From an uncultured beta proteobacterium (GTDB lineage Bacteria > Pseudomonadota > Gammaproteobacteria > Burkholderiales > Burkholderiaceae_C), in NCBI GenBank assembly GCA_903873485.1, contig CAIQOO010000175.1:1-64000 (forward strand): a stretch of 64,000 nt of DNA, written 5' to 3'. Below the pieces are notes generated by a model. That model was not told the origin of the DNA, did not search any database, and saw nothing but the letters and a program-made list of their open reading frames with translations. A program made the position numbers and the translations under genes. Below are positions 1 through 64,000 of this stretch, in pieces (position 1 is the first letter of the stretch; every line of letters starts with the position of its first letter).

Positions 1-81
1 GTTGCTGTCGAGTTCACGACGCACGACATCGAGTGAGTCAGGTCGGCAGAGAGTTAGTTTGATTTGGTTTTGCTGGTGCAT
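1..81 (-). CDS. Possible 5' end of an unknown gene, cut by the window edge
   Basis: An open frame starts with ATG at 79-81 and runs without a stop to the left edge of the window, giving 27 residues (begins MHQQNQIKLTLC, ends RRELDSN). There is no clear ribosome binding site and no recognisable motif. It is too short to assign. It may be a gene lying beyond the window or a chance frame. Confidence 0.25.
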   Translation of the reverse strand, partial: MHQQNQIKLTLCRPDSLDVVRRELDSN

Positions 82-134
82 AGACGCAGCATAAACAAAA
101 TTTACGATTTTGTCCAGAACTATTTGAGGGTACA

Positions 135-180
135 GGGCAGCACTAGCCCTCGTAGAACGTGCGCAAGCAGCTATTAATAA
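135..180. repeat. Degenerate copy of the dispersed Comamonadaceae-type hairpin repeat
   Basis: The stretch contains the block ctagccct followed by gcgcaagcagctattaataa. This matches the repeat copy inside mltB near 55398-55466 in the same orientation. It lies in non-coding DNA downstream of the tRNA. Apart from this repeat, the tRNA terminator and the edge frame, I see nothing else in 1-387. Confidence 0.45.
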
Positions 181-344
181 CATAGCAACTCGTAACCATC
201 TGACAAGTCAGACCCAGCGTCACCCGTTCAAAACCAGCAAATCAAAGCCAGTTCAGCCATCAATCCAGCAGGATCAATCGTCGAGCAAGGTTTGGAGAAA
301 CGGCAACCGAACGGCAACCAGAGTGATGTAGAAAGCCAGAAAGA

Positions 345-375
345 AGAAAGAACTTAGAGCATTTCTACTCTAAGT
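345..375 (-). terminator. Probable intrinsic terminator of tRNA-Arg
   Basis: ACTTAGAG (352-359) and CTCTAAGT (368-375) form a perfect 8-bp stem with an 8-nt loop. On the minus strand it is followed by a T-rich tract (TTCTTTCTTC). It lies 12 nt beyond the tRNA 3' end, in the right orientation to end its transcript. The stem is AT-rich, so strength is uncertain. Confidence 0.55.
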
Positions 376-387
376 CCTTGATTCATA

Positions 388-464
388 TGGTGCGGCTGGC
401 AGGAATTGAACCCACGACCCCTTGGTTCGTAGCCAAGTACTCTATCCAACTGAGCTACAGCCGC
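388..464 (-). tRNA. tRNA-Arg(ACG)
   Basis: The reverse complement gives a 77-nt cloverleaf starting GCGGCTGTAGCTC and ending GCCGC plus an encoded CCA. The anticodon stem CTTGG/CCAAG encloses the loop CTACGAA, so the anticodon is ACG (read as ICG after deamination), decoding CGU, CGC and CGA. The T-arm contains GTTCAATTC. A truncated transposase lies directly upstream and a hairpin terminator downstream. Confidence 0.95.
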
Positions 465-473
465 AAAACTGGG

Positions 474-503
474 ATTCTATCATTGAAAAACGGGTGATAA
501 AAA
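474..503 (-). promoter_or_regulatory. Candidate sigma-70 promoter of tRNA-Arg
   Basis: On the minus strand a good -10 hexamer TAGAAT (474-479) sits 9 nt before the tRNA 5' end, with a weak T-rich -35 (TTTTAT) 17 nt further upstream. The truncated transposase frame ends only 13 nt beyond this point, so insertion or deletion stopped just short of the promoter. Confidence 0.45.
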
Positions 504-515
504 TCGATCGTGGAC

Positions 516-1625
516 TCAACGCAGGATAAATTTGTTCTCCTTGTAAATCATTGATTTAAAGGGGATGGCTTCCAATTTGCCATCAAGCACTCCGGCAAAT
601 GCCAACAAGTCGTTACGCTGGTTTTGCAGTGCAACGCGCACTGGGTGGATGCGCTTGGGGTCCAGGTGTTCGCGGGCCAGCAACTCAGTGATGACGAAAT
701 CGAAGAGTTCAACCCGGATCGCCAAACTGGGACCGGCCAACGCCAACACGTCACGCCCGAGCCACTGGGTGAGCGTTTTCACATCCCGCGCCAAAGTGTG
801 CGCTTGCGCCTCAAGTGCCAGCGCTTGGCTCATCATGACTTCATGGTCTTGCCCGTGCTGGAGTCCTTTGGTCCCTTTATCCTGGATCTTTTGCCTCCCT
901 GTGGTGGCACCATTGGCCATTTTGATCAGCGTATTGCTCAGATCCTCACAAAGATGCTGGATGTGAAACACATCGCCATGGCAGCGCTTGTCCTTCCATA
1001 TCAGCTTGAAGCCAGCACGCAGTCCGGTGCCGGCATCGGCAATGGCGTAGTCCGGATTGAACCCTTGATCCTTGGCGTACATGTGGTGAATAGCCCAGGT
1101 TTCAGAATCTCTTTGAGGTTCAGCGGCCAAGAGGAAGCAGTAGGTCGAGCGGGCATCAATACCCGCGAGTACCGGCTGATTGCAGTGAAAAATTTCATCA
1201 AGCAAGGCATGGCGAATGGCCGAGAGCTTTTGCTCTTTGTTGATGGTGCCCGCACGCTCAATGGCCACCTGATGCAGGTTGTGAACACTGCCCTCGCTAA
1301 TGGAGACTCCCAGCAAGTCGCGCATGAGTTCCACCACGCCACGGTAGGAGCTGTGACAGATGAGAGTGAGCGATACAGTGAGTTGGTTTAACCAGGTCTT
1401 GGTCACGGGGAAGTTAAACAGCACTGTATCGTCTGGAGCGGTCGCAGCAAAGGCATCGTTCAGGGCGACCTGGGCTTTATCCTTTTGTTGATAGACAAAC
1501 TTGCGACTGACTTCGTGCTGCGCCGCCAGACGGCTGATGTTGGCTTCGTTAGACATTGCCATGATCGCCAGGTCAATGCGTTGTTGAAAGGGAAGTTTGG
1601 CTGCCGGAAAAGTTGTTGATGTCAT
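516..1625 (-). pseudogene. Truncated IS transposase with N-terminal helix-turn-helix
   Basis: The frame (369 residues from the ATG at 1625) starts MTSTTFPAAKLPFQQ. A helix-turn-helix follows (ISRLAAQHEVSRKFVYQQK), then a DDE-like core with GIDARSTYCFLL and YAIADAGTGLRAG. It resembles HTH-plus-DUF6399-type transposases, which as I remember them run to about 500 residues and end with a block like SSLVENLNSRLRNYF. That block is missing: after LEAIPFKS the protein ends in an unrelated tail. I infer a 3'-deleted, inactive copy whose broken end faces tRNA-Arg. Upstream in-frame codons to 1724 exist, but MTSTTFP looks like the natural start. The exact IS family is uncertain. Confidence 0.7.
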
Positions 1626-1779
1626 GCCACTATGCCGCAAAAAAAGGAGGCAATGAGTATCGACGGGTTGGTGATGGATGAGAAAACTTTGAGCAACCGC
1701 AGACGAAATATAGGCAAGGTGCATTTATGCATATTTCGGTATATGAAACGACTTTCTTACGCATCGGCCTGAACAAGTG

Positions 1780-4434
1780 TTACCCGGTTTTGAACCACGC
1801 CAGTTTCTTCAACTGGTACAAGGCTTCCAGCGCCTCTTTGGGGCTGAGTTCATCAGGATTTATGGCTCTAGCCCATATATCCACTGCGCTGACAGCTATA
1901 GATTCTGTAGCTGGCGCGGCAGCAAACAAATCGATCTGGGCCTGGTGCTGGCTGGCTTGCGCCTCCAGGGCTTGCAGCGTGTGGCGGGCCTGGTTGAGCA
2001 CGGCGGCGGGCATGCCGGCCAGGCGTGCTACCTGGATGCCATAGCTTTTGCTGGCCGGCCCTGGCTGGATTTCATGCAAAAAGACGATGTCGCGGCCTGA
2101 TTCTGCTGCGCTGACATGCACGTTGATGGCGGCATGGTGGCTGGCCGGAAACTCTGTCAGCTCAAAGTAATGGGTGGCAAACAGGGTGAAGCCTTGGGTT
2201 TTGTCGTGCAACTGGCTGGCGATGGCCGAGGCCAGCGCCAGACCGTCAAAGGTGCTGGTGCCGCGTCCTATTTCATCCATCAGCACCAGCGACTGGGGGG
2301 TGGCGGCATGCAGGATTTGTGCGGCTTCCAGCATCTCCAGCATGAAGGTGGATTGCGCGTTGGCCAGGTCGTCGGCGGCGCCAATGCGGGTGTGGATGGC
2401 ATCCATTGGCCCGAGGCGGCAGCTTTTGGCCGGCACATAACTGCCCATGCTGGCCAGCAAGGTGATCAGCGCAATTTGCCGCATGTAGGTCGATTTGCCG
2501 CCCATGTTGGGGCCGGTGATGATCTGCATGCGCTGCTTTGGCCCCATGCGGGTGTCGTTGGCGATGAAGGTACCGGCGCTAAGCTGGTTCAGGCGCGCCT
2601 GCACCACCGGGTGGCGACCGGCTTCGATGGCGATGCAAGGCTCGCGGGCAAACTGCGGCATGTTCCAGTCCAGCGTCAGGCTGCGTTCAGTCAGGGCGCA
2701 CAGGGCATCAAGGGCGGCCAGCGCACGCGCTAACCTGGCCAGCATCGGTACAAAAGCCTGCAACTGGTCGAGCACCTGGTCATACAGCCATTTTTCGCGC
2801 GCCAGGGCACGTTCCTGGGCGCTTAGCGCCTTGTCTTCAAAGGCTTTGAGTTCGGGGGTGATGAAGCGCTCGGCGTTTTTCAGGGTCTGGCGGCGGCGGT
2901 AGTCGGCGGGCACCTTGTCGATCTGGCCTTGCGTGACTTCAATGAAAAAACCATGCACCTTGTTGTACTGTACGCGCAGATTGGCGATGCCGGTGCGGGC
3001 CTTTTCGCGGGTTTCCAGCGCCAGCAGAAAGTCATCGCAATTGGTCTGGATGGCGCGCAGTTCGTCGAGTTCGGCACAGTAGCCGTTGGCAATCACGCCA
3101 CCGTCGCGCACCAGCACCGCCGGCTCGGCAGCAATCGCTTGCCGGAGCAGTTCGGCGCAGCCCGGCGGCGGCTGCAAATCATTAGAAATATGAGTCAAAT
3201 AGGCCTCTAGCCCATACAGGACGGGCGCTAGCAGCTCTGTTTTTTGTAGCGTTTGCTGCAGCCCCACCAGTTCGCGCGGGCGCACCTGGCGCAGCGCAAT
3301 GCGGGCGGTGATGCGCTCCACGTCGGTGCTGCCCTTGAGCTGTTCGCGCAGTTTGGCCCAGGGGCCGGAGCCAGATGACGGGGCTGGGCCATGGCGCAGG
3401 GCGGCAATGGCGCGGTGGCGCGCTTGCGCCTCGGTGCGGTCGCGCCGGGGCGACAGCAGCCAGTTTTTCAGCAAACGGCTGCCCATGCCGGTCTGGCAGG
3501 TGTCAAGCAGCGAAAACAGCGTCGGGGCATCCTCGCCGCGCAGCGTCTGGGTCAGTTCCAGATTGCGCCGGGTGGTCGGCGGCAAGTCGATCAGGTCATC
3601 CGTGCGCTGCACTTGCACGCTTTGGATGTGGGTGAGCGCGCGGCCCTGGGTGTGCTCGGCGTAGTTCAGCAGCGCAGCGGCGGCGGCATGCGCCTGCAGC
3701 AGATCTTGCGCCTGCCAGGGCGCCAGGCTGGCCGCCTGCAAGTGGGCCAGCAGGGTGCGCTGACCCAGGGCAGCATCAAACTGCCAGTCGGGCCGTACCG
3801 ACACCGACAGCGCTGGCACGGTTTGAATCGCGCGCAGCCGGGCCTCAAAAGCCGGTGTGGCCCCGGCGCTCAAGATCAGTTCGCCGGCGCCGACCCGCAG
3901 CACCCATTGGGTTAGGTCATCTGTGGCGCATTCGGCCAGATGCACGACGCCCTGCGTCAGATTCAGCCAGGCCAGGCCGCACTGGTTGCGCGTGCTCTGA
4001 TGAATGCTGAGCAAAATCGCCTCGGTCTTGTCGCTGAGCAATTCCAGATCGGTCAGCGTGCCGGGGGTGACGACCCGCACCACCTTGCGCTCGACCGGGC
4101 CTTTGGCGGTGGCCACGTCGCCCACCTGCTCGCAAATTGCCACCGATTCGCCCAGCTTGATCAGCCGAGCCAGGTAGGTCTCGACGGCATGAAACGGCAC
4201 GCCAGCCATCACCACCGGCTGGCCAGCGCTTTGCCCGCGCTGGGTCAGGGTGATGTTGAGCAGGCGCGCGGCTTTTTCGGCATCGGCAAAAAACAGTTCG
4301 TAAAAGTCGCCCATGCGGTAAAACAGCAGGGTGTCGGGGTGCTCCGCTTTGAGGCCCAGGTACTGCTGCATCATAGGGGTGTGCTTCTCAGCCTCTTGCA
4401 AGGCCTGGCTGGATTTGCTATTTTCTTTATTCAT
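1780..4434 (-). CDS. mutS: DNA mismatch repair protein MutS
   Basis: MutS scans DNA for mismatches and, with MutL, starts strand-specific repair. The 884-residue protein has the usual length. The mismatch-probing GDFYELF motif is near residues 39-44. The ATPase has Walker A (GPNMGGKST, about 637-645) and Walker B with signature ([13 protein letters not shown], about 718). ATG at 4434 was chosen over upstream TTG codons. Two stretches look acquired: residues about 396-418 and 841-858 coincide with copies of the dispersed hairpin repeat and read through in frame. They lie in less conserved regions, the core lever arm and the C-terminal tail, so activity is probably kept. Confidence 0.97.
1861..1912. 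repeat. Hairpin repeat copy inside mutS (3' part)
   Basis: The blocks ctctagccca and gcgctgacagctata match the dispersed repeat. It is translated in frame on the minus strand as roughly [15 protein letters not shown], between an alanine-rich stretch and the conserved C-terminal [17 protein letters not shown]. Confidence 0.55.
3181..3246. repeat. Hairpin repeat copy inside mutS (core domain)
   Basis: The blocks aggcctctagcccata and gcgctagcagct, flanked by AT-rich ends, match the dispersed repeat. It is translated on the minus strand as [18 protein letters not shown], about residues 396-418 of MutS, without breaking the frame. Confidence 0.65.
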
Positions 4435-4558
4435 CAACAACTTGGCTTAATTTTGGTTTTTTCATGATTTGACGGCGGCGCCATCCAGCCTGCAAGGCGG
4501 AACGTGCCGACAGGATTATCAAGGGACCCTGGCGGAATGCGGCGGTGGCCATGTCGCA

Positions 4559-5860
4559 TCAAAACGCATCGCGCAGCCGGTGGTACATCATGCCCAGCAC
4601 CAGGCTGGGCATGCGCAGCAGCGGCCCGCCCGGGAACTTGTGATGCCGCAGGCTGGCAAACACATCAAAGCGCTCGGCCTGACCGGCCACCGCTTGCGCT
4701 ACCAGTTGGCCGGCCAGGCCGGTCAGCGCCACACCATGACCGCTGAAGCCTTGCAGGTAATACAGGTTGTGCCCCAGGCGACCAAAGTCGGGCGCGCGGT
4801 TCATACTGATATCGACAAAGCCGCCCCACAAAAAATCGACGGGCACCAAGCTTAACTGCGGAAAAACTTTAGCCATGCGCTGCGCCATCAGGCGGCGCAA
4901 ATTGGCCGGGGTTCGGGTTGAATAACTGACCCGCCCGCCAAACAACAGGCGGTGGTCGGCACTGAAGCGAAAGTAATCTAGGATGAAATTGTTGTCGCAG
5001 GCGGCGGCATTGGCGGGCATCAGTTCGCGGCATAGCGCAGCGTCCAGCGGGGCCGTGCCAATCATATAAGTGCCGACCGGCATGATGCGCGCGCTGATCT
5101 CCGGGGCCACTGCGCCAGCGTATTCGGACAGCGTGCAATTGCCCGCCAGCACACCAAAGCGCGCCGTGACGCTGCCGCTGGCGGTGTGGGCTTTCAGGCT
5201 GGCACCGCGATCAAGCCGGCGCACCGCAGACCCCTCAAAAATCTGCACGCCCAGCGCCTGCGCGGCGCGCGCCAGACCCAGGCCATATTTGAGCGGATGC
5301 AAATGCCCGGAAGTGGTATCGAACGCCGCTGCCTGGTAGATCGGGCTGCGAATGTGCCGCTGCACCCCGGCACCGGTGGCAAGTTCCGCCTGAAAACCAT
5401 AGTCGCGCGCCATGCGGGCGACTTCTTGCTGCAAGACAGCGGCCTTGCGCGGCGAATCGGCCAGATGCAAATAGCCTTTGACCCAGTCGCAGTCGATCCC
5501 GAACTCACGGATACGCTGGTCGATCAACGCAATCGACTGCATCGACATATCCCAAACCAGCCGGGCCGGTACCAGGCCCAACTGGTGTTCAAACGGCTCC
5601 TGCCCGCTGGCATAGCCAACAATCGCCTGGCCACCGTTGCGCCCGGAGGCACCACTGCATACCCGGTCAGCCTCCAGCACCACCACCGAATAACCGCGAC
5701 GCGCCAGCTCAATGGCCGCCGACAATCCGGCAAAACCGGCGCCCACCACCAGTACATCGGCTGCCATCGGCTGTTGCAGCGAAGGCAATAGGGCAGGGCG
5801 CGTGACACTGGCCTCGTAATAGCTGTTCTGGTTGAGCTGGGTGTCGGAATCAAGCAGCAT
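4559..5860 (-). CDS. FAD-dependent amine oxidase, gamma-glutamylputrescine oxidase-like (PuuB/OrdL)
   Basis: A 433-residue DAO-fold flavoprotein. The FAD-binding dinucleotide fold is VLVVGAGFAGLSAAIELARRG with the acidic ribose ligand in VVVLEAD, followed by SGASGRNGGQ and a C-terminal YYLQGFSGHGVALTGLAG. This matches the PuuB/OrdL group, which oxidises gamma-glutamylated putrescine or related amines. The start at 5860 has GAGG six bases upstream, and the gene overlaps the end of the agmatinase gene, so the two are cotranscribed. Together they suggest agmatine to putrescine conversion and further oxidation. Substrate is inferred from family and neighbour; another D-amino acid or glycine-type oxidase remains possible. 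Confidence 0.8.
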   Translation of the reverse strand: MLLDSDTQLNQNSYYEASVTRPALLPSLQQPMAADVLVVGAGFAGLSAAIELARRGYSVVVLEADRVCSGASGRNGGQAIVGYASGQEPFEHQLGLVPARLVWDMSMQSIALIDQRIREFGIDCDWVKGYLHLADSPRKAAVLQQEVARMARDYGFQAELATGAGVQRHIRSPIYQAAAFDTTSGHLHPLKYGLGLARAAQALGVQIFEGSAVRRLDRGASLKAHTASGSVTARFGVLAGNCTLSEYAGAVAPEISARIMPVGTYMIGTAPLDAALCRELMPANAAACDNNFILDYFRFSADHRLLFGGRVSYSTRTPANLRRLMAQRMAKVFPQLSLVPVDFLWGGFVDISMNRAPDFGRLGHNLYYLQGFSGHGVALTGLAGQLVAQAVAGQAERFDVFASLRHHKFPGGPLLRMPSLVLGMMYHRLRDAF

Positions 5861-6794
5861 GGCCAGCCTCATTCAAGCCAGCGCGTTTGGCCACCTGACC
5901 GCACAAGTAAGTCCAGACCAATGTGGCAGCAGCGCTGCTGGTCAGCTCGGCATGGTCGTAGGCTGGTGCCACCTCGACACAGTCCATGCCGATCATGTTC
6001 AGGCCGCTGAGTTCTTCCAGCAATGTCAACACCTGTGAACTGCTCAGGCCGCCGGGTTCGGGCGTGCCGGTGCCTGGCGCAAAGGCCGGGTCCAGACAGT
6101 CGATGTCGAGCGTCAGATAGCACGGTTGTTGGCCCAGGCGCTGGCGGATTTGCGCCACTACCGGCTGCAAGCCGATGCCGTCGAGTCCTCGCAGGCTGCG
6201 CGCAGTGAAAATCAGGCCACCCTGGTCTTGCACATATTGCCGGATAGGCCGCTCGCCGCTGGAGCGCAAACCGATCTGCACCACCTGCGCTAAGCTGACC
6301 AGCCCCTCTTGCATCGCCTCGTAAGTCCAGGTTCCGTGGCCAGAGGGTTCGCCAAAATGCTCGCGCCAGGTGTCACAGTGCGCATCAAAATGCAGCAGCG
6401 CCAGCGGGCCGTGCAAGGCGTGGGCGGCGCGCAGCAGCGGCAAGGTGACCGAATGGTCGCCGCCCAGAAAAACGCAATGGTGCTGCGCCATCAGGGCGGC
6501 TGCCTGGCGCTCAATCTGCTGGCGGATGTCGGGTAGCGGTGCGGCGTTGGGCAAGCGCATGTCCTGCCCGTCGCCGAGCAGCCCCAGTGGCGTGACCTCG
6601 AAATAGGGGTGAATGCCATCACACAGCATCAGGCTGGCGCGGCGAATTTCCTGCGGGCCAAAGCGGGCACCGGGCCGGTTGGTCACCGCGCCATCAAAAG
6701 GCACGCCGACCACGGCAAACGGCTGCTGCGCCAGTTCGGGTGCCGCCAGAAAACGGTTGCTGTTGCTGGCGTAGGCAAATTGACCGATGGACAT
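5850..6794 (-). CDS. speB: Agmatinase (ureohydrolase family)
   Basis: A 314-residue binuclear manganese ureohydrolase that hydrolyses agmatine to putrescine and urea. Metal-binding motifs are GGDHSVTLP, HFDAHCDTW and LTLDIDCLDPAFAPGTGTPE, all intact. The start ATG has a good GAGGAA site upstream. It overlaps the downstream PuuB-like oxidase by about 11 bases, indicating a polyamine operon. Guanidinobutyrase or guanidinopropionase activity cannot be excluded because these enzymes share the motifs. Confidence 0.88.
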   Translation of the reverse strand: MSIGQFAYASNSNRFLAAPELAQQPFAVVGVPFDGAVTNRPGARFGPQEIRRASLMLCDGIHPYFEVTPLGLLGDGQDMRLPNAAPLPDIRQQIERQAAALMAQHHCVFLGGDHSVTLPLLRAAHALHGPLALLHFDAHCDTWREHFGEPSGHGTWTYEAMQEGLVSLAQVVQIGLRSSGERPIRQYVQDQGGLIFTARSLRGLDGIGLQPVVAQIRQRLGQQPCYLTLDIDCLDPAFAPGTGTPEPGGLSSSQVLTLLEELSGLNMIGMDCVEVAPAYDHAELTSSAAATLVWTYLCGQVAKRAGLNEAGHAA

Positions 6795-6867
6795 GACACG
6801 TTCCTCACAAAATTAAATCTGAATAATGCTTTCAACTGAACCAGGGCCGCCCGGTCAGTCTTCTGAT

Positions 6868-6930
6868 TTTATGCAAAAACAGGCTCCAGCCCTTATGCAG
6901 AAAGCGCTGCAAGCTATACTTTTTAAAGCA
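6868..6930. repeat. Intergenic copy of the dispersed hairpin repeat
   Basis: The blocks aggctccagcccttatgcag and aaagcgctgcaagctatact match the repeat. It lies between the divergent speB and the PAS-GGDEF gene, so it sits in the shared promoter region. Confidence 0.7.
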
Positions 6931-6970
6931 ACAAGCGATCCGCCTGACTTGTCCGACTATCATCGGGCTT

Positions 6971-8863
6971 TTGCAAGGCCATGATGTGATTCAACTCCAG
7001 CCATCCCACGCGTTGCCCGCGCCGCCCGCCAGCGACGCTGAAGGTCTCCCGGAGGGGCCGCGCCAGGAAGCACTGCTGATTGCCGGGGCCTTGCAAAAAG
7101 CCATTCTCAGCAGTGCCAACTTTTCCAGCATCGCCACCGATGCCAAGGGGGTTATCCAGATATTCAATGTCGGGGCCGAGCGCATGCTGGGCTATGCGGC
7201 AGCGGATGTGGTGAACAAAATCACCCCGGCGGATATTTCTGACCCCGATGAGGTGATTGCCCGCGCCAAGGCGCTTACCAATGAGCTGGGCACACCGATC
7301 GCGCCGGGGTTCGAGGCGCTGGTGTTCAAGGCTTCGCGCGGCATTGAGGACATCTACGAGCTAAGCTACATCCGCAAGGACGGCAGCCATTTTCCGGCGG
7401 TGGTGTCGGTGACGGCACTGCGCGACAAGCTCGACTCGATCATCGGCTACTTGCTGATTGGCACTGACAACACGGCGCGCAAGCAGGCCGAAGATGCGCT
7501 GCGCAAGGCCGGGGCGCTGCAGGCGGCGATTTTCAACAGCGCCAACTTCTCCAGCATTGCCACCGATGCCAAAGGTGTCATCCAGATATTCAATGTCGGG
7601 GCCGAGCGCATGCTGGGTTATGCCGCCCTCGAGGTGATGGACAAGATTACCCCGGCGGACATTTCCGACCCAAATGAACTGATCGTGCGCGCCCGGACCT
7701 TGAGTGCCGAGCTTGAAACACCGATAGCGCCCGGCTTTGAGGCGCTGGTGTTCAAGGCTTCGCGCGGCATTGAAGACATTTACGAGTTGACCTATATCCG
7801 CAAGGACGGCAGCCGCTTTCCGGCGGTGGTGTCGGTGACGGCGCTGCGCGATGAGCAAAACGCCATCATCGGCTACCTGCTGATCGGCACCGACAACACG
7901 ATGCGCAAGCAGATCGAGGCCGAGCAAAAGCTGCTGGGCCAGCGCCTGCGCGACCACCAGTTTTACACCCGCTCGCTGTTCGAGGCGAACATTGACGCGC
8001 TGATGACCACCGACCCGGCCGGCATCATCACCGATGTCAACAAGCAGATGGAGTTGCTGACCAGTTGTACCCGCGACGAGCTGATTGGCGCACCGTTCAA
8101 GAATTATTTCACCGACCCGGCGCGTGCCGAAGAGGCCATCATGCTGGCCCTGACCAAAAAGAAGGTTACCAACTACGAGCTGACGGCGCGCAACCGCGAC
8201 GGCAAGCAAACCGTGGTGTCCTACAACGCCACCACCTTTTATGACCGCGACCGCCGCTTGCAGGGGGTGTTTGCCGCCGCCCGCGACATCACCGAACTGA
8301 AGCTGGCCGAAAAGCAAATTCTCGACCTGGCGCTGCATGACTCCCTGACGTGCCTGCCCAACCGTCGGCTGCTGACCGAGCGGCTGGGCCAAACCATGCA
8401 GGCAGGCAAGCGTAGCCGCCGTTTCAGTGCCCTGATGTTCTTGGACCTGGACAACTTCAAGCCGCTCAACGACACGCACGGGCATTACGTGGGCGACCTG
8501 CTGCTGATCGAGGTGGCGCGGCGCATCAGCAGTTGTGTGCGTGCGGTGGATGTGGTGGCACGCTTTGGTGGTGACGAGTTTGTGGTGATTCTCAGTGAAC
8601 TGGCCCAGGACAAGGCCGAGTCCACCTTGCAGTCGCGCGTGGTGGCAGAAAAGCTCTGTGTCACGCTGGACAAGCCCTATGTGCTGAGCTACCAGCAGGA
8701 AGGTAAATCGGCCGTCACCGTCGAGCACCGTTGCACCGCCAGCATTGGCGTGGTGATCTTCAAAGACCACGAAGGCAGCCAGGACGACATCCTGAAGTGG
8801 GCCGATGCCGCGATGTACCAGGCCAAAGTGGCGGGCGGCAATACGATTCGTTACTACGCCTGA
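6971..8863 (+). CDS. Diguanylate cyclase with three PAS domains
   Basis: About 630 residues. Two nearly identical PAS domains (about 40-170 and 180-312, each with FSSIATDAKGVIQIFNVGAE) are followed by a third, different PAS (about 325-445) and a GGDEF domain. FGGDEF at about 532-537 is intact and a product-inhibition I-site (RAVD) lies five residues before it. The protein should make cyclic-di-GMP from GTP in response to a PAS-bound signal. It has no membrane segments and no EAL. The frame opens at a TTG at 6971; a GTG at 6986 with AAGG upstream is an equally good start. Confidence 0.9.
   Translation: MQGHDVIQLQPSHALPAPPASDAEGLPEGPRQEALLIAGALQKAILSSANFSSIATDAKGVIQIFNVGAERMLGYAAADVVNKITPADISDPDEVIARAKALTNELGTPIAPGFEALVFKASRGIEDIYELSYIRKDGSHFPAVVSVTALRDKLDSIIGYLLIGTDNTARKQAEDALRKAGALQAAIFNSANFSSIATDAKGVIQIFNVGAERMLGYAALEVMDKITPADISDPNELIVRARTLSAELETPIAPGFEALVFKASRGIEDIYELTYIRKDGSRFPAVVSVTALRDEQNAIIGYLLIGTDNTMRKQIEAEQKLLGQRLRDHQFYTRSLFEANIDALMTTDPAGIITDVNKQMELLTSCTRDELIGAPFKNYFTDPARAEEAIMLALTKKKVTNYELTARNRDGKQTVVSYNATTFYDRDRRLQGVFAAARDITELKLAEKQILDLALHDSLTCLPNRRLLTERLGQTMQAGKRSRRFSALMFLDLDNFKPLNDTHGHYVGDLLLIEVARRISSCVRAVDVVARFGGDEFVVILSELAQDKAESTLQSRVVAEKLCVTLDKPYVLSYQQEGKSAVTVEHRCTASIGVVIFKDHEGSQDDILKWADAAMYQAKVAGGNTIRYYA
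7083..7934 (+). repeat. Tandem 426-bp duplication encoding two PAS domains
   Basis: The segments 7083-7508 and 7509-7934 are a head-to-tail direct repeat with a period of 426 bp (142 codons) and high identity at the DNA level. Each encodes one PAS plus linker. The similarity at third codon positions suggests a recent duplication or gene conversion. Confidence 0.85.
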
Positions 8864-8891
8864 GGCACTGGGGGCAAGCAAACCACGATCC

Positions 8892-9839
8892 ATGACCCCG
8901 ACCGACAGCAACCCCACGGCGCCGCCACGCTGGCTGGCCTATGCACTGCTGGCACTGAGCATGGCGCTGGTCGGCAGTTATGTCGCCTTGTCCAAGCCGC
9001 TGGTGGCGGCCCTGCCGGTGTTTTTGCTGGCCTGGCTGCGCTTTGGCATTGGTGTGCTGGCCATGCCGCACTGGCTGATCAAGCCACCCGACGAGCCGGT
9101 GCTGACTGGCAACACCCGCTGGCTGATCTTTCTGGAGTCGTTTCTGGGCAATTTTCTATTCACTATTTGCATGTTGCTGGGGGTCAGCATGACCACCGCC
9201 GTGTCGGCCGGGGTCATCATGGCGGCGATCCCGGCGGCGGTGGCGCTGCTGAGCTGGGTCTTTTTGCGCGAGCGCATTGGCCTGCGGGTGTGGCTGGCGA
9301 TCGCTCTGGCGGCATTCGGGATTGGTCTTTTTTCACTATCAAAAGTAGAGCTATCAGCGCACGTCGGACAAGGGCTAGAGGCCAATTTTGCTTATAAAAA
9401 TACCGGGCTTGGCAATTGGCTGGTGCTGGGCGCCGTGGTGTGCGAAGCGAGCTACGCGGTGATTGGCAAAAAGCTCACCGGCAGTGTCTCGCCCAAACGC
9501 ATCACCGCGCTGATCAATCTGTGGGGTTTTGCCCTGATGACCCCGATGGGGCTGTATGCGGCCTGGTCGTTTGAGTTTGGCGCGGTCACGCCCGGCATCT
9601 GGCTGCTGCTGGTGTTTTACGCGCTGGCCGCCAGTGTCTGGACCGTCTGGCTCTGGATGACCGGGCTAAAAACCGTGCCCGCCGGTCAGGCCGGCGTCTT
9701 CACGGTGATGCTGCCGATCTCTGCCGCCGCCGTTGGCGTGCTGGCATTGGGCGAAACCCTCAGCGCCATGCAGGTGTTGGCCTTTGCGCTGTGTCTGGCA
9801 GGCGTGGTGCTGGCAACTTGGCCTGAGCGCAGCACTTGA
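8892..9839 (+). CDS. EamA/DMT-family transporter
   Basis: A 315-residue inner-membrane protein with about ten hydrophobic segments arranged as two EamA repeats (for example ALLALSMALVGSYVALSKPL near the start and FTVMLPISAAAVGVLALGE near the end). The family exports small metabolites such as amino acids; no substrate is evident. The start ATG at 8892 follows the GGDEF gene by 28 bases. Residues about 148-171 are encoded by a copy of the dispersed repeat and fall in the loop between the two EamA halves, where an insertion could be tolerated. Confidence 0.88.
   Translation: MTPTDSNPTAPPRWLAYALLALSMALVGSYVALSKPLVAALPVFLLAWLRFGIGVLAMPHWLIKPPDEPVLTGNTRWLIFLESFLGNFLFTICMLLGVSMTTAVSAGVIMAAIPAAVALLSWVFLRERIGLRVWLAIALAAFGIGLFSLSKVELSAHVGQGLEANFAYKNTGLGNWLVLGAVVCEASYAVIGKKLTGSVSPKRITALINLWGFALMTPMGLYAAWSFEFGAVTPGIWLLLVFYALAASVWTVWLWMTGLKTVPAGQAGVFTVMLPISAAAVGVLALGETLSAMQVLAFALCLAGVVLATWPERST
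9335..9403. repeat. Hairpin repeat copy inside the EamA gene
   Basis: The sequence agctatcagcgcacgtcgga followed by caagggctagaggccaattt matches the consensus closely and is flanked by AT-rich ends. It reads in frame as KVELSAHVGQGLEANFAYKN, in a soluble loop of the transporter. Confidence 0.8.
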
Positions 9840-9841
9840 GC

Positions 9842-9937
9842 GCTTGTGTGAAATACCACAGTTTGCGTGAAATACAACCGTTTGCGTGAAATACAACCGT
9901 TTGCGTGAAATACAACCGTTTGCGTGAAATACCACCG
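9842..9937. repeat. Tandem array of five 19-bp units
   Basis: The unit gtttgcgtgaaatacaacc occurs three times perfectly, with a variant copy at each end (units one and five). Units abut without spacers, so it is a satellite-like array and not a CRISPR. It begins just after the EamA stop codon. Confidence 0.9.
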
Positions 9938-10082
9938 TTCGTGGTGAGCTTTGTCGAACCACATCCCCTTCGACTGCGCTCAGGGTGAACGGATTGATCA
10001 TTGGCCCTTCGACTGCGCTCAGGGTGAACGGATTGATCATTGGCCCTTCGACTGCGCTCAGGGTGAGCGGATACATCATTGG
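9938..10082. repeat. REP-like palindrome followed by three 39-bp direct repeats
   Basis: A GTTCGTGGTGAGCTTTGTCGAACCAC inverted repeat (9938-9963) is the widespread REP-type hairpin. Three tandem 39-bp units follow (9966-10004, 10005-10043, 10044-10082), each starting CCCTTCGACTGCGCTCAGGG. With the 19-bp array this fills the gap between the EamA gene and the next signalling gene; I see no gene in it. Confidence 0.85.
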
Positions 10083-10188
10083 CGAACCCCATGGCATGTC
10101 TTGGGCGCTGACCTAGTTTGATACGATACTTGCCCCCTCACGCCTGAACGCCCCGGTTTCAGATCGACCGACACACGACACATCGCCC

Positions 10189-11748
10189 GTGGAACCATTG
10201 CCGCTGAATTCTGCCCCGACCAAGCCTTGGCAAGCCGTCGGTGCTTCGTTTCGGCACTGGCCGATCCGGCGCAAGCTGTTTGTGGCTTTTCTGGCGGTTT
10301 TTACCGCTACTTTCATGCTGAACTGGGCGGCCTCGGGCTGGCTGCTGGCCCGGGTGGTGCAGCGCCTGGTCGAAAAAGAGCTGGAAAGCAGCACCCAAGT
10401 GCTTGAGAGCATGGTCAAGATGTCGGTTGATACCTCCATCGCCAGTTACCTGCGCGGCATTGCCGAGAAAAACACCGAACTGGTGGCGGCACTGCAGGCC
10501 CGGGTGCAGATTGGCGAGATGGATGAAGCCACCGCCCGGCGCCATGCCGCTGAAGTGTTGCTGACGCAGCGCATCGGCAACTCCGGCTATATCTATGTGC
10601 TTGATGGCAAGGGCATCATTCGCGTGCACCCCAAAGCCGAATTGCGCGGAGCCGACCTGACCGGGCACGCTTTCATCCGCGAGCAGATGCGCCAGCACCA
10701 CGGCTACCTCGAATATCAGTGGGCCAACCCCGGCGAGGTCCAGTCGCGCCCGAAAGCGCTCTACATGACCTACTTTGCGCCCTGGGACTGGATCATTTCG
10801 GTGTCGTCGTACCGCACCGAGTTCCGCCACCTGGTCAAAACCTCCGACTTTCGCGCCCGAATTCTGGACCTGCGCTTTGGCGAAACCGGCTACCCCTACC
10901 TGATGGACGCGCAGGGCACGCTGCTGGTGCATCCGTCCATGGAAGGCAAAAACATCCTGCAGTCGCGCGACTCCAGCGGGCGCGAATTCATTCGTGAAAT
11001 GGTGGAGAAAAAAAACGGACGCATCATTTATCCGTGGCAGAACCCCGACGAATCGGTGGCCCGCGAGAAACTGGTGGTGTTTCGCTACATCCCGGAGATG
11101 GACTGGATCATCGCATCGTCGAGTTACCTGGAAGAGTTCAACCGCGCCACCGACCAGTTCGCCTGGATCATGGGCGGCGCCCTGTTGCTGTCGTTGCTGC
11201 TGGCGGGGGCCGCCACCTTTGCCATCAGCCGCTCATTGACCCGGCCGCTGATGAACCTGACCGCCCGGGTGTCCCATGTCGGCAATGGTTCGCTGGAGTT
11301 GCTGCCGGTTGACAGTGCCGATGAAGTCGGCGAACTGGCGGCCACCATCAACGGCTTTCTGACCCGGATTCAGCACAGCCAGAGCAGCCTGGAAGCGTCC
11401 GAACTGCGGCATCGGCGGCTGTTCGAGAATGCCGTCGAGGGCATTTTTCAGAGCACGCCAGCGGGCCGCTTCATGGCCGCCAACCCCAGCATGGCGCATA
11501 TCCTGGGCTACGCTTCTGCCGAGGCGTTTTTGCAACAAGTGGGCAACAGCGGGGCCGGGCTGTTTGTGGATGTGCGTGCCCACGACGATCTGTGGCGGCA
11601 ACTGGGTGCCACCAATGTGGTGCGCGACTTTCAGACCGAGTTTCGCACCCAGGATGGTCACACCATCTGGGTCAAAATCAATGCCCGAGCTGTCCGCAGT
11701 GGCGAAAACATCGATTATCTGGAAGGTTTTCTGACCGATGTCACCTAA
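10189..11748 (+). CDS. Cache-HAMP-PAS sensor half of a split diguanylate cyclase
   Basis: 519 residues: a membrane segment (about 29-50), a periplasmic region with two Cache-like modules (GYIYVLDGKGIIRVHP; GYPYLMDAQGTLLVHPS), a second membrane segment (about 325-345), HAMP, and a PAS domain ending GFLTDVT. The frame then hits TAA at 11746-11748. Translation of the same frame past the stop gives EKHQREALLEQQ, the normal continuation of such proteins, joined to a GAF-like and GGDEF region. A single base change in TAC or TAT would explain it. The product as read is a membrane sensor with no output domain. The start is a GTG with a weak binding site. Confidence 0.8.
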   Translation: MEPLPLNSAPTKPWQAVGASFRHWPIRRKLFVAFLAVFTATFMLNWAASGWLLARVVQRLVEKELESSTQVLESMVKMSVDTSIASYLRGIAEKNTELVAALQARVQIGEMDEATARRHAAEVLLTQRIGNSGYIYVLDGKGIIRVHPKAELRGADLTGHAFIREQMRQHHGYLEYQWANPGEVQSRPKALYMTYFAPWDWIISVSSYRTEFRHLVKTSDFRARILDLRFGETGYPYLMDAQGTLLVHPSMEGKNILQSRDSSGREFIREMVEKKNGRIIYPWQNPDESVAREKLVVFRYIPEMDWIIASSSYLEEFNRATDQFAWIMGGALLLSLLLAGAATFAISRSLTRPLMNLTARVSHVGNGSLELLPVDSADEVGELAATINGFLTRIQHSQSSLEASELRHRRLFENAVEGIFQSTPAGRFMAANPSMAHILGYASAEAFLQQVGNSGAGLFVDVRAHDDLWRQLGATNVVRDFQTEFRTQDGHTIWVKINARAVRSGENIDYLEGFLTDVT

Positions 11749-11769
11749 GAAAAACACCAGCGCGAAGCC

Positions 11770-12840
11770 TTGCTGGAGCAGCAACGGCAGCTTGAGAGCC
11801 GGGTGCAGGAGCGCACCCTCGAATTGCGCCTGGGCATTGCTCGGCTGGAGCGACACAACAAGCAAATTGCCGATCTGCATGAATTTACCGAGATGCTGCA
11901 ACTTTGCACCACACTGGCCGAGAGCATTCCAGTCATCGAGGCGTTTTTCCCGCGCCTGTTCCCCGGCACCACCGCCATGCTGTTTTTGATGGATGCACAA
12001 ACCGGGCTGCTGATGCCTTTTGTGCACAGCGCCGGCTTTGGTTTTGCGCTGCAGGCCTGCTGGGCCTTGCGCGAAGGCAAGCCCTATGTGCATGCCGCCG
12101 AGGGTGGCCGTCCGCGCTGCGCCCATCTGGAGAACCAGGCCGGTGCCGACAGCCTGTGCCTGCCGGTGATGGCGGGCGGCGAGGTGCATGGCCTGATTCA
12201 GGTGCTGGGCCGGGAAGTCATCGGCGATGAGTTTCAGCGCCACGCCAACAATGTAGCCGAGCACCTGGCGCTGGCGATTGCCACGCTCAAGCTCCAGGTG
12301 CGCCTGCGCGAGCAATCGATCCGCGATCCGCTGACCGGGCTGTACAACCGGCGCTATCTGGATGAAGTGGCGCCCAGGGAACTGCAAACCGCCGCCCGTC
12401 AGGGCCAGCCGCTGGGGCTGGCGATGTTTGACATTGACCACTTCAAGCGCTTCAACGACGAACATGGCCATGACACCGGCGATGAAGTGCTGCGCCAGCT
12501 CACCCGTTTTGTGGCGACCCGGCTGCGCGCCTCGGACCTGGCTTTCCGGATTGGCGGAGAAGAGTTTTTGCTGCTGCTGCCGCAGTCCAATATCGAGGAT
12601 ACGCTGGCCAAAATGGAGCGCCTGCGCCAGCAGGTGGCGCAAGACCTGCACGTCGGGCACGGGCACCTGCGGCTGGCGGTGACCATTTCGGCCGGTGTTG
12701 CCAGCTTTGCAGTCCATGGCAAGAGCCTCGATGATTTGCTGAAAGCGGCGGATGCGGCGATGTACCAGGCCAAGGCGGCCGGGCGCAATCGGGTTGAACT
12801 GGCTGCTGCACTACCGCCGGTGGCGGTAGATCAGGGCTGA
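11770..12840 (+). CDS. GGDEF output half of the split diguanylate cyclase
   Basis: This frame is exactly in phase with the preceding sensor gene and is separated from it only by the TAA at 11746. It encodes a coiled-coil linker (QRQLESRVQERTLELRLG), a GAF-like region (about 40-180) and a GGDEF domain with GGEEF (about 261) and an RxxD I-site (RASD) upstream. A TTG at 11770 could restart translation but its binding site is weak. I infer that the ancestral gene spanned 10189-12840 (883 residues). If both parts are made, this half is a soluble cyclase uncoupled from its periplasmic sensor. Confidence 0.75.
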   Translation: MLEQQRQLESRVQERTLELRLGIARLERHNKQIADLHEFTEMLQLCTTLAESIPVIEAFFPRLFPGTTAMLFLMDAQTGLLMPFVHSAGFGFALQACWALREGKPYVHAAEGGRPRCAHLENQAGADSLCLPVMAGGEVHGLIQVLGREVIGDEFQRHANNVAEHLALAIATLKLQVRLREQSIRDPLTGLYNRRYLDEVAPRELQTAARQGQPLGLAMFDIDHFKRFNDEHGHDTGDEVLRQLTRFVATRLRASDLAFRIGGEEFLLLLPQSNIEDTLAKMERLRQQVAQDLHVGHGHLRLAVTISAGVASFAVHGKSLDDLLKAADAAMYQAKAAGRNRVELAAALPPVAVDQG

Positions 12841-12963
12841 AAATGCCACATTCGTTATCGCTACTTTGGCAATATCGCGCAAGCCAAAGCCAATCGCGTT
12901 TTGCCGCTGATCCAAGGTGCGATACTTGCTTTCATACGCTTGAAACACTTTTAAAATTTGTCT

Positions 12964-15261
12964 ATGAACAACAGTTTTTGGAACCATTTGCGGCGCGGCA
13001 TGCTGGTGTTGATGCTGGTGTTGTCCGGTACTGCTGCCGTAGCCGATGTGCCAAGTCAGCTTGAGTCTGCCTTGGCCCGTGGCGTGCAACTGCGCCAGCT
13101 TGGCCAGCTCGATTTGTCGATCGATGTCCTGACGCAAGCGACCGCGCTGCCTGCGACCGACCAGCAGCGCATGCGGCTGTTTGGGGAACTTGGCGCATCG
13201 CTCAGGCAGGCGCGTCGGCTTGACCCTGCCGCCACTGCGCTCAAAGCCGCTTATGGCGCAGCCAGCGGCGCGCAGCGCGCCGTTTATGCACTTGAACTGG
13301 GACATCTTTCGGTGCTGCTCAAGCAGCCCGAGGAATCCCGGCGTTATTACACCGAGGCGCAACAGCTTGCCGGCCATGACTTTGTGCGCCTTGGCGCGGC
13401 GCTAAGCCTGGCGCGGATGATGCCGGGGCCGGATAGCCTGCATCGGCTGCAACTGCTGCTCGATGACATCGGCAAAAGCCGTGGCACCGACACCGAGCGC
13501 GCCGCGCTGTATTTAAACCTCGGCCACCAGGCGCAGGCATTGGGCGAGGCCGGGCTGGCATTGGTCTACCAAAGTCTGGCGCAGGCGCGCAAGCTGTCTG
13601 AGCCCGGCGCGCCCAGCCGGCTGCAGATTGAAGCGCTCGATGCCATGGCGCAGTTGTACGAAACCCAGCGGCACCATGCCGAAGCGCTGGCCCTGACCCG
13701 CCAGGCACTGGAACTGCTGGCACCAATGCCGGCCAGCGCGGTGGGCGATTTGTTGCTGGCGCTGGAGTCGCGCCAGGGCCGCCTGTACACCCTGCAAGGT
13801 CAGCCGGGCCGGGCTTTGGCTGCGTATCAACGCGCGACCGACCAGCTTGAACTGCAACGTCTGGATATTCCGATCGAGCATGACGATGGCAGTTCGTCTT
13901 TTCGCCAAACCTTTGAGCCAATTTACCTCGGGCTGCTGGACGCACTGCTGACTGCCGCCGACAACAGCGCAGATGCGGATGCGCGCGCCAGCTACTTGCG
14001 CCGTGCCCTGGACGCAGCCGAGTTGCTCAAGCAATCCGAGATGCAGGATTATTTGGGCGACCGTTGTACCGTCGATACCGTCAAGGGCGGCACTGCCACG
14101 GTCATTGCGCCGCAAACAGCGGTGCTGTACCCGATCATCTTGGCCGACCGGGTTGAACTGCTGCTGCAAACCCAAAGCGGCATTGCACGCTTTGGCAGTC
14201 GCGTGGCCGGACCCCTGGTGCGCAGTGTGGCCAACAGCCTGGCCAAAGACCTGCGCAACGGCGGCGTCAACTTCATCGGGCGCTCCCGGCAACTTTACGA
14301 CTGGCTGCTGCGGCCACTGGAGCCATTCATGGCTGCCAACCAGATCACCACCCTGGTGCTGGTGCCCGATGGGGCGCTGCGGCTGGTGCCCCTGGGTGCG
14401 CTGCACGACGGCCAGCAGTTTGCCATCGAAAAATTTGCCATCAGCACCGTTACCGGTCTGTCGATGACCAATACCACCGCACCTTCAGCGAAGAATCCGG
14501 TCGCACTGGTGGCCGGAGCCGGGCAGTTTGGACCGGTGGTGGACAAACTGATGCAAACCAAATTGGGCCAGAATTTGGTCGCCGAGGTGACCAGGCAGAG
14601 CCGTGGCGAGGGTCAGGCGGCTAGCCGCATGCTGCGTTCGCCGGTGCTGCCGATGAGCACTGAATCGGTGCAAACGCCGGCCACGCTGGTACGTTCGCTG
14701 CGCGAGGCACTGGCTTTGCCGGGTGTTGCCAAAGAGGTTGAAGCCGTCAGCCGGATTTTGCCGGGCACCCGGCTGTTTGATGCCGGTTTTACCCTGGATG
14801 CCTTTCGGGATGCGACCGGGTCTGGTGCTTTCAAAATTGTGCATGTTGCCTCGCATGGCATGTTTGGCGGTTCGGCCGATGCCAGTTATGTGCTGGCCTA
14901 TGATGATTTTTTGACGCTCGATGGTCTGCAGGCGTTGCTCAAGGCAGACCAGTTTCGCAAGCAGCCGATCGAATTGCTGAGCCTGTCGGCCTGCGAGACA
15001 GCCGAGGGCAATGACCGCGCGCCGCTGGGCATTTCCGGTGCCGCCATCAAGGCGCGCGCCAAGAGTGTGCTGGGAACCTTGTGGCCAGTTGACGATGAGG
15101 CCGCCGTCAGGGTGATGACGCAGTTTTATGGCGGTTTGACACAAAGCCATTTGTCCAAGGCGCAGGCGCTGCGGGCGGCCCAGGTTGAATTGATTCAGAC
15201 CAAGGAATTTGCCCATCCTTTCTTTTGGGCACCGTTTGTACTGATAGGCAACTGGTTATGA
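12964..15261 (+). CDS. Exported TPR-CHAT caspase-like protein
   Basis: 765 residues. An N-terminal signal peptide (GMLVLMLVLSGTAAVA, cleavage likely near ADV) is followed by about 300 residues of TPR-like helical repeats and a C-terminal CHAT peptidase domain. The catalytic dyad is visible: His631 in VHVASHGMFGG and Cys677 in LSLSACETAEG. CHAT domains are caspase-clan cysteine proteases. ATG at 12964 is preferred over the TTG six bases upstream; no good Shine-Dalgarno is seen. The stop overlaps the next gene by ATGA, so the CHAT protein, the TpsA exoprotein and TpsB form one operon. I infer a periplasmic or surface protease that processes or senses the secreted partner; the substrate is unknown. 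Confidence 0.88.
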   Translation: MNNSFWNHLRRGMLVLMLVLSGTAAVADVPSQLESALARGVQLRQLGQLDLSIDVLTQATALPATDQQRMRLFGELGASLRQARRLDPAATALKAAYGAASGAQRAVYALELGHLSVLLKQPEESRRYYTEAQQLAGHDFVRLGAALSLARMMPGPDSLHRLQLLLDDIGKSRGTDTERAALYLNLGHQAQALGEAGLALVYQSLAQARKLSEPGAPSRLQIEALDAMAQLYETQRHHAEALALTRQALELLAPMPASAVGDLLLALESRQGRLYTLQGQPGRALAAYQRATDQLELQRLDIPIEHDDGSSSFRQTFEPIYLGLLDALLTAADNSADADARASYLRRALDAAELLKQSEMQDYLGDRCTVDTVKGGTATVIAPQTAVLYPIILADRVELLLQTQSGIARFGSRVAGPLVRSVANSLAKDLRNGGVNFIGRSRQLYDWLLRPLEPFMAANQITTLVLVPDGALRLVPLGALHDGQQFAIEKFAISTVTGLSMTNTTAPSAKNPVALVAGAGQFGPVVDKLMQTKLGQNLVAEVTRQSRGEGQAASRMLRSPVLPMSTESVQTPATLVRSLREALALPGVAKEVEAVSRILPGTRLFDAGFTLDAFRDATGSGAFKIVHVASHGMFGGSADASYVLAYDDFLTLDGLQALLKADQFRKQPIELLSLSACETAEGNDRAPLGISGAAIKARAKSVLGTLWPVDDEAAVRVMTQFYGGLTQSHLSKAQALRAAQVELIQTKEFAHPFFWAPFVLIGNWL

Positions 15262-18200
15262 GAACGCTTGGGGCAAACATGGTTTACCGCCAGTCAAGGC
15301 TGATTTGCGCGCTGGGCAAAGCCGGGCTTGGCATGGCCGCCGCCGTGGTGCTGCACGGCGCCGGGCTGGCCCAGATCCGCACCGACAGCAGCCTGGGTCA
15401 GTCAGCCCAAACATTGGCCGGTCCGGCCTATGTGATACCGCAGTCGCTTGGCCGGCTCGCCGGGAGCAACCTTTTTCACAGTTTTCAGAGCTTCAATATC
15501 AACACCGGCGAATCGGCCAATTTCACCACCACCACGGCGGGTCTTGGCAATGTCATCAGCCGGGTCACTGGCGGCACAATGTCCCAGATCAATGGCCTGA
15601 TCGCCCTGACGGCAATTGGTGCCGCGCCCAATTTTTACTTCATCAACCCGGCCGGGGTGACTTTCGGCGCGGGTGCCTCGGTTGATGTACCGGGTGCGTT
15701 TCATGTCAGCACCGCCAACTACCTCAAGTTTCCCGACGGCAGGCTTTATGCAGACACCTCAAGTGCCAGCACTTTTTCGAGTGCCGATCCGGTGGCATTT
15801 GGTTTCTTGGGTGACAGCCGTGCGTCGATTCTGGTCAAGGACAGTGTGCTGCATAACGCAGCGGGCGACATCACGTTGGTGGCGGGTGATCTGGCAGTTG
15901 ACAATGCAGCGTTGTGGACTGGCAGTGGCGACATCCGCGTTTCAGCCATCGGTTCCGACCCGACCGAGGCGAGTCTGCGCGATGCACTGCCACTTGCCGA
16001 CGGTCGTCTGGAAATGAACAATGGCAGTTTCCTATACAGCGGCGCGCTGGCGCAGTCTGCTGGCGGCAATATCATGATCGCAGCGGGTAATGCCAGCCTC
16101 CAGGGTGGCGCGCAAGTGATGACTGACAGCACCAGCGCCCGACCGGCAGGGTCCATCACGGCAGAACTTGGCAGCCTGGTGATTGACGGGCGCAGCGCAA
16201 CAAGCTCGACCGGCATCACCAGTTTGGCGGCCAAATACGATGTTGGCGCTGGCGGGAATGTGGCGGTAACGGCGCGCGGCGCAATGCAGATACTGGGCGG
16301 CGGCATGGTCAACTCTGAAACTTATGGGTTGGGTGCGGCTGGCAATGTGGCTGTCAAGGCCGGCTCGTTGCTGCTGGACGGAATCGGGCATGCAAACGCG
16401 GCCCGCATCTCCAGCCGCAGCGGGCTCGGTGCGATCGGCAATGCGGGATCTGTTGCCGTCGATGTTGCCGATTCAATCGTGCTGTCGAACGCCAGCAGGA
16501 TAATCAGCGACAGCCAGGATGCCGGTCAGGCCGGCAACATTATCTTGCGCGCCGGAAATGATATTCGCATCCTCTCCGGCAGCGTTGTGGCCTCCGATAC
16601 CTATGCCGCTGGCAATGCGGGAAACATCGACCTGTCGGCACGAAACCTGACGGTTGACGGCACTGGCAGCAAGCTGCTGACCCGGGTATCGAGTCAGGCG
16701 TTTGCTGGCAGTCTGGGCAATGCTGGCTCGATCCACGTCAGCACTTCGGATGCCTTGAACCTGATCAACGGCGGCAAGATCATCAGCGACACCGATAGCG
16801 TGGGCAAGGCAGGTGACATAAGTGTGGCTACCGGCACTCTATTGCTGGATGGCCGTGACTCCACACTTTCGACGGGCATTTTCAGTTCTGCCAGTTTTGA
16901 CAGCAGCGGCAATGGTGGCATGGTCGATGTCCGTGTCGCTGGCGATGCGCAAATATTGCAATCCGCCAGGGTAGGTTCTGATACTTGGAGCAAGGGTCGT
17001 GGTGGCGACATTTTTCTCAGTGCCAACAACCTGCTGATTGATAGCTTGGGCAGCCCTTACGGAGCGGCCATCAGTTCAGGTGCCAATGAGTCCAGCAGCG
17101 GCGATGGCGGATCGGTCGCAGTTGATGTGGCGGGACATCTGCAACTTATCAACTCCGGCCAAATCTCGGCTACCACCTGGGCATCTGGCAATGCAGGCGC
17201 GGTGTCTGTAACAGCGGGCATGCTGACGATCAACGATAAGGGTAAGGGTGGTACTGCAGGCATTGATAGCTCCAGCTTGTCGATTGGGGGCAACACAAAA
17301 CTCGGTAATACCGGACAGGTATCGGTAACAGTTTCCGGTGATGCCCTGTTGGCATATGGCGGTGTCATTCAGTCGAGCACACAAGCCAACTTTGCATCAG
17401 AGACAGACCAGAATAGTCGATCTGTTGCCGGATCAAGCAGCCGAGCCGGTGACATCAAAATTGTTATCGGCGGTGAATTGAGAGTCGAAGAAAAAGCAGT
17501 AATTAACTCCACAACGTTTGGCACCAGCAACAGTGGCAACATCGAAATCCAAGTTGGTGGAAACATGATTGTGGGTGTTGATGGGTTGATCACTTCCGCA
17601 ACACTTGGCACTGGCAATGGTGGCAGCGTTGGAATTAAAGTGGCTGGAAACATGAACATTGGTGCTGATGGGTTGGTCACTTCCGGAACATATGGAATTG
17701 GCAATGGTGGCAGCATCGGAATTAAGGTGGCTGGCAACATGAATATCGACGTTGATGGGTTCATCGATTCCTCGACAACCGGAGTCGGCAATAGCGGCAA
17801 TATTGGAATTCATGTATCTGGAAATTTGAATGTTGGCAGTGGCGCGTGGATAGCATCACACACATTGGGCAGTGGGGCAGCCGGCAACCTTGACATTTCA
17901 GCGAGTCAGTTGGCAATGGCTGGAGGCAGAGTCGGAGTCGGAGTCGGGCATGACGCCTGGATACTGAGCGACTCTCTTGGTTCCGGTGCCGCTGGTCGGA
18001 TTGATGTGACAGCCAGCAAGAGTATTGAGTTAGCCGAAAACAGTTGGATTACCTCGGATGCCCGCGGCAGCGGCCACGCCGGGACGGTTTCGGTAAATGC
18101 CCCTGACATCCGCATTGGCGGCACAGGCATGGTTCGGGGTGCCGCGATCTCAAGCAGTGCTTTTTCAACGGGTGATGCCGGACGGGTCGAAGTGAATGCC

Positions 18201-19325
18201 CAGACCGTGACGGTCATGGGAGGAAATACGGTTTATCCGACCGGCATTGAAGGTCGAAGCGGGAAAGTGGCATCGGGCAATGCCGGAACGGTCGTGGTAA
18301 ACACCAGTGGTGCTCTTCGTGTACTTGGGGGTGGCGCTATTGCGTCAAGTACAGAGTTGTCAGGACGTGGCGGCGAGGTGCAGGTTAAAGCAGGTTCGAT
18401 TGAGGTCAGCGGCGAAGGCAGTCAGATTGGTGCTGCCGCCAAGGCAACATCTACCGGTCAGCCCGGCAATGTCTCGGTTCGCACCGATGGCGCATTGGTA
18501 CTTGCATCCGGTGGCAGCTTGAGCATCCAGAATGATGGCAACAGCACTCAGCCGTCATCGGTGTCGCCGTCTCTGCTAAGCGTACAAGCGGCGCAATTGA
18601 GCCTGGTGGATGGTGGCTCGATCAAGGCCAATGCCACCGGCAATGTGGCGGCGGGTTCGCTCCAGATCAAGGTCGGCGACCACTTGTCCCTCGACGGGAG
18701 CAGCATCAATACCAGCGCCAATAGCGGAAATGGTGGCCCAATCAGCATCTCGGTGGGCGAGCTGCTCACCCTGAGCCGTTCCCAGATCACCACTTCGGTG
18801 CTGGGCACGGCGGGCAGTGGCGGCGACATTCATGTCGGCACCAACGCACTGGTGATGAATTCTGGCTTCATTCAGGCCAACACCGCCGCCAGCAATGCTT
18901 CGGGGGGTCTGGTGGGCATTGATGTGCAAACCCTGGTGGCCAGCGGCAACACGCTGTTTGTCGGTGGCCAGGTACCCTATGAGTTTGCACCCGGCGTGTT
19001 TGGCTTTAACGTGGTGCAGGCGGCCGCACCCACCGGGGTCAGTGGCACCATCGCAATTACCAGCCCGGTGCTTGATGTATCGGGCAGTCTGCGCGGACTT
19101 GACGCGCAGGTGCTGGATTCGGGTGGGCTCGGCCGCAACCCCTGCCAGACCACCGGCGGCAGTTCGCTGGTGCAGATCGGACGCGGTGGCTTGCCAGCTT
19201 CTAGCCGGGGGCTGCTCGGTGCCGACATGGTGATGCCGGTTGCGGATGTTGCGCCCCAGTGGCCGTTGCCAGGCCCGCCAAAAACCACCGCACCGGCCTG
19301 GCTGCGAACCGGAGGGTGCAGATGA
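15258..19325 (+). CDS. TpsA-type filamentous haemagglutinin-like exoprotein
   Basis: 1355 residues. A long signal peptide (to about GAGLAQ) leads into the TPS domain (about residues 45-190), recognised by FINPAGVTFGAG, a variant of the NPNG motif used for TpsB-dependent secretion. The rest is a repetitive beta-helix, rich in Gly, Asn and Ser, with repeats such as GNGGSIGIKVAGNMNI. The C-terminus has NPCQTTGGSSLVQIGRGGLP, an ending I associate with haemagglutination-domain proteins partnered with CHAT genes. The start is fixed by the ATGA overlap with the CHAT gene. It should be secreted through the TpsB encoded immediately downstream and act at the surface, perhaps in adhesion. Confidence 0.92.
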   Translation: MRTLGANMVYRQSRLICALGKAGLGMAAAVVLHGAGLAQIRTDSSLGQSAQTLAGPAYVIPQSLGRLAGSNLFHSFQSFNINTGESANFTTTTAGLGNVISRVTGGTMSQINGLIALTAIGAAPNFYFINPAGVTFGAGASVDVPGAFHVSTANYLKFPDGRLYADTSSASTFSSADPVAFGFLGDSRASILVKDSVLHNAAGDITLVAGDLAVDNAALWTGSGDIRVSAIGSDPTEASLRDALPLADGRLEMNNGSFLYSGALAQSAGGNIMIAAGNASLQGGAQVMTDSTSARPAGSITAELGSLVIDGRSATSSTGITSLAAKYDVGAGGNVAVTARGAMQILGGGMVNSETYGLGAAGNVAVKAGSLLLDGIGHANAARISSRSGLGAIGNAGSVAVDVADSIVLSNASRIISDSQDAGQAGNIILRAGNDIRILSGSVVASDTYAAGNAGNIDLSARNLTVDGTGSKLLTRVSSQAFAGSLGNAGSIHVSTSDALNLINGGKIISDTDSVGKAGDISVATGTLLLDGRDSTLSTGIFSSASFDSSGNGGMVDVRVAGDAQILQSARVGSDTWSKGRGGDIFLSANNLLIDSLGSPYGAAISSGANESSSGDGGSVAVDVAGHLQLINSGQISATTWASGNAGAVSVTAGMLTINDKGKGGTAGIDSSSLSIGGNTKLGNTGQVSVTVSGDALLAYGGVIQSSTQANFASETDQNSRSVAGSSSRAGDIKIVIGGELRVEEKAVINSTTFGTSNSGNIEIQVGGNMIVGVDGLITSATLGTGNGGSVGIKVAGNMNIGADGLVTSGTYGIGNGGSIGIKVAGNMNIDVDGFIDSSTTGVGNSGNIGIHVSGNLNVGSGAWIASHTLGSGAAGNLDISASQLAMAGGRVGVGVGHDAWILSDSLGSGAAGRIDVTASKSIELAENSWITSDARGSGHAGTVSVNAPDIRIGGTGMVRGAAISSSAFSTGDAGRVEVNAQTVTVMGGNTVYPTGIEGRSGKVASGNAGTVVVNTSGALRVLGGGAIASSTELSGRGGEVQVKAGSIEVSGEGSQIGAAAKATSTGQPGNVSVRTDGALVLASGGSLSIQNDGNSTQPSSVSPSLLSVQAAQLSLVDGGSIKANATGNVAAGSLQIKVGDHLSLDGSSINTSANSGNGGPISISVGELLTLSRSQITTSVLGTAGSGGDIHVGTNALVMNSGFIQANTAASNASGGLVGIDVQTLVASGNTLFVGGQVPYEFAPGVFGFNVVQAAAPTGVSGTIAITSPVLDVSGSLRGLDAQVLDSGGLGRNPCQTTGGSSLVQIGRGGLPASSRGLLGADMVMPVADVAPQWPLPGPPKTTAPAWLRTGGCR
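17559..17830 (+). repeat. 87-bp internal repeats in the tpsA gene
   Basis: Three consecutive 29-residue units beginning NM(I/N)(V/I) and ending GIKVAG or GIHVSG, plus a fourth partial one, are conserved at the DNA level. They correspond to rungs of the predicted beta-helix. The stretch is visibly less GC-rich than the gene's ends, which hints at recent expansion. Confidence 0.75.
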
Positions 19326-21019
19326 TGACGATTGCCTGTGAAAACCGCCTGGCGACGGCTGCGTTGCTGGGGCTGAGCTTGTTGATGCCGCTCGCGCAAG
19401 CGGCTGACCCGGCGCATCCCAATACCGCTGTCGTCACGCCGCCTGGCTACCTGCAAACCGATGAAGGCCAGACATTTCAGTTGCCGCCGGTCAAAATCGA
19501 TCCGGTCACCCCGGCGGCTATTGGCAGCACCGAGCGGGTTCGCATTGAGCGTGTCGATTTTTGCGGCAACACCGTGCTGACGACAGCCGAGTTGCAGTTG
19601 ATTGCTGCGCCCTATGTCAGACGTGTTGTCACGGCTGCGGAACTTGAAACGCTGCGGCACGCGTTGTCCAAAGCCTATGTGGATCGCGGTTATGTCAGTT
19701 CCGGCGTGTTGCTGCCAAAGCAGATTGTCGATGGCGTGCTGGTGTTTGAGGTGGTCGAGGGCCGCCTGAGCGCCATCCGTCTGCACGGCATGGAACGTCT
19801 GGATGAGCGGTATGTCAGTCGGCGCCTGGCACCTGAAAAAGATGAGCCGCTCAACATGGAGCAGCTCAGGGAGCGTTTTCAGTTGCTGTTGGCTGATCCG
19901 CTGTTTTCCCGCCTGAACGCGCGCCTGTCGCCGGGCGTGGCGCCCGGCGAAGCAATTCTGGATGTCGATGTGACGCGCGCTTCTTCTAGCCAGTTCAGCG
20001 TCTTTGCCAACAACTACCGACCAGCCTCGATCGGCTCCGAATCGGTCGGTGTCAGCGCCCTGGTGCGCAACCTGACAACGCAGGGCGATGTGCTGGAGGC
20101 CAGTGTGCAGACCCCGCCGCACCGGGGTCTGGGAACACGCAGCGCGCTGGCCTGGCAGATGCCGCTGGGCTTTTCCGGCACCAGCCTGAACATCGCGCTG
20201 GAACGCGGCAGTTCCTCGGTGATTGAGGAGCCGGCCAAATTGCTCGATATCCGCAGCAGCTTGAGCAGCCGCGATATTGGCGTGAGCCAGCGGCTGTTTG
20301 AGTCGCTGAGCCAAAAACTGGTGATCGGACTCAACCGGGTCAGCCGGGAAAACCGCACCTGGCTGCTGGGCGAACCCTTTTCATTCACGCCCGGCGAACC
20401 CAGCGGTGTCACGCAAGAAAGCTTGTGGCGATTTTGGCAAGACTATTCGGTACGGTCTGAAACCCAGGTGCTGGCGTTACGCTCGACCTTGAGCTATGGC
20501 AACAATTCGCTCCAGGACATCGCCGGGCTGCCCGATGCCAACGGCCCGGCAAGGCAATTTCATTTGTGGGTGGGGCAGGCCCAGTTTGGGCGATTGATGA
20601 TGGCCAATGGTGCCCAGTTGATTGTTCGCGCCACCGTGCAGCACACCGGGGATCGCCTGCTGTCGCTCGATGGCCTGGCTCTTGGCGGCGTCAACACGGT
20701 GCGTGGCTACCGCGAGAACCAGTTGGTGCGCGACAAAGGGGCCTACTTCAATGTTGAATTCGAGTATCCATTGTGGCGTGAAGCGAGCGATGGCCTGAGC
20801 CTGACACTGATCCCGTTCTATGACCATGGCTGGGCGCAAAACATCGGCGAAGAGCGGTTCGCCCTGTCGTCTTTGGGGTTGAGCAGCCGGCTTCAGTGGC
20901 AACGCCTCAACCTTGACCTGGTGCTGGCCAAGCGGCTGAACTACCCCGGCTTTGTCAATGGCAGCGGTTCAAGCTTGCAGGACCAAGGTGTTCATTTGCA
21001 GATGGGGTACAAATTCTGA
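19322..21019 (+). CDS. TpsB outer-membrane transporter (ShlB/FhaC/HecB family)
   Basis: 565 residues with a signal peptide (LLGLSLLMPLAQA). POTRA domains follow: RVRIERVDFCGNTVLT opens the first, and LSAIRLHGMERLDERYVSRRL the second. A 16-strand barrel ends in the terminal phenylalanine of MGYKF. The VRGYREN motif (about 459) is the conserved loop-6 signature of TpsB/Omp85 proteins. It moves the TpsA partner across the outer membrane. ATG at 19322 or 19325 overlaps the tpsA stop, with GGAGG seven bases upstream. This is the last gene of the CHAT-TpsA-TpsB operon. Confidence 0.93.
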   Translation: MMTIACENRLATAALLGLSLLMPLAQAADPAHPNTAVVTPPGYLQTDEGQTFQLPPVKIDPVTPAAIGSTERVRIERVDFCGNTVLTTAELQLIAAPYVRRVVTAAELETLRHALSKAYVDRGYVSSGVLLPKQIVDGVLVFEVVEGRLSAIRLHGMERLDERYVSRRLAPEKDEPLNMEQLRERFQLLLADPLFSRLNARLSPGVAPGEAILDVDVTRASSSQFSVFANNYRPASIGSESVGVSALVRNLTTQGDVLEASVQTPPHRGLGTRSALAWQMPLGFSGTSLNIALERGSSSVIEEPAKLLDIRSSLSSRDIGVSQRLFESLSQKLVIGLNRVSRENRTWLLGEPFSFTPGEPSGVTQESLWRFWQDYSVRSETQVLALRSTLSYGNNSLQDIAGLPDANGPARQFHLWVGQAQFGRLMMANGAQLIVRATVQHTGDRLLSLDGLALGGVNTVRGYRENQLVRDKGAYFNVEFEYPLWREASDGLSLTLIPFYDHGWAQNIGEERFALSSLGLSSRLQWQRLNLDLVLAKRLNYPGFVNGSGSSLQDQGVHLQMGYKF

Positions 21020-21041
21020 GCATCCAGCCATCGGCAGATTA

Positions 21042-21100
21042 CAAGGTTTTTAGCCCTCTAGCCCTTGCAGCATAAGCGCTAGTAGCTATAAAAGTTGTAG
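21042..21100. repeat. Intergenic copy of the dispersed hairpin repeat
   Basis: The blocks ccctctagcccttgcagca and taagcgctagtagctataaa give a near-consensus copy 22 bases after the tpsB stop. Confidence 0.8.
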
Positions 21101-21345
21101 CTAACTGGTTTCAGCGTCGATGAAATTGCGGCTCGCTTTGCTAAACACGACATTGAATGTGCCTTGGCGTGGGTCAGGCGGCTTAGTTGGTGAAGTTCTG
21201 CCGCATCCTTGAAATTTGATCCATTGCAGACGGCTGAGACTGTTCAGACTGTTCGGGTGGCATACCGTTGGGAAAATCATCATCGCACAGCACCACCATC
21301 CTCGGTATCCTCATGAAAAATAGGCAGTTGCCCGAAACACCGGGC
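21101..21345. other. Non-coding stretch without recognisable content
   Basis: Between the repeat and the Bax-inhibitor-like gene I see no convincing gene. A 60-codon minus-strand frame covers much of it but has no binding site, no motif and atypical composition. An imperfect repetition (gactgttcagactgttcgg) occurs near 21238-21257. Confidence 0.4.
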
Positions 21346-21372
21346 TTGATTTTTCCCGCCACACCCTAAAAT
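21346..21372 (+). promoter_or_regulatory. Candidate promoter of the Bax-inhibitor-1-like gene
   Basis: TTGATT (21346-21351) and TAAAAT (21367-21372) are separated by 15 bases, slightly short for sigma-70. They lie 38 bases before the ATG, which has GAAGGAG in front of it. Confidence 0.35.
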
Positions 21373-21410
21373 CCGCCAAGTGCAGTAACCAACCTTGAAG
21401 GAGCAATTCA

Positions 21411-22100
21411 ATGTCTGACCATATTCAATCGATTGACCACAGCTACGGCGCTGCGTCACAGCAGCGCAATAAAGTTTTGCGCAACACCTATTGGCTGCTG
21501 GCGCTGAGCCTGGTGCCGACCGTGATGGGTGCCTGGCTCGGTGTCGCCACCGGCATCACCCAGTCGCTGGGCGGTGGCCTGGGGCTGATGGTGTTTCTGG
21601 GTGGTGCCTTTGGCTTCATGTATGCGATTGAAAAGACCAAGAACTCGGCAGCCGGTGTGCCGGTATTGCTTGGCTTTACTTTTTTCATGGGCTTGATGCT
21701 GTCGCGCATGATTGCCATGGTGCTGGGCTTCAAGAACGGCCCTGATCTGATCATGACGGCTTTTGGCGGCACGGCGGGTGTCTTCTTTGTCATGGCCAGT
21801 TTGTCGAGTGTGATCAAGCGCGATTTGTCGGGCATGGGCAAGTGGCTGTTTGTCGGTGCCCTGGCCATCATGGTGGGCGGCATCATCAACGTGTTTGTCG
21901 GTTCTACCGCCGGCATGATGGCGATTTCGGTGGCTGCCATTGGGGTATTCAGTGCCTACATGCTGTATGACCTGAAACGCATTGTTGACGGCGGTGAAAC
22001 CAACTACATCAGCGCCACACTGGCGCTGTACCTTGACATCATCAACGTGTTTCAGAGCCTGCTGGCCTTGCTCGGCATTTTTGGCGGCGAACGTGACTGA
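21411..22100 (+). CDS. Bax inhibitor-1/YccA family membrane protein
   Basis: 229 residues with seven hydrophobic segments, starting after a short polar N-terminus (LRNTYWLLALSLVPTVMGAW). The C-terminal AYMLYDLKRIVDGGETNYISATLALYLDIINVFQSLL contains the paired acidic residues typical of the family, which in characterised members form a pH-sensitive cation leak. E. coli YccA modulates FtsH. A strong binding site (AAGGAG) precedes the ATG and an intrinsic terminator follows, so it is a single-gene unit. Confidence 0.93.
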   Translation: MSDHIQSIDHSYGAASQQRNKVLRNTYWLLALSLVPTVMGAWLGVATGITQSLGGGLGLMVFLGGAFGFMYAIEKTKNSAAGVPVLLGFTFFMGLMLSRMIAMVLGFKNGPDLIMTAFGGTAGVFFVMASLSSVIKRDLSGMGKWLFVGALAIMVGGIINVFVGSTAGMMAISVAAIGVFSAYMLYDLKRIVDGGETNYISATLALYLDIINVFQSLLALLGIFGGERD

Positions 22101-22124
22101 GGTGCTGGCCGCACCCTTATACTG

Positions 22125-22153
22125 AAAAAAAGGGCCGTTCAAGGCCCTTTTTT
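22125..22153 (+). terminator. Strong intrinsic terminator
   Basis: AAAAAGGGCC and GGCCCTTTTTT form a GC-core stem around the loop GTTCAA, with a run of T on the right arm. It lies about 25 bases after the Bax-inhibitor-like gene. The A-tract on the left would let it work in both directions. Confidence 0.9.
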
Positions 22154-22228
22154 CATGTTCAAGCGTCGGCAAAGGTGATTGAATCAAGACTCCTTGCCTG
22201 CTGGCAAATTGTTCACCCCATTTGACCC

Positions 22229-22585
22229 ATGTTCAGACTCCTGCTGATCGCCGTTGCCGCCCTGCTGTTGTCAGCCTGTGACCTGCTTGGCCTCGGCCCT
22301 GACCCGAGAATTGCCCAAAAAGAAGCCGATGCCAAAGCCATTGGCGGCGCTTGCCGGCATGGTCTGCGCAGCATTGAAGACTGCTACACCCTCAACAAAG
22401 GCATCAACAAGGCCGCCATTTATGCGGGCTGGCGTGAAATGGATGAATACATGCGCGAAAACAAGCTCGAAGGCTTGCGCGCCGAAATTCCGCTGCCGCT
22501 GCCCGCTCCAGCAGCATCGGCACCGGCAGAAGAAGTCATCGAAGACAGCAAAGCCCGGCCAAAAGCGAAAGCGGCAGCGCATTGA
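22229..22585 (+). CDS. Small lipoprotein of unknown function
   Basis: 118 residues. The signal peptide ends in the lipobox LLSAC (Cys17), so the mature protein should be lipid-anchored. The central block AIGGACRHGLRSIEDCYTLN has two cysteines that could pair, followed by KAAIYAGWREMDEYMREN. The C-terminus is a Pro/Ala/Lys-rich tail. I know no function. It is convergent with rlmD, 35 bases away. Confidence 0.8.
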   Translation: MFRLLLIAVAALLLSACDLLGLGPDPRIAQKEADAKAIGGACRHGLRSIEDCYTLNKGINKAAIYAGWREMDEYMRENKLEGLRAEIPLPLPAPAASAPAEEVIEDSKARPKAKAAAH

Positions 22586-22620
22586 CATTGATACAGCCCG
22601 GTGGCCAGGCCACCCGGCTA

Positions 22621-24057
22621 TCAGACCTGAAGATCAAAAACAGCCAGGCTTTCCACATGCGCGGTATGTGGAAACATGTTGATCACCCCTGCTGCCGAGC
22701 AGCGATAGCCGGCCTGATGCACCAGCAAGCCGGCATCGCGGGCCAGGGTTGCCGGGTTGCAACTCACATACACAATGCGACTTGGCGCTTGCCAGGCCGA
22801 TGCGCCCGGTGTTGGCGCACCCTCAAACGATCCGATGCGCTGCTGATGCAAATCAGCCAGCGCACGCACCAGGGCAAAGGCCCCTTCGCGCGGTGGATCA
22901 ACCAGCCATTTGTCGGCAATGCCGTCGCCTGCCAGCATCTCGGAGGTCATTTCAAACAGGTTTCTTGTTATGAAAGTTGTAGCACACAACGCACGTCCAG
23001 CATGGGCTAGAGCACTATTTTTTATATAATTTTGGCGGGAACGGGCAATCAGGTTTGCGCTGCCCTCGACACCCAGCACTTCACGCGCCTGGGTGGCCAG
23101 CGGCAAGGTAAAGTTGCCCAGACCACAAAACCAGTCAATGATCCGTTCATGCGGCAGTGTTTGCAGCAAACGCAGCGCCAGCGACACCAGCACCCGGTTG
23201 ATATGCGGATTGACCTGGGTAAAGTCGGTCGGCTTGAACGGCATGACGATGCCAAACTCGGGCAAGGCATAGCTCAACTGCGCGCCATCGGGATCAAGCA
23301 ATTGCACGGTTTCCGGCCCTTTGGACTGAAGCCACCACTGCACCCCAGCGTGTTGCCGGGCAAATTCACGCAGCCGCGCCAAATCTGCGGCACTCAAGGG
23401 TTCGAGGTGGCGCAGCACCAGCGCCGTTACCGTGTCGCCACAAGCCAGTTCAATTTGCGGGCAGGTTTCAACCGCATCCATCGACAAGATCAAGGCCCGC
23501 AACGGCATCAGCAGGGCCTCGACATGGGGCGGCAACACCGGACAAACCCGCATGTCAGCCACATAACGGCTTTTGCGCTCATGAAAACCAACCAGCACCG
23601 TGCCCTTTTTTCGGACAAACCGCACCGACAAACGCGCCCGGTAGCGATAGGCCCAAGCCGGGCCTTCGATCGGTCGCAGGATCTGCTCGGCCTTGACCTT
23701 GGCCAAATGCCACAGGTTGTCTTCCAGCGCCCGCTGCTTGACCGCCACCTGCGCGCTGACGTGCAAATGCTGCATCTTGCAGCCGCCACAGGCACCGGCA
23801 TGCAGGCCAAAGTGCGGACAAAGCGGCACCACCCGCTGTGACGATGCCCGGTGAACCGCTGTCAGGGTGCCCTGCTCCCAGTTGTTTTTATGGCGGTTGA
23901 TATGGGCACTGACATACTCAAAGGGCAAGGCACCCTCGATGAATACCACCTTGCCGTCGGCTTTGTGCGCAACTCCCTGGGCATCCAGATCAAGGGATTC
24001 GACCAGCAGCCAGTCGCAGGCGATGGCGCCAGCAGCAGGCGCGTCAAAGGTTTCCAT
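22621..24057 (-). CDS. rlmD: 23S rRNA (uracil-1939-C5)-methyltransferase RlmD
   Basis: A 478-residue SAM-dependent RNA methyltransferase of the RumA/TrmA family. An N-terminal TRAM-like region is followed by the iron-sulfur cysteines ([14 protein letters not shown] and a later MRVCPV). Then come the SAM-binding [14 protein letters not shown], the DPPREGA motif and the nucleophilic cysteine in [13 protein letters not shown]. The start METFDAP was chosen because upstream codons encode an unlike sequence. Residues about 342-364 ([19 protein letters not shown]) come from an in-frame copy of the dispersed repeat, in the loop before TRNLFEM. The gene follows nlpD on the same strand with about 60 bases between. 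Confidence 0.93.
22966..23032. repeat. Hairpin repeat copy inside rlmD
   Basis: The block gcacgtccagcatgggctag with AT-rich flanks (tttcttgttatgaaagttgt on the left, tttttatataat on the right) matches the dispersed repeat. It is read through in frame on the minus strand. Confidence 0.7.
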
Positions 24058-24116
24058 GATTTGTATCTCGTGATGCGAGCGCCTGGTCCGGCACCAGGGC
24101 CACGCTGCCAAAGGGT

Positions 24117-24977
24117 CTAGCGGGGCGGCAGGTATTTGACTGGATCGACCGGTTTGCCCTGGCGACGCACCTCAAAATGCAGCTTCACCCGTTCTGCATC
24201 GCTGTTGCCCATTTCGGCAATTTTTTGCCCCTTCAGCACGGTTTGATCTTCCTTGACCAACAGGGTTTGATTGTGCGCATAAGCGGTCAGATAAACATTG
24301 TCGTGCTTGAGGATGATCAGGTTGCCGTAGCCCCGCAGCCCCGCGCCAACATAGACGACTCGGCCGTCAGCCGCCGCCACCACCGCTTCGCCAGCGGTGC
24401 CGCCAATATCGAGGCCTTTGTTCTTGGCCTCATCAAAACCCGCCACCACTACGCCACTGGCCGGCCATACCCATTTGATGTCACTGTCGGCTGTCACCGG
24501 CTTGGCCACAGCACTGGCCGCCAAAGCCGGTGCGATGGCGACACTGGGGGGCAACACAACGGTACTGGCTGTCACGCTGGGTTTGGCAACCGGCTTGACC
24601 ACCACGTCGCCAGACACCGGCGGCACCACCCGCAACACCTGCCCGACCTCGATGAGGTTGGGATTTTCCACCTGGCTCCAGCGTGCCACGTCTTTTACCG
24701 CCTGACCATTTTCTAGTGCAATGCGAAGCAGGGTATCACCCGGCTTGACCGTGTAATAGCCGGGTTTGCCCGCGTTTTCAAAGCCTTGCGGCGGCTTGAC
24801 CGGAGCCAAATCGACGCCACCGGCACCCGCAGTTGCGGCTGGCGGGTTGGCCGATCCGGTCATGCGATCTTCAACCGGCGCGCGGTTCAGGCTCCTGGAA
24901 CTGCAGGCCGTCAGCATCACGGCGGTCAACGCGGCCAAAAACCACCAACCCAGCCGACGATGTACATCAAAATTCAT
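24117..24977 (-). CDS. nlpD: NlpD-like lipoprotein, LysM plus degenerate LytM domain
   Basis: 286 residues. A lipoprotein signal peptide (LTAVMLTAC) is followed by a LysM peptidoglycan-binding domain ([18 protein letters not shown], about 75-118), a Pro/Ala/Val-rich linker and a LytM/M23 domain (about 180-280). Zinc ligands of active M23 enzymes are missing: the first His is Asn (NKGLDIGG) and the HxH is KLHFE. E. coli NlpD shares this degeneracy and works as an activator of the amidase AmiC at the septum. It follows pcm by 13 bases. In many proteobacteria rpoS comes next, but here rlmD does. Confidence 0.92.
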
Positions 24978-24990
24978 CAAAATATCCCCA

Positions 24991-25788
24991 TTAAGCGAGT
25001 CCGGATTTTAAGGGCACGAAGTGGACAGCTTCCATGACCGTGTGCCGCACACCTTGCGCCGTTTTTTCAACCACCACCAGCGACTGACTTCGGCAACCGA
25101 TTGGGCCGCCCGCCACCGGTGCCACCAGAAACGCGCCAACCGCCAGTTGATCAATCCACGCCTGCGGCAGCGCATCACCGCCAGCTGCTGCAATGATGCC
25201 GGCATAAGGCGCGCCCCTGGCATAACCGGCGATGCCATCACCAAACAACAAATGCACGTTCGCCAGCCGCAAATGACGCAAGTTTGCGCGCGCCTTGTCA
25301 TGCAGGCCGCGCAAGCGCTCCATCGAATACACCTCGGTGCAAAGATGGCTCAACAACGTGGCCTGATAGCCGCAACCGGTGCCAATTTCGAGCACCCGCC
25401 CCAGGCGCGTGCCACGGCCCTGGCACAGCAATTCAAGCATGCGTGCCACCACGCCCGGTTTCGAGATGGTTTGGCCCAGACCTATCGGCAAACTGGTGTC
25501 CTCATAAGCCTGGTTGACCAGCGCGGTATCGACAAAACGGTGCCGCTCGACGCTGGCCATGGCGGACAACACCTGGGTGTTTGAAATGCCCTGCTGCGCC
25601 AGCTTGGCCACCATGTTTTGCCGCACCGCGATCGAATCCATGCCAATGCCCTGCGGCGGCAGATGCCGGCCCGGCACCGGCTGAACCTGGCCTGCCGATG
25701 CAGACAGCTTGGCTGGCGGACTTGGCAACCCGAGTCTGGCTGGAAAACCCGGGCGCTTTTTCAGATTGGCTTGACCCATGTTCGGCAT
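24991..25788 (-). CDS. pcm: Protein-L-isoaspartate O-methyltransferase
   Basis: Repairs isoaspartyl damage in proteins by SAM-dependent methylation. The 265-residue protein has a variable N-terminal extension of about 65 residues before the conserved GIGMDSIAVRQNMVAKL, then the SAM site VLEIGTGCGYQATLL. Its start ATG overlaps the surE stop (TGATG), so the two are translationally coupled. An internal start near the conserved region is possible because the extension is Pro/Ala-rich. Confidence 0.93.
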   Translation of the reverse strand: MPNMGQANLKKRPGFPARLGLPSPPAKLSASAGQVQPVPGRHLPPQGIGMDSIAVRQNMVAKLAQQGISNTQVLSAMASVERHRFVDTALVNQAYEDTSLPIGLGQTISKPGVVARMLELLCQGRGTRLGRVLEIGTGCGYQATLLSHLCTEVYSMERLRGLHDKARANLRHLRLANVHLLFGDGIAGYARGAPYAGIIAAAGGDALPQAWIDQLAVGAFLVAPVAGGPIGCRSQSLVVVEKTAQGVRHTVMEAVHFVPLKSGLA

Positions 25789-26561
25789 CAGGCTTGACCC
25801 ATGCCGGCAGCCAGCCGGGCGGCGGTTTGCGCCCAATAGCCCAGATGGTCATGGTCGGTCAAATCAATCTTCAACGGGGTCATGGCCATGTGCCCTTGCG
25901 CAGTGGCATGAAAATCGGTGCCTTCAGCATCATCTTTGACCGGCCCGGCCGCGCCAATCCAGTACATGGTTTCGCCGCGTGGACTTTGCTGGGTGATGAC
26001 GGCTTCAGCCGCGTGGCGGCGCCCCAGACGGCACAGTTTGACATGCCCGATCTGCTCGCGCGGCAGATTGGGGATATTCACATTGAGCAGCCAGGCGCTG
26101 CTGCCCACCAGGTTTTGACTTGACATTTGCAGCACCAGTTCACGTGCCTTGCCAGCGGCGGCGTCGAGGTGGTGCCAGTCGCGCTCCACTTGCGAGAAGG
26201 CAATTGACGGAATGCCAAACAAAAACCCTTCCATGGCCGCGCCCACCGTGCCCGAGTAAATGGTGTCGTCACCCATATTGGCGCCATTGTTGATGCCTGA
26301 CACCACCAGGTCCGGGCGGTAGTCGAGCAAACCGGTGAGCGCAATGTGCACACAGTCAGCCGGTGTGCCGTTGACAAAGCGAAACCCGTTGTCGGCCCGG
26401 CGCACATACAGCGGTGAATGCAGGGTTAACGCATTGGACTTGGCGCTGTTGTTTTGCTCGGGTGCGACTACCTCGACTTGGGCGATATCCTGCAGCGCCT
26501 GGTACAAGGCCACCAGGCCCGGTGCCTGAAAACCATCGTCATTGGATATAAGAATTTTCAT
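25788..26561 (-). CDS. surE: 5'/3'-nucleotidase SurE
   Basis: Metal-dependent nucleoside monophosphate phosphatase, 257 residues. The N-terminal MKILISNDDGFQAPG carries the two metal-binding Asp residues, and VVAPEQNNSAKSNALT and VVSGINNGANMGDD complete the site. Two ATG codons (26564, 26561) adjoin; the family begins at MKIL. It is the first gene of surE-pcm-nlpD. Confidence 0.95.
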   Translation of the reverse strand: MKILISNDDGFQAPGLVALYQALQDIAQVEVVAPEQNNSAKSNALTLHSPLYVRRADNGFRFVNGTPADCVHIALTGLLDYRPDLVVSGINNGANMGDDTIYSGTVGAAMEGFLFGIPSIAFSQVERDWHHLDAAAGKARELVLQMSSQNLVGSSAWLLNVNIPNLPREQIGHVKLCRLGRRHAAEAVITQQSPRGETMYWIGAAGPVKDDAEGTDFHATAQGHMAMTPLKIDLTDHDHLGYWAQTAARLAAGMGQA

Positions 26562-26689
26562 CATGCGGTTCATTTTGACCGAATTGTAGGGGGCACCTCG
26601 GTGCCTGCCGATCCGGCAACTTCAACCCGCATGGCCAGCAGCACCGACCCGGACCGGGGCATCCGGCGGTCTGGCTGCCGCAAGGCGGG

Positions 26690-28126
26690 CTACTGGGGAA
26701 TCATGAAGGTTGATTTTTCGATCAGCTTGCCTGGGCTGTCGAGGGATTCAATCTCGAAATGGATGACATGGGAGCCGGGCGTGGCGGCTTCAAACGGTGC
26801 CTGCACCCGCACCGGCACGGTAATTGCCTTGGTCGATTCGACCTTGAACGTGACATCGGAAGTGATCAGCAGGTTGGGCAAGCCATTGACCGAAATCTTG
26901 TAGCGCTGGTCCGCCTCGGTCGCATTCATGATTTGCAGGCGATACACGTTCTCGGTTTTTCCGGCATCCACCACCCGCGCCATCACGCCGCGGTCGCGCA
27001 CCACATCCACCTTGAACGGCGTGCGCATCGCCAGGCTGACAAAAATGGCCAGCACAATGGCCAGCAGAATGCTGGTATAGACCAGAATCCGGGGCCGGAA
27101 CACATGCCGCAAGGTTTGCTTTTGCGTCCAGTGATTTTCCATCGCGTTTTCGGTTGAATACTTCACCAGACCGCGCGGGTAGCCGACCTTGTCCATCACC
27201 GTGTCACACACATCGGCACAGGCACCGCAGCCAATGCACTGGTATTGCAGGCCATTGCGAATATCAATGCCGGTCGGGCAAACTTGTACGCACAAGCTGC
27301 AATCGACACAGGCCCCCAGCTTTAGCTTGGACAGATCGGCTTTTTTGGAGCGGGCACCGCGCGGCTCGCCACGTTCGGTGTCATAAGTCACGATCAAGGT
27401 GTCCTTGTCAAACATGGCACTCTGGAAACGCGCATACGGGCACATGTGCAGGCACACCTGTTCGCGCATGAAGCCGGCGTTGCCGTAGGTGGCAAAGCCG
27501 TAAAAGAAGACCCAGAACATTTCCCAGGCTGCCAGATTCATGCTCAGAAGCAAACCGCCCAAATCTTTGATCGGCACAAAATACCCGACAAAGGTAAAGC
27601 CGGTCCACAGCGAAAACACAATCCAGAGAAAGTGCTTGCCCGCCTTGCGGCCGAGTTTGTCGGCGGTCAGGCCCCCTTCATCGCGGCGCATGCGCGCGGC
27701 GCGGTCACCTTCCACCTGCTTTTCAATCCATAAAAAAATCTCGGTATAAACCGTTTGCGGGCAGGCATAACCGCACCACAGCCGCCCGGCCACCGCCGTG
27801 AACAAAAACAGCGACAGCGCCGCAATGATCAGCATGCCGGTCAGGTAAATAAAGTCTTGCGGGTACAGCACCAGGCCAAAGATGTAAAAACGCCGCACGC
27901 TCAGATCAAACAACACCGCCTGGCGCTGGCCCCATTCAAGCCAGGGCAAACCATAAAAAATGATCTGCGTGACCCAGACCATGATCCAGCGCCAGTTGGA
28001 AAACACGCCCTTGACACTGCGCGGGTAAATTTTCTTGTGCGCCGCGTACAGCGAAATCATCTCTTCGTCGGGTTCGACCACGGCGATCGGAATCACCTTT
28101 TTGCCGTTTTGGGTGGCATTCGTCAT
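26690..28126 (-). CDS. ccoG: Cytochrome c oxidase accessory protein CcoG (FixG/RdxA)
   Basis: 478-residue membrane polyferredoxin needed for maturation of cbb3-type oxidase, reported to act in copper reduction. Several membrane segments are visible (for example MVWVTQIIFYGLPWLEW and the stretch with GYACPQTVYTEIF). Two ferredoxin clusters, CVDCSLCVQVCPTG and CIGCGACADVCD, follow, then a periplasmic C-terminal immunoglobulin-like domain. It lies ten bases after the metallo-beta-lactamase-fold gene and is probably cotranscribed with it. The ccoNOP genes are not in this window. Confidence 0.95.
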   Translation of the reverse strand: MTNATQNGKKVIPIAVVEPDEEMISLYAAHKKIYPRSVKGVFSNWRWIMVWVTQIIFYGLPWLEWGQRQAVLFDLSVRRFYIFGLVLYPQDFIYLTGMLIIAALSLFLFTAVAGRLWCGYACPQTVYTEIFLWIEKQVEGDRAARMRRDEGGLTADKLGRKAGKHFLWIVFSLWTGFTFVGYFVPIKDLGGLLLSMNLAAWEMFWVFFYGFATYGNAGFMREQVCLHMCPYARFQSAMFDKDTLIVTYDTERGEPRGARSKKADLSKLKLGACVDCSLCVQVCPTGIDIRNGLQYQCIGCGACADVCDTVMDKVGYPRGLVKYSTENAMENHWTQKQTLRHVFRPRILVYTSILLAIVLAIFVSLAMRTPFKVDVVRDRGVMARVVDAGKTENVYRLQIMNATEADQRYKISVNGLPNLLITSDVTFKVESTKAITVPVRVQAPFEAATPGSHVIHFEIESLDSPGKLIEKSTFMIPQ

Positions 28127-28136
28127 TTTCTATTCC

Positions 28137-28775
28137 TCAAAAAGTGGCTGCATCTGTTGCAAGTTCGGGCAGGGCTGCGATGTGTGCGAGAAACTCGTCG
28201 CGTGTCAGACCGGCAAAAAAGGGGTGCCAGCGGCGCTGCTCCAAGACCGTGCTCACCGCCCGGGCTCCGCGCTCATGGCCGGCAAACAACAGTGTTTCAT
28301 CCGAGAGTGTAAAAACCTTTTGCGTCACGCTGTCCCATAAGGCCTCTGGCGCCTGTGGCCGTGACTGATGCGGGCAGGCCGTCACCGCCAGCAAGGCGCC
28401 GCAAAAAAAACGGTCCCGCCAGGCATAGCTCAGGCAATGTGGCGTGTGCCCCGGGGTGGCTACCAGATGGATCAGCTCATCACCAAACGGCAGCACCGTG
28501 CCACCTATGGCCGCTGGTGTGCCGTCCACAGCATCACCCTGAACTATGGGGGCCAGAAGACGCGCCAGCAACTCAGGCTCGCGGGGCTGCAAGTCATCGT
28601 GATGGTGCGTGCGCAAGACCCAGCGCAGGCGCAAATCGCGCTCAGACAACAAGGCCGACAAAACCGGCAAATCCCGGCCATGCGGGTCAATCAGCACCGC
28701 CTCGCGCCCCGACAGGTCGGCCAGCAAGTAGGTTAACTCGCCACTTGCATCGTCATTCAAAATTCGGAAATACAT
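28137..28775 (-). CDS. Divergent ETHE1-like metallo-beta-lactamase-fold protein
   Basis: 212 residues, resembling ETHE1/persulfide dioxygenases in layout (MYFRILNDDASGELTYLLAD at the start, GHTPHCLSY, GHERG). The metal ligands are altered: the HxHxDH motif reads HHHDDL, and the bridging Asp in the segment before LLAVTACP is Ala. It may bind iron or zinc differently, or be non-catalytic. It has a GGAT binding site, precedes ccoG by ten bases, and faces a FisR-like regulator across about 200 bases. That context suggests sulfane-sulfur metabolism, but this is inference. Confidence 0.72.
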   Translation of the reverse strand: MYFRILNDDASGELTYLLADLSGREAVLIDPHGRDLPVLSALLSERDLRLRWVLRTHHHDDLQPREPELLARLLAPIVQGDAVDGTPAAIGGTVLPFGDELIHLVATPGHTPHCLSYAWRDRFFCGALLAVTACPHQSRPQAPEALWDSVTQKVFTLSDETLLFAGHERGARAVSTVLEQRRWHPFFAGLTRDEFLAHIAALPELATDAATF

Positions 28776-28850
28776 GTTGATCCTTTGGCGCACGCCCGAT
28801 TTGCCGGGTGTGTCAGTACCAGTTGACAATCAAGATTCATGCCATTCATC

Positions 28851-28868
28851 TTGAAATTTAAATTTCAA
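28851..28868. promoter_or_regulatory. Perfect 18-bp palindrome between divergent genes
   Basis: TTGAAATTTAAATTTCAA is perfectly self-complementary and lies in the intergenic region of the MBL-ccoG unit and the sigma-54 activator gene. Size and position suit a dimeric Fis-type activator or repressor site. Nearby on the minus strand (28829-28844) TGGCATGAATCTTGAT resembles a -24/-12 element but lacks the GC at -12. Confidence 0.5.
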
Positions 28869-28977
28869 TTAAATCAATAATTTACATAAATAAATCAGAC
28901 ACTGCCTGCCAAAAATGGCAGAGGGTCAAACGATCGGCATACACTCGTTGGCAGTTTGACTCCCGGATCGCTGCCGC

Positions 28978-30339
28978 ATGAAACCCTTGCCCGAACTGAT
29001 GTCTTTTCTGGAAGGCTTGCCCGAGCCGCATATCCTGTTTGACACCCAATACCGCATCCTCGCGGCCAATGCGGCCTACCGTCGCCAGTTCAGTCCGGAC
29101 CGCAGTGTGGTTGGACGCCACTGTTACGAGGTGTCGCACCATTTCAGCGTGCCGTGCGACCAGTCCGGCGAATCGTGCCCGCTGGTCAACGCGCGCGAAT
29201 CGGGCCAGCGCGAGCGCGTGCTGCACCTGCACCACACCGCCCGGGGTGAGGAATACGTCAACATCGAACTCGCCCCGCTGCTCGATGCCAGCGGCGAACA
29301 GGCTTTTTTCATCGAAAAAATGGCGTCGCTGCGGGTCGCGCAGGGCCGTGCTGGCGCGCAGGGACTGATTGGCCGCTCGGTCGAGTTCCAGCGCATGCTG
29401 GCCTTTGTGGCACGGGTGGCACCGTCGATGGCCACCGTGCTGCTGCTGGGCGAATCCGGCACCGGCAAGGAACTGGTGGCCAGCGCGGTTCATGCGGCCA
29501 GCGCCAGGGCTGGCCGGGCGCTGGTGCCAGTCGATTGCTCCAGCCTGCCGGAGAACCTGTTTGAGTCCGAACTGTTTGGCCATGAGCGCGGTGCTTTTAC
29601 CGGTGCCAACACGGCGCGCGCTGGCTTGGTGGAGGCGGCCAGCGGCGGCACGCTGTTTCTTGACGAAGTGGGTGACATTCCGCTGACCATGCAGGTCAAG
29701 CTGTTGCGCCTGCTGGAAACCGGCACCTACCGGCGCGTGGGCAGCACCGAGCAGCGCCACGCCGACATCCGGGTGGTGTCGGCCACCCACCGCAACCTTG
29801 ATCAGATGGTGGCACAGGGGCGCTTTCGTGAAGACCTGTATTACCGGCTCAGCACTTTTCCGATCCACCTGCCCGCGCTGCGCGAACGTCGCGACGACAT
29901 TGCCCTGCTGGCGGCATCTTTGCTGACCCGGGTCGCGCCAAAGCGCAAGCTAAAACTGAGCGATGCCGCGCTGGCACTGTTGCAGGCGCAGGACTACCCC
30001 GGCAATGTGCGCGAGTTGCGCAATCTGCTGGAGCGTTCGGCGCTGATGTGTGATGGCGACAGCCTGGATGCCACCCATGTCGAGCAGGCGCTGCGCTCGG
30101 GTCGCCGCCCGACCGCCGCCGCGCCAGACCGCGGCAACAGCATGCTGCCCGGCGCCGCTCAGGCCGTCGCCGGTGCTGCCTTGCCGGTTGCCGCACCTGG
30201 CGCGCTGAAATCGGTCGAACGCGCCGCCCTGCACGAGATGGTCAAGGCCCACCCCGGCAGCCGGGCCGAACTGGCCCGGCAGTTGGGCATCAGCGAGCGC
30301 TCGCTGTACCGCAAGATCAAGACGTTAAATGTTCAATAG
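28978..30339 (+). CDS. Sigma-54-dependent activator, FisR-like with three-cysteine PAS sensor
   Basis: 453 residues: N-terminal PAS (about 10-110), AAA+ domain with Walker A GESGTGKE (about 157), the sigma-54-contacting GAFTGA (about 205), Walker [12 protein letters not shown], and a C-terminal Fis helix-turn-helix ([18 protein letters not shown]). The PAS carries Cys49, Cys60 and Cys67. This C-x10-C-x6-C spacing is the one I recall for FisR, which senses sulfane sulfur through such cysteines. FisR activates sqr/pdo-type genes, and here the neighbour is an ETHE1-like gene. The sensor role is inferred from spacing and context. Confidence 0.88.
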
Positions 30340-30342
30340 CCG

Positions 30343-30525
30343 CTATTTGGCATCTTGCTCCTTGATCACCGAATACAGGTCGCGCAGCCCGTTGTGCATG
30401 TCCTGCGCAATGCTTGATTCGGACAAACCGAAGACATTATTTTTTACCAGACGGTTCTCGCAGGCGTTGATCAATGGCAAAGATTTTTGCAATAAACGGC
30501 TGCCTGGAATGCTTGCCTCGGCACC
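30343..30525 (-). pseudogene. Possible gene fragment, C-terminal part only
   Basis: A minus-strand frame ending in TAG at 30343-30345 translates to a sensible-looking C-terminus (LVKNNVFGLSESSIAQDMH, then NGLRDLYSVIKEQDAK) with codon use like the neighbours. It has no convincing start and runs upstream into a copy of the dispersed repeat. It could be the remnant of a gene whose 5' part was lost. I do not recognise the family. Confidence 0.3.
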
Positions 30526-30539
30526 CTTATAGCTATCTT

Positions 30540-30596
30540 TTAAATAGCTATAAGCGCACGCGGAATAAGGGCTGGATGGCGATTTCTTATAAAATT
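30540..30596. repeat. Intergenic copy of the dispersed hairpin repeat
   Basis: The blocks aaatagctataagcgcacgc and ggaataagggctggatggc, with an AT-rich end ttcttataaaa, lie upstream of the Uma2-family gene. Confidence 0.65.
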
Positions 30597-30701
30597 CGCA
30601 AAAGTCTGGCGAGCACGGACAGACGAATTGGCATCTGTCCGGATGCTTGCAACATAATGGCAGTTTCGCCCAGCATTCATCTTTTTGCGGAGATCAATCC
30701 C

Positions 30702-31307
30702 ATGCAACTCGCCTTCAAGCCCCGCCTGACGACCGATGATTACCTCGCCGGTGAACTGACCAGCCAGATCCGGCATGAATATGTCGATGGCGAGGTCTAT
30801 GCCATGGCGGGTGCGGGCGAGCCGCACAATTTGATCGCCTTGAACGTGGCTTCCCGGCTGCGCCACCTGGTGCGCGGCGGGCCGTGCCGGGTGTTTATCT
30901 CGGACATGAAACTGCATGTGAAAACCTGGGATGCCTTTTATTACCCGGATGTGATGGTGGTGTGCGATGCCGGCGACAGCCAGACCTATTTCAAGCAAAA
31001 CCCGAGTCTGGTGGTCGAAGTGCTGTCACCCTCCACCGAATCGATCGACCGGCGCGAAAAAATGCTGGCCTATCGCACCCTGCCGAGCCTGCGCGAATAC
31101 CTGCTGATTGCCCAGGACAAGCCGCATGTCGAGCTGTACCGCCGCGCCGACAACGGCAACTGGCAACTGGCGGCTTTGCCCGAGGGCGCTGCCGTGCCGC
31201 TGGAATGCGTCAACGCCAGTTTGACACTCGATGAGGTGTATGAGGACATCAAATTTATGTCAAATGTGCCTGCATCCCTTATGGATATTGCGTTGACAGC
31301 TCGTTAA
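30702..31307 (+). CDS. Uma2-family putative endonuclease (DUF820)
   Basis: 201 residues with a restriction-endonuclease-like fold: RHEYVDGEVYAMAGAGEPHN, then the catalytic PD-(D/E)xK pattern in YYPDVMVV and LVVEVLSPSTESIDRREK. The start ATG at 30702 has GGAGA nine bases upstream. The family is widespread and usually of unknown role. The last 18 or so residues (after EVYEDIKF) are encoded by a copy of the dispersed repeat, which supplies the stop codon, so the native C-terminus seems replaced. Confidence 0.85.
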   Translation: MQLAFKPRLTTDDYLAGELTSQIRHEYVDGEVYAMAGAGEPHNLIALNVASRLRHLVRGGPCRVFISDMKLHVKTWDAFYYPDVMVVCDAGDSQTYFKQNPSLVVEVLSPSTESIDRREKMLAYRTLPSLREYLLIAQDKPHVELYRRADNGNWQLAALPEGAAVPLECVNASLTLDEVYEDIKFMSNVPASLMDIALTAR

Positions 31308-31318
31308 TTGATAGTAAT
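31255..31318. repeat. Hairpin repeat copy forming the 3' end of the Uma2 gene
   Basis: The blocks cctgcatcccttatggatat and gcgttgacagctcgttaatt match the reverse orientation of the repeat, here diverged. The coding frame ends inside it. Confidence 0.6.
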
Positions 31319-31508
31319 CTGGCGCTTCAGGCCAATCAGCGCCTGAGCGCAGCCGGCTGGCTGCGATGGCTGATTTTGCTGTCAGCCTTGAAGCTGACGC
31401 AAAAGACCCATTGCCGGGAGTGACTGAAAATCTGAGCATCACCTGCTGGCGCTGTGCCTAAAATCGGTGCCACAAATTCAAAACCAAGTTGGTAACAAAG
31501 TGCGAGAC

Positions 31509-32156
31509 ATGCCCAGTTTCAGACACCCTCTGTATCACCCGGATGTCGGCCAGCACCCGCTGCCCGACGATGCGCGGGAAATCGCCGCAGTATTGCAAGC
31601 AACCCGGCGCTGCTATCTGGCCCACCCCTATTTTCTGGCCCGTTACGGCCAGCGCGGCATGGCTTTTGCCAATTCGGACGGGGGTTATCTTGCCAGCCTG
31701 ACTGGCAGCGGGCAGCAGCAGGTGGATGAACAGGTGTTTTGGCTCGCTGGCGTGCTGGCAGCGCGTGGCATGCCGCGCTGGTTGATGGAGCAGCATCTGG
31801 AACTGCTTTGCGACGAGTTGTGCCAAGCCGTGCCGGATCAACCCCGCCGTTTTGGCAAGCTGCAACAGGCCGCGCAGCAACTGCGGCTGGCGCGCCTGGC
31901 CTGGATTGACCAGCGCCAGTTCGATGCCCTGGCGGCGGCATTCGAGTCGGCCGCCGGTGACGGGTTGCCAAATGCGGGCGGCCTGCTGGTTTCTGCGGTT
32001 TGTGACGACTGCTGCGAATTGCCCGAAGCGCTGCCCAGCCTGACCCGGTGGCTGGCTGACAGCGGGCGCTTTTCTGTCAGTTGGTGCGCCGCAGTTGCCA
32101 GCACCGTTGCACAGGCGCGTGCGCTGGCCGGCGCATCATGCCGGGACAAGCCATGA
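31509..32156 (+). CDS. Unknown protein, first gene of the B12/c-di-GMP operon
   Basis: 215 residues, mostly helical by composition, no signal peptide and no membrane segment. Conserved-looking blocks are LAHPYFLARYGQRGMAFANSD and WLAGVLAARGMPRWLMEQHL; the C-terminal part has VCDDCCELPEA. I do not recognise a family. The stop overlaps the start of the cobalamin-binding gene (ATGA), so the two are translationally coupled, which suggests partner proteins. ATG at 31509 was chosen; an upstream in-frame start at 31467 is possible. Confidence 0.75.
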   Translation: MPSFRHPLYHPDVGQHPLPDDAREIAAVLQATRRCYLAHPYFLARYGQRGMAFANSDGGYLASLTGSGQQQVDEQVFWLAGVLAARGMPRWLMEQHLELLCDELCQAVPDQPRRFGKLQQAAQQLRLARLAWIDQRQFDALAAAFESAAGDGLPNAGGLLVSAVCDDCCELPEALPSLTRWLADSGRFSVSWCAAVASTVAQARALAGASCRDKP

Positions 32157-32821
32157 CCGCTGCCGCACCGATCAGCGAAGCCTGCTACCAGCGCTACCTT
32201 GCGGCCCTGCTGGCTGGTGACAGGCCTGGCTGCGCCGACCTGCTGCAAGGTCAACTGGCTGCCGGGGTGCCCCTCAAGCAGATTTACCTCGACCTGATGC
32301 AGCGTGCCATGTACGAGATTGGCACGCTGTGGGAGCGCAACCTGGTGTCGGTGGCTACCGAACATCTGGCATCGGCCACCACCGAGGTGCTGCTGGCGCT
32401 GTTGTACCCCAGGCTGTTTTCCCAGGCGCACAAAGACCGGCGCGCCCTGATTGCCTGTGTGCCGCAGGAATACCACCAGATTGGTGCCCGCATGGTGGCT
32501 GACTTCTTTGAACTGCATGGCTGGCACGGCTTCTCGCTGGGTGCCAATACGCCCAGCGCTGATCTGTTGCGCAGCATTGCCCTGCATGATCCGGATGTGG
32601 TGGGCCTGTCGATGAGCCTGCTGTTTCACCGTGCGCAGCTCGAAGCCATGATTGAGTCGGTCAGCAACGCCTATCCGGCGCTGGACCTGTTGCTGGGTGG
32701 GCGCGCCTTTCAGGGCGATGGTGCCGGGTGCCAAGCCTGGCAGGAACTCACAGCCGCCTATCCGCGACTGCGCTATTTTGCGTCGCTCAACGAGCTTGAG
32801 GAGTACCTGTCAGGTGACTGA
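32153..32821 (+). CDS. Stand-alone CarH-type cobalamin-binding (probable light-sensing) domain protein
   Basis: 222 residues. A helical bundle (about 1-85) contains GTLWERNLVSVATEH, in which Trp60 is followed after nine residues by Glu70-His71. This is the Wx9EH motif that caps adenosylcobalamin in CarH photoreceptors. A Rossmann B12-binding domain follows with ExHxxG (EYHQIG, His108 as likely lower ligand), GLSMSLLFH and LLLGGRAF. There is no MerR DNA-binding domain, so it must act through a protein partner, as AerR-type proteins do. It overlaps both neighbours. I infer that it passes a light or B12 signal to the PAS-GGDEF-EAL protein. Confidence 0.85.
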   Translation: MTAAAPISEACYQRYLAALLAGDRPGCADLLQGQLAAGVPLKQIYLDLMQRAMYEIGTLWERNLVSVATEHLASATTEVLLALLYPRLFSQAHKDRRALIACVPQEYHQIGARMVADFFELHGWHGFSLGANTPSADLLRSIALHDPDVVGLSMSLLFHRAQLEAMIESVSNAYPALDLLLGGRAFQGDGAGCQAWQELTAAYPRLRYFASLNELEEYLSGD

Positions 32822-35800
32822 TGCCGCCACTGCAAAGCTGGACCGGCTCGGTGACATCGATGCCATCATCTGGCATGAGGTGCCCTTGGTGCTGCTGCGG
32901 CTGGATGGTGCTGGCACGGTGGTCGATTGCAACCTTTATGCCCGGCAGCTCAGCGGTCGCGACCTGACCGGCATCGCGCTGAACCAGTTGGTGCTCTCGT
33001 TCGGCCCGACACCGGTGCTGCAGGATGTTCACGCATTGACTGGCAGCGATGTTCCGGTACGTCTTCATCTGGCAACCGGGGCCGGTTTGCCGTGTTGCCT
33101 GCTGTTTCGGTTTGTCCAGACTGCGGCGCATGAGGTGCTGGCGATCGGCTGGCACGACATGCCGGAACTGCTGGGTTTGCAGCAACAACTGATCAACCTG
33201 AACAACGAACTCAGCAACACCAGCCGAGCCGCGATGAAGGATTCGCGCTTCCAGATCGACCGCCAGACGCAAGACCAGCGGCGCATCCTGGAGGCCGCTG
33301 GCGAAGGCATTCTGGGTCTGAATGCACAGGGCCTTTTTTCGCTGGTCAATCCGGCTGCGGCTGCCCTGCTGGGTTATGCCGTGGACGAACTGATCGGCCA
33401 GCCGGGCAGCGTGATCTGGCGAAACCTGGCCAAGGACAGGGCAGAGTCGGTCGCGCCGATTTCCCCGATACGGCAAACTCTGGACGCAGGCGTTTTCCAT
33501 ACCGACCAAAGTGCCAACTTCTGGCGCCAGGACGGCAGCGTTTTTCCGGTGACATTCACCGCCAGGCCCATCACCGAGCATCGCCGTGTGCTCGGTGCCG
33601 TGGTGACCTTTGTTGACGTATCAGAGCGTCTGCGCATTGAGCAGGCGCTGCAAGCCAGCGAGCGGCGCTACCGCCAGCTCTTTCTGGAAAGCCCGCAGCC
33701 GATGTGGCTGTTTGATGATGCCACCCTGCGCTTCCTGGATGTGAACCACTCGGCGATCCGGCATTACGGTTACAGCGCCGACGAGTTTCGCCAGATGACC
33801 CTCAAGGACATTCACCAAGCCGCCGATGTGCCGCACTTGCAGCAGGCTCTGGCGACCTCGCCGTCCAGGGTCGCGGCGGGTGAATTTCGTCATCAAAGGA
33901 AAAATGGCGAGGTCATCGATGTGCTGGTGTGGACCGCTCCCACCGAAGAAGATGGCCAGCCGCGCCGCATCGTGGTCGTCAACGACATCACGCAGCGCAA
34001 ACGCGCTGAAATGGCGCTTCAGGAAAGCGAGCAGCACTTCCGCACCCTGGCCAACACCGGCTCCATGCTGATCTGGACTGCCGGGCTGGACAAGCTGTGC
34101 AATTACTTCAACGAGCCCTGGCTGCGCTTTACCGGGCGCACACTGCAGCAGGAAATCGGCAACGGCTGGACCGAGGGGGTTCATCCGGATGACTTCGAGC
34201 GCTGTCTTGACACCTATGTGCGCGCCTTCGAGCAGCAGCAGACGTTCAGCATGGACTACCGGCTGCGCCATGCCGATGGCAGCTTTCGCTGGATTCGCGA
34301 TGATGGCAACCCGCGCTACAACAGCAGCGGCGATTTTCTTGGCTATATCGGCTATTGCATGGACATCACCGAGCGCAAACTCAATGAAGAGCAATTGCGC
34401 ATCGGGGCTACCACCTTTCAGTCGCAGCAGGGCACGGTTGTCACCGATGCCCATGAGGTCATCATCCGGGCCAACCGGGCTTTCACCGAAACCACCGGCT
34501 ACAGCACCGAAGAAGTGGCCGGCAAAACGCCGCGCGTGCTGTCATCCGGCCGGCACGATGCGGCTTTTTATGCAGCCATGTGGGACAGCATCAAACGCAC
34601 CGGGTCCTGGCAGGGCGAAATCTGGAACCGTCGCAAGAATGGCGAGATCTACCCAGAATGGTTGTGGATCACCGCCGTCAGCGGCCCGGACGGCGCAGTG
34701 ACCCACTATGTCGGCAATTTCATTGACATCACCGAGCGCAAGCTGGCGGCCGAAAAGATCGAGCACATGGCGTTTTACGACGCGCTGACCGACCTGCCCA
34801 ACCGCCGCCTGATGCTCGACCGCCTCGGGCAAGCCCTGGCCAGCAGCGCCCGCAACAAAAAAAATGGCGCGCTGTTGATGATCGATCTGGACAACTTCAA
34901 GTCTCTCAATGACACGCTGGGACATGACGTGGGCGACCAGCTTCTGGTGCAGGTGGCGGCACGCTTGCGCGCCTGCATTCGTGAAGGCGATACGGTGGCG
35001 CGGCTCGGTGGCGACGAATTTGTGGTGGTGCTGGGCAATCTGGGCGAAAGCACGCTGGATGCCGCCACGCAAGCAGAAATGGTCGGCCAAAAAATCCTCG
35101 CGGCCCTCAATCTGCCCTACCAGCTTGGCCACCACAGCCACCACAGCACCCCCAGCATTGGCATCACGCTATTTGCCGATTCGCAAGGCACCGCCGATGA
35201 TGTGATGAAGCTGGCCGATCTGGCGATGTACCAGGCCAAGGCGGCAGGCCGCAATACCTTGCGCTTTTTCAACCAGGAACTGCAGGCGGTGGTGCTGGCC
35301 CAGTCGGCCCTTGAGGCCGACATGCGCGAGGCGCTGGCCAATGGCGGTTTCGAGCTTTATTACCAGGCGCAGATGAGCCACGACGGGCAGGTCAGCGGCG
35401 CCGAAGCCTTGGTGCGCTGGCATCACCCGCAGCGCGGCATGGTGGCGCCAACCGACTTCATTGGTCTGGCCGAAGATACCGGCCTGATCCTGCCGCTGGG
35501 GCGCTGGGTGTTGAACGAGGCCTGTCGGCAACTGGCCTGTTGGGCTACTCAGCCGGACATGCAGGCGCTGTCGGTGGCGGTGAATGTCAGCGCGCACCAA
35601 TTCAAGCAGCCGGACTTTGTGCAGGATGTGTTGCAGGTGCTGGCGCACAACGGCAGCAACCCCAAGCGGCTCAAGCTCGAACTCACCGAGAGTCTGCTGA
35701 TTGCCGATGTGGAAGACACCATCGCCAAAATGCAGGCCCTCAAGTCCTGCGGCATCCGATTTTCACTCGATGACTTTGGCACCGGTTACTCCTCGCTGAG

Positions 35801-36122
35801 CTACCTCAAGCGGCTGCCGCTGGAGCAGTTGAAAATTGACCAGTCGTTTGTCCGCGATGTGCTGACCGACCCGAATGATGCGGCGATTGCCCTGACCATC
35901 TTGGCACTGGGCCGCAGCCTCGGTTTGTCGGTGATTGCCGAGGGAGTGGAAACCACCGGGCAACGGGATTTTCTGGCCGGCAATGGCTGTCATGCCTATC
36001 AGGGCTACCTGTTCAGCCGCCCGCTGCCGGTGGCGGCTTATGAGCAGTTTGTCCGGCAAATCCTTTGTTCGGCAGGCGATCAGGCAAACGGCCCGGCATC
36101 GCTGGGCCTGGCTGGGCGATGA
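32814..36122 (+). CDS. PAS-GGDEF-EAL cyclic-di-GMP turnover protein
   Basis: 1102 residues from a GTG at 32814 (GAGGAG upstream) that overlaps the B12 gene by 8 bases. After a short N-terminal sensor region there are four PAS domains (for example LFLESPQPMWLFDDATL and TVVTDAHEVIIRANRAF). A GGDEF domain follows with intact LGGDEF (about 729-734) and I-site REGD. The EAL domain has the GAEALVRW motif (about 863), VNVSAHQF, ELTESLL, DDFGTGYSSL, LKIDQSF and IAEGVET, so all main phosphodiesterase residues are present. It could both make and break c-di-GMP. No membrane segments are seen. Coupling to the cobalamin protein suggests light or B12 control. Confidence 0.92.
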   Translation: MTDAATAKLDRLGDIDAIIWHEVPLVLLRLDGAGTVVDCNLYARQLSGRDLTGIALNQLVLSFGPTPVLQDVHALTGSDVPVRLHLATGAGLPCCLLFRFVQTAAHEVLAIGWHDMPELLGLQQQLINLNNELSNTSRAAMKDSRFQIDRQTQDQRRILEAAGEGILGLNAQGLFSLVNPAAAALLGYAVDELIGQPGSVIWRNLAKDRAESVAPISPIRQTLDAGVFHTDQSANFWRQDGSVFPVTFTARPITEHRRVLGAVVTFVDVSERLRIEQALQASERRYRQLFLESPQPMWLFDDATLRFLDVNHSAIRHYGYSADEFRQMTLKDIHQAADVPHLQQALATSPSRVAAGEFRHQRKNGEVIDVLVWTAPTEEDGQPRRIVVVNDITQRKRAEMALQESEQHFRTLANTGSMLIWTAGLDKLCNYFNEPWLRFTGRTLQQEIGNGWTEGVHPDDFERCLDTYVRAFEQQQTFSMDYRLRHADGSFRWIRDDGNPRYNSSGDFLGYIGYCMDITERKLNEEQLRIGATTFQSQQGTVVTDAHEVIIRANRAFTETTGYSTEEVAGKTPRVLSSGRHDAAFYAAMWDSIKRTGSWQGEIWNRRKNGEIYPEWLWITAVSGPDGAVTHYVGNFIDITERKLAAEKIEHMAFYDALTDLPNRRLMLDRLGQALASSARNKKNGALLMIDLDNFKSLNDTLGHDVGDQLLVQVAARLRACIREGDTVARLGGDEFVVVLGNLGESTLDAATQAEMVGQKILAALNLPYQLGHHSHHSTPSIGITLFADSQGTADDVMKLADLAMYQAKAAGRNTLRFFNQELQAVVLAQSALEADMREALANGGFELYYQAQMSHDGQVSGAEALVRWHHPQRGMVAPTDFIGLAEDTGLILPLGRWVLNEACRQLACWATQPDMQALSVAVNVSAHQFKQPDFVQDVLQVLAHNGSNPKRLKLELTESLLIADVEDTIAKMQALKSCGIRFSLDDFGTGYSSLSYLKRLPLEQLKIDQSFVRDVLTDPNDAAIALTILALGRSLGLSVIAEGVETTGQRDFLAGNGCHAYQGYLFSRPLPVAAYEQFVRQILCSAGDQANGPASLGLAGR

Positions 36123-36181
36123 AAGAACCAAAATGCCAAGGCGCTCTTGACATCCGTCTTTTGCGGCACTGAATCGCTTTG

Positions 36182-36240
36182 TTTTTTATAGCTACTCGCG
36201 CTTGCTGCATAAGGGCTGCAGGCTGATTTGTTATAAATTC
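36182..36240. repeat. Intergenic copy of the dispersed hairpin repeat
   Basis: Tttttatagctactcgcgct followed by gcataagggctgcaggctga and an AT-rich end. It lies between the GGDEF-EAL gene and the AT-rich orphan gene. Confidence 0.75.
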
Positions 36241-36373
36241 GGGGATATGATGCGGTGGCCATTGCAATCGGCATTGGTTGCTGGCTGGCGCAGATCATGG
36301 TGATGCTTGTTCCAGATGTTCATCTGGCCAGACTTTTGAATACCACCGCTATTTCACTCAAGGAGATGTATCA

Positions 36374-37126
36374 ATGGAACCCATCACTGACGGCAATCAG
36401 GTTGAAAATACTGTTGAAAATAATTCAATAAATTCAGCAGAATCATTTCTTGATTTTGATGCAAACGGTCACATTAACCTTGACATCAAAACCAATAATA
36501 ATAATTACCAGTTGATACGGTTGCGCGATGACGAGTTTTTCCAGCTTGAGAGGAACACGCTTTCAATTCATGTCGATTATGGCCATTTGATCAATTTATC
36601 GATGGACGAAGATTTGATTTACAGCAGCTTTTCTAGGATGTACGCAGCCTTGACCCATTTGTTTGGCAGCAGTGGCAGGTTGTACGATGATTGGAAAGGT
36701 TCTTTCTCGTTTCCGTTTTTGATCAGATTTAAGAAGAACGGAGAGGAGTTTGGCTATTTGTTGAATATCTTCAACATGCGGTCTGGCATAGAGTTTTGTT
36801 TTTATAAATTGATCTCAGCCAATGATACTCGGTTTGACAGAATAGTGATGCAGAAGCCTTTTGAAGAATTTCCGCAAGATGAAATAAATTACCTTGTCAA
36901 TTATATCGCCGGCTATTGCACTGGTTATTTTAACGAGACTGAAAAATACCATGATGACTGCTTTTTGCTGATCACCGAGTCAAACCTGCTGCTGTCAGGC
37001 TGCCATGACCATGTCTATTTTGATCATTCTTATGAAAGCCCGGAAGAGTTTCAGGCTGCGATGGCTGTGCGGAAACCCCAATGTACGCCGCCACGGCGGT
37101 CTCTACCGGCTGTAGCCGATACCTGA
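36374..37126 (+). CDS. AT-rich orphan gene of unknown function
   Basis: 250 residues from an ATG with a strong AAGGAGAT site. Codon use is clearly AT-rich (runs such as aataataataat), unlike every neighbour, suggesting acquisition by transfer. The protein is acidic with many Asn, Phe and Tyr residues (VDYGHLINLSMDEDLIYSSF; NYLVNYIAGYCTGYFNETEK). It has no signal peptide and no motif I know. The last 20 or so codons (after AAMAVRKPQ) turn GC-rich and may be run-on past a lost stop. Confidence 0.75.
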   Translation: MEPITDGNQVENTVENNSINSAESFLDFDANGHINLDIKTNNNNYQLIRLRDDEFFQLERNTLSIHVDYGHLINLSMDEDLIYSSFSRMYAALTHLFGSSGRLYDDWKGSFSFPFLIRFKKNGEEFGYLLNIFNMRSGIEFCFYKLISANDTRFDRIVMQKPFEEFPQDEINYLVNYIAGYCTGYFNETEKYHDDCFLLITESNLLLSGCHDHVYFDHSYESPEEFQAAMAVRKPQCTPPRRSLPAVADT

Positions 37127-37332
37127 TTTGACGGCATCAGGCAACTGACGATACCTGGCATCACTTCAGGGTGTTGAAGTCGGCCCAGGTACTTGAGACA
37201 GCAGGTCGCGCACCGGAGTGTGATCAGCCAGTCCCGGGATGCCGCCGCGTGACACCGCCGGGTCTTCCCGGTCTGTCTGGTTTTGTTTGCTCCAGATTGT
37301 GCTGCCAGAAGAAATGCGCAGACAGGCAGAAA
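37127..37332. other. Non-coding stretch, no recognisable element
   Basis: Between the AT-rich gene and the small minus-strand gene I find only short frames without binding sites. There is an imperfect repetition around gatacctg and gacggcatcagg (37111-37160). Confidence 0.4.
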
Positions 37333-37548
37333 TCAGACCCGCCTGGACCACGGCCCCAGCGTGAGCCGCTCGACCTTGGCCAGCTCGCGTTCAAACCGGG
37401 CAGATTTGAGCAGCGAGTTTTCGAGCAGTCCAAACCGAACCGCCTTGGCATAGCTGGCCCGGATGGCATCAAATGGCAGACCAAAGATGAGGCTGGTCAG
37501 GTGACCGATGGCAGCGGTTGTCTTTGTCAAATCGGATGTGCTGTTCAT
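37333..37548 (-). CDS. Small conserved-looking protein of unknown function
   Basis: 71 residues starting MNSTSDLTKTTAAIGHLTSL, with a GGAGT site six bases upstream of the ATG. The middle is amphipathic (LPFDAIRASYAKAVRFGLLE) and the end basic (LTLGPWSRRV). It follows the DUF3563 gene by 11 bases on the same strand and shares its type of binding site, so the two form a small operon. I do not recognise the family. Confidence 0.65.
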   Translation of the reverse strand: MNSTSDLTKTTAAIGHLTSLIFGLPFDAIRASYAKAVRFGLLENSLLKSARFERELAKVERLTLGPWSRRV

Positions 37549-37559
37549 GGCTGACTCCT

Positions 37560-37742
37560 TTAGGGTGTGTTGAATCCGCAAACGCGAGCCGTGCAGTGAG
37601 TGCGGCTGCGTTGGTCGATTTCGCGCATGCGCCGCTCCAGATCAAAAACATCACATGCCTGCGCGAGATAGGCTTGGTCGCAGTCTTGCCGGGATGGAAA
37701 ACTTGGCGTGAGGGCCTTGATGAGTTGGGTAAAGAGAGACAT
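37560..37742 (-). CDS. DUF3563 family small protein
   Basis: 60 residues: MSLFTQLIKALTPSF followed by the family core QAYLAQACDVFDLERRMREID. This (Y/A)L(A/S)QA-D-YDLERRMR block is typical of DUF3563 proteins of Burkholderiales. GGAGT lies six bases before the ATG. Function is unknown. It heads a two-gene operon and is preceded by a palindromic motif. Confidence 0.8.
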   Translation of the reverse strand: MSLFTQLIKALTPSFPSRQDCDQAYLAQACDVFDLERRMREIDQRSRTHCTARVCGFNTP

Positions 37743-37776
37743 GGCAAACTCCGGTTCAGTGATTTCAAAATTCAGT

Positions 37777-37795
37777 ATAAGGGTTTACCCTATAA
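37777..37795. promoter_or_regulatory. Palindrome-like motif upstream of the DUF3563 operon
   Basis: TATAAGGGTTTACCCTATA is a near-perfect inverted repeat (AGGG / CCCT with flanking TATA) about 35 bases before the DUF3563 start. It could be an operator, or a -10 region overlapping one. Confidence 0.4.
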
Positions 37796-37932
37796 AACAG
37801 TCGATGTTCGGTTGTTAATTAACCACATGCAAATAATGGTTTTGATTGGCTGGCGGGGCTGTGGTTCTGGCGTGGTGGCGGCCACGCTGGTGGGAACTTC
37901 ATGCAATGCCAATTGACTGCTAACATACTACA

Positions 37933-37990
37933 AATTAGATAGCTTTCAGCGCTTGTCCAGCAAGGGCTAGAGGCCATTTTGACTATTAAA
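37933..37990. repeat. Intergenic copy of the dispersed hairpin repeat (near consensus)
   Basis: Tagctttcagcgcttgtcca followed by gcaagggctagaggccattt; among the least degraded copies. It lies upstream of the retropepsin gene. Confidence 0.85.
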
Positions 37991-38048
37991 TCAGAACCTG
38001 TCGGCAGCCCCGCTACACTCGACAAAATCACAGTAGAAAGTGCACGCA

Positions 38049-38636
38049 ATGGGTATTGAAGACCGCGATGGGTGGCGTGAGGCGCAAAAAGTGCGTTCAC
38101 CCGGCGCACTCTCCCGTGGCCTCAAATGGGCGCCGCTGGGCATTGTGATGTTCTGGCTGGTCGTCATGGGGCTGCTCTATGCGCTGATGACACATTACCT
38201 ACAGCCCCGGCCAGTGCGCATCAGCGCCAACGGTGATCTGGTCATTCCCAGGGCGCGCAACGGACATTTTTATGCGGCGGGGTCGGTCAACGGCAAGCCG
38301 GTCAGCTTCATGGTCGATACCGGAGCGTCAATGGTCACGGTCAGCGAGACGTTCGCCCGGCAGGCCGGCATTGCAGGCGGTGTCGCCACAGTGTTCAAAA
38401 CTGCCAATGGCGATTTGGCCGGGCGCATTGTGGCCGACGTGCCGGTCACGCTCGGGCCGATTCGGGTGTCAGGCGTGCGCCTGGCGGTTGGGCTGGTCGG
38501 CGGTGAGCCTGATGATGCCCTGCTGGGCCAGGGTTTTTTGTCGAAGTTTGAGGTCATCCTGTCCAAAGACCAGATGATTTTGCGGCCCCGCCAGGCCGAC
38601 CCAGGCCTAGCGGGTGCTGCCGGCTATTTGAAATAG
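38049..38636 (+). CDS. Membrane-anchored retropepsin-like aspartic protease (clan AA, TIGR02281 type)
   Basis: 195 residues. An N-terminal cytoplasmic stretch and one membrane segment (LGIVMFWLVVMGLLYALM) are followed by a single-domain aspartyl protease in the periplasm. The catalytic motif is FMVDTGASMVTVS, followed by the flap region and LLGQGFLSKFEVI. Single-lobed retropepsins act as dimers. The substrate is unknown. Its stop lies inside the 3' end of the convergent cysteine-protease gene (13-base overlap). Confidence 0.87.
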   Translation: MGIEDRDGWREAQKVRSPGALSRGLKWAPLGIVMFWLVVMGLLYALMTHYLQPRPVRISANGDLVIPRARNGHFYAAGSVNGKPVSFMVDTGASMVTVSETFARQAGIAGGVATVFKTANGDLAGRIVADVPVTLGPIRVSGVRLAVGLVGGEPDDALLGQGFLSKFEVILSKDQMILRPRQADPGLAGAAGYLK

Positions 38637-39451
38637 CGAATCTGGAAGTAGCTGCCTTCCACCTGGCCAAATGCGCCTTCATATTTGGCAATGAAGACAC
38701 GAAATGACTCCTGGTACTGGCGGCCACCGGCCGGGTCAATGATGTGCATGACGGTGCTGTCAACCGAGCCGTCGCCCGACATCGCCTCGACAATTCTGGA
38801 GTGCAAGCCGGCCCCGGGGCCCAGGCTGTTGAGCGTGCCGACCCAGATCAGCCCCTTGCTCCGAAGCAGGCTGACCCAGCCGGCGATGGTCAGGTTGATC
38901 ATCGGCTGGACTTCCATTTGCGCCGCACTGATGAAGGGGCCAAATTCATCGGATGGAAGGCCCTGGTTGTTATCGACCATGACGCCGTATTTCTCGGCAA
39001 CCGCCGCCGCTGCCGGGCGGATGTCAACCGAGGTTCTGAACTTCCACGAGCGCATCATGGCATGCACGGTGGCCCAGCAGACCATCGAGCTGGGCTGCGC
39101 TAGCACCACGCGCAGGCCCGGCACGGTAAACGGCAGTCCGGACGAAGCTGAACGCGGTAACGGCAACAGGGTGTCAAGCCGGGTCATGGTTTGGGTACCG
39201 ACGACACCGTCGGCGGCAAGGCTGTTTCGGCGTTGAAACGCCCTGACCTGGGTGTCGGTCTCCTGGCCGAATACCCCATCGGGCACGCCAAACCGCCGGG
39301 TTGACAAGGGCATGGCAAAGCCCAGATCGATCAGTCCTTGCTGGACGGCCGCCACGCCGGGGCCGCTGGAGCCGGTTTTCATCGGCGGACTGTTGCTGGC
39401 GGCATTGCGGCACTGTTGTATTGGGGCAAACCGGGGGGAGCTGATGGCCAT
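38624..39451 (-). CDS. Peptidoglycan-binding domain fused to papain-like (AvrRpt2-type) cysteine protease
   Basis: 275 residues. The N-terminal PG_binding_1 domain (about 30-95) has GVFGQETDTQVRAFQRRNSL and GVVGTQTMTRL. The C-terminal half looks like a papain-fold peptidase: Gln119 and Cys125 in QPSSMVCWATVHAMM keep the papain Q-x5-C spacing, a His follows in GLHSRIVEAMSG and an Asp in HIIDPAGG. No signal peptide is visible, so it may leave by a non-Sec route or act in the cytoplasm. GGAGA lies before the ATG. The role is unknown; an effector or bacteriocin-like function is possible. Confidence 0.72.
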   Translation of the reverse strand: MAISSPRFAPIQQCRNAASNSPPMKTGSSGPGVAAVQQGLIDLGFAMPLSTRRFGVPDGVFGQETDTQVRAFQRRNSLAADGVVGTQTMTRLDTLLPLPRSASSGLPFTVPGLRVVLAQPSSMVCWATVHAMMRSWKFRTSVDIRPAAAAVAEKYGVMVDNNQGLPSDEFGPFISAAQMEVQPMINLTIAGWVSLLRSKGLIWVGTLNSLGPGAGLHSRIVEAMSGDGSVDSTVMHIIDPAGGRQYQESFRVFIAKYEGAFGQVEGSYFQIRYFK

Positions 39452-39530
39452 GAGATTTCTCCGGGTGGTTGGGTTGGTGGGGATCGAATCGTAGCTTTTT
39501 TTGGCCGTTTTGGCGCAGGGTCGCGTGCGG

Positions 39531-40442
39531 TCAGCTCCAGGTGTCCATCAGTGCTGCGCCTTGCTCGATCAAAAAGTCCTTGAAGGCGCGGGCTGCGGGC
39601 GACAGCTTTTTGCTGCTCAGGTGCGTCACATACCAGTGGTTGATTTGCGGCAGGCCTTCAATGTCGAGCAGCGCCAGGTGGCCGCTGGCGAGTTCATGGC
39701 GAATGGTGCGCATCGACAAAAAACTCAGTCCCATGCCGGCCATCACCGCCTGCTTGATGGTTTCATTGCTCGGCATGGCCATCACCACTTTCATCGGGGT
39801 CTGGTTTTGCGCAAACAGGTGCTGCATGGCGGCACGTGTGCCCGAGCCTTCTTCGCGCACCACAAAACCGTGCTCGGCCAGTGCGCCAAACGGCAGGTTT
39901 TTGCGCCGTGCCAGCGGATGGTCGGGTGCCGCCACAATCGCCAGCGGATTGGTGGCAAAGGCGGTGGCCTGGCAGTCCAGGTTGCCGGGCGCACGGCCCA
40001 TCACCACCAGATCGGCCTCGTTGCGGGTCAGCAAGCCCAGCACGTTGTCGCGGTTGTCGATGTTCAACTGCACCTCAATGCCCGGAAGCAGTTTGCCAAA
40101 GCGCACCAGCAGCATTGGAATGAAGTACTTGGAGGTGCTGACAACGGCCAGCTCGATGCGGCCACGTTGCAGGCCGACATGTTCGGCCATCAGCGCTTCG
40201 AGGTCGCGGAACTGGCCCATGGCGGCGGTGGCATAGGTCTGAAAAGCCGCGCCGGCGGCGGTAAGCTGGATGTTGCGGCCCAGCGGTTCGACCAGCGCCA
40301 GGCCAAAAGCTTCTTCCAGTTGGCGCAGTTGCATCGACACCGCCGGTTGCGTGACAAACAGGCGCTCGGCCGCTTTGGACACCGAGCGCTGGCGCGCCAC
40401 TTCCAGAAAAGTCTGAATCTGCTTGAAGGTGTAAGGGCGCAT
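39531..40442 (-). CDS. cbbR: LysR-type regulator CbbR
   Basis: 303 residues with an N-terminal winged helix (FLEVARQRSVSKAAERLFVTQPAVSMQLRQLEE) and a substrate-binding domain. It is divergent from the Calvin-cycle operon, with 143 bases between, the standard arrangement for CbbR, which activates cbb genes in response to metabolites such as NADPH or RuBP. GGAGA precedes the ATG. Confidence 0.92.
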   Translation of the reverse strand: MRPYTFKQIQTFLEVARQRSVSKAAERLFVTQPAVSMQLRQLEEAFGLALVEPLGRNIQLTAAGAAFQTYATAAMGQFRDLEALMAEHVGLQRGRIELAVVSTSKYFIPMLLVRFGKLLPGIEVQLNIDNRDNVLGLLTRNEADLVVMGRAPGNLDCQATAFATNPLAIVAAPDHPLARRKNLPFGALAEHGFVVREEGSGTRAAMQHLFAQNQTPMKVVMAMPSNETIKQAVMAGMGLSFLSMRTIRHELASGHLALLDIEGLPQINHWYVTHLSSKKLSPAARAFKDFLIEQGAALMDTWS

Positions 40443-40585
40443 GGGTTTCTCCGGGCCGGTATCTCATCAGTAAAGCCTGATGTTTATTGAATAAAACGTG
40501 ATTGGAGTTTATGAGTCGGGGCGATTAAAGTAAATCCATTCCGGCCCTGCGTCGGTTCTTTTTTACTCTCACAAGGACAAACCCG
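40443..40585. promoter_or_regulatory. cbbR/cbb operon intergenic control region
   Basis: Contains the palindrome TTTATTGAATAAA (40483-40495) and further AT-rich T-N11-A pairs near 40505-40540, the type of site bound by LysR regulators. CbbR is expected to bind here, activating cbbY onwards and repressing itself. No clear sigma-70 hexamers stand out. Confidence 0.55.
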
Positions 40586-41314
40586 ATGGCAACCGGCGCA
40601 TTGCGAGCACTGATTTTTGATGTGGACGGCACCCTGGCCGACACCGAAAGCGCGCATCTGGCAGCATTTAACCAAGCGTTTGCCGAACTTGGGCTGGGCT
40701 GGGTCTGGACGCATGAGATGTACCTGGAGTTGCTCGCAATTTCAGGCGGCAAAGAGCGCATCTGGCATTACTGGCAGCAGTTTGACCCCGGCATCACGGC
40801 GCAGCAGGCAAGCACCTGGCAGCCGCAGATTGACCGCATTCACGCGCTGAAAACGCTGGCTTATGAACGTGCCGTCAGCCAGGGTGCGGTGAGCCTGCGC
40901 CCCGGTGTGCTTAGCTTGCTGGACGAAGCGTGGGCAGCCGGGCTGCCGCTGGCGATTGCCACCACCACCACGCCGACCAATATTGACGCGCTGATGCGCC
41001 ATGCGGTGGGTGCCGGCTGGCGCTTGCGGTTCGCCGCCATTGGCGATGCCGCCACCGCGCCACGCAAGAAGCCGCATCCGCAGGTCTATCTGCAAGTGCT
41101 TGCTGCCCTGAAGCTGCCCGCCAGCGCTTGTCTGGCGCTGGAGGACTCCAGCAACGGCCTGCAAGCGGCGCTGGCCGCCGGCATTGCCACCGTCATCACG
41201 CCCAACCGGTTTACCGCGCAGCACGACTTTCACGGTGCACTGCGGGTTGTGCCTGATTTGCGCCATGTCAGCCTGGACCGCTTGCGCGAGTGGCAAAATT
41301 CTGCCCGCGCTTGA
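40586..41314 (+). CDS. cbbY: HAD-superfamily phosphatase CbbY
   Basis: 242 residues: HAD motif [13 protein letters not shown], cap domain, and motif III and IV region KPHPQVYL and [17 protein letters not shown]. CbbY-type enzymes dephosphorylate xylulose-1,5-bisphosphate, a RuBisCO inhibitor. This is the first gene of the operon, with AAGGA before the start. It supports a functional RuBisCO encoded elsewhere. Confidence 0.92.
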
Positions 41315-41362
41315 GACCCATGACATCCCCCCACCGTTTCCCATTCATCAGAAAGCCGTCCC

Positions 41363-42061
41363 ATGCGCTCTAGCCCCGTCTTGCGTCTTGCCCCCTCCAT
41401 CCTGTCTGCCGACTTTGCCCGTTTGGGCGAAGAAGTGCGCGCCATTGAAGCCGCTGGCTGCGATCTGGTGCATTTTGACGTGATGGACAACCATTACGTG
41501 CCCAACCTGACCATCGGCCCGCTGGTCTGTCAGGCGATTCGCCCGCATGTGAGCATTCCGATTGATGTGCATCTGATGGTCGAGCCGGTCGATTCGATCA
41601 TCCCGCTGTTTGCCAAGGCCGGTGCCAGCATCATCACTTTTCACCCGGAGGCGTCGAAACACGTGGACCGTAGCCTGTCGCTGATTCGTGAGCTTGGCTG
41701 CAAGGCTGGCCTGGTGCTCAACCCGGCTTCTCCGCTGGATTGGCTTGACCATGTGATGGATAAGCTCGACATGGTGTTGCTGATGAGCGTCAACCCCGGC
41801 TTTGGCGGGCAACAGTTCATTGCCTCGACCTTGCCAAAGCTGCGCCTGGTGCGGGCCAAAATTGATGCCCACATGGCCGCCGGTGGTCAGCCGATCTGGC
41901 TTGAAGTCGATGGCGGGGTCAAGACCGACAACATCCGCGAGATTGTGCAAGCCGGTGCCGATACCTGTGTCGCTGGCAGCGCCGTATTTGGCTGCAAAGA
42001 TGCGGATGGCGGCTATAAGGGCGTGATGCAGGCGTTGCGCCGGGCAGCGCATCCGGCCTGA
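41363..42061 (+). CDS. rpe: Ribulose-phosphate 3-epimerase
   Basis: 232-residue TIM barrel (CbbE). [16 protein letters not shown] opens it; the metal and catalytic residues are in [29 protein letters not shown] and EVDGGV. It interconverts Xu5P and Ru5P in the Calvin cycle. Second gene of the operon, 48 bases after cbbY. Confidence 0.96.
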
Positions 42062-42094
42062 GTTTCAACCCATTCAATTACCAGGAGTTTCCCG

Positions 42095-43198
42095 ATGTCC
42101 ATGACCCTTCGTTCCAACCGATCAACGCTGACGCAATTCTTGATTGAAGAGCGGCGTCGTTTTCCTTCTGCCAGCGGTGACTTCAATGCGCTGGTACTGG
42201 ATGTGGCGCTGGCCTGCAAAGGCATTGCCAAGGCGGTGGCTTATGGCGAGCTGGCCGGGGGCACCGGCAAAGATGCTGCTGACTTGGGTGGTGCAGTCCA
42301 TCTGCCGGGCGAGACGCAAAAAAAGCTCAACCAGTTGTCCAACGATGTTTTCATTCAGCGCACCGAATGGTCGGGCAACCTGGCCGGCATGGCCTCTGAA
42401 GAGATGGATTTGCCCTACCAGATACCCGGGCAGTACCCGCGTGGCAACTACCTGATTGTGTTTGACCCGCTGGACGGCTCTGGCAACATCGACGTGAATG
42501 TCTCGGTCGGCAGCATTTTCAGCATTCTGCGGGCACCACAAGAGGTAATTGACTCGGGCCGCGATGTGGTCGAGGCCGACTTTTACCAGCCCGGCACCCG
42601 GCAGATGGCGGCCGGCTATGCCGTCTATGGCCCGACCACCATGCTGGTGCTGACGGTCGGCGACGGTGTCAATGCCTTCACGCTGGACCCGAGTCTGGGC
42701 GAGTTCATGCTGACCCACCCCAAGCTGCACATTCCGGCAGATACCCAGGAATTTGCCATTGATGCGTCCAATTCCCGTTTCTGGGAGGCCCCGGTCAGGC
42801 GCTATGTGGATGAATGTCTGGCTGGCAAAACCGGTGTGCGCGGCAAGGATTTCAACATGCGCTGGATTGCCTCGATGGTGGCCGAGGCGCATCGCATCCT
42901 GATGCGTGGCGGGGTTTTCTTGTACCCGCGCGATGCCAAGGATTCACCCGGTGCCGGCCGGCTGCGGCTGCTGTATGAGACCAACCCGGTCGGCATGATC
43001 ATCGAGCAAGCCGGTGGCCGCGCCTCCACCGGCGAAAGCCCGATGCTGGCGGTGCAGCCTTCCGAACTGCACCAGCGTATCGGTTTTGTGTTTGGCTCGA
43101 AAAACGAGGTCGAACGTATCGAGCGCTACCACCGAGAACCGATGCAAGTGGAGCTGAGCAACCCGCTGTTTGCCAAACGCAGTCTGTTCCGGGATTGA
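42095..43198 (+). CDS. fbp: Class I fructose-1,6-bisphosphatase
   Basis: 367 residues (CbbF type). DPLDGSGNIDVNVSVGSIF is the signature metal site, with GYAVYGPTTMLVLT and the C-terminal KNEVERIERYH. It hydrolyses fructose-1,6-bisphosphate for RuBP regeneration or gluconeogenesis. GGAG precedes the ATG. Confidence 0.96.
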   Translation: MSMTLRSNRSTLTQFLIEERRRFPSASGDFNALVLDVALACKGIAKAVAYGELAGGTGKDAADLGGAVHLPGETQKKLNQLSNDVFIQRTEWSGNLAGMASEEMDLPYQIPGQYPRGNYLIVFDPLDGSGNIDVNVSVGSIFSILRAPQEVIDSGRDVVEADFYQPGTRQMAAGYAVYGPTTMLVLTVGDGVNAFTLDPSLGEFMLTHPKLHIPADTQEFAIDASNSRFWEAPVRRYVDECLAGKTGVRGKDFNMRWIASMVAEAHRILMRGGVFLYPRDAKDSPGAGRLRLLYETNPVGMIIEQAGGRASTGESPMLAVQPSELHQRIGFVFGSKNEVERIERYHREPMQVELSNPLFAKRSLFRD

Positions 43199-43203
43199 TT
43201 TCA

Positions 43204-43267
43204 TACTATAAAAATAATAGCTACTCACGCTTGTCCCATAAGCGCTAGAGGCCTATTTCTTGTAAAT
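43204..43267. repeat. Hairpin repeat copy between fbp and prk, inside the cbb operon
   Basis: Aatagctactcacgcttgtc followed by ccataagcgctagaggccta; the CGCTT/AAGCG arms around a short loop are clear. As it lies in the transcribed intergenic region it would form a hairpin in the mRNA. Confidence 0.85.
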
Positions 43268-43290
43268 TCTTAACTTCAGGAGTGCCTGCC

Positions 43291-44166
43291 ATGTCCATTC
43301 GCCACCCTATCATCGCCATCACCGGCTCCAGCGGTGCCGGCACCACTTCGGTGACCCGCACCTTTGACAACATCTTTCGCCGTGAAAACGTCAAGGCAGC
43401 GATCATCGAAGGCGACAGCTTTCACCGCCATGACCGCAAGTCCATGAAAATTGCCGCCGCCAAAGAAGAGGCCGGCGGCAACCACAACTTCAGCCACTTT
43501 GGCCCGGAAAACAACCTGTTTTCCGAACTGGAGACGCTGTTTGCCACCTATGCCAAAACCGGCACCGGCAAACGCCGCAAGTACCTGCACGACCAAGAAG
43601 AAGCCGCACCCTACCAGCAAGACCCCGGCACCTTCACCCCGTGGGAAGACGTGCCAACCGGTACCGACTTGCTGTTTTACGAAGGCCTGCATGGCGCCGT
43701 GGTGACGCCCGAGGTCAACATCGCGCAGCACCCCGACTTGCTGATCGGGGTGGTGCCGGTGATCAACCTGGAGTGGATTCAGAAGCTTTACCGCGACAAA
43801 AAGCAGCGCGGCTACAGTACCGAAGCGGTTACCGACACCATTCTGCGCCGCATGCCCGACTATGTGAACTACATCTGCCCGCAGTTCATGCACACCCATG
43901 TCAATTTTCAGCGGGTGCCGATGGTCGATACCAGCAACCCGTTTATCTCGCGCGACATTCCGAGTGCCGACGAGAGCATGGTGGTGATCCGCTTTGCCAA
44001 CCCCAAAGGCATTGACTTTCAGTACCTGCGCAACATGATCAACGACAGCTACATGAGCCGCGCCAACACCATTGTGGTGCCAGGCGGCAAAATGGAGCTG
44101 GCCATGCAACTCATCTTCACCCCTTTCGTCTGGCGCATGATGGAGCGTCAGAAAAATGTGCGCTGA
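43291..44166 (+). CDS. prk: Phosphoribulokinase
   Basis: 291 residues (CbbP), short proteobacterial form. P-loop [14 protein letters not shown], then [10 protein letters not shown] and the YEGLHGAVV block. Phosphorylates Ru5P to RuBP and is diagnostic for the Calvin cycle. ATG at 43291 with GGAG nine bases upstream was preferred to a GTG at 43282. Confidence 0.96.
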
Positions 44167-44209
44167 GCTGCCAACAGACCGATCCGATCAACCCAATCAA
44201 GCAACAACC

Positions 44210-46291
<2,082 letters not shown>

Positions 46292-46304
46292 TCGGCTACT
46301 GCGC

Positions 46305-46976
46305 ATGAAGCCTTTTGATCTGGTCATGTTTGACCTCGATGGCACGCTGGTGGAGACCGCGCCCGAAATCATGGACGCGGTGAACGACACCTTGAGCCAC
46401 TTCAATTTGCCGCTGGTAGCACAGCAGCAGGTGAACGACTGGATTGGTCACGGCACGCTGGCGCTGCTGATTCAGGCGGTGGCCTTTGCCAGCGGGCGCT
46501 CAGTGGCACAAGTGCGCAGCAGCGATCTGCTGGCGCAAATGACCGACGAATACAACCAGTTTTACCAGCGCCGCTGCGGCACCCGCAGCCAGTTGTATCC
46601 GCAGGTGCGCGAGACCCTGGTGGCCCTGCGCGGGCAGGGCGTCAAGCTGGCTGTGGTCACCAACAAGGAGAGCCACTACACCCGGATCGTGATGGATGTG
46701 CAGCAACTCGGCCCGCTGATCGATCTGGTGGTGTGCGGTGACACCCTGCAAACCAAAAAGCCGGCACCCGACGGCGTGCTGCACTGCCTGGCGCAGTTTG
46801 GGGTGACCGCCGGTCGTGCGCTGTTTGTCGGCGACTCCAGCATTGACGCTGCCACCGCCCGCAATGCCGGTGTGGCGGTGTGGCTATTGCCCTACGGCTA
46901 CAACATGGGTCAGCCGATCACCGCATGCACGCCCGACCGTATCATTGCCGACTGCTCTGCGCTATTGAATAGCTAG
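46305..46976 (+). CDS. gph: Phosphoglycolate phosphatase (CbbZ)
   Basis: 223-residue HAD enzyme: MFDLDGTLVETAPEI, cap domain, VVTNKE, KKPAPDGVL and VGDSSIDAATARNAG. It removes phosphate from 2-phosphoglycolate made by RuBisCO oxygenation. It follows tkt by 13 bases. The last codons and the stop run into an AT-rich stretch that resembles a decayed repeat copy. Confidence 0.92.
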   Translation: MKPFDLVMFDLDGTLVETAPEIMDAVNDTLSHFNLPLVAQQQVNDWIGHGTLALLIQAVAFASGRSVAQVRSSDLLAQMTDEYNQFYQRRCGTRSQLYPQVRETLVALRGQGVKLAVVTNKESHYTRIVMDVQQLGPLIDLVVCGDTLQTKKPAPDGVLHCLAQFGVTAGRALFVGDSSIDAATARNAGVAVWLLPYGYNMGQPITACTPDRIIADCSALLNS

Positions 46977-47035
46977 CTATTCGCGCAGTACCATCACGCG
47001 CTTGAGGTCTGTGCTTGAGGTCTTTTTTTTATTAA
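46963..47035. repeat. Possible decayed hairpin repeat between gph and pgk
   Basis: Gaatagctagctattcgcgc followed by acgcgcttgaggtctgtgct shares parts with the dispersed repeat, but arms and loop are scrambled. A direct repetition (gcttgaggtct twice) is visible. Confidence 0.35.
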
Positions 47036-47051
47036 CTTTAGGAGTTTTCCG

Positions 47052-48245
47052 ATGAAAGTATTGCGTTTTGCCGATGTGATTGCCAGTGGTGCCGTTAAGG
47101 GAAAAAGGGTGTTTATCCGGGCTGATCTGAATGTGCCGCAGGACGATGCCGGCAACGTCACCGAAGACACCCGCATTCGTGCCAGCGTGCCCTGCATCAA
47201 GATGGCACTCGACGCCGGCGCCGCTGTCATGGTCACCAGTCACCTGGGTCGCCCGACCGAAGGCACCCTGACACCGGAGGATTCGCTGGCCCCGGTCGCC
47301 AAGCGCATGGGCGAACTGCTGGGTCGCGAGGTGCCGGTGGTGGCCGACTGGGTTGATGGTGTCGATGTGCAGCCCGGCCAACTGGTGATGCTGGAAAACT
47401 GCCGTGTCAACAAGGGCGAAAAAAAGAACAAGGAAGAACTGGCGAAAAAGATGGCCGCCCTGTGCGATGTGTTTGTGCATGATGCCTTTGGCACCGCCCA
47501 CCGCGCCGAAGGCACCACCTACGGCATCGCCCAGTTTGCCCCGATTGCCTGCGCCGGCCCCTTGCTGGCGGCAGAAATTGATGCCATCAACCTGGCCCTG
47601 GCCAATCCGAAACGCCCGCTGGTGGCGATTGTGGCGGGCTCCAAGGTCTCGACCAAGCTCAGCATTTTGCAGGCGCTGGCCAAGAATGTCGATAACCTGA
47701 TCGTCGGCGGCGGCATTGCCAATACCTTCATGCTGGCCGCTGGCCTGAAAATTGGCAAGAGCCTGGCCGAGCCCAGCCTGCTGGCCGATGCCGTCGCCGT
47801 GATTGCTGCCATGAAGGCGCGCGGCGCCGATGTGCCGATCCCGACCGATGTGGTTACCGCCAAAACCTTTGCCATCGATGCCGTGGCCACCATCAAGGCC
47901 GCCACCGACGTGGAAGACGACGACATGATTCTCGACATCGGCCCGGACACCGCCGCCCGCTTGGCCACCCAGCTTATGGAGGCCGGCACCATTGTCTGGA
48001 ACGGCCCGGTCGGCGTGTTTGAGTTCCCGTCGTTCGAGAACGGCACCAAGGTGATCGCGCAGGCGATTGCCGCCTCCAGCGCGTTCAGCATTGCCGGCGG
48101 CGGCGACACGCTGGCGGCGATTGCCAAGTACGGCATCGAAAAAGACATCGGCTACATCTCGACCGGCGGCGGCGCTTTCCTTGAGGTGCTTGAAGGCAAG
48201 ACCCTGCCGGCTTTCGAGATTCTGCAAAAACGCGCAGCCGGCTAA
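47052..48245 (+). CDS. pgk: Phosphoglycerate kinase
   Basis: 397 residues (CbbK). [17 protein letters not shown] is the N-terminal signature, LGRPTEG and the C-terminal nucleotide-binding GGGDTLAAI are present. Converts 3-phosphoglycerate to 1,3-bisphosphoglycerate. Last recognisable gene of the cbb operon; AGGAG precedes the ATG. The next gene is convergent with only three bases between stops, and no terminator is obvious. Confidence 0.97.
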
Positions 48246-48248
48246 ACA

Positions 48249-49397
48249 TCAAAAAGTGCCTTTCAGCAAAATCCCCTGATCCACCCGGTCAATGTCGGTA
48301 TGGCCACAAAAGGCCATGGTCAGGTCGAGTTCTTTGTGGATGATCTCCAGCGCCTTGGTGACACCGGCTTCGCCCATGGCACCCAGGCCATATAGAAAGG
48401 CACGGCCAATGTAGGTTCCTTGGGCACCCAGGGCGCGTGCCTTGAGCACGTCCTGCCCGCTGCGGATGCCGCCGTCCATGTGCACCTCGATCTGCTTGCC
48501 AACTGCGGCCACGATGGCGGGCAGGGCGCTGATGGAGGAGGGCGCACCGTCAAGCTGGCGGCCACCGTGGTTGCTGACAATCAGCGCATCTGCCCCCGAA
48601 TCGGCGGCGTGTTGTGCGTCTTCCACATCCTGAATGCCCTTGAGGATCAGCTTGCCACCCCAGCGTTGCCTGATCCAGGCCACGTCATTCCAGTTCAGCG
48701 ACGGGTCAAACTGTTTGGCGGTCCATTCGCTCAGGGTGCCCATGCTCTCGATCCCCTTGACATGACCGACGATGTTGCCAAAACCGCGCCGGTGCGTGCC
48801 CAGCATGCCCAGGCCCCAGCGCGGCTTGGTCATCATGTTGAGGATGTTGGCCAGCGTCAGCCTGGGTGGCGCCGACAGGCCATTGCGCAAATCATTGTGG
48901 CGCTGGCCGATGATCTGCAAATCCAGCGTCAGCATCAAGGCCGAGCAGTTGACGGCGCGGGCACGCTCGATCAGGCGCTCAATGTAGTCACGATCCTTCA
49001 TCACATACAGTTGAAACCAGAACGGATGGCCGCCGGTTTCCCGCGCCACATCCTCAATCGAGCAAATGCTCATGGTCGAAAGCGTGAAGGGCACGCCAAA
49101 TTTTTTGCATGCATTGGCGGCCTTGATCTCGCCATCGGCACACTGCATGCCGGTAAGGCCGGTCGGTGCAATCGCCACCGGCATTGCCACATTTTGGCCA
49201 ATCATGGTGCTGCGGGTGCTGCGGTTTTCGATATTGACGGCAACCCGCTGGCGCAGCAAGATTTTCTGAAAATCAGCCGAATTGGCGCGGTAAGTGCTCT
49301 CGGTCCAACTGCCCGAGTCTGCATACTGGTAAAACATGCGTGGCACACGTTGTTGGGCCAGCAGGCGCAGGTCTTCAATGTTGGTGATCACGGTCAT
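48249..49397 (-). CDS. FMN-dependent alpha-hydroxy-acid oxidase/dehydrogenase (LldD-like)
   Basis: 382 residues. Family signatures: YADSGSWTESTYRAN, IAPTGLTGMQ, ILKGIQ (catalytic Lys) and SNHGGRQLDG with the active-site His. It oxidises L-lactate or a related 2-hydroxy acid. L-lactate dehydrogenase is the likeliest call, but being next to the phosphoglycolate phosphatase operon it might also use glycolate. GGAGA-like sequence lies near the start. Confidence 0.88.
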   Translation of the reverse strand: MTVITNIEDLRLLAQQRVPRMFYQYADSGSWTESTYRANSADFQKILLRQRVAVNIENRSTRSTMIGQNVAMPVAIAPTGLTGMQCADGEIKAANACKKFGVPFTLSTMSICSIEDVARETGGHPFWFQLYVMKDRDYIERLIERARAVNCSALMLTLDLQIIGQRHNDLRNGLSAPPRLTLANILNMMTKPRWGLGMLGTHRRGFGNIVGHVKGIESMGTLSEWTAKQFDPSLNWNDVAWIRQRWGGKLILKGIQDVEDAQHAADSGADALIVSNHGGRQLDGAPSSISALPAIVAAVGKQIEVHMDGGIRSGQDVLKARALGAQGTYIGRAFLYGLGAMGEAGVTKALEIIHKELDLTMAFCGHTDIDRVDQGILLKGTF

Positions 49398-49591
49398 GCA
49401 AGTCTCCTGAAGTTGCGCTGGATGTTACGTGGGCGCCGGGGCAGCCGGGCAGACACCGGCATGTTGCCGTTGAAGTGGCTGGCCAGGCTGGCGGGCTGAC
49501 CGGGTGCGGTCGGCCTGAATTGGCAATAATCAACACCGGCATCGGCCAAGAATTTGCCAAAGGCGATGCCATTTCACCAAATGGTACAAAA

Positions 49592-50737
49592 ATGCAAACC
49601 ACAGACGTTCTCATCATCGGTGCCGGCATGGCGGGTGCCTCGGCGGCCTATTTTTTGGCGCCGCATTGCCGCGTGCTGGTGCTTGAGCGCGAATCCCAGC
49701 CTGGCTACCATGCCACTGGCCGATCCGCCGCGATGTATGTCGAAACCTATGGCAATGCCACCGTGCGGGCCATCACCGGCGCTTCACGGTCTTTTTTCTT
49801 CAACCCGCCGGCCGGCTTTGCCGACCATCCGCTGGTGGTTGAGCGTGGTGCCCTGATCGCGGGCGCTGCTGCCGACCAGGATGCCCTGCGCGCCACCTGG
49901 CACGACATGCGCCGCCAGGTGCCTTCGGTGCAATGGTGGACGCAGGCCGATATCTTGCAGCGGGTGCCGGTGCTCCATCCCGAATTTGCCGTTGGCGGCA
50001 TTTTTGAGCCGGAGGCGATGGACCTGGATGTGCATGCGATTCATCAGGGGTTTTTGCGCGGTGCCAAGGCCGCTGGCGCGCAACTGCGGTGTGATGCCGG
50101 GGTCAGCCAGATCAGCCGCAGTGCCGATGGCTGGCGGGTGGCGACAGCGGCTGGCGATTTCGCCGCAGCGGTACTGGTCAATGCGGCCGGTGCCTGGTGC
50201 GACCAACTGGCGCAATTGGCCGGCGTGGCCGCAGTGGGCTTGCAACCCAGGCGGCGCACCGCCTTCACCTGTGATGCACCGGCAGGCTGCGACAGCAGCG
50301 CCTGGCCGCTGGTGATGGATGCCCAAGAGAGCTTTTATTTCAAGCCAGATGCCGGGCTGCTGCTGATGTCCCCGGCCAACCAGGACCCGGTGGCGGCGCA
50401 AGACGTGCAGCCCGAAGAACTCGATGTGGCCATTGCGGTGGACCGGATCGAGACGGCGACCACGCTGCGCATTCGCCAGGTGCGGCGCAAATGGGCCGGT
50501 TTGCGCTCATTTGTGGCGGACAAAACACCGGTGGCGGGCTTTTCCCCCGACGCGCCCGGCTTTTTCTGGCTGGCCGGGCAGGGTGGTTATGGCATTCAGA
50601 CGGCGCCCGCCCTGGGCGAACTGACCGCCACACTGGTGCTGGGCCGGCCACTGCCGCCATCGCTGGCGGCGCAGGGTTTCTGTGCGGTGGAGGTGGCGGC
50701 CGGGCGATCAGGCTTGCTTGCCGGCCTGTCAGGCTAG
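49592..50737 (+). CDS. FAD-dependent D-amino acid dehydrogenase-like protein
   Basis: 381 residues with the FAD site VLIIGAGMAGASAAYFLAP, the block GYHATGRSAAMYVETYGN and the C-terminal WLAGQGGYGIQTAPALGEL. This pattern resembles D-arginine dehydrogenases (DauA-like), which act on D-amino acids. Start MQTTDV at 49592; earlier in-frame codons look non-coding. The C-terminus (GRSGLLAGLSG) runs into short direct repeats. Confidence 0.78.
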   Translation: MQTTDVLIIGAGMAGASAAYFLAPHCRVLVLERESQPGYHATGRSAAMYVETYGNATVRAITGASRSFFFNPPAGFADHPLVVERGALIAGAAADQDALRATWHDMRRQVPSVQWWTQADILQRVPVLHPEFAVGGIFEPEAMDLDVHAIHQGFLRGAKAAGAQLRCDAGVSQISRSADGWRVATAAGDFAAAVLVNAAGAWCDQLAQLAGVAAVGLQPRRRTAFTCDAPAGCDSSAWPLVMDAQESFYFKPDAGLLLMSPANQDPVAAQDVQPEELDVAIAVDRIETATTLRIRQVRRKWAGLRSFVADKTPVAGFSPDAPGFFWLAGQGGYGIQTAPALGELTATLVLGRPLPPSLAAQGFCAVEVAAGRSGLLAGLSG

Positions 50738-50821
50738 CTTTCAGGGCCTGTCGGGCTAGCTTGCATGGCCTGTCGGCCACCCCGAATGATGAAACCGTTC
50801 GCCCTGAGCTTGGTCGAAGGG
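50713..50821. repeat. Three imperfect 22-bp repeats and a REP-type sequence
   Basis: Three imperfect tandem units ending cctgtcnggctagc or cctgtcggcc (50713-50775) overlap the end of the flavoenzyme gene. The sequence gttcgccctgagcttggtcg (50798-50817) is the REP-type half-palindrome also seen at 9938-10082, in the opposite orientation. Confidence 0.6.
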
Positions 50822-50872
50822 CAACAACACCCCGCGCTGCACGGCAACAGCATCACCCGATTGGCATCGGCT
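50822..50872. repeat. Left direct repeat flanking the nuclease gene
   Basis: Caacaacaccccgcgctgca and the following 30 bases match 51777-51829 with a few differences. The two copies flank the PD-(D/E)XK gene. Confidence 0.6.
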
Positions 50873-50886
50873 CGACCCCGTGGCGC

Positions 50887-51510
50887 TTACCAGGCTTTGG
50901 GGTTGAACCCGACCGGACTGCCGATATCGACGCTTTCGCCATTTTGGTACAGCACATAAAGCCCCTGGCTGTGGGCGTAGGCTCTGACACTGTCGCTCAT
51001 CACCATGGCGGCCACGGCACCCAGCGCCTTGTGGTTCTTATATGCTGGCAGCAAACGCTTGAGCTTTTCCATCCGTGCCAGGTGTTCATCGACATGCACC
51101 TCGGTGAGTTTGCTTTTGCACTCCACCGCCACCAAAATGCCATCGTTGACCGCCAGCAGGTCAATTTCGATGCCCTCGCCATTGCGTTTGGCTTCAACGC
51201 CCGGATGAACCTCATGCACTTCAATCCCCTGGGCCTGAAACAGCCGCACCACCGCCGGGGCCACCATGTGCTCGACAAACTCGCCGAGCCGGTTGCCCAG
51301 ATCACCCAGGTTTTTCGACAGATTCTTGACGATGCGGTCGGTTTCCTGCAGCTTGCGGTCGGTTTCAGCAGAATGCTCCTTCATCAGACGGTCGGTTTCA
51401 GCAGAACGTTCTTTCATCAGACGTTCAGATTCCTGAAACTTGCGGTCGGTTTCCTGAAACATGCGCCAGACATCGGCAAAAGTTGGGGCGGGCTGTTCAA
51501 GTGTGTTCAT
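50887..51510 (-). CDS. Coiled-coil protein with C-terminal PD-(D/E)XK nuclease-like domain (DUF3782 type)
   Basis: 207 residues. The N-terminal 80 residues form a repetitive coiled coil (ETDRKFQESERLMKERSAET, repeated with 13-residue spacing), encoded by visibly tandem DNA. The C-terminal half has the nuclease core EIDLLAVNDGILVAVECKSKL, with Asp and ExK in place. Such proteins are common near mobile DNA and their role is unknown. It lies between two direct repeats of about 50 bp. Confidence 0.8.
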   Translation of the reverse strand: MNTLEQPAPTFADVWRMFQETDRKFQESERLMKERSAETDRLMKEHSAETDRKLQETDRIVKNLSKNLGDLGNRLGEFVEHMVAPAVVRLFQAQGIEVHEVHPGVEAKRNGEGIEIDLLAVNDGILVAVECKSKLTEVHVDEHLARMEKLKRLLPAYKNHKALGAVAAMVMSDSVRAYAHSQGLYVLYQNGESVDIGSPVGFNPKAW

Positions 51511-51540
51511 CTCGTTTTCTCCGGCAAAGTGTTGATTTAT

Positions 51541-51776
51541 TTTATTATTTTAGACCTCGCCTGGGCCATGACAAACAGGAGGGCTTGTGGTGGACGTGCC
51601 CGGGTGATTTTGGCGACACTGGAAATTGGACGCCAATTCAATGTGGCCAAATCATGATGAGCGATCGGGTAGCGACTGGCGATGGTGCTGGCTGAATTGG
51701 GGTCAGATCACAATTCGGGGCGAGACCATCAAGAAAAGCCAACAGCATTTCACCGATTGGCCACGCAGCTAGCACT
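51541..51776. other. Probable mobile-element debris, no intact gene
   Basis: A short plus-strand stretch reads VILATLEIGRQFNVAKS before stops. The sequence aattggggtcagatcacaat resembles ends seen near REP-associated transposase genes. I see no intact reading frame. Confidence 0.35.
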
Positions 51777-51829
51777 TACAACAGCACCCCGCGCTGCATG
51801 GCAAAAGTAAAACCAGATTGGTCTAGCTC
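51777..51829. repeat. Right direct repeat flanking the nuclease gene
   Basis: Caacagcaccccgcgctgca and the following bases match 50822-50872. The remaining DNA to 51893 shows nothing recognisable. Confidence 0.6.
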
Positions 51830-51893
51830 AACTCCGCAATGTCAGTTGTTCACCACCACACTGCGACCGCGCGAACATGACGCCCTGATCCAG

Positions 51894-54284
51894 TCACCTG
51901 ATTTCGGTGCTGCACTGTAGCAAATCAACCACTGGATGTGCCGCTCGCTGCTCACCTAATCGATGAACCCCGGCACCAAGCAATTCGTGATGTACCCTCG
52001 GACGCACATCAACATCAGTTGTCAGGGTCTCGTATGGCAAATGAACCCAGAAGCCGCTGGCAGGTGCCAGGGTGCCGGTTGGCGTAGTCGGCAGCGTTAC
52101 AAAATCGAGGTAGTTATGGCTGGCAAGATAGCCGGTCAAACCGCCGCTGTTGTAAAGACTTGGCGACCAAAAGTACCAGTTTTGCCGACTTGCATCCCAG
52201 GCCCACAGCGTGTTGAGGTTGTTGGGAACATGTCCGGGCGAAGACGACGCGGCTGCGGTCAGTGCCGCATTGAATTGCGCCGGAGTCGGGCTGTCGCCGG
52301 TCGCAATCAGGCTCCAGCCCGGTGGCAAGGCATGTGATCCGCCGACCGCGACAGGGTTAGCTGTCGCGGGCTTGAAGCTTGCTGACTGGACTGCGGTTCC
52401 TGCTGCCGGGGTGATTGAAAATGCCTGGCTGGTCTGAACCCAAAACCCCTCGGAAGCGCCGATGGTGGTGAGCGCCTCGTAGCCCTTGCTGGCCGCGTAG
52501 GCTTGCCCGCCATCGAACTGCGCTGGGGTGTAAAACGCCCAGGTCGGGTAGCTGATGCCGGGCATCGTTCCAGCGCTGACCCACTTCCAGATGGCATTGA
52601 CCTTGGTCGCATCGTTGAACAGTGTCGTCACCGCAATCGACTGCTCGACACTGTTGCCAACCAGGTTCCAGCCGGTGGCAAATGTCAAAACGGGTGCCAG
52701 CACGCTCTCGAGTTCCACCATTTGAAGACTATAGGCAGGAATCGTCAGGGGGATATCCACGGCACCGCTACTGACTGCCAACCCCGCTTGGGTGACTTTG
52801 GGCACGCTGCCAAGCAGCATCGCCAGCGCGGTTGCATCAGTCACCACCGGGCTGCCACTGGCAGGCAGATCCTGGGCCTCCGATGGGGGCGTACTGATGG
52901 TTGCCGTGACCGCCGATGCGCTCAAGCCCTTGACGCGCAGCGTGTAGTTGACGGCAGTCGCACTGTCATTGGTAATAACCATGCTTTGCCCGGTGCCAAC
53001 CTGGGCCGATAACGCCATCAAAGGCGTTGACTCGGCGGCGTAACCGGCGACACAGGCCGCGCCTTGCGGGCACACTTGCGTCGCCAACATATTGGCACCC
53101 CGCAGTCGGGAATGGGCCCAGAGTGACCAAGCCGCCGGATTGACGCGCACAGTTCCCACCACCGAGGTGAAGTCGAACAAAGCCATGATCGGCATGGCCG
53201 CGTAAAAATGTGCCGCCTCAATGTTATACGCCGGGTCTTGCATGAGGGTCAAAATGCCGCTGTCAAACGACTGTGTGCGTGGCTCTGCATAAAACGCATT
53301 GCCACATTGCGAGCCAAGCCCGATGTTCCATTCGGTAATCTGCAGTGGCTTGGCACTGCCCCCCTGGGCGTTCACCAAGTCGCGCAAGGCCCGCAGAAAT
53401 GTCGCCGATGAAGTCAGTGTGGCTGTGGAACATTTGTCATAAAGGTGCGCCGAGAAAAAGTCGATGTTGGTGGCACCCACCGCAGCAATAAAACCGTTGG
53501 CCGGGTTATCAAGTTCAGTGCTTTTTGCCAGCACATTTTTGGTGAACCCGGCACCTCCAACCTTGACACTGCGCCCAGCCGCTGCGGCGGCGGCACGCAC
53601 GCGCTGCGCTGTTTCCACGAAAAGGGTGTTGAAAGTAGCGGTTGTTCCGGCCCAGAAACCGCCATCGGGCTCATTGAAAATCTCCACAAAAACCGGATTG
53701 ACCGCGATTCCGGCCGTGGGCTTGAAGTCTCCCAGAACGTGCTTGTATATATTAGTGGCAATTTTTGCCCACGCCACCGGGTCGTCGGTGTCATTGGGGC
53801 CGTTGTAACTTTCGCCCAGCCGCAGGTAAATTTGAGCGCCGGTGGCAATGGCAGCCAACAATGCCTCGTCGGCGGCCGAGAAATCGTAGTTGTCCGGGTT
53901 GTTGAGATCGGCATCCGCCGAGGAGATCGGTGTCCAGTTGAAATGCGGTCTTGCGCCGCTTCCTTGCAAGCTACACCCCTGGACGGACTGCGCCGGGGAA
54001 ACACCGGTGTTGCGCTTGCTGGCTGCGGTGTAGCTGGTACACAAATCAACATTCGAGTCATGCAGCCGCACCTGGGTGATCCCGAAAGCGGTGTAGAGGG
54101 ACGCAGCATTCCAGTTGATGCCCGGGGTTGAAGCAGCAGCAGTGGGTTTTCGGTTGGCACCGAACACATCACGAACCACGCCATTGACCTGTGCCGCATC
54201 GACCTCAACCATAACCGCCGATGTTGCAGCATGTGCCATCAGAGAACCCAGCAGAGCGAGAAGAAAAACAACAAAAGTGCGCAT
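51894..54284 (-). CDS. Secreted GH39-like glycoside hydrolase with C-terminal beta modules
   Basis: 796 residues. A signal peptide (MRTFVVFLLALLGSLMAHA) is followed by a TIM-barrel glycosidase: the acid/base Glu is in FVEIFNEPDGGFW and the nucleophile Glu in LQITEWNIG, the clan GH-A pattern found in GH39 and relatives. A beta domain follows, then two similar modules (GWNLVGNSVEQ...GFWVQ and GWSLIATGDSP...GFWVH). The last 40 or so residues are arginine- and histidine-rich and unlike the rest, probably run-on past the original end. GAGG precedes the ATG at 54284. The substrate is not determinable. Confidence 0.78.
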   Translation of the reverse strand: MRTFVVFLLALLGSLMAHAATSAVMVEVDAAQVNGVVRDVFGANRKPTAAASTPGINWNAASLYTAFGITQVRLHDSNVDLCTSYTAASKRNTGVSPAQSVQGCSLQGSGARPHFNWTPISSADADLNNPDNYDFSAADEALLAAIATGAQIYLRLGESYNGPNDTDDPVAWAKIATNIYKHVLGDFKPTAGIAVNPVFVEIFNEPDGGFWAGTTATFNTLFVETAQRVRAAAAAAGRSVKVGGAGFTKNVLAKSTELDNPANGFIAAVGATNIDFFSAHLYDKCSTATLTSSATFLRALRDLVNAQGGSAKPLQITEWNIGLGSQCGNAFYAEPRTQSFDSGILTLMQDPAYNIEAAHFYAAMPIMALFDFTSVVGTVRVNPAAWSLWAHSRLRGANMLATQVCPQGAACVAGYAAESTPLMALSAQVGTGQSMVITNDSATAVNYTLRVKGLSASAVTATISTPPSEAQDLPASGSPVVTDATALAMLLGSVPKVTQAGLAVSSGAVDIPLTIPAYSLQMVELESVLAPVLTFATGWNLVGNSVEQSIAVTTLFNDATKVNAIWKWVSAGTMPGISYPTWAFYTPAQFDGGQAYAASKGYEALTTIGASEGFWVQTSQAFSITPAAGTAVQSASFKPATANPVAVGGSHALPPGWSLIATGDSPTPAQFNAALTAAASSSPGHVPNNLNTLWAWDASRQNWYFWSPSLYNSGGLTGYLASHNYLDFVTLPTTPTGTLAPASGFWVHLPYETLTTDVDVRPRVHHELLGAGVHRLGEQRAAHPVVDLLQCSTEIR

Positions 54285-54377
54285 GTTTCGACCTCGTTTC
54301 AGATTGATTTCGGAATAAACGGAATAAGGGAACAAAGAATAAAGGGGCCGGGCTCGAATTGGCAGAAAGGCCATACA

Positions 54378-55499
54378 TCACGGCCCGATTTGGCCGGCAC
54401 CCAGCAGCCGTGCCTGCATCACCGCCTGCCCAAGCTCGATCACCGCCATCGCGTAATAGCTGCTCCAGTTGTAGCGGGTGATGACATAAAAGTTGTCGGT
54501 GCCGGCCACATAGCTGGGCGCATCAGCGCCGTTTTGCAACTCGACCAGTGCCAGTTTGCCGGCATGCCGCTGCGCGCCAGCGTCAAGCACAGCCCCTTTG
54601 TCCTGAAAGCTGGCGACACTGAAGGTCGGCAAAATGTCCGGTTCCAACAGGGCTGGCAAGTCGAGTTTTTGCGCATCGAAGCTCACCGGGTAGTGGGTCG
54701 GCAGGTCTTTTTTCCAGCCAAACGCCGTGAAGTAGTTGGCCACCGAGCCAATCGCATCGTTGGCACTGGCAAACAGGTCGATGCGGCCATCTGCATCAAA
54801 GTCGGTGGCATATTTGGCCCAGCTTGACGGCATGAATTGCGGCATGCCCATGGCACCGGCGTAGCTGCCGAGCAGGTGCTGCGGGTCTTCGCCAGTGCGC
54901 TGCATCAGGCTCAGGTAGTGGCCCAGCTCCTGCTTGAAATAGGCACTGCGCTGGGCGGCACGCGGGTGGCTGGCCGGAAAATCAAACGCCAGGGTGGCGA
55001 GCGCATCGAGCACCCGAAAGTGGCCCATTTGCTGGCCATAGACGGTTTCGATGCCAATGATGCCGACGATGATGGCGGCGGGCACGCCGGTCTGGCGCTC
55101 GGCGCGCGCCAGCGTGTCAGCATGGGCCTGCCAAAAGGCCACGCCGGCCCGGATGCGAATTGGCTCGACAAAACGGCTGCGATAGACGCGCCAATTTTTC
55201 GGGGTGCCCACAGGCGGCGGGGCGATGGCTTTGGCGATGGCCGGGATGTAGCGGGCTTGCGCCAGCGTCTGGCGTACCCAACTGGCATCAAGCTGGTGCT
55301 GTAACGCCATGTCGCTGGCCGCTTGCCGGACATCGGTACGCTCGGCGTAGCTTGGGCCCGGCTGGCTGAGCTGGCTCGCCGCTGGCTTGGGATAAACTTT
55401 ATTTTTTAAGTGTTTTTCGGCTCCAGCCCTTGCTGGTATTGCGCAGGCAGCTATCAATAATAAAGTAATCAGGGGCTGCCGGAAAGAGGTTTTTCGCAT
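54378..55499 (-). CDS. mltB: Lytic murein transglycosylase B
   Basis: 373 residues. N-terminal hydrophobic signal (LITLLLIAACAIPARA), SLT-type catalytic domain with the active Glu in IIGIETVYGQQMG, then GAMGMPQFMPSSW and DLFASANDAIGSVANYF. It cleaves peptidoglycan glycan strands to 1,6-anhydromuropeptides. It follows tgpA by 14 bases. Residues about 11-34, part of the signal peptide and start of the mature protein, are encoded by a copy of the dispersed repeat. The cysteine in IAAC might serve as a lipobox, but the context is weak. Confidence 0.93.
   Translation of the reverse strand: MRKTSFRQPLITLLLIAACAIPARAGAEKHLKNKVYPKPAASQLSQPGPSYAERTDVRQAASDMALQHQLDASWVRQTLAQARYIPAIAKAIAPPPVGTPKNWRVYRSRFVEPIRIRAGVAFWQAHADTLARAERQTGVPAAIIVGIIGIETVYGQQMGHFRVLDALATLAFDFPASHPRAAQRSAYFKQELGHYLSLMQRTGEDPQHLLGSYAGAMGMPQFMPSSWAKYATDFDADGRIDLFASANDAIGSVANYFTAFGWKKDLPTHYPVSFDAQKLDLPALLEPDILPTFSVASFQDKGAVLDAGAQRHAGKLALVELQNGADAPSYVAGTDNFYVITRYNWSSYYAMAVIELGQAVMQARLLGAGQIGP
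55398..55466. repeat. Hairpin repeat copy inside mltB (signal peptide region)
   Basis: Tttttcggctccagcccttg followed by ctggtattgcgcaggcagct and an AT-rich end aataataaag. Translated in frame on the minus strand as LLIAACAIPARAGAEKHLKN. Confidence 0.75.
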
Positions 55500-55513
55500 C
55501 AAATCGATCCGTG

Positions 55514-57538
55514 TCAGGCATTCAAACGCAGGTGTTTGAACTCGCGTTGCAGTGTAGCGAGTTGACGGCGATAGTCACCCTTGCTGGCGTTGTCCGGGCG
55601 GCTGTAGCGCAGCGTTTCCAGCCGCAGCAGCCAGTCGCGCAGCGGCTGGCTGGCGGCTTGGGTGTGGCCCGGCTGATCCAGCACATCAGCCAACTGGCGC
55701 GCTGTCGGGTTGGCCGGCGGCACCAGGCCAGCGCGCTGCAGGTGTTTTGCCGCTTGCCCGAGCAGCCGCAGCCAGGGATCCTGACGCTGACGTTCCCACA
55801 AACCGATGGCGGCACCTGCCAGACTGACCGCCACCACAATGCCGCACAGCAAGTAGATCAGGTCTTCCCAGGTGGGGGTGTCAAAGCCGAGGTTTTGCAG
55901 CAGCCGGAGCTGGCTGCTTTGGCTGTAGTTCAGCACCCACTGGTTCCAGCGGTGGTTGACGGCATCCCAGGCGGCGCGCAGGGTCAGGGCGACTTGCGGG
56001 TTGACATTGCCCAGCAAGGCATTGGCGATCACCCCGCGCGGGCTTTGCAGCCGGGTGAAACTGCCAACCCGTGATGGTGCCACCGAGCCGGTCGGGTCCA
56101 CCCGCAGCCAGCCCTGTCCGGCCAGCCAGACCTCGGCCCAGGCATGGGCATCGCTTTGGCGCACGGTCCAGAAACCATCCACACTGTTGCGCTCGCCGCC
56201 CTGGTAACCGGTCACCACCCGGGCCGGCACGCCCAGCGCGCGCAGCAGAATGACAAAGCTGGATGCAATATGTTCGCAAAAGCCCTCTTTGCGGTCAAAC
56301 CAGAATTCGTCGGCGGTGTGGCGACCATAGACGCCCGGCTCCAGCGTGTAGGTGTAGCCGCCGGTGCGCAGGCGCTCTTGGATTAGAGCGACCCAGTAGC
56401 GGCCACTGGCGCGCCCTGGCGGTGCCTCGCGTTGCAGTTGCCGGGCTAGTTCCAGCGTGCGCGGGTCGTAACCCGGCGGCAGGCTCAGCCAGGTTTGCAG
56501 GCGCGGCGTGGCTTGCAGCGGGCCGTGCTGGAAGCGGGGATAGCTGGTGACCTGGTAGCGCAGCAGTTCGGTTACCGGCCGATCAAGCAGCCACTGCAAG
56601 TCGGCCGTCATGCGGGCGCGGCCCTGTGCCAGTTGCGGGGCATCGGGGGTGGCATCGAGCGTCAATAGCCAGGGCTGCTGGTTGGGTTCGAGCGTGACCT
56701 GGTAGCCAATTCCCGGGCCTTGTACCTGCAACTGCGCATCGGCGGCCCGGCTGGGCGCAAAGATATCCAGCGGCTGCCAGCGCTGGCCGTCAAAACGCGA
56801 CAACACCGGCCCGCGAAAATACAGCTCGCTTTGTGCCGGTGCCGGGCCGTCAAAACGGATGCGCATAGCGATGCCGTCGTCGAGCGCCAGGCTGGCGATG
56901 TTGCCCACCGTCATCTGTGCCGACAAGCCGCTGCGCCCGGCCATGGCATCGCCGGGCATGCCCCACAGCGGCGCCAGACGCGGAAACAGCATGAACAGCA
57001 GCAGCATGATGGGCGCGCCCAGCAGGGTCATGCCGCCGGCAATGCGGGCCACCTGCCACAGCGGTGGCCGGCCCACCGGCATGTGGGCATTGACCAGCGC
57101 CGTCAGCAGGCCCAGCAAGGCCAGCAGCATGGCAGCAGCCGTCAGCAGCGACTGCGAGTAGAAAAAATTGGTCAGCATCAAAAAGAAGCTGAGAAAAAAC
57201 ACCACGAAGGCATCGCGCCGGGCGCGCAGTTCCAGTGTTTTGAGCGCCAGCAACAGCACCACCAGGGTGACACCGGCATCGCGCCCAAGCAGGGTCTTGA
57301 AGCTCACCAGCGTGGCACCGGTGGCCAGCGCCAGCAGCCCGAAACGCCACCATCTGGACGGCAGCGGCTGCCCCTGCCAGGCCAGCATGCCGCGCCACAG
57401 CATCACCAGGGCGGCAAGGAAGCTGCACCACAGGGGTATCTGCCCCAGCAGCGGCAGCAGCACCCAGGTAATGACGAGCAGCATGAACAGCGTGTCGCGC
57501 GTGTCGCGCGGCAGATTCAGCAAGGTGTGAAGATTCAT
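55514..57538 (-). CDS. TgpA-like membrane transglutaminase (DUF3488)
   Basis: 674 residues. About five membrane segments at the N-terminus (FMLLVITWVLLPLLGQIPLW and following), a periplasmic transglutaminase-like domain with the triad Cys421 (EGFCEHIASSF), His (SDAHAWAEVW) and Asp (LRVDPTG), a final membrane segment and a cytoplasmic tail. TgpA is an essential protein of unclear substrate in Pseudomonas aeruginosa. Usual partners DUF58 and MoxR lie directly upstream. Start MNLHTLL at 57538. Confidence 0.9.
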   Translation of the reverse strand: MNLHTLLNLPRDTRDTLFMLLVITWVLLPLLGQIPLWCSFLAALVMLWRGMLAWQGQPLPSRWWRFGLLALATGATLVSFKTLLGRDAGVTLVVLLLALKTLELRARRDAFVVFFLSFFLMLTNFFYSQSLLTAAAMLLALLGLLTALVNAHMPVGRPPLWQVARIAGGMTLLGAPIMLLLFMLFPRLAPLWGMPGDAMAGRSGLSAQMTVGNIASLALDDGIAMRIRFDGPAPAQSELYFRGPVLSRFDGQRWQPLDIFAPSRAADAQLQVQGPGIGYQVTLEPNQQPWLLTLDATPDAPQLAQGRARMTADLQWLLDRPVTELLRYQVTSYPRFQHGPLQATPRLQTWLSLPPGYDPRTLELARQLQREAPPGRASGRYWVALIQERLRTGGYTYTLEPGVYGRHTADEFWFDRKEGFCEHIASSFVILLRALGVPARVVTGYQGGERNSVDGFWTVRQSDAHAWAEVWLAGQGWLRVDPTGSVAPSRVGSFTRLQSPRGVIANALLGNVNPQVALTLRAAWDAVNHRWNQWVLNYSQSSQLRLLQNLGFDTPTWEDLIYLLCGIVVAVSLAGAAIGLWERQRQDPWLRLLGQAAKHLQRAGLVPPANPTARQLADVLDQPGHTQAASQPLRDWLLRLETLRYSRPDNASKGDYRRQLATLQREFKHLRLNA

Positions 57539-57584
57539 GTGTGCAACATTCAAACACAACGGTCGGATGCCAGCCGACTCATCT

Positions 57585-58562
57585 TCAGGCCAGCGCCAGC
57601 GCGCGCAGGCAGCGCTGCCGGTGGCTTGGGCCGTGGTCGGGCGCAATTTCCTGCTGCCCCAGCCGCAGGCCATAGCGCAAGCCCTCCTGGTCAGCCTGCA
57701 ACACCCAGGCACACAGGCGGCTAAGCTGTTGCTCGGGGTGGCTTGAAGCCGTGTGCAGTCGCTCCAGCCACAGTTCGCGTTGCTGCAGGGCAATGCTGTC
57801 GCGGCTGACCAGTTCACCGGTTTTGGCGGCTTTTTTCCAGTAAATGGTTTTCAGCGGGTCACCCCGGCGGTAGGCGCGCAGGCCATCAGGCTCGCCCTGG
57901 CGGTGTCGGCTGCCGGCCTGGCTGCTGCCGCTTTGGGATAGGCCAATTGGCAACGGCGGCGGTGTTGCTTCGGGCCGGGGATAGACCAGCACCTGCGCGG
58001 CCGGACGCCACAGCGTCCAGACCCGAAACGTGCCCAGCGGAAACAGGGTTTGCGCACTCAGGGTTGGCAGCCGGTGCAGGCCGCGCTGCGGTGGCATCCA
58101 GGCCAGGTGCAGGGTGGCGCTGGTTTGGGGCGCAATATCGGTCCAGACCCATTGATCAGAGTCCAGCACCGCCAGCGCCAGCGCATGGCGCGGGCGGCGT
58201 CTGAGGTTCTGCAAATAAACCACAATTTGGACCTTGACGCCAGCAAATACCGCCTCTGGCGCAGCCAAATGCAGGGTCAAGCCGCGCAGTGTGGCGTGGC
58301 TGACATGCATCGCCACCAGCGCGCAGCCAGCCAGCAAAAAAGTCAGCAAATAGCCCAGATTGAGCTGGTAATTGATGGAGGCTACCAGCAGCACCAGCAA
58401 GGTGATGCCCAGCATCAGCCCGGCGCGGGTCGGCAAGATATACACGTTGCGCTGCGTTAGCGTGATGCTGTCGGCCAGTGGCAGGCGCTGCTGCCACCAG
58501 CGCGCCAACCGGGCGCGCGCTGATCGAAGCGGATGGCGCAGCAGATGCAGCAGGTCGCTCAT
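57585..58562 (-). CDS. DUF58 domain protein
   Basis: 325 residues: two membrane segments (AGLMLGITLLVLLVASINYQ, LGYLLTFLLAGCALVAM), then a domain with the DUF58 motif GLRAYRRGDPLKTIYWKKAAKTG. These proteins form conserved units with MoxR ATPases. Start MSDLLH at 58562 lies 19 bases after the moxR stop; tgpA follows after 46 bases. Confidence 0.9.
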   Translation of the reverse strand: MSDLLHLLRHPLRSARARLARWWQQRLPLADSITLTQRNVYILPTRAGLMLGITLLVLLVASINYQLNLGYLLTFLLAGCALVAMHVSHATLRGLTLHLAAPEAVFAGVKVQIVVYLQNLRRRPRHALALAVLDSDQWVWTDIAPQTSATLHLAWMPPQRGLHRLPTLSAQTLFPLGTFRVWTLWRPAAQVLVYPRPEATPPPLPIGLSQSGSSQAGSRHRQGEPDGLRAYRRGDPLKTIYWKKAAKTGELVSRDSIALQQRELWLERLHTASSHPEQQLSRLCAWVLQADQEGLRYGLRLGQQEIAPDHGPSHRQRCLRALALA

Positions 58563-58581
58563 GCGCAGTGGTCGCTGTTGG

Positions 58582-59502
58582 TCACGGCAGCGGCACCGCA
58601 TCCAGCATGGCGCGCACCTGCTCCTGGGCACCCCGACCGGCATCTCCGGTGGGAATCAGCCGGTGGGCAATGGTTTGCGGCAGCACTGCGCGCACATCGT
58701 CGGGCGCCACATAGCTGCGCCCGGCCAGCAGGGCATGCGCTTTGGCGGCGCGCAGCACGGCAATGCCGGCGCGCGGACTCAGGCCCTGAATGAACCACTG
58801 ACCGGAGCGGGTTGCCGCCATCAGATCTTGCACATAGTCCAGCAGCGGCCCGGCAGCATGAATGGCTTGCACCTGATCTTGCAGCGTCAGCAACTCTTGC
58901 GCGGTCAGCAGGCTCGGCAGCGCATCGACGAGTTGGCGCCGGTCAACACCGCAGAGCAACTCGCGCTCGGCAGTGCGGCTCGGGTAGCCTAGCGAGATGC
59001 ACATCAGAAAACGGTCCAGTTGCGACTCGGGCAGCGCATAGGTGCCCGCCTGGTCCATCGGATTTTGCGTGGCAATGACAAAAAAGGGCAGCGGCAGCGG
59101 GCGCGTCTGGCCTTCAATCGTGACCTGTTTTTCTTCCATCGCTTCAAGCAGGGCGCTTTGCGTTTTTGGGCTGGCGCGGTTGATTTCGTCGGCTAGCAAC
59201 ACCTGGGCAAACAGCGGGCCGGGATGAAACACAAATTTTTCTGCACCGCGCTCATAAATCGACACCCCCAGCAAATCGCCGGGCATCAGGTCTGCGGTAA
59301 ATTGCACGCGGGAAAACTGCAAGCCAAAGGTGCGTGCCAGGGCATGCGCCAATGTAGTTTTGCCAACACCTGGCACGTCTTCGATCAACAAGTGCCCGCC
59401 AGCAAGCAAACATGCCACGCAATCCTGGGTCTGATCAGATTTGCCGACAATCACCGTGTTAAGTTGATTGACCAGCGCCGTGAGTTTTTCTTGAATGTCC
59501 AT
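58582..59502 (-). CDS. MoxR-family AAA+ ATPase
   Basis: 306 residues: Walker A EDVPGVGKTTLA, Walker B LLADEINRA, sensor IATQNPMDQAGTY. MoxR proteins act as chaperone-like ATPases with DUF58/VWA partners. First gene of the moxR-DUF58-tgpA-mltB unit. Its first codons and upstream region are duplicated at 60275-60431. Confidence 0.93.
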   Translation of the reverse strand: MDIQEKLTALVNQLNTVIVGKSDQTQDCVACLLAGGHLLIEDVPGVGKTTLAHALARTFGLQFSRVQFTADLMPGDLLGVSIYERGAEKFVFHPGPLFAQVLLADEINRASPKTQSALLEAMEEKQVTIEGQTRPLPLPFFVIATQNPMDQAGTYALPESQLDRFLMCISLGYPSRTAERELLCGVDRRQLVDALPSLLTAQELLTLQDQVQAIHAAGPLLDYVQDLMAATRSGQWFIQGLSPRAGIAVLRAAKAHALLAGRSYVAPDDVRAVLPQTIAHRLIPTGDAGRGAQEQVRAMLDAVPLP

Positions 59503-59551
59503 GGGACAACCTTACCAAAAAAAGAGCCGTTGGCAACAATTGCAGACGACG

Positions 59552-59605
59552 ATGACCGGATACTTTACTCACCCAAGCGGTCGCCTGCTCACCATAGCCG
59601 GCTAA
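59552..59605 (+). pseudogene. 5' fragment of a duplicated HDAC-like gene
   Basis: ATG at 59552 begins MTGYFTHPSGRLLTIAG and stops. The first ten or so codons and the upstream bases match the start of the full HDAC-like gene at 60432. It is the truncated left copy of a duplicated junction. Confidence 0.7.
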
Positions 59606-59789
59606 TCTGGTTTTCTTGGCAGAGGAAGCCCTTGCGCTGCGCCATGCTGTGTCTGAGTGCTCATGCCAAGCTTGCCGACCGAACCTGTAGCAACAACAAC
59701 AGTACGCTGTAAACTTGGTTTGGTGCCTGATGGCACCAGCATCATCCCGATGCGCAGCACTGCGGTTTATCCATTTTTCGGAGATTTTT

Positions 59790-60257
59790 ATGCGCCTGAT
59801 CCTTGTATTGATTGCCTCGCTTGTTGCATCCACGCCTTATGCCCAGGCTACTGGATCGGGTGACAACAATGAGAAAAACAGCGCGTTTGCCACGCTGGAT
59901 AAAAATTCGGATGGCGGGTTAAGCCGTTCTGAAGTGGCCGGCGAGAAAGAAATTGCCAAGCGGTTCAGCAGGTTTGATGCCAACAAGGACGGCAAGCTGC
60001 AAGAGGACGAGTTCCTGAAGGCTGCTCAGGAAAATGACAAAAGGGTTCTGGCTGACACGGCCATCACAACCAAGGTGAAAAGCGAGTTTCTAATCACCAA
60101 GGGCATACCCTCGACGGCAATTTCTGTGGAGACTTACGAGGGCAAGGTTCAGTTGTCGGGCTTTGTCGAGAGCCAAGAACAGATTGCGGCAGCCGCGAAG
60201 GTGGCCAAGGCCATCGCTGGTGTGAAGTCCGTGCTGAACAACCTCAAGGTGAAATAA
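59790..60257 (+). CDS. Exported EF-hand and BON domain protein
   Basis: 155 residues. Signal peptide (LILVLIASLVASTPYAQA), two EF-hand-like calcium loops (DKNSDGGLSRSE and DANKDGKLQEDE) and a C-terminal BON domain (AITTKVKSEFLITKGIPSTA to SVLNNLKVK). BON domains bind membranes or envelope partners. GGAGA precedes the ATG. It is inserted between two copies of the moxR/HDAC intergenic region, so it probably arrived by insertion or duplication. Confidence 0.85.
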   Translation: MRLILVLIASLVASTPYAQATGSGDNNEKNSAFATLDKNSDGGLSRSEVAGEKEIAKRFSRFDANKDGKLQEDEFLKAAQENDKRVLADTAITTKVKSEFLITKGIPSTAISVETYEGKVQLSGFVESQEQIAAAAKVAKAIAGVKSVLNNLKVK

Positions 60258-60274
60258 GGGGAAATAAAGTGGAC

Positions 60275-60382
60275 CTGACAGCAGCACTTGGGCAAACAGC
60301 GGGCCGGGATGAAACACACACACACACTTCTCCGCACCACGCTCATAATGACCAGCGCCGTGAGTTTTTCTTGAATGTCCAT
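60275..60382 (-). pseudogene. Remnant of the moxR 5' end (duplicated)
   Basis: On the minus strand it starts MDIQEKLTALV exactly like moxR, then jumps to a segment matching moxR bases near 59207-59255. About 210 bp in between are missing. A short (CA)n tract interrupts the copy. Upstream bases (ggacaaccttaccaaaaa type) match the moxR upstream region too. Confidence 0.8.
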
Positions 60383-60431
60383 GAGACAACCTTACCAAAA
60401 AATTAGCCGTAGGAAACAATTGCATATGACG

Positions 60432-61379
60432 ATGACTGGATACTTTACTCACCCAAGCTGTCGCATGCATGAAATGGGACCGGGCCACCCCGAGTGCCCC
60501 GAGCGGCTTGATGCGATTGATGACCGCCTGCTGAGCTCGGGCCTGGACGTGGCACTCGATCGGCGCGAAGCTACGGCGGCAGCCACATCCGACATCGAGT
60601 TGGCCCATGGCCGCATGTATGTGGCAGCGATTCGCGGCTTGAATGCCGAACTTCGGGAGGAAATTGACGCCGGTGGCCCGACTCACCTGCAGATTGACCC
60701 CGACACCAGCATCAACATCCACACCTGGACGGCGGCGCTGAATGCCGCCGGTGCCGCCATCGATGCCACCGATGCGGTGATCGCCGGCGAAATGGAGAAC
60801 GCCTTTTGCGCCGTGCGCCCGCCCGGTCACCACGCCTGCCGGAATACTGCAGCCGGTTTCTGCTTTTTCAACAATGTGGCGATTGCCGCAAAGTATGCGC
60901 TGGAGCGGCACAACCTGCAGCGTGTGGCAATTGTCGATTTTGATGTGCACCACGGCAACGGCACCGAAGACATCGTCAAGGACGACGACCGCATCCTGAT
61001 GGTGAGCTTTTACCAGCATCCGTTTTACCCGATGGGCTGGAAGCACTCACATGCCCACAACCTGGTCAACCTGCCGGTGCCGGCCTACACCAAGGGCAAA
61101 GACATCCGCGAAATGATTGAGGCGGCCTGGATGCCGCGCCTCGAAGAGTTCAAGCCCGAGATGATTTTCATCAGCGCCGGATTTGATGCGCACCGCGAAG
61201 ACGACATGGGCCAGCTCGGTCTGGTGGAAAGCGATTACGCCTGGATCACCAGCCGCATCAAGGACGTGGCGCGCCGCTATTCAAAAGGCCGCATTGTGAG
61301 CTGCCTGGAGGGCGGTTATGTGATGGGTGCCTTGTCGCGCAGTGTCGAGGCGCATATTCGGATACTGGCCGATGTCTGA
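60432..61379 (+). CDS. Histone deacetylase-like amidohydrolase
   Basis: 315 residues of the HDAC/acetylpolyamine amidohydrolase superfamily. Zinc and catalytic motifs are intact: CAVRPPGHHACRN, VDFDVHHGNGTED and ISAGFDAHREDD. Likely removes acetyl groups from polyamines or another small amide. ATG at 60432 is chosen because it is the only start conserved in the duplicated fragment at 59552; ATG 60426 is the alternative. Its stop overlaps the MscS start. Confidence 0.9.
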   Translation: MTGYFTHPSCRMHEMGPGHPECPERLDAIDDRLLSSGLDVALDRREATAAATSDIELAHGRMYVAAIRGLNAELREEIDAGGPTHLQIDPDTSINIHTWTAALNAAGAAIDATDAVIAGEMENAFCAVRPPGHHACRNTAAGFCFFNNVAIAAKYALERHNLQRVAIVDFDVHHGNGTEDIVKDDDRILMVSFYQHPFYPMGWKHSHAHNLVNLPVPAYTKGKDIREMIEAAWMPRLEEFKPEMIFISAGFDAHREDDMGQLGLVESDYAWITSRIKDVARRYSKGRIVSCLEGGYVMGALSRSVEAHIRILADV

Positions 61380-62643
61380 GCCAGGTAGCGCAGACCTGCA
61401 AGCCTGGTTTGAAGCGCTGGCCAATCCCTTGTCTTTGGTGGCGCTGGGTGCCCTGCTGCTGTGTGGTCTGCTGGCCTGGCTGCTGACGGGCCTGTTTGCC
61501 CGGGCGTTTGAGGGGCGCGACAGCAAGTCCATCATGTTTGGCCAGCGCAATATTGATGGCGTGCTGTTTCCGGCGCTGTTGCTCACGCTGGCCTACCTGG
61601 CGCGCACCTTGCTGTCGAGTGCGCTCCAGTCGCCAGTGTTCAAGGTGGCGATTCCGGTGCTGCTGTCCTTGCTGGTCATCCGCCTTGGGGTTAAGGTGCT
61701 GCAGGCAGCCTTCAATGAGACTCCGCTGATTCGTTTGCTCGAACGCAGCATTTCGTGGATCGCCTGGCTGACCATGGTGCTGTGGGTCAGTGGCTTGCTG
61801 CCGTTGGTGCTTGAAGAGCTCGATCAGATCAATTGGAAGGTGGGTGGCAGCAACCTGTCGGTGCGCAACATCATTGAGGGCACGCTCACTGCCGGTCTGG
61901 TGCTGATCATCACGCTGTGGATATCGTCGGCCATTGAGTCGAGATTGCTGCGCCGTGCCACCGGTGGTGAACTGAGCCTGCGCAAGGCTTTCAGCAATGC
62001 GGCACGCGCCTTGCTGATGTTTCTGGGGCTGCTGCTGGCGCTCTCTGCTGTCGGCATTGACCTGACGGCGCTGTCGGTGCTGGGCGGCGCGATTGGCGTG
62101 GGCATTGGTCTGGGCCTGCAAAAACTTGCCGCCAACTATGTGTCGGGTTTTGTCATTCTGGCCGAGCGCAGCATGCGCATCGGCGACAGTGTGCAGGTGG
62201 ACAACTTCAGCGGGGTCATCACGCAGATCAATGCGCGCTACACCGTGATCCGCTCGCTATCCGGCCGCGAATCGATTGTGCCCAACGAAATGCTGATCAC
62301 CAGCCGGGTCGAAAACCACTCGCTGGCCGATACCAAAGTCTGGCAATCGACCATGGTGTCGGTGGCCTATGACAGTGATGTGCAGCAGGTCATGGCGCTG
62401 CTGACACAAGCCGCCCTGGCGCAGACCCGGGTGTTGCGTGAACCGAACCCCTCGGTGGCATTGTCAAATTTTGCCCCCGACGGGCTGGAATTTACCCTGG
62501 GCTTCTGGATTGGCGACCCTGAAAATGGCAGCCTGAACATCAGGTCGCAGGTCAACCTGGAGGTGTTGCGGCTGTTTCGTGAAAATAGTATCGAGATACC
62601 ATTTCCGCAGCGCGTTATCCACCAGCGCACAGGCTGTTTATAA
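61372..62643 (+). CDS. MscS-family mechanosensitive channel
   Basis: 423 residues with about five membrane segments and the MscS pore and beta region: LTALSVLGGAIGVGIGLGLQKLAANYVSG is the Gly/Ala-rich pore helix, followed by RSMRIGDSVQVDNFSGVI. Expected to release solutes on hypo-osmotic shock. The start overlaps the HDAC gene by 8 bases, so the two are cotranscribed. Confidence 0.92.
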   Translation: MSEPGSADLQAWFEALANPLSLVALGALLLCGLLAWLLTGLFARAFEGRDSKSIMFGQRNIDGVLFPALLLTLAYLARTLLSSALQSPVFKVAIPVLLSLLVIRLGVKVLQAAFNETPLIRLLERSISWIAWLTMVLWVSGLLPLVLEELDQINWKVGGSNLSVRNIIEGTLTAGLVLIITLWISSAIESRLLRRATGGELSLRKAFSNAARALLMFLGLLLALSAVGIDLTALSVLGGAIGVGIGLGLQKLAANYVSGFVILAERSMRIGDSVQVDNFSGVITQINARYTVIRSLSGRESIVPNEMLITSRVENHSLADTKVWQSTMVSVAYDSDVQQVMALLTQAALAQTRVLREPNPSVALSNFAPDGLEFTLGFWIGDPENGSLNIRSQVNLEVLRLFRENSIEIPFPQRVIHQRTGCL

Positions 62644-62815
62644 TAAAAGCACGATCGTTCTATTTTGTTTGGTCGATGCGCAGATTGCGGGTGCCACAGC
62701 AATGTCGGCAAAGTTGGCCGCATAGAATACCGAAGTTGACGCGCACGTCAATCAGATTGATGTTTGCGCGATGTGTTAGCAACCTTACTTTTAACCATCC
62801 TGGAGAAAAATACTC

Positions 62816-63565
62816 ATGAAAGTCCTGGTCGCAGTCAAGCGCGTGGTGGACTACAACGTCAAGGTCCGCGTCAAATCGGACAACACCGGTGTAGATATCG
62901 CCAACGTCAAAATGAGCATGAACCCGTTTGACGAAATTGCTATCGAAGAGGCGGTTCGCCTGAAAGAAAAGGGTGTTGTCACCGAAATCATCGCGGTTTC
63001 CTGTGGCGTCACCCAATGCCAGGAAACCCTGCGCACCGCCATGGCAATTGGTGCTGACCGCGCCATCCTGGTCGAAAGCACCGAAGAACTGCAGCCGCTG
63101 GCGGTCGCCAAACTGCTCAAGGCGCTGATCGACAAGGAACAGCCCGGACTCATCATTCTGGGCAAGCAAGCCATCGATGACGACTGCAACCAGACCGGTC
63201 AGATGCTCGCCGCGCTGGCCGGCCTGCCGCAAGTCACCTGCGCCAGCAAAGTGCTGATTGCCGATGGCAAGGCCACCATCATCCGCGAAATTGACGGTGG
63301 TCTGGAAACCCTGGTCGTCACCCTGCCGGCCGTCATGACGGCTGATTTGCGCCTCAACGAGCCACGTTATGTGACCCTGCCCAATATTATGAAGGCCAAG
63401 AAAAAGCCGCTTCAAGTCCTCAAGCCAGCCGAACTGGGTGTCGATGTGACACCACGCATCAAAACCCTCAAGGTCAATGAGCCGCCTAAACGCAGCGCCG
63501 GCATCAAGGTGCCCGACGTGGCAACGCTGGTGGACAAACTCAAGAACGAAGCCAAGGTAATCTGA
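62816..63565 (+). CDS. etfB: Electron transfer flavoprotein beta subunit
   Basis: 249 residues: [20 protein letters not shown] start, AMP-binding region, and the signature [31 protein letters not shown]. With EtfA it carries electrons from acyl-CoA dehydrogenases to ETF-ubiquinone oxidoreductase. GGAG lies ten bases before the ATG. etfA follows after 83 bases. Confidence 0.97.
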
Positions 63566-63648
63566 CAGCTTCTGCTGGGGCAGTGCCCGGTTTGCCAGGC
63601 AAATTGGTGCTGCGTTTAACTGATTGATAACTTTTTTGGGACCAAAAA

Positions 63649-64000
63649 ATGACCGTACTCGTATTTGCCGAACACGACAACACCTCTCTCAAGCCCGCCA
63701 CCCTCAACACCATCACCGCAGCACTTGCGTGCGGTGGCGATGTGCATGTGCTGGTGGCAGGACACAACGCCAGTGCCGTTGCCGCCGCCGCCGCCCTGGT
63801 AGCCGGTGTGGCCAAAGTGCTGCATATTGATGCCGAGAGTCTGGCCCACGCTGTGGCAGAAAACGTCACGGCACAGATCGAGGCCGTGGTGGCCAATTAC
63901 AGCCACATCCTGTTTGCCGCCACCGCCTCGGGCAAAAACATCGCCCCGCGTGTCGCCGCCCGGCTTGACGTGGCGCAGGTCTCGGACATCACCAAAGTGT
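63649..64000 (+). CDS. etfA: Electron transfer flavoprotein alpha subunit (partial)
   Basis: The first 117 codons are visible before the window ends. MTVLVFAEHDNTSLKPATLNT and the later SHILFAATASGKNIAPRVAARL are typical of the EtfA N-terminal domain; the FAD-binding C-terminal part lies outside. It pairs with etfB. Confidence 0.95.
   Translation, partial: MTVLVFAEHDNTSLKPATLNTITAALACGGDVHVLVAGHNASAVAAAAALVAGVAKVLHIDAESLAHAVAENVTAQIEAVVANYSHILFAATASGKNIAPRVAARLDVAQVSDITKV

What the first reader, a model, noticed from the sequence alone, without database searches (positions are those of the whole stretch)
31509..36122. Stand-alone Wx9EH cobalamin photoreceptor coupled to a PAS-GGDEF-EAL protein
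Seen: Trp60-x9-Glu70-His71 and EYHQIG in a protein without a DNA-binding domain, with overlapping genes on both sides, one encoding a complete c-di-GMP cyclase/phosphodiesterase. Known: Wx9EH marks CarH-type light-sensing B12 domains. Inference: light or B12 status is passed to c-di-GMP metabolism by protein contact, possibly with the unknown 215-residue protein as a third part.
Basis: partly seen in the sequence, partly recalled or inferred. Interest (0 to 1): 0.85.

Follow-up and report, generated by a model that had tools for sequence, protein, structure and literature searches.

The report
Probable split light-sensor gene trio
Three overlapping genes in a Rhodoferax-type bacterium look like a light sensor split into separate proteins, a bile-pigment-type globin and a vitamin-B12 protein, that probably controls the second messenger c-di-GMP; some relatives fuse the globin to the enzyme that makes the pigment.

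Summary
In detail: a 222-residue B12 protein with Wx9EH and EYHQIG and no DNA-binding domain overlaps a 215-residue gene upstream and a PAS-GGDEF-EAL gene downstream. Its closest solved relatives are photocobilins, not CarH.

The "unknown" 215-residue protein is the key. Its model (pLDDT 95) resembles phycobiliproteins and the photocobilin globin over residues 19-128, and positions that line the biliverdin pocket are conserved. In 14 of 21 related loci this domain is fused to a heme oxygenase, the enzyme that makes biliverdin; in two of these the B12 domain is fused too.

The PAS-like N-terminus of the GGDEF-EAL protein recurs in Rhodoferax-type genomes on kinases or cyclases encoded beside Wx9EH B12 genes: 15 of the 17 best matches, 0 of the 28 weaker ones (cut set after looking).

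Best reading: a photocobilin split into two proteins (AdoCbl plus probably biliverdin), acting through a dedicated PAS-like input domain on a bifunctional c-di-GMP enzyme. Light response, bilin binding and protein contact are inferred, not shown. A new variant of a known kind; the heme-oxygenase fusions and the shared input domain did not turn up in the papers I could search.

The parts
31509..32156 (+). Gene 1 (215 aa): photoglobin / BBAG-2-like, bilin-globin-type protein
   Evidence: AF2 pLDDT 95.1; VIA-align rows; hhalign to the N-terminal globin of Rhodoferax photocobilins, prob 93.7, E 1.8e-7
31563..31892 (+). Globin domain of gene 1, residues 19-128; Asp57 (31677-31679) falls on the position of biliverdin-binding Asp270 of SasPcob (my transfer through two alignments)
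31899..32153 (+). C-terminal helical extension of gene 1, residues 131-215
32153..32821 (+). Gene 2 (222 aa): stand-alone B12-binding protein, photocobilin-type, no DNA-binding domain
32330..32365 (+). Wx9EH motif (W60, E70, H71)
32468..32485 (+). EYHQIG; His108 at the position of the lower cobalt ligand
32814..36122 (+). Gene 3 (1102 aa): PAS-like input domain, several PAS, GGDEF, EAL
32814..33300 (+). G3N: PAS-like N-terminal region shared with kinases and cyclases encoded beside B12 photoreceptor genes
34770..35255 (+). GGDEF domain, with GGDEF and RxxD site
35319..36023 (+). EAL domain with its motifs

Best explanation
A photocobilin split into two proteins. Gene 1 is a bilin-type globin that probably holds biliverdin non-covalently (Ala54 replaces the phycobilin cysteine; the pocket Asp57 is kept). 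Gene 2 is an adenosylcobalamin light sensor of photocobilin/CarH type: Trp60 and Glu70-His71 cover the adenosyl group in the dark, His108 holds the cobalt, and green light (or red light caught by biliverdin on gene 1) breaks the Co-C bond and changes its assembly. The changed complex acts on the PAS-like N-terminal domain of gene 3 and shifts the balance between its GGDEF (c-di-GMP synthesis) and EAL (breakdown) activities. Biliverdin would come from the heme oxygenase encoded elsewhere in the genome; in many relatives that enzyme is fused to gene 1's domain. Supported by computation: folds, motifs, gene linkage, heme-oxygenase fusion. Inferred: cofactors, light response, contact, direction of output.
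Against: No cofactor, light response or contact was tested. Foldseek alone gives no significant E-value for gene 1 (best 0.66); the best Z (12.2) is below the tool's own caution of about 13 for helical models; PDB sequence and profile searches with gene 1 find no bilin globin. Methionine synthase entries (up to 37.9 bits) also score slightly above CarH for gene 2, and CarH is its best NCBIfam model, though far below cut-off (48 of 400 bits). Gene 1 relatives also occur with heme oxygenase and no B12 gene (L062, L063) or with neither recognised (L064, L065); L052 has B12 and G3N-kinase without gene 1; in L066 no G3N was found; L079's next gene is PAS-GGDEF without a G3N match. The window and L059, L061 have no heme oxygenase fused or adjacent. 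The fused model has pTM 0.50, so packing is unknown. BBAG-2 holoproteins alone were photoinert (PMC10151467).
Confidence: 0.6

Rival explanations
1. Gene 2 alone is the AdoCbl light sensor for gene 3; gene 1 is a biliverdin carrier or sink that takes no part in light sensing.
For: Gene 1 relatives sit with heme oxygenase and no B12 gene in L062 and L063; L052 has B12 and G3N-kinase without gene 1; AdoCbl-only photocobilin responds to green light (PMC10979010).
Against: Gene 1 overlaps gene 2 in the window; gene 1's domain is fused to the B12 domain in L071 and L079; genes 1 and 2 diverge together.
Confidence: 0.2
2. The trio senses B12, heme/bilin or redox status, not light: AdoCbl occupancy and biliverdin level are read out as c-di-GMP.
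For: No photosynthetic reaction-centre gene was found in the genome; it holds 7 matches to the B12-binding family, so B12 serves other purposes too; nothing here tests light.
Against: W60, E70 and H71 are invariant in 13 of 13 and correspond to Trp61, Glu71-His72, which pack on the adenosyl group in a photocobilin (PMC10979010); pocket conservation in gene 1.
Confidence: 0.15
3. Gene 2 is a corrinoid protein of a methyl-transfer system and next to gene 3 by chance.
For: Weak matches to MtgC, MtbC, MetH and MtaC models, all far below their cut-offs; methionine synthase entries among the PDB matches.
Against: No methyltransferase among the nine neighbouring proteins scanned; repeated linkage with G3N effectors; best PDB matches are photocobilins.
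Confidence: 0.03

Closest known systems
Photocobilins (SasPcob stand-alone, AbDPcob cyclase fusion; PMC10979010)
   Same: B12 domain with Wx9EH and [ED]xH plus a bilin-type globin; shown to act on a diguanylate cyclase, also in trans
   Different: Here globin and B12 domain are separate proteins, the globin has a helical C-terminal extension of about 85 residues, and the likely target is a separate PAS-GGDEF-EAL protein with a recurring PAS-like input domain
BBAG-2 globins with B12 proteins and heme oxygenase (PMC10151467)
   Same: Globin gene next to a B12 gene; heme oxygenase in the genome or cluster
   Different: RGMP instead of RGMC; in relatives fused to heme oxygenase; linked to a kinase or c-di-GMP effector; the passages I read give no function for BBAGs
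CarH / LitR B12 regulators
   Same: Wx9EH B12 domain (light sensing in CarH)
   Different: No MerR DNA-binding domain; lower similarity than to photocobilins
Bacteriophytochrome-GGDEF-EAL with bphO (recalled, no call)
   Same: Heme oxygenase, bilin receptor and c-di-GMP output
   Different: Other bilin-binding fold; no AdoCbl

Membership tests
Photocobilin | B12 domain with Wx9EH and E/DxH | tested here: met
   W60, E70, H71, H108 invariant in 13 of 13; E106-Y-H108. The paper prints W-(10)x-EH but numbers Trp61, Glu71, His72, i.e. x9
Photocobilin | Bilin-type globin and B12 domain in one protein | tested here: not met
   Separate genes in the window; fused in L071 and L079. Hence 'works like', not a strict member
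Photocobilin | Binds AdoCbl and biliverdin; light changes its assembly | not testable with these tools
   needs purified protein
Photoglobin / BBAG-2 globins | Phycobiliprotein-like globin fold | tested here: met
Photoglobin / BBAG-2 globins | Genetic link to heme oxygenase and a B12 protein | tested here: met
   Family: heme oxygenase in 17 of 21 loci, Wx9EH B12 gene in 16 of 21. Window: B12 gene adjacent; heme oxygenase only on another contig
Photoglobin / BBAG-2 globins | RGMC motif of BBAG-2 | tested here: not met
   RGMP in the window; P89 in 22 of 22
Photoglobin / BBAG-2 globins | Binds biliverdin | not testable with these tools
   needs purified protein
CarH/LitR | MerR-type DNA-binding domain | tested here: not met
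   Pfam shows only the two B12 domains up to E 1
GGDEF-EAL c-di-GMP enzymes | GGDEF, RxxD and EAL motifs present | tested here: met
   activity not tested

The most novel reading that the evidence does not exclude
A modular three-protein photoreceptor: a biliverdin globin and a separate AdoCbl protein assemble in trans on a dedicated PAS-like input domain, which in different genomes carries a histidine kinase, a cyclase or, here, a GGDEF-EAL enzyme; in many relatives the globin is fused to the heme oxygenase that makes its pigment, giving a sensor that loads its own chromophore. The same input domain also serves ordinary fused photocobilins, which would give stand-alone photocobilins their missing partner.
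Probability: 0.5. Interest if true: 0.8.

Novelty: new variant of a known kind. Interest (0 to 1): 0.7.

Why it matters
The photocobilin paper says that the function of the stand-alone ones is less clear (PMC10979010, passage), and the BBAG paper says that the functions of those globins are not yet known (PMC10151467, passage). The recurring gene pairs found here name likely partners: effectors with one shared PAS-like input domain. The heme oxygenase-globin-B12 fusions predict a single polypeptide that makes and holds its own bilin beside AdoCbl, which is directly testable and could serve optogenetics.

Tried and rejected
Rejected: gene 1 as LprI-like (Pfam E 0.035, below cut-off). PDB sequence and profile searches with gene 1 gave three chance-level rows and none. 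Rejected: methyl-transfer corrinoid protein. The first genome-contig scan, with gene 1 alone, gave no relative among 31 stretches; with alignment A1, 21 relatives among 72. Of 398 genomes drawn from the phylum only the window's own has gene 1's family, but only about 7 first-look candidates per genome were scored, so this is a lower bound. In the genus-rich set, 9 of 100 genomes match.

Against the G3N link: L102 and L104 (no B12 gene; L104's neighbours); L115 lies beside a B12 protein without Wx9EH; in L122, L132 and L115 the script did not recover the G3N match itself. The E 1.4e-5 cut was set after seeing the result. The G3N profile had 14 rows, 5 from this genus; those 5 are among the 15 linked matches, the other 10 were not in it. 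L065's gene after gene 1 reads like a heme oxygenase by eye but has no Pfam match and was not counted. L072 and L071 are cut by contig ends. Several hits from other phyla are metagenome bins; mis-binning was not tested.

The photoglobin paper (Schneider 2022, PMC8717448) is not held; what I know of it is recalled, and it may describe some of these neighbourhoods. Paper searches; judged by the titles and abstract starts listed, none is about a heme oxygenase-photoglobin fusion. Papers seen: PMC10979010 (abstract, outline, passages, part 1 of section 7, section 9), PMC11796333 and PMC10151467 (passages). Residues 131-215 of gene 1 were not folded alone. Rfam: only a tRNA in the window, so no cobalamin riboswitch at gathering threshold.

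Full report
The observation. Gene 1 (31509-32156) and gene 2 (32153-32821) overlap by ATGA; gene 2 and gene 3 overlap if gene 3 starts at GTG 32814, with GAGGAG about 10 bases upstream. Gene 2 shows only two B12-binding Pfam domains, with Wx9EH at residues 60-71 and EYHQIG at 106-111. Gene 3 carries PAS domains, GGDEF with an RxxD site, and EAL with its motifs. The Wx9EH string by itself is not rare (3 in 76,167 residues of stop-free frames; 128 of 20,000 shuffles); its weight comes from domain and conservation (13 of 13; 16 of 16; window included in both).

The effector link. Gene 3's first 165 or so residues (G3N, PAS-like, A6) recur on histidine kinases or a PAS-GGDEF protein near the B12 gene. 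Gene 1's domain, a Wx9EH B12 gene and a G3N effector occur together in 12 of the 21 loci and in the window, in three gene orders. I searched 89 genomes of the genus with the G3N alignment and looked within about 3 kb of all 45 matches: of the 17 best (E up to 1.4e-5, a cut set after looking), 15 lie directly beside a Wx9EH B12 gene; of the 28 weaker, none (L115 is beside a B12 protein without Wx9EH). Five of the 15 were rows of the profile; the other 10, not used to build it, all follow globin-B12 photocobilin genes. So the same input domain appears to serve split and fused photocobilins. Exceptions: L102 and L104 have no B12 gene; L079's next gene has PAS-GGDEF without a G3N match; L066 has B12 and the fused globin but no G3N; L052 has B12 and G3N-kinase but no gene 1.

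Cofactors and setting. The genome has a PduO-type adenosyltransferase, no CobA-type match and no match to the photosynthetic reaction-centre family, so AdoCbl should be available in what looks like a non-phototroph. That the window is from Rhodoferax is inferred: contigs of four genomes of its genus have the same lengths as records titled Rhodoferax. Several hits from other phyla come from metagenome bins, and mis-binning cannot be excluded. In 398 genomes sampled from the phylum only the window's own has the family, with few candidates scored per genome.

Mechanism. Supported by computation: folds, motifs, gene linkage, fusions. From published work on relatives: AdoCbl photochemistry with the Trp, Glu-His and lower His residues, red-light response with biliverdin, light-dependent activation of a cyclase in trans (PMC10979010: abstract, passages, part 1 of section 7, section 9), biliverdin specificity of BBAG-2 globins, which alone were photoinert (PMC10151467: passages). 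Inferred: that gene 1 and gene 2 form one receptor, that it acts on G3N, and that light shifts GGDEF against EAL activity. The direction is unknown. The model of the fused relative has pTM 0.50, so it says nothing about packing.

Novelty. The parts and the general idea are known: photocobilins, BBAG-2 globins beside B12 genes, stand-alone photocobilins acting in trans. Not found in the papers I could search (mostly listings) are the heme oxygenase-globin and heme oxygenase-globin-B12 fusions, the shared PAS-like input domain of the partners, and a separate GGDEF-EAL output. The photoglobin paper of 2022 was not held and could contain part of this. I file it as a new variant of a known kind.

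Noticed in passing
L071:4272-6530, L079:6323-8299: Heme oxygenase, bilin-type globin and B12 domain in a single protein in two Rhodoferax bins.
   Followed up: yes
L060:5856-8539: A Sterolibacterium bin has gene 1's relative between a heme oxygenase gene and a MerR-type B12 regulator with Wx9EH, so the globin may also work with a CarH/LitR-like regulator.
   Followed up: partly
L062:6168-7516, L063:7001-8253: Globin plus heme oxygenase gene pairs without a B12 gene, near what read by eye as single-strand-binding protein and UvrA genes.
   Followed up: partly
L051, L053-L056, L058, L100, L101, L103, L105: Globin-B12 photocobilin genes in the genus are followed by kinases or cyclases that share the G3N input domain.
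   Followed up: yes
window 31899-32153: Helical C-terminal part of gene 1, present across the family, with no clear structural relative.
   Followed up: no
window 38040-39451: Retropepsin-like protease gene converging on a gene for a peptidoglycan-binding plus papain-like (Pfam Peptidase_C70) protein.
   Followed up: no
window 36353-37126: 257-residue reading frame without any Pfam match just downstream of the trio.
   Followed up: no
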